Both the position numbers and the translations under genes were made by a program. This document shows, in pieces, positions 1-22,664 of a stretch of 22,664 nucleotides of DNA (positions within the stretch are counted from its first letter, which is position 1; every line of letters begins with the position of its first letter). The stretch is from Bifidobacterium breve (GTDB lineage Bacteria; Bacteroidota; Bacteroidia; Chitinophagales; Chitinophagaceae): NCBI GenBank assembly GCA_943323935.2, contig CALPJR020000002.1, positions 1-22,664 of the forward strand, in the 5' to 3' direction. The notes below the pieces were generated by a model. It had not been told where the DNA came from. It made no database searches and saw only the letters and a list, made by a program, of their open reading frames with translations.

Positions 1-216
1 CCCTTTATAAATAGTGCCAGCATCTAAACAAATATATTGGTCACTGCCATTTGCTGCCACTAGGTATGCAGAAAGGTTTGACTCGTCTAATCCACCCTTC
101 ACGCCTAAAGGAATGACTTTAAAGCCATTGTTTAAATTTGAGGAATTGTTTGTTTGGCCTGCCACATGCAGCACAACCATCAACAAAATAGATACGATTG
201 GTATTATTTTTTTCAT
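1..216 (-). CDS. Class II 3',5'-cyclic nucleotide phosphodiesterase, 5' part only
   Basis: The minus strand encodes 72 residues from an ATG at 216 down to the window edge, so the gene is cut by the window and not broken. It begins with a Sec-type signal peptide (MKKIIPIVSILLMVVLHVAG). Next comes a stretch I recognise as the start of the class II cAMP/cGMP phosphodiesterase family (PDEase_II, CpdP type): FKVIPLGVKGGLDESNLSAY at residues 32-51 and CLDAGTIYKG at 63-72. Members are metallo-beta-lactamase-fold enzymes that hydrolyse cyclic nucleotides; bacterial ones are often periplasmic, which suits the signal peptide. The metal-binding histidines lie beyond the window. It is divergent from the SnoaL gene at 364, and the 147-base gap holds an inverted-repeat operator candidate that could also affect this gene. 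Family call fairly sure; activity inferred. Confidence 0.75.
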   Translation of the reverse strand, partial: MKKIIPIVSILLMVVLHVAGQTNNSSNLNNGFKVIPLGVKGGLDESNLSAYLVAANGSDQYICLDAGTIYKG

Positions 217-268
217 AGATGAATTAATTGATTCCGATCCTTGGTTTTGATAAAAATATCCATTTTTT

Positions 269-293
269 CGTTCCATTTCCGTAATTGGGAACA
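269..293 (+). promoter_or_regulatory. Operator candidate, copy A
   Basis: Inverted repeat CGTTCC-N13-GGAACA. It matches the two copies at 2091-2115 and 3070-3094 in 20 of 25 bases when all are read in the direction of the gene downstream. It overlaps the TTG (285-287) of the promoter proposed for the SnoaL gene at 364, a position suited to repression or activation. Binding protein unknown; the nearby AraC-type regulator is the natural candidate. Confidence 0.6.
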
Positions 294-315
294 TATTAAT
301 ACAACCATATTTTTG
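285..315 (+). promoter_or_regulatory. Bacteroidota-type promoter of the SnoaL gene
   Basis: TTG at 285-287, a 20-base spacer, then TATTTTTG at 308-315, an exact match to the TAnnTTTG -7 element of Bacteroidota. Transcription would start near 321, leaving a leader of about 43 bases before the ATG at 364. Confidence 0.55.
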
Positions 316-363
316 CATGACTACCCTTGCGACCTAATTTTAAGGCAATTAAAAATTATAATT

Positions 364-852
364 ATGAAAAAATTGATCTCAATGGCTTTTATGTTGACCT
401 TAGTATTATTTAGTTCTTTTGCAGTTCAAGCGCAAAAAATGGACCAAGCTTCAAAGAACATAAAGTTTTACGGTCAAGTTTGGGATGTGGTAGTCAATGA
501 AGGTAGAGTGAATGTATTAGATACTGCTTTTGCTGATAATGTGATTTTACACACGACACCTGCTGTAACTGGCAAGGCGAATGCAATCGCTTACTATGCA
601 AATTATGTAACAGGATTTAGTAACAGACAATTTACCGTAAGAGAATCTCTTGCACAAGGCAATAAAGTCGTAAAATACTGGAACTTTAAGGGCAAGCATA
701 CCGGTACTTTCTTTGGTATTCCTGCAACCAATAAGGATGTGGATGTGGTTGGCTGCACTATTGCGACTATCGTAAATGGTAAAATCACAGAAGAGCGTGA
801 TTTTATGGACATGTTAGAATTCTTACAACAATTAGGCATCATGCCTCGTTAA
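364..852 (+). CDS. Secreted SnoaL-like (NTF2-fold) protein
   Basis: 162 residues from the ATG at 364. An upstream in-frame start exists, but the signal peptide begins at this ATG (MKKLISMAFMLTLVLFSSFA, followed by VQAQ). The mature part resembles the SnoaL/ester cyclase branch of the NTF2-like fold: an N-terminal helix with FYGQVWDVVVNEG, FADNVILHTT, a turn with TGKANAIAYYANYV, and C-terminal strands with VVGCTIATIVNGKITEERDF. The motif KITEERDFMD near the end is typical of SnoaL-like proteins. The fold is a cone-shaped pocket for small hydrophobic ligands; the substrate here is unknown and no enzyme activity can be claimed. The stop codon overlaps the convergent AraC gene by four bases. An operator candidate and promoter lie upstream. 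It shares fold and location with the lipoprotein at 3169. Confidence 0.85.
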   Translation: MKKLISMAFMLTLVLFSSFAVQAQKMDQASKNIKFYGQVWDVVVNEGRVNVLDTAFADNVILHTTPAVTGKANAIAYYANYVTGFSNRQFTVRESLAQGNKVVKYWNFKGKHTGTFFGIPATNKDVDVVGCTIATIVNGKITEERDFMDMLEFLQQLGIMPR

Positions 853-2045
853 GCTTCTTTGGAGCTCATCGATTTTATAAAAGCGGAAGGGGTCACTCCC
901 TTTCGCTCTTTAAAAGCGTCAATGAATTTAGACCTGGACGCAAATCCCGCATTGGTTGCAATGGCTTCGATCGTTAGATTCTTTGATTCGCCCGCTTGGA
1001 TTAAGCTACATACATAATCGATTCTCAAATTTTTTCTCCATTCGCTAAATGAAATCACAAGCGTTTTATTAAAGTAATTTGATAAAAATCTTTCTGGTAT
1101 TTTCAAGTCAAAAGACATTTGAGAAAGTGAAAATTCTTTTTGAACAAAGGGCGAGTTCAATAAGTAGCTTTGAATAATCTGCTCTATATCCTGAATGGTA
1201 GCAGCTTCCTTTTGCTTCTTAGGCAAATTTAATTTAAGCTCCTCGATGATATTATTTTTTCCTTCTTCGATGGTATAAGACACATTACCATAAAGGATCT
1301 TAGGAAATAAGAATAAGAAAATGTTTTGTAAGAAAAATCCGCCGCCACAAATTTCAAAATAATATTTCTCGCTAAATAAAGTAGTGGATGGGATTCCAAG
1401 CACATTAAATTGTACACCGTATAATGTACTCATATGGCCTATGCTATTGATTGCAATAATTATTTGCATCGAACATAGTAAATAAAACCACCTGCTTAAA
1501 ATTGAATGGTTGGATGAAAGCCTGCTATTTTCTTTTAATAGTCTTTTACTATGCAAATAAAAATAGCCAATAGAAAAAACAGCATAAGATAAAAGATGAA
1601 TTGATCTTGAATAAAGGATAAATTCAAATGACACAAAATTAAAATCGAGTGTATAATTTTCAGTCACATTGACAATTTCATGAGCAATGTTTGCCTTTTG
1701 ATCAAAAGGGAGGGTGGTGAATGGCAGGCAATTGATGACAATAAAAGCGGCAGGCAGTAAATGCAACCAATCCCATTTCTCAAGCTTATTATTGTCTGAC
1801 AAGGTCGTCTTTACATAGAAAAACAATAGAGGGCCTAGTAAATAGGATAAGGGTAGCCAATGCACAAAGCTGATGCCTTCCCAAAAGAGGTCCTTTGAAA
1901 AATGAAGTCCATAATAGACCATCACCACTAGGTTACAACACAAGAAAAAAAGTGCTAAGAATATATTCGATCTATTTAAAGAACTTAAATAGTATAAAAG
2001 AATGAATGAAGTAAAAATCCCAAATAAAGGAAATAGTATAGCCAT
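849..2045 (-). CDS. Membrane-bound AraC family transcriptional regulator (7TM-type sensor)
   Basis: 398 residues from the ATG at 2045. A TTG eleven codons upstream (2078) is possible but less likely. Residues 1 to about 235 are strongly hydrophobic and read as some seven membrane helices (starting MAILFPLFGIFTSFILLYYL). After a linker rich in charged residues, the last ~100 residues form the AraC DNA-binding domain with two helix-turn-helix units: FSLSQMSFDLKIPERFLSNY and, near the end, TIEAIATNAGFASRSKFIDA followed by FKERKGVTPSAF, the typical second-helix signature. Such proteins couple a membrane sensor directly to transcription. A terminator at 2138-2170 separates it from the upstream lipoprotein gene, so it needs its own promoter; the operator candidate at 2091-2115 sits just upstream and suggests autoregulation. 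The signal sensed is unknown. Confidence 0.88.
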   Translation of the reverse strand: MAILFPLFGIFTSFILLYYLSSLNRSNIFLALFFLCCNLVVMVYYGLHFSKDLFWEGISFVHWLPLSYLLGPLLFFYVKTTLSDNNKLEKWDWLHLLPAAFIVINCLPFTTLPFDQKANIAHEIVNVTENYTLDFNFVSFEFILYSRSIHLLSYAVFSIGYFYLHSKRLLKENSRLSSNHSILSRWFYLLCSMQIIIAINSIGHMSTLYGVQFNVLGIPSTTLFSEKYYFEICGGGFFLQNIFLFLFPKILYGNVSYTIEEGKNNIIEELKLNLPKKQKEAATIQDIEQIIQSYLLNSPFVQKEFSLSQMSFDLKIPERFLSNYFNKTLVISFSEWRKNLRIDYVCSLIQAGESKNLTIEAIATNAGFASRSKFIDAFKERKGVTPSAFIKSMSSKEA

Positions 2046-2090
2046 AAATGGATGATTACTAGTTGAGTATGATGTCAAGATAAGTAAAAA

Positions 2091-2115
2091 TGTTCCAAAT
2101 TACTAAAAAGGAACA
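2091..2115 (-). promoter_or_regulatory. Operator candidate, copy B, upstream of the AraC gene
   Basis: Perfect inverted repeat TGTTCC-N13-GGAACA with half-site centres 19 bases apart, about two helical turns. It is part of a 31-base stretch (2085-2115) repeated at 3064-3094 with a single mismatch. It lies 45 bases upstream of the AraC start codon. I did not find a clean TAnnTTTG element downstream; a TATCTTG lies between site and gene. Confidence 0.65.
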
Positions 2116-2137
2116 GCATCCTATCCCATTTAGGCCA

Positions 2138-2170
2138 AAAAAGGCCCAGGCAATTTGCCCAGGCCTTTTT
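2138..2170 (-). terminator. Rho-independent terminator of the lipoprotein gene
   Basis: AAAAAGGCC pairs with GGCCTTTTT; inside it a CA/CA mismatch and a GGC/GCC stem close an AATTT loop. It is flanked by A and T runs on both sides, so it may work in both directions. It lies 27 bases past the stop of the gene ending at 2197. Confidence 0.85.
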
Positions 2171-2196
2171 ATAGAACCAAACTTAAAACTTATAAT

Positions 2197-2988
2197 TTAC
2201 TTGCTTACACGCTTGTAAGTCTTAATACTAGTTACTTTATTTACCGTATCAGAAATGGTTTGAGTGAACTCGTCTGGACCGTTGAAAGTCACAGGGATAT
2301 TGAATTTACCTACCCAAGTTCTATTGCTAGAAAAAGTTAAATCTTCGATTAATAAACCGTTGCTTAAAGTAAAGCTACCCTTACCAATGTGGTTAGCCAT
2401 AACATTAGTAGTCGTATCAGTTACTGCTCTTGCAGCCCACATGAAATGACCAGCTTGGTATACTTTATATTCATTATATGTATTAACAACTGAATCTTGA
2501 CCAGTCACATTGATACTTTTTGTTTGATGCCATAAGCCATCTAAATCAGATGTGCCAGTACCTTCTAACTTAGTATAATCTTCAGAACCACTCCATTTAG
2601 CGCCACGAACCATGATTTCAGAAATCTTCTGGTTGTAACCTTTCTCGTTCTTTGTGATGGCTAATTTAGCAGTACTTGCTGTATCTAATGATCCTGTATT
2701 GAATATGTTTACTTCTTCTATATTGTTCGCGTCTGTCTGAGTGTAAGATCCAACACCAAATGAAATCGCACTATCCTTGCCTTCTGCAATATAAAAATAG
2801 GAGTCAGCCGTGTAAATTTTAAATTGGGTATTGCCATCGGTCGCTAAAGCTTCATTGTCTTTTGTACCATCATTCCAAACCACCCTGTCTAAAGAATACA
2901 CACCAGCCTGAGATGTTGGGGCTTCTGGTTGAGCGCAACTAGCTAAAATAGCAGCCATTGCAAATCCTACAATCGTTGTTTTTTTCAT
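2197..2988 (-). CDS. Lipoprotein with two lipocalin-like repeats, function unknown
   Basis: 263 residues starting MKKTTIVGFAMAAILASC; LASC is a good lipobox, making Cys18 the lipidated residue. The mature part seems to hold two copies of one domain. Repeat 1 (about 29-142) has GVYSLDRVVWNDG, FKIYTADSYFYIAEG (57-71), GVGSYT and YNQKIS; repeat 2 (about 151-262) has GLWHQTKSI, YKVYQAGHFMWAARAV (174-189), GKGSFT and FTQTIS in the same order. This pattern of short strands recalls lipocalin-like or DUF4488-like secreted proteins, but I cannot name the family firmly. The gene has its own terminator and an operator candidate 82 bases upstream, in the region shared with the divergent SnoaL-like lipoprotein. 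A short hairpin (ACTTCA-TTG-TGAAGT, 3036-3050) lies in its leader. Confidence 0.8.
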   Translation of the reverse strand: MKKTTIVGFAMAAILASCAQPEAPTSQAGVYSLDRVVWNDGTKDNEALATDGNTQFKIYTADSYFYIAEGKDSAISFGVGSYTQTDANNIEEVNIFNTGSLDTASTAKLAITKNEKGYNQKISEIMVRGAKWSGSEDYTKLEGTGTSDLDGLWHQTKSINVTGQDSVVNTYNEYKVYQAGHFMWAARAVTDTTTNVMANHIGKGSFTLSNGLLIEDLTFSSNRTWVGKFNIPVTFNGPDEFTQTISDTVNKVTSIKTYKRVSK

Positions 2989-3069
2989 TTTAATGTTTTT
3001 TGGTTTAAGCGTTTAGGTCATGAATTTAGGAACTTACTTCATTGTGAAGTGGAAATGAATTGTTAAAAA

Positions 3070-3094
3070 TGTTCCAAATTATTAAAAAGGAACA
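3070..3094 (-). promoter_or_regulatory. Operator candidate, copy C, between divergent lipoprotein genes
   Basis: Perfect inverted repeat TGTTCC-N13-GGAACA, nearly identical to the copy at 2091-2115 (31 bases with one mismatch). It lies 81 bases from the lipoprotein start at 2988 and 74 bases from the SnoaL-like lipoprotein start at 3169, so it could control either or both. The non-symmetric spacer has the same orientation toward the minus-strand gene as the copy upstream of the AraC gene. Confidence 0.65.
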
Positions 3095-3168
3095 AATGTT
3101 AGACATAATCTGATGCCATCTCCTTCACTTAACATTACATTGATGCTTCAATCAAAAATTAAATTCCT

Positions 3169-3687
3169 ATGAAAAAATTCATTTTAGCATGTCTTGTGGT
3201 AAGCACCATCATTGCATGTTCTCCAAAAACAGAAACAGCAAGTACATTTGCGGCTCCTGCAGATTTAAATAGTTATAATCTTGACAGTTCAGCGAATATT
3301 GATTTGGTAAAAAAGATGGCAGTAGCTTTTGAATCCATGGATTCGGCAACTTACAGATCATTGTATGCAGATTCAGCTATATTCCATGACAATATGATTG
3401 ATATGACTTTGGTTCAGAATCTAGGTTTATTTAATTTATTCAAATCAAACGGAATCACTGTTAAAGTGGAGAAAGTAGACCCAATTTGGGAAATAGTGAA
3501 TAAAGTAGCTTCACCAAATGGCGTTACCAATTATGTGATGTCATTTCATCATACGACTTATATCAAAGGAGATAAGCAAGTAAAATTAATTGTAAATGTG
3601 GTGAATGGAATGAAAGATGGTAAAATTGTGGAAGAGTGGGATATATATGACACAAAACCATTGTTGGATTTAATGAATCAAAAATAG
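3169..3687 (+). CDS. SnoaL-like (NTF2-fold) lipoprotein
   Basis: 172 residues starting MKKFILACLVVSTIIAC; IIAC is a lipobox with Cys17 as lipidation site, so it is probably attached to a membrane facing the periplasm or the surface. After a ~25-residue linker the domain has an NTF2/SnoaL layout: VKKMAVAFESMDSATYRSLY, ADSAIFHDN, an amphipathic middle with LFNLFKSNG, then strands with VMSFHHTTYIKGDKQVKLIVNVVNGMKDGKIVEEWDIYD read across residues about 125-163. The end (KIVEEWDIYD) parallels KITEERDFMD of the SnoaL protein at 364, so the two may be distant paralogues. It has a strong terminator downstream and an operator candidate upstream. Ligand or substrate unknown. Confidence 0.78.
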   Translation: MKKFILACLVVSTIIACSPKTETASTFAAPADLNSYNLDSSANIDLVKKMAVAFESMDSATYRSLYADSAIFHDNMIDMTLVQNLGLFNLFKSNGITVKVEKVDPIWEIVNKVASPNGVTNYVMSFHHTTYIKGDKQVKLIVNVVNGMKDGKIVEEWDIYDTKPLLDLMNQK

Positions 3688-3726
3688 TGCATCGTTAGTA
3701 GCATTGCTTACGAATGCATTTTGAAT

Positions 3727-3753
3727 AAAAAGCCCGTCATTGACGGGCTTTTT
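3727..3753 (+). terminator. Rho-independent terminator
   Basis: Stem GCCCGTC (3732-3738), loop ATT, GACGGGC (3742-3748), preceded by five A and followed by five T. It ends the SnoaL-like lipoprotein gene 40 bases upstream. From here to 3947 the sequence is AT-rich with no gene; it must hold the promoter of the large cargo gene, but no clean TAnnTTTG match was found. Confidence 0.9.
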
Positions 3754-3947
3754 ATGCTATAGCTTGGCATTTTTTATATATATAATTTAATTTTTATCTA
3801 ATTGATTCATTTGGCTTATAAATAGATTATCCTTTGGCAATTAAACTCGTATTCTATTTTATTGTCTAATATCTCATCAAAAAGTATCATTTTGGCGCAT
3901 AAATTGATTATTTTCAAAAGCGCTTTTTGTGCTATGCCTCTATCAAT

Positions 3948-6900
3948 ATGTCAATTATTCGTTGTTTAATATTTACCCTTTTTGTTTGTGTATTTAGCGC
4001 AGGTATTGCTAGTGCGCAAGATTTTTCGAATAAGGGTAAAGAATTTTGGGTTGTTTTCCCGCCTCATCAACCATCAGGTACAAATAATGCTCCTAATTTA
4101 GCTGAATTATCTTTATACATTAGTTCGGATAAAAATACAAGTGGGCATATCGTGATTAATGGAGATTCAACCCCATTTAATATCATCGCCTTTACACCTC
4201 AGGAATTTATTTTACCAAGAGCAACAACGTATGTAAGTGGCGCTGAGTCTGCTACAGACGATCCGCTAAAAATTAAAAATGTTGTTTTAAATAAAGGCAT
4301 TAAAGTCATTGTGACCGAAGGTAAGCCTGGGGTTGTGGTGTACGCGCATATGTATGCTAGTGCGCGTTCTGCAGCTTCAATTATTCTACCAACATCTGTA
4401 CTAGAAAAAAAGTATCAAGTTATTTCATACACACAAACCCAGCCAACTGCACAACCAGTAGCTAATGAGTCTAATAGGTCTCAATTTAGTGTAGTCGCGG
4501 TAGAGGATAATACTGTGATTCGAATTCAATTAAGAAAAAGTGGACAAATTTCTGGTTTACCTTACGATGTGGAGCTGCCTAAGGCAGGAACTATTTATTC
4601 CTTCCAGGATCCACTTGACTTAACGGGTACATCGATTGAATCCGTTTCGGTAGACGGAAGAGTATGTAAAAAAATTGCTATTTTTAGTGGAAGTAGTAGT
4701 CTTTCTATTGGCGCACCAAATTCGCTTGATCCATTGTACCAGCAGTGTTATCCTGTTAACTCTTGGGGCTTAAATTATTTTATCACACCTTATCGTGGAA
4801 AAAATAGATTCATCATAAGGGTGTTGGCTAAAGAGGATGGTACTAACGTAGTTATCAATGGACAAGCTGTCCCGTTAACTGCCAATCAATTTAAAGAAGT
4901 AAGTTATACCAATCAAGCTGCGTTTGCCATCAATTCTAATAAACCTATTGCGGTTGCACAATATACGCTCACAGATGCTGCCGATGATGGTGTGGGTGAT
5001 CCTGACATGGTGATTTTAAATCCGGTAGAACAAAATATCAATGATGTCACTGTTTTTTTAACACCAAAATTTAACATCACTGACCAAAATATCAATGTGG
5101 TAATAAGAAATGAGGGTATTCCGAGTTTTAAAATAAATGGACAGAAACCAACCAGTACGTTTGTAAAAATAGCCAATACCAACTACTCCTATTTACAAGA
5201 AAAATTTACTATTGGCAATACGCCATTTTTAAGTATCAGATTGACTTCTGATAGTGGATTCAATGCGTTTTGTTATGGCTTTGGAAGTGTTGAATCCTAT
5301 AGCTATAGTGCAGGAACCAATGTGAAAGATTTATTTCAAAAATTACTCATCACTAATAAGTTTACATCCGTGGATGCCAATGCAGTCACTTGTAAAGGCG
5401 CTCCCTTTATTGCATCCATCACCCTGCCATATATACCCAATCTGCTAAAATGGAAAATACCCTCCTTCCCACAGATAGTCGATGATGCTCCCAAAGCGAC
5501 TGATACAACAATTGTAAGTGGTAAGGAGATCTACACCTTTAAGTTAAATACAGAATTGATTTATCAAGATGCAGGTACTTACACAATCGAGGTAATAGTT
5601 AATAATCCATTAGGTACTGAAGGATGTAGTGGTGAGCAAGAAATTAGTTTTGATTTAGAAGTGCTAGAACCACCCAAAGCACTCAATAAAATCATTACAA
5701 GTAATTGTGTTTCTGATTCTGTAAGTTTTGCAGATGCTAGTATTTTGAATGCGAATGATAAAAAGATAACCAATTACAAATGGGATATTGGTAATAATAT
5801 TTTTAAAGATACAACTGCTAGTTTTAAATTTAAATATGATACAGCTGGTAAGTATAATGTACGATATTTTTTAATTACAGAAATTGGTTGCATCAGTGAC
5901 ACTGTAATTGAAACGATTCTTTTAGATGATTTGCCAATAGTTAAATTTAATTTTTCTGATATTACATGTCAAAATAAAGAAATTTCATTTACAGATGCTT
6001 CTACCGCTAAAGGCATTACTATTATTGATAAATGGGTTTGGGATTTTGGCGATAACACTGCTATTGATACCCTTCTTTCAAATGCGGTTGTTAAGCATAG
6101 CTATGTGGATGCAAAAAAGTTTACAGTTAAACTATCAACCATCACCAAAAATGGTTGCCTAAATGCACTTGAGAAAGAAATTACCAGTCATCCTAATCCT
6201 GTTGTTGGTTTTATTATGCCAGAAATTTGTTTAGATGATCCCTATGCACAGTTTATTGATTCCACTAAAATTGCCGATAATTCTACTGGCTTTAGTTATA
6301 AATGGGATTTTGGCGATAATGATAATACATTATATCCCAATACGGATATTATTGCTAATCCAAAGCATCGTTATTTAACTCCAGGTAATTACAATGTATC
6401 ACTTGAGGTACAAAGTATAGCAGGATGTACAAGCTCAAATACTAGCGTATTCACAGTAAATGGAACTGTTCCTAGATCCACATTTTTAGTTCAAAATGAT
6501 ACTGCTTTATGTAGTAATAAAGAAGTCATTATTGTCAACAATTCTGATGCGGATATTGGAGATGTAGGCAAACTAATTATTTATTGGGATTATGACAGAG
6601 ACATTTTAGACACAACAGTAGATGAAAATCCTACAAAAGGGAAAAGCTATAAACATAGTTATACAAAATATAGTTTTCCAGATAAAACAAATTTTAGTAT
6701 AAAATTAGTGGCATACACTGGGAGTACTTGTTTAGATGATACGGTTCAAAAAATTTCAATTGTACCTCCACCAAGCAATGTGGGCATGTTGCTCACAAAA
6801 AATTATGTATGTAAACAAGACACGCTCCATTTTAATACAGAAATCACTGGCGGACTAAAACCATTTAATGAAGTCTGGTCCGTTGATAAAACCACTGCAG

Positions 6901-8036
6901 CAAATTTTTCAGCAAATATCTTAAACGGTCTGTTACCAGATAATATCAACATCTCTTTAAAACTAGTAGATCCTAAAAAATGCGAATATCTCTATAATAA
7001 TATTCAAAATATGAATGTTCGTGATATTCCAATTGCGATTTTGAAAGCAAAGGATACGGTAATTTGTAATGGTGATCCAATTACTTTATTAGGTACTGGA
7101 GGAAACACCTTTACATGGCTATTGAATGGCATCACCAAATATCCAACCAATACCATAGATACATTTTCAACTGCACAAAATGGCAACTATACACTTATTG
7201 TGAATGATGGTTTTTGTAATTCAGTAAAGTCCGAAAGTATATTGATTAAGGAATTAAATATACCAAGGTATACTTTAAGTTATAATCCTTATAGTTGTAT
7301 AAAGGGCAATCTAGCTATTAATACCAATGCAAAAGATCAACAAAATGTCTATTTAACTTGGGACTTTGGAGACGGTAAAACATTTAACCAAGCACAACCT
7401 GTTTCCCATAGTTATGATAAAATTGGTAGCTACCAAATAAAATTATCAGTAAAGAATGATTATTGTCCAAAATATGAATATCAATTAAACGGTGATTCAG
7501 TCAAAGTTGTAGCACCATTACCACCATCTAAATTCACACTTTTTATTCTTGCAGACCAGGATACTTTATTATCTCCTAAAAAAATAGATTCTGGTTATAC
7601 TCGTTATAACTGGATACCTTCATTTAATCTCTCAAATGCATTTATTCCAAATCCAATGTTCAGAGCGAATAGATCAATTGAATATACTTTAAAAAGAGTA
7701 GATCCAGTAACTGAATGTTTTATCAATGATATATATTATATAGATGTTTCAACTGCTATTGTAGTTTCTATTCCTAAAGCATTTACGCCAAATAGAGACA
7801 ATCTCAACGATCTCTTAAAAATTGAATATGGTGCAGGACTCAAAACTTTTAACTTTTTTAGAATATTTAATCGATTTGGTAAAATTGTATTCCAAACAAA
7901 TAGAATAACCGATAGTTGGGATGGGAAATTCAATGGCCTAGATCAGGAAATGGATGCCTATACTTATTTAATTGATTATGTTACTTATAAAAACGAACAC
8001 ATTACAAAAACAGGATCTTTTCTTTTATTAAGGTAA
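3948..8036 (+). CDS. Type IX secretion cargo: IgGFc-binding-like and PKD domains with gliding-motility C-terminal (type B sorting) domain
   Basis: 1362 residues from the ATG at 3948; a TTG at 3927 is in frame, but the signal peptide (MSIIRCLIFTLFVCVFSAGI, cleaved after ASAQ) starts at the ATG. Residues ~25-450 look like an IgGFc-binding-type N-terminal domain (FSNKGKEFWVVFPP, IILPTSVLEKKYQVISYT, FSVVAVEDNTVIRI). The middle has PKD-like units marked by WDIG (612), WDFGDN (698), WDFGDND (786), WDYD (880) and WDFGDGK (1138). The last ~90 residues are a CHU_C/gliding-motility C-terminal domain: AFTPNRDNLND (from 1278), FRIFNRFGKIVFQT, WDGKFNG, YTYLIDYVTY. That domain marks export by the type IX system and placement at the cell surface or outside. 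The stop is followed at once by the start of the PorP/SprF gene. A role in adhesion is inferred from the domains only. Confidence 0.9.
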   Translation: MSIIRCLIFTLFVCVFSAGIASAQDFSNKGKEFWVVFPPHQPSGTNNAPNLAELSLYISSDKNTSGHIVINGDSTPFNIIAFTPQEFILPRATTYVSGAESATDDPLKIKNVVLNKGIKVIVTEGKPGVVVYAHMYASARSAASIILPTSVLEKKYQVISYTQTQPTAQPVANESNRSQFSVVAVEDNTVIRIQLRKSGQISGLPYDVELPKAGTIYSFQDPLDLTGTSIESVSVDGRVCKKIAIFSGSSSLSIGAPNSLDPLYQQCYPVNSWGLNYFITPYRGKNRFIIRVLAKEDGTNVVINGQAVPLTANQFKEVSYTNQAAFAINSNKPIAVAQYTLTDAADDGVGDPDMVILNPVEQNINDVTVFLTPKFNITDQNINVVIRNEGIPSFKINGQKPTSTFVKIANTNYSYLQEKFTIGNTPFLSIRLTSDSGFNAFCYGFGSVESYSYSAGTNVKDLFQKLLITNKFTSVDANAVTCKGAPFIASITLPYIPNLLKWKIPSFPQIVDDAPKATDTTIVSGKEIYTFKLNTELIYQDAGTYTIEVIVNNPLGTEGCSGEQEISFDLEVLEPPKALNKIITSNCVSDSVSFADASILNANDKKITNYKWDIGNNIFKDTTASFKFKYDTAGKYNVRYFLITEIGCISDTVIETILLDDLPIVKFNFSDITCQNKEISFTDASTAKGITIIDKWVWDFGDNTAIDTLLSNAVVKHSYVDAKKFTVKLSTITKNGCLNALEKEITSHPNPVVGFIMPEICLDDPYAQFIDSTKIADNSTGFSYKWDFGDNDNTLYPNTDIIANPKHRYLTPGNYNVSLEVQSIAGCTSSNTSVFTVNGTVPRSTFLVQNDTALCSNKEVIIVNNSDADIGDVGKLIIYWDYDRDILDTTVDENPTKGKSYKHSYTKYSFPDKTNFSIKLVAYTGSTCLDDTVQKISIVPPPSNVGMLLTKNYVCKQDTLHFNTEITGGLKPFNEVWSVDKTTAANFSANILNGLLPDNINISLKLVDPKKCEYLYNNIQNMNVRDIPIAILKAKDTVICNGDPITLLGTGGNTFTWLLNGITKYPTNTIDTFSTAQNGNYTLIVNDGFCNSVKSESILIKELNIPRYTLSYNPYSCIKGNLAINTNAKDQQNVYLTWDFGDGKTFNQAQPVSHSYDKIGSYQIKLSVKNDYCPKYEYQLNGDSVKVVAPLPPSKFTLFILADQDTLLSPKKIDSGYTRYNWIPSFNLSNAFIPNPMFRANRSIEYTLKRVDPVTECFINDIYYIDVSTAIVVSIPKAFTPNRDNLNDLLKIEYGAGLKTFNFFRIFNRFGKIVFQTNRITDSWDGKFNGLDQEMDAYTYLIDYVTYKNEHITKTGSFLLLR

Positions 8037-9041
8037 ATGCATAAACTCATACAATTCATATTAGTAACTTTTCTTTTGTCTTTCGCGCAAGATACTTCTG
8101 CGCAAACGCCTTATTCATCTCAGAACTTTAATTTAAACAACTTCTTTAATCCTGCCACCTCTGGCTTTGGAATAAATAATAAAATACAAACACTATTTAG
8201 AACTCAATATGAAGGCGTAGGAAGTGCATTTAGAACAATTGGAATTGCTGCAGACGTTGCATTACTAAGAAAAAATAGTTATGATAAAAATAATCTTTTC
8301 GGGTTGGGTGTACAAGCAGTTTCGGAGCAAGTTTTAGATGGTGTTTTACAAACCAATGCAGTTTCAATAAGTTTAGCTAATCGACTTTTTTTAAATGAAG
8401 CAAAAACAAGCAGCATTGCATTAGGCATAAGTTCTACATTAATTACAAGAACCATAGATGCTTCAAAACTTACTTTCGGAGATCAGTATAATTCTGGAAG
8501 ATTATTCAATGCAACCAGTTTAGAAGTAATTAATGCTATTCCAAGTAAATACTCCTCTAATGTAGGGTTATTATATACCTTATCAAATGAACAAACATTT
8601 TTTCAATTTGGAGGTAGCTTGTTTTACATCAATCGAAGCTCGACGGAACAAGCACTTGGAAAATTTGAAGAATCCTATCAAACTTTAGCACAAATTAATT
8701 TTGAAAAAATAATATGGGAAAATAATACAATTGCTTTTCATGCAGATTATCAAAATAGGTTTGAAAGCGAATTTATCTATGCAGGGGCTGTATTTAGTTT
8801 TCCCATTAATACAAAAGAAGAAAATTTTGATCGTTTTTACATCGGATGCTTTTATAGAACAAAAGACGCCACTATTCCATATGTGGGATTAATGTATAAT
8901 AAATACAAATTCGGATTGAGTTATGATATATATCAATCAAATATGACCATGTCAAGTTTGAGGCCTCAAACTTTTGAGTTTACCATTTCTACTAATATCA
9001 GTCATCGAATTTCAGATAAGTTAGTCAGCTTGTTTAACTAA
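8037..9041 (+). CDS. PorP/SprF family type IX secretion membrane protein
   Basis: 334 residues. A signal peptide (MHKLIQFILVTFLLSFAQDT, cleaved after SAQ) is followed by YSSQNFNLNNFFNPATSGFG, the family's opening with its asparagine-proline turn, and then by many alternating strands typical of an outer-membrane barrel (QTLFRTQYEGVG, LFGLGVQAVSEQ, FYIGCFYRTKDATIPYVGLM, YKFGLSYDIY). PorP/SprF-like proteins are usually encoded beside genes for large cargoes with a gliding-motility C-terminal domain and are thought to help their secretion or surface attachment. Here the ATG directly follows the TAA of such a cargo gene, so the two are surely co-transcribed and perhaps translationally coupled. The C-terminus ends in hydrophilic residues instead of the usual terminal phenylalanine. 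Confidence 0.85.
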   Translation: MHKLIQFILVTFLLSFAQDTSAQTPYSSQNFNLNNFFNPATSGFGINNKIQTLFRTQYEGVGSAFRTIGIAADVALLRKNSYDKNNLFGLGVQAVSEQVLDGVLQTNAVSISLANRLFLNEAKTSSIALGISSTLITRTIDASKLTFGDQYNSGRLFNATSLEVINAIPSKYSSNVGLLYTLSNEQTFFQFGGSLFYINRSSTEQALGKFEESYQTLAQINFEKIIWENNTIAFHADYQNRFESEFIYAGAVFSFPINTKEENFDRFYIGCFYRTKDATIPYVGLMYNKYKFGLSYDIYQSNMTMSSLRPQTFEFTISTNISHRISDKLVSLFN

Positions 9042-9082
9042 CCAAGAGCAAGGCTTATTTTTAAGTTTTAATCATATTAAAT

Positions 9083-9112
9083 TTGATGTTTTAGGGGAAT
9101 CAACTAATTTTA
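9083..9112 (+). promoter_or_regulatory. Promoter candidate of the threonine catabolism operon
   Basis: TTG at 9083-9085, a 19-base spacer and TAATTTTA at 9105-9112, one base from TAnnTTTG. The ATG at 9137 would follow a leader of roughly 18 bases. TTGAT and ATCAA arms flank the spacer. Confidence 0.4.
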
Positions 9113-9136
9113 CAGTTACAAACAAACATTAGTTTA

Positions 9137-10099
9137 ATGGGTAAGATTTTAGTGATAGGTGCAGGGGGACAGTTGGGGACAGAACTCACAAAAGCATTAG
9201 CAGATAAGTACGGAAAAGATAGCGTCATAGCAACAGATTTTCAGGCCTCAGCAAGCAGTAAGTTTGACTATTGTACTTTTCAGACTTTGAATGTAATGGA
9301 TAAAGACAGCTTGGCTTCCATTGTCAAAAACGAAGGAGTATCCCAAATCTATCATTTGGCTGCAATACTATCTGCTCTAGGTGAAAAAAATCCAGTACAA
9401 GCATGGGACTTGAATATGGGAGGCTTATTAAATGTTTTAGAGGTTGCAAGAGATTATACAATTGAAAAAGTTTTTTGGCCAAGTTCAATTGCAGTTTTTG
9501 GTCCAAATTCAGATAAAGATCAAACACCACAAAAAGCATTTAAGGATCCCAATACGGTGTATGGTATTTCGAAATTAGCAGGCGAACATTGGTGTGAATA
9601 TTATTTTAATAAATATGGTGTAGACGTTAGGAGTTTAAGGTATCCTGGTTTAATTGGCTACAAGTCTTTAGCAGGTGGCGGAACAACAGACTATGCAGTC
9701 GATATTTATCATAAAGCTGTGAATGGTCAAAAGTTTACTTGCTTCTTAAGTGAAGACAGTTATTTACCAATGATGTATATGGATGATGCTATTCAAGCAA
9801 CATTACAATTAATGGAAGCACCAAAAGAAAGTATAAAAAATCGTACAAGTTATAATCTTGCGGGTATGAGTTTTTCACCCAAGGAAATACATCAAAGTTT
9901 ATTGGCATTTTTTCCAAATTTTGAGATCGAGTATCAGCCAGATTTTAGACAACAAATTGCAGACAGTTGGCCCAATAGTATAGACGATAGTGATGCAAAA
10001 AGAGATTGGCAATGGCAACCTCAATTTGATTTAAAAGCAATGACAGCAACCATTGTAGAACACTTGCCAGCATTTTTTAATTACAACCAGGATAAATAA
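9137..10099 (+). CDS. L-threonine 3-dehydrogenase, SDR (epimerase-like) type
   Basis: 320 residues. The N-terminus KILVIGAGGQLGTEL carries the NAD-binding GxxGxxG (Gly8, Gly11, Gly14). The catalytic set of extended short-chain dehydrogenases is visible: WPSSIAVFG (Ser116/Ser117), YGISK (Tyr142, Lys146). SLRYPGLIGYKSLAGGGTTD and the substrate-side C-terminus match the NAD-dependent epimerase-like threonine dehydrogenases found in Flavobacteria, animals and some archaea, not the zinc-type Tdh of E. coli. It oxidises L-threonine to 2-amino-3-ketobutyrate in the cytoplasm. The next gene, five bases downstream, encodes the enzyme that splits this unstable product, which strongly supports the call over a sugar-nucleotide epimerase. 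Confidence 0.9.
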   Translation: MGKILVIGAGGQLGTELTKALADKYGKDSVIATDFQASASSKFDYCTFQTLNVMDKDSLASIVKNEGVSQIYHLAAILSALGEKNPVQAWDLNMGGLLNVLEVARDYTIEKVFWPSSIAVFGPNSDKDQTPQKAFKDPNTVYGISKLAGEHWCEYYFNKYGVDVRSLRYPGLIGYKSLAGGGTTDYAVDIYHKAVNGQKFTCFLSEDSYLPMMYMDDAIQATLQLMEAPKESIKNRTSYNLAGMSFSPKEIHQSLLAFFPNFEIEYQPDFRQQIADSWPNSIDDSDAKRDWQWQPQFDLKAMTATIVEHLPAFFNYNQDK

Positions 10100-10104
10100 A
10101 TTAT

Positions 10105-11301
10105 ATGTACAATCAATTTCAACCGTATTTAGCAAAGGAAATAGAATCCATAAAAGAAGCTGGCTTATATAAAAAAGAAAGAATCATTACATCTGCTCAA
10201 GCTGCAGAAATTACCATACAAGGAGGCCAGCATGTATTGAATTTTTGTGCAAATAATTATTTAGGATTATCCTCACATCCAAAAGTGATTGAAGCGGCAA
10301 AGGCAGCAATTGACAGCCATGGATTTGGATTGTCCTCTGTACGTTTTATTTGTGGCACACAGGATATTCATAAAACATTGGAAGAAAAAATTTCTACTTT
10401 TTTAGGCACAGAAGATACCATATTATATGCCGCTGCGTTTGATGCAAATGGTGGCGTGTTTGAACCTTTGTTTGGCGAAAAGGATGCGATTATTTCGGAC
10501 GCCTTAAACCATGCGTCTATCATTGATGGTGTAAGGCTTACCAAGTCTATGAGGTATCGATATGAGCACAATTCAATGGAGGACTTGGAGGCAAAATTAA
10601 AAGAAGCCATTGCAGCAGGGGCGGTACAAAAAATTATTGTAACAGATGGCGCATTCTCTATGGATGGTACTATTGCACAACTAGATAAGATTGTTGAATT
10701 GGCCGAAAAATATGAAGCACTTGTAATGACAGATGAATGTCATTCAACTGGATTTTTAGGAAAAACAGGAAGAGGGGTGCATGAATTAAAAGGGGTGATG
10801 GGCAAAGTAGATATTATCACAGGCACTTTAGGGAAAGCTTTGGGTGGCGCGTCTGGTGGATTTACATCTGGTAAAAAAGAAATCATTGATTTATTAAGAC
10901 AACGTTCAAGACCTTATTTATTTTCAAATACTTTAGCGCCTTCAATTACAGGTGCATCTATTGCTGTTTTTGATTTATTATCACAAACCACAGCACTTCG
11001 AGATACATTAGAAGCGAACACCACTTATTTTAGAGAAAAAATTACTGCTGCGGGTTTTGATATAAAACCTGGCACACATCCAATCATACCAATCATGTTG
11101 TATGACGCAGTCGTATCACAAAAAATGGCCGAAAAATTATTAGAAAAAGGTATTTATGTAATAGGATTTTACTATCCAGTTGTTGCGAAGGGCCAAGCAA
11201 GAATTCGTGTACAAATATCTGCTGCACATACAAAAGCACATTTGGATCAAGCCATTCAGGCATTCATAGAAGTAGGCAAGGAATTGGGTGTGATTAAATA
11301 A
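10105..11301 (+). CDS. kbl: Glycine C-acetyltransferase (2-amino-3-ketobutyrate CoA ligase)
   Basis: 398 residues, the same length as E. coli Kbl. It is a PLP-dependent alpha-oxoamine synthase that cleaves 2-amino-3-ketobutyrate with CoA into glycine and acetyl-CoA. Visible signatures are NFCANNYLGLSSHP, SVRFICGTQDIHKTLE, DALNHASIIDG, TDECHSTGFLGKTGRG, and TGTLGKALGGASGG with the PLP lysine at residue 244, as in E. coli. RPYLFSNTLAP and GKGIYVIGFYYPVV-like segments (EKGIYVIGFYYPVV here) complete the family pattern. It sits five bases after the threonine dehydrogenase gene, forming a two-gene threonine-to-glycine operon that ends in a strong terminator at 11336-11373. Confidence 0.95.
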   Translation: MYNQFQPYLAKEIESIKEAGLYKKERIITSAQAAEITIQGGQHVLNFCANNYLGLSSHPKVIEAAKAAIDSHGFGLSSVRFICGTQDIHKTLEEKISTFLGTEDTILYAAAFDANGGVFEPLFGEKDAIISDALNHASIIDGVRLTKSMRYRYEHNSMEDLEAKLKEAIAAGAVQKIIVTDGAFSMDGTIAQLDKIVELAEKYEALVMTDECHSTGFLGKTGRGVHELKGVMGKVDIITGTLGKALGGASGGFTSGKKEIIDLLRQRSRPYLFSNTLAPSITGASIAVFDLLSQTTALRDTLEANTTYFREKITAAGFDIKPGTHPIIPIMLYDAVVSQKMAEKLLEKGIYVIGFYYPVVAKGQARIRVQISAAHTKAHLDQAIQAFIEVGKELGVIK

Positions 11302-11335
11302 AGTCTAGATTGTAAATTTAGAAATGCTATAAAAC

Positions 11336-11373
11336 AAAAAGGGTTTACGACTTAAGATCGTAAACCCTTTTTT
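11336..11373. terminator. Bidirectional Rho-independent terminator
   Basis: GGGTTTACGA (11341-11350) pairs fully with TCGTAAACCC (11358-11367) around a 7-base loop, with an A run before and a T run after. It serves kbl on the plus strand and probably the convergent fasciclin gene, which ends at 11433. Confidence 0.92.
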
Positions 11374-11432
11374 AGTTCAGCTATAAATTCTTCGCATCAA
11401 TCAATATTAATGCAAGCTATTAGTTGTTGAAA

Positions 11433-11945
11433 TTATTTAGGTAAAACAACTGCATCCAATACATGGATCAAGCCATTGCTTGCAGCTAAGTCAGTAGCAA
11501 TTACTGTAGCAACGCCACCTTTTTCGTCAGTTAAAATTACTTTACCTTCTTTAATAGAAGCAACTAAGTTACCGCCACTAACAGTTTTTAAAGTTACTGA
11601 ACCACCACCATCTTTGATTGCCTTAACAACAGCTGCTGCATTAAAACTACCTGCTACAACGTGGTAAGTTAAAACTTTAGCTAAAGTTGCTTTATTTTCT
11701 GGCTTAAGTAAGTACTCTACAGTACCAGCTGGAAGTTTACCAAATGCAGCATTCACTGGTGCGAAAACTGTAAAAGGTCCTGCACTTTGTAAAGTAGCAA
11801 CTAGGTCAGCAGCTTTAACAGCAGCTACTAAAGTTGTGTGGTCTTTTGATCCTACAGCAACGTCAACTAATGTTTTTTGAGCGTTTACTGTGATTGTGCT
11901 AGCAACAATTGCAAAAGTTGCTAGTAATAAGTTTTTGATTTTCAT
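11433..11945 (-). CDS. Secreted fasciclin (FAS1) domain protein
   Basis: 170 residues from the ATG at 11945; an ATG eight codons upstream (11969) is in frame, but the signal peptide MKIKNLLLATFAIVASTITV (then NAQ) begins here. The mature part is a single FAS1 domain: TLVDVAVGSKDHTTLVAAVK, the first conserved block GPFTVFAPVNAAFGKLPAGT, the middle LAKVLTYHVVAGSF, and the closing NGLIHVLDAVVLPK. FAS1 proteins are extracellular or periplasmic and are linked to adhesion, but many small bacterial ones have no known ligand. It stands alone between a shared terminator and a 246-base intergenic region. That region (11946-12191) is AT-rich and must carry divergent promoters; I found no clear element apart from the short palindrome ATTACGTAAT. 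Confidence 0.93.
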   Translation of the reverse strand: MKIKNLLLATFAIVASTITVNAQKTLVDVAVGSKDHTTLVAAVKAADLVATLQSAGPFTVFAPVNAAFGKLPAGTVEYLLKPENKATLAKVLTYHVVAGSFNAAAVVKAIKDGGGSVTLKTVSGGNLVASIKEGKVILTDEKGGVATVIATDLAASNGLIHVLDAVVLPK

Positions 11946-12191
11946 GTTATTGATTTTAAAGTATAACATTGAATTTTCTCAATTGTTTAGTGCATACTGT
12001 TAATTAATGATCACATTTAGTTAGTTCCTTGAGTATCAATAACCTACTTACAAAATATATTATTCAATCAATTTTTAAACATATCCATCAATTAATTGTT
12101 TGTATATTTAATTACGTAATCAATTCATTAAAAGTACAAAGTATGGAATTGGTAGTATTGTTTAAACATTCAGTACAATTAACAAGCAACT

Positions 12192-13073
12192 ATGAACAAG
12201 TTTTTACAAATAGCAAGTAACAGCTTTGACTCCTACTTTAATCCTAAAGTTGTGAGAAAAATTGAATTGCTTCTTTTAAGAGCAGCAGTTTTTTCATTTG
12301 TACTCCATTTAGCGATCATTTATTTAGGTAATAATTTTAGTTACTTTCAAAATTTTCAGCATAGTTATTTAAAGGCCATCTATACCCCATTTAGTTTTAT
12401 ACTTTTTTACGAAGTTTTTCTGTTGATCATTATTATCCCCAATTCTATATCAGAGTTTATTGGTAAGCAATTTGAGGTTATTACACTCATTACATTGAGA
12501 AGCTTTTTTCATGACATCGCTGATTTTAATACAAGCGAAGCTATTCATTTTCAAAACCCGGCATTCTTAAGTCTAATTTATGATTTAGTGGCTTCCATTT
12601 TTATGTTAGGACTGACGATTGTGTATTATAAAATTTATAATAGTAGTAATAACAAGGAGGTCATAAGAGAGTTAAATCAATTCATCAATATTAAGAAAGT
12701 GGTTTCTTTATGTATGATAGTAGTGCTTTTAATTTTAAGTGTTACAAGTTTGTTGAGCTGGTCAATAGATATGATGGAGGCTTTAAGAATAAATGATAAT
12801 TATCCTAATCCTAATACAGTTTTTTACGAAGACTTTTTTTCCATCATGATATTTGTGGATGTATTATTGCTTATTATTTCGTTTACTTTCCATTCTTCTT
12901 TTTTCATCATTTTTAGAAACGCAAGTTTTATTATCACAACTATTTTACTAAGAATGTCTTTAACGATTGAAAAGCCTATGAACTATATCATTATTTTAAT
13001 TGGCTTTTTATTTGCAATCGCATCTTTCTTCTTATACAGATTCAGGTATATCCACCATAAAAGAGATAAATAG
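12192..13073 (+). CDS. Multi-pass membrane protein of unknown function
   Basis: 293 residues with about seven hydrophobic segments, among them LLLLRAAVFSFVLHLAIIYL, FILFYEVFLLIIIIP, LVASIFMLGLTIVYY, VVSLCMIVVLLILSV, DVLLLIISFTFHSSFFIIF and IIILIGFLFAIASFFLYRF. Soluble stretches include SISEFIGKQFEVITLITLRS and FFHDIADFNTSEAIHF, a charged region that looks the most conserved. It ends in basic residues (YRFRYIHHKRDK), suggesting a cytoplasmic C-terminus. I do not recognise a characterised family. The start is ATG; a longer upstream frame does not join it. Its plus-strand neighbour, the GapN-like gene, starts 75 bases later and could be co-transcribed, but nothing links the functions. Confidence 0.75.
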   Translation: MNKFLQIASNSFDSYFNPKVVRKIELLLLRAAVFSFVLHLAIIYLGNNFSYFQNFQHSYLKAIYTPFSFILFYEVFLLIIIIPNSISEFIGKQFEVITLITLRSFFHDIADFNTSEAIHFQNPAFLSLIYDLVASIFMLGLTIVYYKIYNSSNNKEVIRELNQFINIKKVVSLCMIVVLLILSVTSLLSWSIDMMEALRINDNYPNPNTVFYEDFFSIMIFVDVLLLIISFTFHSSFFIIFRNASFIITTILLRMSLTIEKPMNYIIILIGFLFAIASFFLYRFRYIHHKRDK

Positions 13074-13148
13074 CGTCTATTGGCAGGCTTTATATTCATT
13101 CAACAATAAGCTTGATTTTTTGTTATATTCATTATTAAACGCATCAAC

Positions 13149-14774
13149 ATGACATTTCAAGAACAATTGGACCACTTAATTATAGAAAAGCAGGCCATTC
13201 CTGAGGCTTTTGCATTACCAGCATTGATCGATCAAAGGACCTATCTATCTGACGGTGAGTTAGTTACTTGGGATGGTCCAACCCATGAGGTCTTTTCACC
13301 CATTTGTATGCACACCCCAGATGGTGTACAGCGCATTAAGATAGGATCCTATCCTGTATGTACAGAGAAGGAGGCGAAGATCGCATTAGATGCAGCATGC
13401 AAAGCTTATAATGATGGTAGAGGTGAGTGGCCAACCATGTCAGTTGCACAAAGAATTAATTGCGTTGAACAGTTTGTTGTAAAAATGCTAGCGCAAAAAG
13501 AGATTGTAGTGAAATTGATTATGTGGGAGATTGGAAAAACCTATGCAGACTCTGAAAAGGAGTTTGACAGAACAGTGGAATATATTTATGCTACCATCGA
13601 AGCACTAAAAGATATCGATAGAGACTCCTCAAGGTTCACCATCGAACAAGGTATTGTTGCGCAAATCAGAAGATCACCGTTAGGGGTTGTTCTGTGTATG
13701 GGTCCATTCAATTATCCATTAAATGAGACTTTCACTACTTTGATCCCTGCAATCATCATGGGCAATACCTTATTGTTTAAGGCACCAAAGCACGGAACCT
13801 TATTGCATTACCCGATGTTAGAAGCATTTAAATCTTGTTTCCCTAAGGGCGTTGTGAATACGATTTATGGAAGAGGTAATGTGATCATCCCTGCATTGAT
13901 GGAGTCTGGCAAGATCAATGTATTGACGCTTATTGGATCAAGTAAAGTAGCCAATCAATTAAAAAAATTACATCCAAAAGTAAATAGATTGAGAGCCATT
14001 TTAGGTTTAGATGCTAAGAACGCAGCCATTATCACAAAGGATGCGGATATTAAATTGGCTGTTCAAGAAACTGTTTTAGGATCACTATCATTCAATGGCC
14101 AAAGATGTACAGCACTTAAAACCATTTTTGTGCATCAATCTATTGCTAAAGAATTCATTGAATTATTAAAAGAGCAGGTGGCAAAATTACAATTTGGGTT
14201 GCCTTGGGAAAAAGGCGTGACTTTGACGCCGCTACCAGAGCCAGGTAAGCCAGCTTATTTAAATGATTTAATAGAGGATGCGAAATTACATGGAGCAGCT
14301 GTGATGAATGAAAATGGCGGTACCATTAAAGAAACATTTTTCTATCCAGCTATCTTGTTTCCAGTGAATCATAAAATGAAGATCTATACCGAAGAACAAT
14401 TTGGTCCAATTATACCAGTTATTCCATTTGAGGACATTGAAGAGCCTATCCAATATATCATTGAGTCAACACATGGTCAGCAGGTTAGTTTGTTCTCAAA
14501 AAATCAATCTGAACTAGCAAGTTTAATTGACCCATTGGTGAACCAAGTGAGCAGGGTAAATATCAATTGCCAATGTCAAAGAGGTCCAGATAGTTTTCCA
14601 TTCACAGGACGTAAGGACAGTGCAGAAGGCACTTTGTCTGTAGTAGATGCATTAAGATCTTTTTCGATTAGGTCTTTAGTGGCAGCAAAATTAACCGAGG
14701 AGAACAAGCATATTATCAATGACATTGTATCCTCTCATCATTCTAATTTCTTAAGTACGAAGTTTATATTTTAA
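13149..14774 (+). CDS. GapN-like NADP-dependent glyceraldehyde-3-phosphate dehydrogenase (aldehyde dehydrogenase superfamily)
   Basis: 541 residues, longer than Streptococcus GapN (~475). Family landmarks: GPFNYPLNETF (oxyanion Asn188), NTLLFKAPKHG (the lysine of the cofactor site), LIGSSKVA, FNGQRCTALK (catalytic Cys320), EEQFGP (Glu415/416) and PFTGRKDSAEG near the end. The closest annotated group I recall is non-phosphorylating GAPDH, which oxidises glyceraldehyde 3-phosphate to 3-phosphoglycerate with NADPH formation. One point is odd: in ordinary aldehyde dehydrogenases a catalytic glutamate stands in ELGGK, 34 residues before the cysteine. Here that segment reads GLDAKN and the aligned residue is Gly286, exactly 34 before Cys320. 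I believe this variant is shared by a subfamily, not a lesion. Substrate is therefore less certain than family. Confidence 0.82.
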   Translation: MTFQEQLDHLIIEKQAIPEAFALPALIDQRTYLSDGELVTWDGPTHEVFSPICMHTPDGVQRIKIGSYPVCTEKEAKIALDAACKAYNDGRGEWPTMSVAQRINCVEQFVVKMLAQKEIVVKLIMWEIGKTYADSEKEFDRTVEYIYATIEALKDIDRDSSRFTIEQGIVAQIRRSPLGVVLCMGPFNYPLNETFTTLIPAIIMGNTLLFKAPKHGTLLHYPMLEAFKSCFPKGVVNTIYGRGNVIIPALMESGKINVLTLIGSSKVANQLKKLHPKVNRLRAILGLDAKNAAIITKDADIKLAVQETVLGSLSFNGQRCTALKTIFVHQSIAKEFIELLKEQVAKLQFGLPWEKGVTLTPLPEPGKPAYLNDLIEDAKLHGAAVMNENGGTIKETFFYPAILFPVNHKMKIYTEEQFGPIIPVIPFEDIEEPIQYIIESTHGQQVSLFSKNQSELASLIDPLVNQVSRVNINCQCQRGPDSFPFTGRKDSAEGTLSVVDALRSFSIRSLVAAKLTEENKHIINDIVSSHHSNFLSTKFIF

Positions 14775-14790
14775 TAAAGATGATTGAATA

Positions 14791-14828
14791 AAAAAAGCAT
14801 GCTATTGAATAAATAGCATGCTTTTTTT
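14791..14828. terminator. Bidirectional Rho-independent terminator
   Basis: AGCATGCTATT (14796-14806), loop GAATA, AATAGCATGCT (14812-14822), with A and T runs extending the stem. It separates the convergent GapN-like and Rieske genes. Confidence 0.92.
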
Positions 14829-14847
14829 ATGAATTGTATAAAAATTT

Positions 14848-15297
14848 TTATTCAAAAATTCTCAGGCTGTTTCCAGTGCGCGTAGTTTTATATTGTTTCA
14901 AAGGGGCAGCAGCTGGGCCGTTGAGCACAGCTCCTGTTGTAAAGAAGGCAGAACCATGTGCAGAACAATAAAATCGATTATTACTTGCTTGAAAATCTAT
15001 TGTCACTTGTTGATGGGTGCAAAGAGAACTCACTGCTAAAAATTCATCGGTAAGCGTTCTAGCAATGATGATATTATTTGTTTTATCTACATAGAATCCT
15101 CCAGCTGTGTTTAAGCTGGTATAAGGATTTGTTGTTATATTGATTGTGAAATCAATGGCTTTAGGCGGATTGTTATTATTAGATGGAGGAGGTGTAGGAG
15201 CAGGGCTTTCTGATTTAGAACATCCTTGCATACAACCAAAAATTAATATTGAAGCAGCACTAAGGCCAACTTGTTCAATGAAATCTTTTCTTTCCAT
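14848..15297 (-). CDS. Exported Rieske [2Fe-2S] protein
   Basis: 149 residues from the ATG at 15297 (a longer upstream frame starts without a signal peptide). The N-terminus ERKDFIEQVGLSAASILIFG resembles an export signal and ends in candidate lipobox cysteines Cys22 (IFGC) or Cys26 (MQGC); the twin arginines of a true Tat signal are missing, only one Arg-Lys pair is present. A proline/asparagine-rich linker (31-47) follows. The cluster motifs are CTHQQ (Cys93, His95) and CSAHGS (Cys111, His114), the two Cys-His pairs of a Rieske centre; GAVLNGPAAAPLKQY is the typical closing loop. It would be a periplasmic electron carrier. It is divergent from the b561-like/YceI unit, with 82 bases between start codons. 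Confidence 0.9.
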   Translation of the reverse strand: MERKDFIEQVGLSAASILIFGCMQGCSKSESPAPTPPPSNNNNPPKAIDFTINITTNPYTSLNTAGGFYVDKTNNIIIARTLTDEFLAVSSLCTHQQVTIDFQASNNRFYCSAHGSAFFTTGAVLNGPAAAPLKQYKTTRTGNSLRIFE

Positions 15298-15330
15298 AAT
15301 AATAAATTTAATAAACAACAATAGATAAGG

Positions 15331-15338
15331 TACTTTTG
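15331..15338 (+). promoter_or_regulatory. -7 element of the b561-like/YceI unit
   Basis: TACTTTTG fits TAnnTTTG exactly and lies 41 bases before the ATG at 15380. No TTG is found at the usual -33 distance. The divergent Rieske gene must also be read from this 82-base gap. Confidence 0.4.
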
Positions 15339-15379
15339 TTCTGGTATTTGGATTGAATTTAATCAAAAAATACGCTCTT

Positions 15380-16030
15380 ATGCATAACTATTTGAAATAC
15401 AAATCTTTGTTCAAAGTATTTTTTTTATTCATTTTGATTGGAAGTCTACATAAAGCCCAAGCTCAAACAGATTCACTTTTACAAACGCTTTTAGTGGATG
15501 AAAAAATTGATAGTCAATTGATTGCCCCCAAAAAAATGCTATTTACGCAACAAATGATATGGGGTGAAAAAGGGATTTTAAAAAACAGGTATGGTAGCAC
15601 ACAAGATTTAGTAGAAAGAAGAAAAATTGATTTAAGGATTAGGAGAAAAATGTTACAACTGCATCAAATTGGTGGTTTTGTTACATTAGGCGGGATGGTA
15701 GCACAAGGTATTATTGGAAGTCAGTTGTACAAAGGCTCCTATCAATTAAAGGAAACACACGAAAAACTAGGCACCGCCATCAATCTGTCTTATGGGTTTA
15801 CAGCCATCAATGGATTATTTACACCGCCATCCACCTTCAAAAGAGATAAAAAATTAACTTCTATCCGATTGCATAAGTGGTTGGCCATTGCACATATGTC
15901 TGGTATGATCGCAACCAATATCCTAGGCACGCAAATTGAAAACAATTATGCCCTTAAACCTTATCATCGCGCAGCAGCCTATACAAGCTTCATTAGTTTA
16001 GCAGCAGCCATGGTGGTCATTAAATTTTAG
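15380..16030 (+). CDS. Cytochrome b561-like four-helix membrane protein (putative heme protein)
   Basis: 216 residues from the ATG at 15380. A signal peptide (to about residue 29, ending KAQAQ) and a ~60-residue extracytoplasmic segment precede four membrane helices at about 95-115, 127-147, 163-183 and 195-215. Each helix has a histidine at or close to its start: His95 (LHQIGG), His127 (THEKLG), His165 (LHKWLAIAH, with His172) and His196 (YHRAAAY). Helices 1-2 and 3-4 look like copies of one another: GMVAQGIIGSQL matches GMIATNILGTQI, and YQLKETH matches YALKPYH. This is how cytochrome b561 carries two bis-histidine hemes, one near each membrane face, and LHKWLAI recalls its LHSWLGL. The YceI gene starts three bases after the stop codon. 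No family was confirmed; heme binding is an inference. Confidence 0.65.
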   Translation: MHNYLKYKSLFKVFFLFILIGSLHKAQAQTDSLLQTLLVDEKIDSQLIAPKKMLFTQQMIWGEKGILKNRYGSTQDLVERRKIDLRIRRKMLQLHQIGGFVTLGGMVAQGIIGSQLYKGSYQLKETHEKLGTAINLSYGFTAINGLFTPPSTFKRDKKLTSIRLHKWLAIAHMSGMIATNILGTQIENNYALKPYHRAAAYTSFISLAAAMVVIKF

Positions 16031-16033
16031 ATT

Positions 16034-16558
16034 ATGCTATTACATGTAATACTTTCTTTCATCGTATCTATATTCTTTCAAAATCCAACATTTGAAACAA
16101 GTGCATCTTCAGTAACTTATTCAATGCGACATAAATTGCATAGTTGGGAGGGCGTAAGCAAAGATTTAAAAGTAGCTACCAAGTGGAACGAACAAAAAAA
16201 TGAAATAGAACAAATTTCAATTGTAGTGAATGTGGCAACCTTTAACAGCGGTCTATCTAGTAGAGATAGTCATATGATGGAAGTATTAGATGGCTTAACT
16301 TATCCAAGAATTTTATTTAGCAGTTCAAGTGTGCAGTATACACCAGACGGGATTCTTGTAAAAGGTAAATTGCAATTTCACGGCGTAGAGCGCATGATCG
16401 AAACTAAAGTAAAACTTGAAAAGCAGAATCGTAGATGGGTATTTTCTGGAAGCCTTCCTGTATTACTAGAAGACTATAAAGTTGAGAGACCTAGTTTGTT
16501 ATTTGTAAAAGTAGATAACAAAATACAGATAGATTTTCAGGTGTCTTACAATAATTAA
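16034..16558 (+). CDS. YceI family protein
   Basis: 174 residues with a short hydrophobic leader (MLLHVILSFIVSIFFQ) that may be an export signal. The family's strand pattern is clear: VTYSMRHKLHSWEGVS at the start, then ISIVVNVATFNSGLSSRDSHM, LDGLTYPRILFSSSSV (the usual YP.I.F motif), GILVKGKLQFHGVERM (the usual G.L..HGV.R) and a final strand with IQIDFQVSY. YceI proteins are periplasmic lipocalin-like barrels that bind isoprenoid or fatty chains. In E. coli yceI is beside yceJ, which encodes a cytochrome b561; the same pairing here supports both calls. The stop overlaps the convergent YkuK-like gene by four bases, with no terminator between. Confidence 0.88.
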   Translation: MLLHVILSFIVSIFFQNPTFETSASSVTYSMRHKLHSWEGVSKDLKVATKWNEQKNEIEQISIVVNVATFNSGLSSRDSHMMEVLDGLTYPRILFSSSSVQYTPDGILVKGKLQFHGVERMIETKVKLEKQNRRWVFSGSLPVLLEDYKVERPSLLFVKVDNKIQIDFQVSYNN

Positions 16559-17028
16559 TTCAGCGCCTTGTCTGCGCAACAGCTACTCGCAAAGGAATCT
16601 GGTTTTGCTTTGAATGCGAAGCCCATCCCCATAATGTATCCCATGGCGTCTTTCAAGGCTTCATTGCTCTTAAATTGGCTATTGGTGTTGATATCAGCAT
16701 GCACTTCCATTTCCACATCGTGTTCAATAAATAAATCACAAAGAGAATAAGCAATTTCTACACTCTTTGACACTTCGAGTAACATTCTTTCCTTTATGTG
16801 TAATTTTTGATTTGTTTTTTCATTATGAATAAACATGAACCCACCATTTTTTTCTCTTAAGAAAACAATGACCGTAGCAAATTCAGTTACAGCTTGTTTT
16901 ACTTGACTATCGGTACCGATATAGACCTTTAGTTTATTATGCTTTGCACTCTCTTCCTCTATACATTTTCTTAAATGTGCTTCTATAGGTATCGTTAGGG
17001 TCTCGCCATTAAATTTACGCCAAACCAT
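16555..17028 (-). CDS. YkuK family RNase H-like protein (DUF458)
   Basis: 157 residues, cytoplasmic, no signal peptide. The N-terminal half has KVYIGTDSQ (residues 34-42), whose aspartate opens an RNase H-like active site, then ATVIVFLREKNGGFMFIHNE strands. The second half has VEMEVHADINTNSQFKSNEA and GFAFKAKPDSFASSCCADKA, matching the YkuK/DUF458 family (about 150-170 residues). Acidic residues in these blocks would complete a metal site. The family is predicted to act on nucleic acids, but I know of no proven substrate. The pair of cysteines SSCC near the C-terminus is typical as far as I recall. It is convergent with the YceI gene and divergent from the desaturase across 196 bases. Confidence 0.85.
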   Translation of the reverse strand: MVWRKFNGETLTIPIEAHLRKCIEEESAKHNKLKVYIGTDSQVKQAVTEFATVIVFLREKNGGFMFIHNEKTNQKLHIKERMLLEVSKSVEIAYSLCDLFIEHDVEMEVHADINTNSQFKSNEALKDAMGYIMGMGFAFKAKPDSFASSCCADKALN

Positions 17029-17178
17029 AGGAAAGTGTTTTAGTAGTTACAATTTATACTATTTATGGTATCAGCTGTATTAAGTTAACAATAAGTTTTA
17101 CCCAAAATAAAAACATTCATTTACTTAAAACCTGCTTGAACTTTGGTCTAATCTATCCGTTTTCTTAAACAATATGAT

Positions 17179-17204
17179 AAGGTATTACCTAGGTAGGTTA
17201 CCTT
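17179..17204 (+). repeat. Nested inverted repeat upstream of the desaturase gene
   Basis: AAGGTA (17179-17184) and TACCTT (17199-17204) flank a segment containing the palindrome ACCTAGGT (17187-17194). The structure ends 20 bases before the desaturase ATG. It could be an operator or leader structure. The rest of 17029-17178 is AT-rich with no recognised feature. Confidence 0.35.
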
Positions 17205-17224
17205 CAAGCCTAAATATTTTTTAA

Positions 17225-17962
17225 ATGGCGGTATTGATTTTTTTGATTCTACATTGGTATCTTTCTTTGTTTGGGCAGACTTTCTACCTACATCGGTATT
17301 CGGCACATAAAATGTTTACGATGACTCCTTTTTGGGAGAAGTACTTTTACATTTTCACATGGGTAACCCAAGGGAGTTCTTATTTAAACGCCCGTGCATA
17401 TGCCATTTTACATCGCATGCACCATGCTTACAGTGATACAGAAAAGGATCCCCACACGCCACATTTTTTTAAAGAGGTTTTCACGATGATGATGCATACC
17501 AAGAATGTCTACAATGGGGTGTTGCATGGCACACTAGAAATCGAAAAACGTTTTGATAAAAATTTTCCAATCTATCCAAAAATTGATAAAATAGCAGACC
17601 ATACCGCTACAAGGTTATTGTTTGCTGGACTATACATTTTGTTCTATGTTTATTTTGCAACTACATGGTGGATGTACTTATTACTTCCCATCCATTTTTT
17701 AATTGGTCCTATACAAGGCGCAATCGTCAACTGGGCTGGTCATAAATATGGCTATCGTAATTTTCCAGGTGAAAAAGACCATTCAAAAAACACCTTATTC
17801 ATAGATTTCTTGATGTTGGGTGAATTGTTTCAAAACAACCACCATCATGCAGGAGCTCGACCGAATTTTGCAGCCAAGTGGTGGGAAATCGATCCAGTCT
17901 ATCCAATTATTAAGCTCTTTAATAAATTAGGGATCATTAAGCTCATCCCGCTCAAATATTAA
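17225..17962 (+). CDS. Acyl-lipid/acyl-CoA fatty acid desaturase (delta-9 type)
   Basis: 245 residues. An integral membrane di-iron enzyme with all three histidine boxes: HRYSAH (His23-His28), HRMHH (His63-His67) and NNHHH (205-208), plus the extra conserved GHKYGYRNF (His173). Hydrophobic pairs span residues ~1-20, 38-55 and 130-165. HKMFTMTP after box one and DTEKDPHTPH after box two match bacterial stearoyl-CoA-like desaturases of similar length. It introduces a double bond into acyl chains using O2 and an electron donor, adjusting membrane fluidity. The start is the first ATG after an in-frame TAA. An inverted repeat just upstream may be regulatory. It precedes the YHYH operon by 105 bases, which contain a separate promoter candidate. 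Confidence 0.92.
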   Translation: MAVLIFLILHWYLSLFGQTFYLHRYSAHKMFTMTPFWEKYFYIFTWVTQGSSYLNARAYAILHRMHHAYSDTEKDPHTPHFFKEVFTMMMHTKNVYNGVLHGTLEIEKRFDKNFPIYPKIDKIADHTATRLLFAGLYILFYVYFATTWWMYLLLPIHFLIGPIQGAIVNWAGHKYGYRNFPGEKDHSKNTLFIDFLMLGELFQNNHHHAGARPNFAAKWWEIDPVYPIIKLFNKLGIIKLIPLKY

Positions 17963-18007
17963 TGTAGGTTATCGTCTAAAAAGTACTTTTCGCAATACAT
18001 GCTGTTT

Positions 18008-18043
18008 TTGGTTTCATCAATTAAACTTTTCAATTTACATTTG
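18008..18043 (+). promoter_or_regulatory. Promoter candidate of the YHYH-MORN-SCO operon
   Basis: TACATTTG (18036-18043) fits TAnnTTTG exactly and lies 24 bases before the ATG at 18068. The nearest TTG (18008-18010) is 25 bases upstream, a little far. Confidence 0.4.
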
Positions 18044-18067
18044 GTCAAAGCATCAAATAGCTTACCT

Positions 18068-18847
18068 ATGAAATTATATTGTTTAACACTTTGCTCCATC
18101 TTAGTTTTATTACAATCTTGTAGCAAGGATACTCCTCCAACTACACCAACAGGTAGTTCAAATAATACGACAAATCCAGTGGTAAGTGTCACAGTGCCAG
18201 ATATCTATAATAAAATTTATGGAGCATCTAGCGTTACTTCAGATGGTACGTATATTACTATTAAAACCACTGGGCTGCCTGACCATAAGAGTAGCTATTA
18301 CGCTACAACAAATGAGTTATACGATAATTTCTCAGGCACCACATTCGCTGGGTATCAGTTTCAAAAAAATCCTAATTCCATAGCTGCAAAAGCTTATGTC
18401 TTTAAAATTCCCGTTAATCCTAAATCGGCAACAACAAATCTTCCTACACCTTTAGGTGCCATTGGGGTTTCTTTAAACGGCGTTCCATTTTTCAATCAAT
18501 ATGCAGGGCCCAATCAACCTTTAGCAAACGAAATCACTTCTTTTGATCGTTATTGGGGGCATCCAGCACCTAATAGTGCCTATCACTATCATGTGGAGCC
18601 ATTGTATTTAACCACAGTTAAAGCGACTAAATCGGCATTAATGGGATTTTTGTTAGACGGATTTCCCGTGTATGGTCCTGAAGAAAATGGGGTATTGGTT
18701 GATAATAGTAAGTTAGATAAGTTCCATGGACATGTATTGGCCACTGCTGAATACCCTAGTGGGATATACCATTATCATATCACAAGCACTGACCCTTATA
18801 TTAATGGCTCAGGTTATTATGGGACACCAGGAACAGTTTCACAATAG
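18068..18847 (+). CDS. YHYH domain lipoprotein
   Basis: 259 residues from the ATG at 18068 (an upstream in-frame start at 17999 lacks a signal peptide). MKLYCLTLCSILVLLQSC has the lipobox LQSC with Cys18 lipidated. A threonine/proline/serine-rich linker follows (to ~45). The YHYH domain is named for a motif seen here twice, at 172-175 (NSAYHYHVEP) and 234-237 (GIYHYHITS), with further histidines in YWGHPAP and FHGHVL. ALMGFLLDGFPVYGPEENG is a second family signature. The function is unknown; clustered His/Tyr suggests metal binding, and the SCO gene in the same operon points to copper, which is inference. The stop directly adjoins the next start. Confidence 0.88.
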   Translation: MKLYCLTLCSILVLLQSCSKDTPPTTPTGSSNNTTNPVVSVTVPDIYNKIYGASSVTSDGTYITIKTTGLPDHKSSYYATTNELYDNFSGTTFAGYQFQKNPNSIAAKAYVFKIPVNPKSATTNLPTPLGAIGVSLNGVPFFNQYAGPNQPLANEITSFDRYWGHPAPNSAYHYHVEPLYLTTVKATKSALMGFLLDGFPVYGPEENGVLVDNSKLDKFHGHVLATAEYPSGIYHYHITSTDPYINGSGYYGTPGTVSQ

Positions 18848-19474
18848 ATGAAAAAGTTATTGATTAAACAACTGTTTATTATAAGTGTATTTTTTTCTGC
18901 TTGTAATTTAAATAGTAAGACCAGCCAAAACGCAAAGCCAGCATCAAGCATTTTGGCAGCTGCTAAGATTGGCGTACCTCCTATTTTTAAACCTAGTGCA
19001 GATAAAGGTTTTGCTTTACACCAAGACACCCTTTTTTATAATGATATAAAATACAGTGGTTTTGTTTATACACTCTACAATGCAAAAGATACCATGCAGA
19101 TTGCAGGTTTTTTAAATGGAGTTGAGGAAGGGGTTCAAAAAAAATGGTATCTAAATAAACAAATTGCATCAGAGCGTTTTTATCGAGCCGGTAAAAAAAT
19201 AGGCAAACATCTTGGTTATTGGGAAAATGGACAACCACAGTTTGAATTTTATTTTGAAAATGGGGAGTATCATGGTATTGCCAAAGAATGGTATCAAAAC
19301 GGCCAAGCATATAGATCCTTTCATTACGAACATGGCTATGAGCAAGGCAGTCAAAAAATGTGGTGGGAGAATGGCATCATCAGAGCCAATTATGTTGTAA
19401 AAAATGGAAGAAGGTATGGATTGATTGGTTTGAAGCTTTGTATGAATCCAAATGACAGTGGTTTAAAAAAATAA
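18848..19474 (+). CDS. MORN-repeat (YwqK-like) lipoprotein
   Basis: 208 residues starting MKKLLIKQLFIISVFFSAC; Cys19 is a lipobox cysteine. From about residue 80 it contains four to five repeats of about 23 residues of the MORN_2/YwqK type, each with a W-[YE]-x-N-G/K core: GVQKKWYLNKQIASERFY, GKHLGYWENGQPQFEFYF, GIAKEWYQNGQAYRSFHY, GSQKMWWENGIIRANYV. Databases often label such proteins 'toxin-antitoxin system YwqK antitoxin', but no toxin gene is near and the lipoprotein signal argues for an outer, structural or binding role. Its start adjoins the stop of the YHYH gene and the SCO gene follows after three bases, so the three act as one transcript. Confidence 0.85.
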   Translation: MKKLLIKQLFIISVFFSACNLNSKTSQNAKPASSILAAAKIGVPPIFKPSADKGFALHQDTLFYNDIKYSGFVYTLYNAKDTMQIAGFLNGVEEGVQKKWYLNKQIASERFYRAGKKIGKHLGYWENGQPQFEFYFENGEYHGIAKEWYQNGQAYRSFHYEHGYEQGSQKMWWENGIIRANYVVKNGRRYGLIGLKLCMNPNDSGLKK

Positions 19475-19477
19475 TCA

Positions 19478-20194
19478 ATGACTAATATCAATTTATATAC
19501 ACCTAGCCTAATATCTAGTAACAACTTTAGGTCCATCTTAAGCTCTATACTTCTTATAAGCCTTCTTATGTTGTCTTGTACAACAAACAATCAACCACTG
19601 GAAGCAATTGCTAACGAAAACGAAACATTACCGTATTTTAACACACCCGATTGGACACCTAAATGGATTGAAAAAACGGATAGTCAATATCAAAATATAC
19701 ATCGAATTCCTAAATTTAAATTGAAGGATCAAGAAGGGGAAATGATTTCAACTAAAACAGTGGAGGGGAAAATCTATATCGCTAATTTTTTCTTTACTAG
19801 CTGCAGAGGGATATGCCCTAAAATGACGAGCAATATGTACATACTACAAGAGGCATTTCAGCAAGATACTACTATCTTATTTTTATCACATAGCGTGACC
19901 CCTGATATAGATTCAGTTGCTGTTTTAAAAAAGTATGCGATTGAAAATAAGGTCAATAGTAAACAATGGCATTTATTGACTGGGCCTAAAAAGGATATAT
20001 ACGACTTAGCTAAGAAGCAATATTTTGCTGGAGATACCATTGGCTACTATCAAACGGGTAATGAATTTTTACATACTGAAAATTTCATTTTAATAGATCA
20101 ACAACAACGCATCCGAGGTGTGTACAATGGCACTTTACTAGTGGAAATAGAAAGAATTAAAGAAGATATCGCCATCTTAAAAAAAGAAGATTAA
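19478..20194 (+). CDS. SCO1/SenC family copper/thiol protein
   Basis: 238 residues. The N-terminus contains a hydrophobic segment ending LLMLSC (Cys34), probably a lipobox after an unusually long polar start; a shorter start is not available because the next Met is inside the segment. The thioredoxin-like SCO domain follows: IPKFKLKDQEGEMIST, IYIANFFFTSCRGICPKM with the copper-binding CxxxCP (Cys109, Cys113), LFLSHSVTPDIDSVAVLKKY, HLLTGPKKDIYDLAKKQYF, and FLHTENFILID with the third ligand His199. SCO proteins deliver copper to the CuA site of cytochrome oxidase or act as thiol reductants in the periplasm. No oxidase gene is in the window; its partners here are the YHYH and MORN lipoproteins. 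Confidence 0.92.
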   Translation: MTNINLYTPSLISSNNFRSILSSILLISLLMLSCTTNNQPLEAIANENETLPYFNTPDWTPKWIEKTDSQYQNIHRIPKFKLKDQEGEMISTKTVEGKIYIANFFFTSCRGICPKMTSNMYILQEAFQQDTTILFLSHSVTPDIDSVAVLKKYAIENKVNSKQWHLLTGPKKDIYDLAKKQYFAGDTIGYYQTGNEFLHTENFILIDQQQRIRGVYNGTLLVEIERIKEDIAILKKED

Positions 20195-20208
20195 ATAGTT
20201 ACCCCAAT

Positions 20209-20244
20209 AAAAAAGGGTCTATACATTTGACTGCATAAACCCTT
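20209..20244 (-). terminator. Terminator of the SPFH gene, member of a two-copy element
   Basis: On the minus strand a stem (AAGGGT/ACCCTT outer, TAT/ATA inner, two mismatches) is followed by six T. The sequence around it resembles 22136-22185, including the ACCCCA block outside the hairpin. It lies between the convergent SCO and SPFH genes. Confidence 0.7.
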
Positions 20245-20275
20245 GAAACTATCATCTTTTTGTTAAAAATCTATT

Positions 20276-21199
20276 TTATTTACTGTTCTCTTTTTTTGTA
20301 ATCAAGCCCATCATTTGTTTCATCGTCTTATCCATCCCATCAGGGCTACCATCTAAAAAAATGACATTGCCTTTACCGTATTCTGCAAAATTCTTAATGG
20401 CTTCGGTCCACATGCTAAATAAAATCACATTGGTATCTAAATTGGCTTGTTTCATTTCTTCTGCAGCCTCAGTCATACCCTTAGCTACTTCTTGTCTGAA
20501 TAGGGCAACACCTTGACCTCTTAATTGAGCTGCTTCTTTTTCGGCTTGTGCAGATATTTTAATTGAATTACCCTCCGCTTCGGCAGCCTTCGTTTTTGTA
20601 ATTAATAAAGCCTGCCCTTCGTTTTCCGCAGCCGCTTTTAAGTTATTACTAGCAACCACTTTACTCATACTTTCCATCACTACTTGGTCAAAAGTGATGT
20701 CATTAATTTGAAGGTCTTGTAAATGGTATCCCCACTCTTCTAAACTATTATCAATTTGTTCTTTTACGAAATCTACTATCTCTCTGCGAGCTGTCAATAC
20801 TTCGGCTTGACGTTTAGTAGCCACATAAGCTCTAATACTTCCTTCTACGGTTCTAACAAGGGCCTGCATCAAATCCTTATTACTTATAAACTTAAAAGCG
20901 ACTTTTTTAATAGTTTCTTCCTCGGCATTTTGAACAGAGTACAAAAGCATACTCTTAAAGTAAACATTCGCTTGGTCAATGGTTACCGCCTGAAACTCTA
21001 ATTCAATACTTTGGTTTTGAATACTAACTCGTCTAAATATGCTCTCCACCAAAGGAATTTTAAATCTTAAACCTGGCAGCATAATTCTTTGGTACTTACC
21101 AAACATGGTGATGATAGCGATGGTCCCTTGATTGACAACCACAACACTAAAAAATAGCACCAATAAGACACTCATAGAGATGACTAAAATTTCGAGCAT
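20276..21199 (-). CDS. SPFH/Band 7 (stomatin/prohibitin-like) membrane protein
   Basis: 307 residues. One N-terminal membrane anchor (residues ~3-24, ILVISMSVLLVLFFSVVVVN) is followed by the Band 7 domain: NQGTIAIITMFGKYQRIMLP, GLRFKIPLVESIFRRVSIQ, then the strand/helix core with VQNAEEETIKKVAF and LMQALVRTVEGSIRAYVATK, ending QINDITFDQVV. Residues ~190-250 form an Ala/Glu/Lys-rich coiled coil (AAAENEGQALLITKTKAAEA, EGNSIKISAQAEKEAAQLRG) that drives ring assembly in this superfamily. It probably forms membrane microdomain cages. No NfeD or protease partner gene adjoins it. Upstream on the minus strand is TAGCTTTG and a palindrome. Confidence 0.92.
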   Translation of the reverse strand: MLEILVISMSVLLVLFFSVVVVNQGTIAIITMFGKYQRIMLPGLRFKIPLVESIFRRVSIQNQSIELEFQAVTIDQANVYFKSMLLYSVQNAEEETIKKVAFKFISNKDLMQALVRTVEGSIRAYVATKRQAEVLTARREIVDFVKEQIDNSLEEWGYHLQDLQINDITFDQVVMESMSKVVASNNLKAAAENEGQALLITKTKAAEAEGNSIKISAQAEKEAAQLRGQGVALFRQEVAKGMTEAAEEMKQANLDTNVILFSMWTEAIKNFAEYGKGNVIFLDGSPDGMDKTMKQMMGLITKKENSK

Positions 21200-21236
21200 A
21201 AAATATAGATTTAATAAATTAAGTTATACGCCATTT

Positions 21237-21252
21237 GCTAATACATATTAGC
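21237..21252 (-). promoter_or_regulatory. Palindrome in the leader of the SPFH gene
   Basis: GCTAATA-CA-TATTAGC, perfect 7-base arms with a 2-base centre. It lies between the -7 element at 21271-21278 and the start codon at 21199, so it is probably transcribed or a repressor site. Confidence 0.4.
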
Positions 21253-21270
21253 TATAAATATTGAATAAAC

Positions 21271-21278
21271 CAAAGCTA
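21271..21278 (-). promoter_or_regulatory. -7 element of the SPFH gene
   Basis: Read on the minus strand it is TAGCTTTG, an exact TAnnTTTG. No TTG is present at the usual distance upstream. The leader would be about 65 bases. Confidence 0.35.
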
Positions 21279-21307
21279 CCGATAATTTATTAAAATAGTT
21301 TAATTCT

Positions 21308-22072
21308 TTAATGCATCTCCGATCTTAATAGTTTTAAAAGCGCGTCATTGCTTTTTTTAATTCTATAAATATTCATACGGTAGTAAAATATGAAGTTATA
21401 ATACTTTTGCACTTCATATATATATTCATCTGATTGTAAAATATCCTTAGTTTTATCTAGGCTTAACATAAAATTTAAGAATGCATTCTCATCATTTAAA
21501 TCGTATTCATTACTTGCATTTTGATAAGCTCTAAATGTTACCCCTAGACCAATTGGTAAATATTTATTGTAATCAATAGCTGCTTGATCAAAAAATTGAT
21601 TTGCAGCTTCTATAGACTTAAAGTTGACTTCGTAATAGGTAGCTAATGTATTTTTTAATTCCCCCTCTTCTAAGTAACTCAATAATCCACTTGACTGCAT
21701 ATTTTTAAAAGAACTATTGTTTACATATAGTGTTAAAGAAATTGCATTTAGTTTAGGCTTTAATTTAAATGAATCTATTAATTGTTGTTCAGTTATTTTA
21801 TTATTTTTTGCTAAGTATAATAAATTATTAAGCCTATTAAAACTATTAATCGACTTATCTTCCATATCAAGTATTTTTATTATCTCGCTAGAATCTGCTT
21901 GTAAGTCCTTTAAAATTGCTATTTTGTTTTGCTCAACACGATGTTCCATAATCTGATGTTCTCTTAGATTTTCTGCAAGAAAACCCAAAGTAACTGCCGC
22001 AAATAGCATGATAAATTCAGTAATATACTCTTTCCAGTTTTTTGGTTTGTGCGAGTGGTGATGTACTTCCAT
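21308..22072 (-). CDS. Single-pass membrane protein of unknown function (MEVHHH family)
   Basis: 254 residues from the ATG at 22072 (an in-frame TTG at 22111 is less likely). The N-terminus MEVHHHSHKPKNWKEYITEF leads into one membrane helix (about 17-35, IMLFAAVTLGFLAENLREH), after which a long helical domain follows (KIAILKDLQADSSEIIKILD and onward) rich in Asn, Leu and Lys, with Tyr-rich segments near the end. I recognise this opening from uncharacterised proteins in Bacteroidota; no function is known to me. The His-rich, basic N-terminus is probably cytoplasmic and the large domain periplasmic. It lies upstream of the SPFH gene on the same strand, 108 bases apart, each with its own leader. 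Confidence 0.75.
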   Translation of the reverse strand: MEVHHHSHKPKNWKEYITEFIMLFAAVTLGFLAENLREHQIMEHRVEQNKIAILKDLQADSSEIIKILDMEDKSINSFNRLNNLLYLAKNNKITEQQLIDSFKLKPKLNAISLTLYVNNSSFKNMQSSGLLSYLEEGELKNTLATYYEVNFKSIEAANQFFDQAAIDYNKYLPIGLGVTFRAYQNASNEYDLNDENAFLNFMLSLDKTKDILQSDEYIYEVQKYYNFIFYYRMNIYRIKKSNDALLKLLRSEMH

Positions 22073-22146
22073 ATTTAAATTTAATAATTGAAAATAAGAT
22101 TTTGTTCTCAATTTCTCTGAGCAATTTGCAGCTATTTTACCCCATT

Positions 22147-22181
22147 AAAAAAGGTCCATGAATTTTACTTCATAGACCTTT
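22147..22181 (-). terminator. Terminator of the small secreted protein gene, second copy of the element
   Basis: AAAGGTC/GACCTTT and ATGAA/TTCAT arms with one mismatch around the loop TTTTAC; on the minus strand a run of six T follows. Closely similar to 20209-20244. Confidence 0.75.
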
Positions 22182-22229
22182 AAGTTATTGAACTGTATTA
22201 TTTTATTTTATAACATTCATCCTGATATA

Positions 22230-22613
22230 TTAATCAGCAGCATAAAATCTTCTGTACAATTGATCTGCCATATATACGCCATTGGTTTCTTTGTTCTTAT
22301 TCGCCCAAGCTTTAAATTTTGGATGGTCATGGATTGTCTTGTAATCTGCTTCAGAAGTCCAATGTCCAATTGTACAATTTCTGTAAGTCTTTGTGGTATC
22401 AGATGCAGCTAATTTAAAATAACTATAGTAATTCTTAGGGAATCCCATCTCGGCCATGATCGCATTGATTTCTTTTAGGCTAGCAATATAGGTTTTCTCC
22501 ATATCTGCGTTTTTAACATCATAAAAATGGACAGAATTGATTGCCTTTTGAGCAGTAGCTGTCATGTTAAATCCAATTGCGCAAAGCATTAGTAAAAAGA
22601 TGATTTTTTTCAT
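22230..22613 (-). CDS. Small secreted protein, probably dimeric alpha/beta-barrel
   Basis: 127 residues from the ATG at 22613; a frame reaching 22646 adds residues before the signal peptide and is unlikely. The signal peptide is MKKIIFLLMLCAIGFNMTAT, ending AQ. The mature ~100 residues begin INSVHFYDVKNADMEKTYIA, followed by LKEINAIMAEMGFPKNYYSY, TYRNCTIGHWTSEADYKTIH and HPKFKAWANKNKE. The order strand-helix-strand with a W and a late helix resembles NIPSNAP or dimeric alpha/beta-barrel (ABM-like) proteins, but no catalytic residue can be named. It has its own terminator downstream. Bases 22614-22664 hold only an AT-rich leader and part of its promoter. Confidence 0.75.
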   Translation of the reverse strand: MKKIIFLLMLCAIGFNMTATAQKAINSVHFYDVKNADMEKTYIASLKEINAIMAEMGFPKNYYSYFKLAASDTTKTYRNCTIGHWTSEADYKTIHDHPKFKAWANKNKETNGVYMADQLYRRFYAAD

Positions 22614-22664
22614 GTTTGTTATTTTTTGATTAATTAAAATTTCCAACCTTCTCTTTTTTTAAGA

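Follow-up and report, generated by a model that had tools for sequence, protein, structure and literature searches.

The dyad TGTTCC-N13-GGAACA appears, from comparative sequence data, to be a conserved operator in a group of Bacteroidota, and it is quite probably read by the membrane AraC protein encoded next to it, which would bind as a dimer and activate genes for small exported SnoaL-like proteins and lipoproteins. The dyad is conserved, keeps a fixed spacing to a -7-like promoter box, has a direction relative to its target genes and co-occurs with the AraC gene. A preliminary description of this DNA had claimed three 25-base sites with equal spacers; in the window (the whole analysed stretch of 22,664 nucleotides) we find these three YGTTCC-N13-GGAACA dyads (Table 1), all with a spacer of 13 bp, those at 2091 and 3070 being perfect (TGTTCC/GGAACA) and that at 269 starting with C instead of T. 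When the window was simulated with a first-order Markov model, the mean was 0.0005 dyads, and 0 of 2000 runs reached three. The claim that the window holds no other site stands too: allowing up to two mismatches, the sole further match is at 14060, with two mismatches, about two such matches being expected by chance. No extra dyads were found next to the target-family homologs at 21.3-22.6 kb.

Table 1. Dyads, promoter boxes and genes at the AraC locus of the window.
Feature	Position	Strand	Basis
Dyad 1, CGTTCC-N13-GGAACA, putative operator of the SnoaL-like gene	269..293	+	Ortholog promoters keep the dyad in 25/25 carriers with upstream DNA
-7 box TAATTTTA, first T 54 bp past dyad 1 centre	335..342	+	Fixed spacing
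SnoaL-like (NTF2-fold) protein, hydrophobic N-terminus, 162 aa; candidate target gene	364..852	+	Pfam SnoaL 8.8e-28; ORF
AraC-type regulator, seven predicted membrane helices, 398 aa	849..2045	-	Pfam, homologs, models
araC -7-like box TATCTTGA, first T 21 bp past dyad 2 centre	2075..2082	-	
Dyad 2, TGTTCC-N13-GGAACA, upstream of araC, overlaps presumed -33 region	2091..2115	-	
Inverted repeat with T run, terminator-like, between lipoprotein gene and araC	2138..2170	-	
Lipoprotein-like protein, 263 aa, no Pfam family; candidate target gene	2197..2988	-	ORF; box in 9/9 members of its family (family 4)
-7 box TAAATTCA, 54 bp from dyad 3 centre, minus side	3021..3028	-	
Dyad 3, TGTTCC-N13-GGAACA, putative symmetric operator between two divergent candidate target genes	3070..3094	.	
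-7 box TACATTGA, 54 bp from dyad 3 centre, plus side	3136..3143	+	
SnoaL-like lipoprotein, 172 aa; candidate target gene	3169..3687	+	Weak Pfam SnoaL 0.00098, below curated cut-off

The genes around the sites had been assigned correctly, judging by open reading frames and Pfam, apart from two starts: the SnoaL-like gene begins at the ATG at 364, and araC most likely at the ATG at 2045, as in aligned homologs, rather than at the TTG at 2078. The 3′ ends of these two genes overlap. Given the terminator-like repeat upstream of it, araC probably has its own promoter. The 172-aa lipoprotein is a member of the largest target family, in which 41 of the 66 members have the -7 box.

Pfam, homologs (the best 120 of 645 listed) and structure models place an N-domain at about residues 1-255 of the AraC protein and the AraC domain at its C-terminus, where the helix-turn-helix (HTH) scores above the curated Pfam cut-offs (HTH_18, 50.9 bits against 33.6; HTH_AraC, 37.7 against 26.6). 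The models have seven N-terminal helices and the sequence has hydrophobic stretches, which point to a sensor and a DNA-binding domain in one membrane protein. This predicted arrangement recalls ToxR, CadC and TcpP, but those proteins are bitopic with a cytoplasmic N-terminal winged HTH, whereas here the AraC-type HTH is C-terminal and the models have seven helices. In the AraC/XylS one-component activators (AraC, ToxT, MarA) the ligand domain is soluble, unlike the seven-helix membrane N-domain predicted here, which has no Pfam match, and the DNA site here consists of a single symmetric dyad whose spacer measures 13 bp. Three of the four N-domains given to Pfam, including that of the window, matched no family up to E 5; the fourth (L026) had two matches only, both below cut-off (DUF6105, 0.022; RseC_MucC, 3.7), leaving room for a remote kinship. 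A sequence search of solved structures gave no match at E 1e-5; for the N-domain the listing covered GPCR-type entries only, and absence from it excludes nothing. Membrane-integrated proteins make up only 3% of one-component systems (PMC5936718).

The expectation that dyads lying ahead of the same set of genes should track the AraC gene in other genomes is borne out. Among 147 genomes of one genus-level group there are 40 AraC carriers, which may share ancestry and of which two (G527 and G528) are counted as such by a 71% match at the end of a contig. The 83.7 Mb of these carriers contain 149 exact dyads (1.78/Mb; 0 in a reversed-pattern control), as compared to 38 in the 300.1 Mb of the 107 genomes without the gene (0.127/Mb; 11 in the control). 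At least three dyads are present in 30 of the 40 carriers and in none of the 107 others. Across 394 genomes of the family, drawn evenly from a larger group, an AraC ortholog (N-domain 74-87% identical) is found in three, and their 6, 6 and 7 dyads are the three highest counts; no remaining genome has more than four, and four of these have only 31-32% matches. At the promoters of SnoaL genes the dyad is present in 26/26 cases (25 carriers and the window; YGTTCC...GGAACR with a spacer of 13 or 14 bp accepted; G496, G503 and G526 omitted; G015 without upstream DNA) versus 2/17 in non-carriers (exact dyad with a 12- to 14-bp spacer, or at most three mismatches; 17 of the 18 genomes with an ortholog, G432 being omitted; only 57 bp upstream in G488). 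Both exceptions are broken just at the expected AraC position. The proposal that AraC controls small secreted proteins thus gains support from these comparisons, as the dyad marks genes for small exported proteins (SnoaL/DUF4440/NTF2-like, lipocalin-like, esterase-like and others) and follows AraC across genomes; the motif is neither scattered regardless of promoters nor lost in relatives.

Another regulator, encoded elsewhere, might instead read the dyad, with the AraC gene merely one of its targets; we regard this as unlikely. TetR-, LuxR- or Crp-type dimers typically bind symmetric dyads of a 6-13-6-like shape, araC, like other targets, has a dyad within 300 bp upstream in 16 of the 37 loci from relatives, and a regulator confined to the carriers could exist if these share ancestry. 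However, AraC is the gene family commonest across the loci (35/38 in a count with part of the families annotated; the next three, which have target members, reach 21, 17 and 10), and 41 of 133 exact dyads in 37 genomes fall within 584.6 kb around AraC, which is 0.7% of the genome, with about 0.96 expected there out of 81.1 Mb. The 'local' character earlier ascribed to the regulon holds for this clustering, but most of the relatives' dyads lie outside the AraC stretches. Further, 15 of the 17 genomes without AraC have no dyad at the SnoaL promoter, and three genomes (G015, G445 and G456) retain a single exact 13-bp dyad each, just upstream of AraC. In G016, G421 and G425, whose fetched AraC has a diverged recognition region (a closer copy is possible), there are 0, 0 and 1 dyads. 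On the other side, exact dyads number 0 in G416 (AraC 70% identical) and 0 in G496 (AraC with an in-frame stop). One-mismatch dyads are uninformative, at 6 to 13 per genome against 2 to 9 in the reversed control.

The position of the dyad relative to the promoter argues for activation by AraC. Bacteroidota promoters have a -7 element TAnnTTTG (PMC7366714), and of 179 target gene sides 113 have a -7 box that starts 53-55 bp away from the centre of the dyad, counts that rest on a loose motif (TAnnTT) and on -7-like boxes rather than mapped start sites. In 200 shuffles the mean at +53 to +55 was 8.7 and the maximum 16; after dereplication the box remains at 75 of 121 gene sides. At sites with a single gene the box is on the gene side in 46/58 and on the opposite side in 2/58, and at the three target promoters of the window the spacing is exactly 54. 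The spread from dyad to box is 0.5 bp, as compared to a 5-95% range of 16-69 bp from box to ATG, and among 384 control genes TAnnTT is found at the matching distance from the ATG in 28 and at the best distance in 44. At the 66 of 179 gene sides where the box is missing, some probably involve the wrong neighbour and some may have other promoters. Of 147 distinct dyad sites, 11 fall within ORFs 170 aa or longer, probably several of them by chance. Absence of a -33 element, a possible mark of activation, was looked for as well: a TTG occurs 19-24 bp upstream in 15/113 targets and 7/35 control boxes. In Flavobacterium johnsoniae, attempts to identify the -33 element were unsuccessful (cited in PMC7366714).

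Repression of the targets by AraC on the dyad, relieved by a signal, is quite improbable. The araC dyad of the window lies over the presumed -33 region, suggesting that a bound protein can repress there, but at the targets any -33 element would be some 20-30 bp downstream of the dyad, which holds its spacing to the -7 box within a base pair. Blocking is unlikely from a site so placed, and activation from there is common.

We give almost no credence to the idea that the repeats are non-regulatory: inverted repeats are common, and in Cytophagaceae-type relatives a hairpin with this architecture, TTGGCA-N13-TGCCAA, is repeated in dispersed copies, but the simulations and the counts in carriers versus non-carriers exclude chance, the half-sites are conserved and the spacer is not, and a fixed gene-side position upstream of -7-like boxes, by which the dyads precede the presumed transcription start, rejects an RNA hairpin, a terminator or a mobile repeat. 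TTGGCA-N13-TGCCAA was itself rejected as a second 6-13-6 operator belonging to the Cytophagaceae-type paralogs, being a dispersed hairpin by virtue of its high genome counts (66, 42 and 49 in G422-G424; 6, 11 and 23 in G016, G421 and G425) and its spacers of 13, 14 or 16 in the stretches analysed.

The length of the spacer is constrained: across 37 AraC loci plus the window, TGTTCC-Nk-GGAACA occurs 43 times at k = 13, four times at k = 14 and at no other k from 0 to 30. The sequence of the spacer had been credited with an asymmetric core, TTTnnRTAATT, keeping one orientation to the downstream gene. The core is present in the three sites of the window as they were then oriented, but we reject its role as an orientation signal, as 43 oriented unique sites, mostly from relatives, show none (p = 0.40 against random flips); it is found at 10/200 gene sides, and site 3070, flanked by divergent genes that each show the target spacing, weakens the claim. 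Direct repeats are bound by many AraC proteins, which counts against AraC as the reader of a symmetric dyad. Palindromes, however, are given as the usual recognition site of the family (PMC4266540), and the AraC protein MSMEG_0307 of Mycobacterium smegmatis, with a small regulon, is reported to bind a palindrome in mobility shift assays and is thought likely to regulate itself (PMC4266540). Its site and targets differ from those described here, and the parts of that source drawn on here mention no membrane domain for it (PMC4266540).

The circuit we envisage has two AraC DNA-binding domains, joined via the membrane domain, occupying both TGTTCC half-sites, which are 19 bp apart centre to centre, or nearly two helical turns. 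The bound dimer would aid RNA polymerase at the -7 box (TAnnTT) 53-55 bp downstream; because the box starts at this distance, the dyad centre would fall near -65, a class-I-like activator position. In class I activation by CRP the site is at -61.5. As there, the dyad stands well upstream of the core promoter in a fixed helical phase, at a constant distance from the -7-like box and without overlapping the core promoter (113/179), but here the polymerase is that of Bacteroidota and the promoters are of the -7 TAnnTTTG type. One dyad between divergent genes would serve both.

Whether the dyad also controls araC is uncertain. The autoregulation suggested earlier agrees with the presence of dyads near araC in 16/37 loci, but their distances to a -7-like box are 21, 32, 68-69 or 89 bp, or unassignable, as compared to 53-55 at targets, and all seven dyads of G280 are on contigs other than that of AraC. 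In the window, dyad 2 covers the presumed -33 region, which suggests that the bound dyad could block the promoter, resulting in negative autoregulation.

As its trigger, the 7TM domain probably senses a ligand or a membrane state. Tentatively, a seven-helix receptor, possibly GPCR-like, fused directly to an AraC domain might hold one symmetric operator from the membrane and induce a set of small exported proteins with hydrophobic-ligand folds (SnoaL/NTF2- and lipocalin-like). A small molecule from outside the cell, lipid-like or other, would then be sensed by the receptor and handled by the induced proteins, with no kinase or second messenger. 7TMR-DISM is a seven-helix membrane sensor of bacteria. 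BtsS, a LytS-type 7TM receptor (PMC10653868), is another, and in contrast to both the signal here would pass directly to the fused DNA-binding domain with no kinase. Among the titles and abstracts listed from the open-licence literature we found no description of such a system and no function for a fusion of a polytopic membrane domain to AraC. If our proposal is true, this architecture would acquire a testable signalling circuit with an operator, a promoter geometry and a list of targets; a reporter on a dyad promoter would offer a route to the ligand, and the spacing from dyad to box suggests a rule for the placement of activators in Bacteroidota.

The inverted repeat TGTTCC-N13-GGAACA (hereinafter the dyad) is present in the window at 269, 2091 and 3070, just as the preliminary description had placed it, with two perfect sites and one, at 269, starting with C. 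Simulated windows hold a mean of 0.0005 such dyads and reach three in none of 2000 simulations. Each of the three window target promoters, i.e., those of small exported SnoaL-like or lipoprotein genes next to a dyad, has a Bacteroidota -7-like box (TAnnTT) at exactly the same distance from the dyad centre.

Features of the window around the dyads and toward its end
Feature	Coordinates	Strand	Remarks
Box TAATTT	335	+	target promoter; 54 bp from dyad centre
SnoaL-like gene	364-852	+	overlaps araC tail to tail
araC	849-2045	minus	398 aa; AraC DNA-binding domain C-terminal to predicted seven-helix membrane domain
Terminator-like repeat	2138-2170		upstream of araC, between araC and lipoprotein-like gene
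Lipoprotein-like gene			263 aa; upstream of araC beyond the terminator-like repeat
Box TAAATT	3028	minus	target promoter; 54 bp from dyad centre
Box TACATT	3136	+	target promoter; 54 bp from dyad centre
SnoaL-like lipoprotein gene			172 aa; divergent from the 263-aa gene
MEVHH-type membrane protein	21308-22111	minus	resembles a target family of relatives; no exact dyad found beside it
Exported protein	22230-22646	minus	138 aa; target-family-like; upstream region mostly off the window

The proposed regulator, AraC, is predicted to have seven membrane helices preceding its DNA-binding domain, and a Pfam search found no family for this N-terminal membrane part (N-domain). A homology search with an E-value limit of 0.001 returned 645 relatives; the top 120 are 85-100% identical and, where named, labeled Chitinophagia, Sediminibacterium or Bacteroidota. 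Across 29 aligned relatives (57-91% whole-protein identity) the N-domain is strongly conserved, with invariant polar residues including H48, H95, H122, E141, R147 and H150. Genomes of this set (G009, G012, G013, G017, G412 and others) additionally encode another group of membrane AraC-like proteins, which share 28-33% identity. An AraC protein binding a palindrome (PMC4266540) and membrane one-component regulators (PMC5936718) are already on record; among the papers listed in our literature searches, none was seen to describe an AraC regulator with seven helices whose operator and regulon are defined.

The window and 37 loci of relatives around AraC homologs (from MAGs labeled mostly Bacteroidetes, Chitinophaga, Sediminibacterium or Cytophagaceae) contain 43 copies of TGTTCC-Nk-GGAACA with k=13 (two in the window) and four with k=14; the other k values from 0 to 30 have none, and the reversed half-site control yields one match over all k. 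Since the 14-bp spacers lie at orthologous places (L002 at 9815, L004 at 595 and 1575, L024 at 4654) and in the SnoaL promoters of G420, G445, G452, G456 and G457, the regulator seems to tolerate one additional base pair in some lineages. Exact dyads total 133 in 37 genomes (a hand sum leaving out G280), with 41 inside the 584.6 kb around AraC as compared to 0.96 expected. Of the 18 dyads on seven long contigs, 14 are no more than 25 kb away from AraC, as compared to 4.4 expected. Separately, a dispersed hairpin, TTGGCA-N13-TGCCAA, which resembles a family of repeats or terminators, has 6 to 66 copies per genome in G016 and G421-G425 and is found at L025, L028, L029, L031 and L032, in places with spacers of 14 and 16.

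The proposal that the dyad belongs with AraC is supported across relatives. An N-domain search (56-92% identity) found AraC in 40 of 147 genomes of the genus-level set, several matches being partial and two depending on a contig end. These carriers have 149 dyads in 83.7 Mb as compared to 38 in 300.1 Mb of the 107 non-carriers, where the reversed pattern gives 11 matches and many of the dyads listed have GC-rich spacers, unlike operators. In the family-level set, the three of 394 genomes with an AraC ortholog have the top dyad counts (6, 6 and 7). Orthologous SnoaL promoters retain the dyad in 26/26 cases with AraC (the window plus 25 carriers; the spacer is 14 bp in five), and lack it in 15/17 non-carriers. 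In the two remaining non-carriers, the contig stops 5 bp past SnoaL (G471) or the SnoaL match ends at residue 63 (G534), and AraC may be absent from the assembly or lost. The single exact dyad of G015, G445 and G456 each lies immediately upstream of AraC.

Several genomes speak against the pairing. G416 has AraC (70%) with zero exact dyads. G496 likewise has none genome-wide and its AraC gene has an in-frame stop; this interrupted gene adjoins, on contig 40, a SnoaL gene split in two pieces, a pattern that may stem from degeneration of the entire circuit or from errors in the sequence. All seven dyads of G280 are on different contigs from AraC. G016, G421 and G425 have 0, 0 and 1 dyads, and the AraC copy analysed from each shows a diverged recognition region; G422-G424 code for a second, closer AraC (63-64%) with an upstream dyad. 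A recognition-region valine alone is an insufficient explanation because L026 (genome G015) shares it with L025, yet has a dyad.

Among 147 distinct dyad sites, 68 have one gene within 300 bp, 66 have two divergent genes, 11 fall inside ORFs of 170 aa or longer, and two fit none of these descriptions. Across 179 non-AraC gene sides (flanks facing a gene), the box, whose extended form TAnnTTTG is the published Bacteroidota -7 element (PMC7366714), starts 54 bp downstream of the dyad centre on 84 sides, 53 bp on 21 and 55 bp on 8, with the most frequent other offset reaching 11; shuffled flanks give a mean of 8.7 and a maximum of 16 at 53-55. Control genes from the same stretches (n=384) have it at the matching ATG distance in 28 cases and at the best distance in 44. 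The box is retained in 75/121 dereplicated flanks and in at least one member of 18 of the 42 non-AraC families. Of the single-gene non-AraC sites (n=58), 46 carry it on the side facing the gene and 2 on the opposite side; divergent sites (n=66) have it on both sides (15), one (37) or neither (14). We infer that the dyad centre lies near -65 at targets, a class-I-like activator position.

By simple ad hoc rules, 108/110 proteins behind boxed sites have a hydrophobic N-terminus and 60/110 a lipobox, as compared to 220/384 and 38/384 control genes. Pfam searches of target-family representatives recovered SnoaL, SnoaL_2, DUF4440, Lipocalin_5, alpha/beta hydrolase, esterase, fatty acid hydroxylase, TPR and propeller-SpoIIE phosphatase domains, the remainder being without a Pfam family. 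A boxed dyad precedes a large propeller/SpoIIE-type gene in L006, L011, L030 and L033 (Pfam on the L006 copy only), followed in L006 by genes of 138, 113 and 712 aa which, by eye, look like a partner-switch set.

The further suggestion that AraC controls its own gene stands in part. A dyad is upstream of araC in 16/37 relative loci, and the target spacing is not kept there: across 21 araC gene sides, the distance between dyad centre and box is 21 bp in six (the window included; the box is weaker in three of them), 32 in one, 34 in three, 68-69 in six and 89 in two. No box is assigned to araC in L013, L014 and L034; the sole match in L013 has an offset of 34 and lies a long way from the gene. 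Autoregulation is therefore likely in some lineages, though not via the target geometry; where the spacing is 21 bp, placing the dyad over the presumed -33 region, repression of araC is the natural reading.
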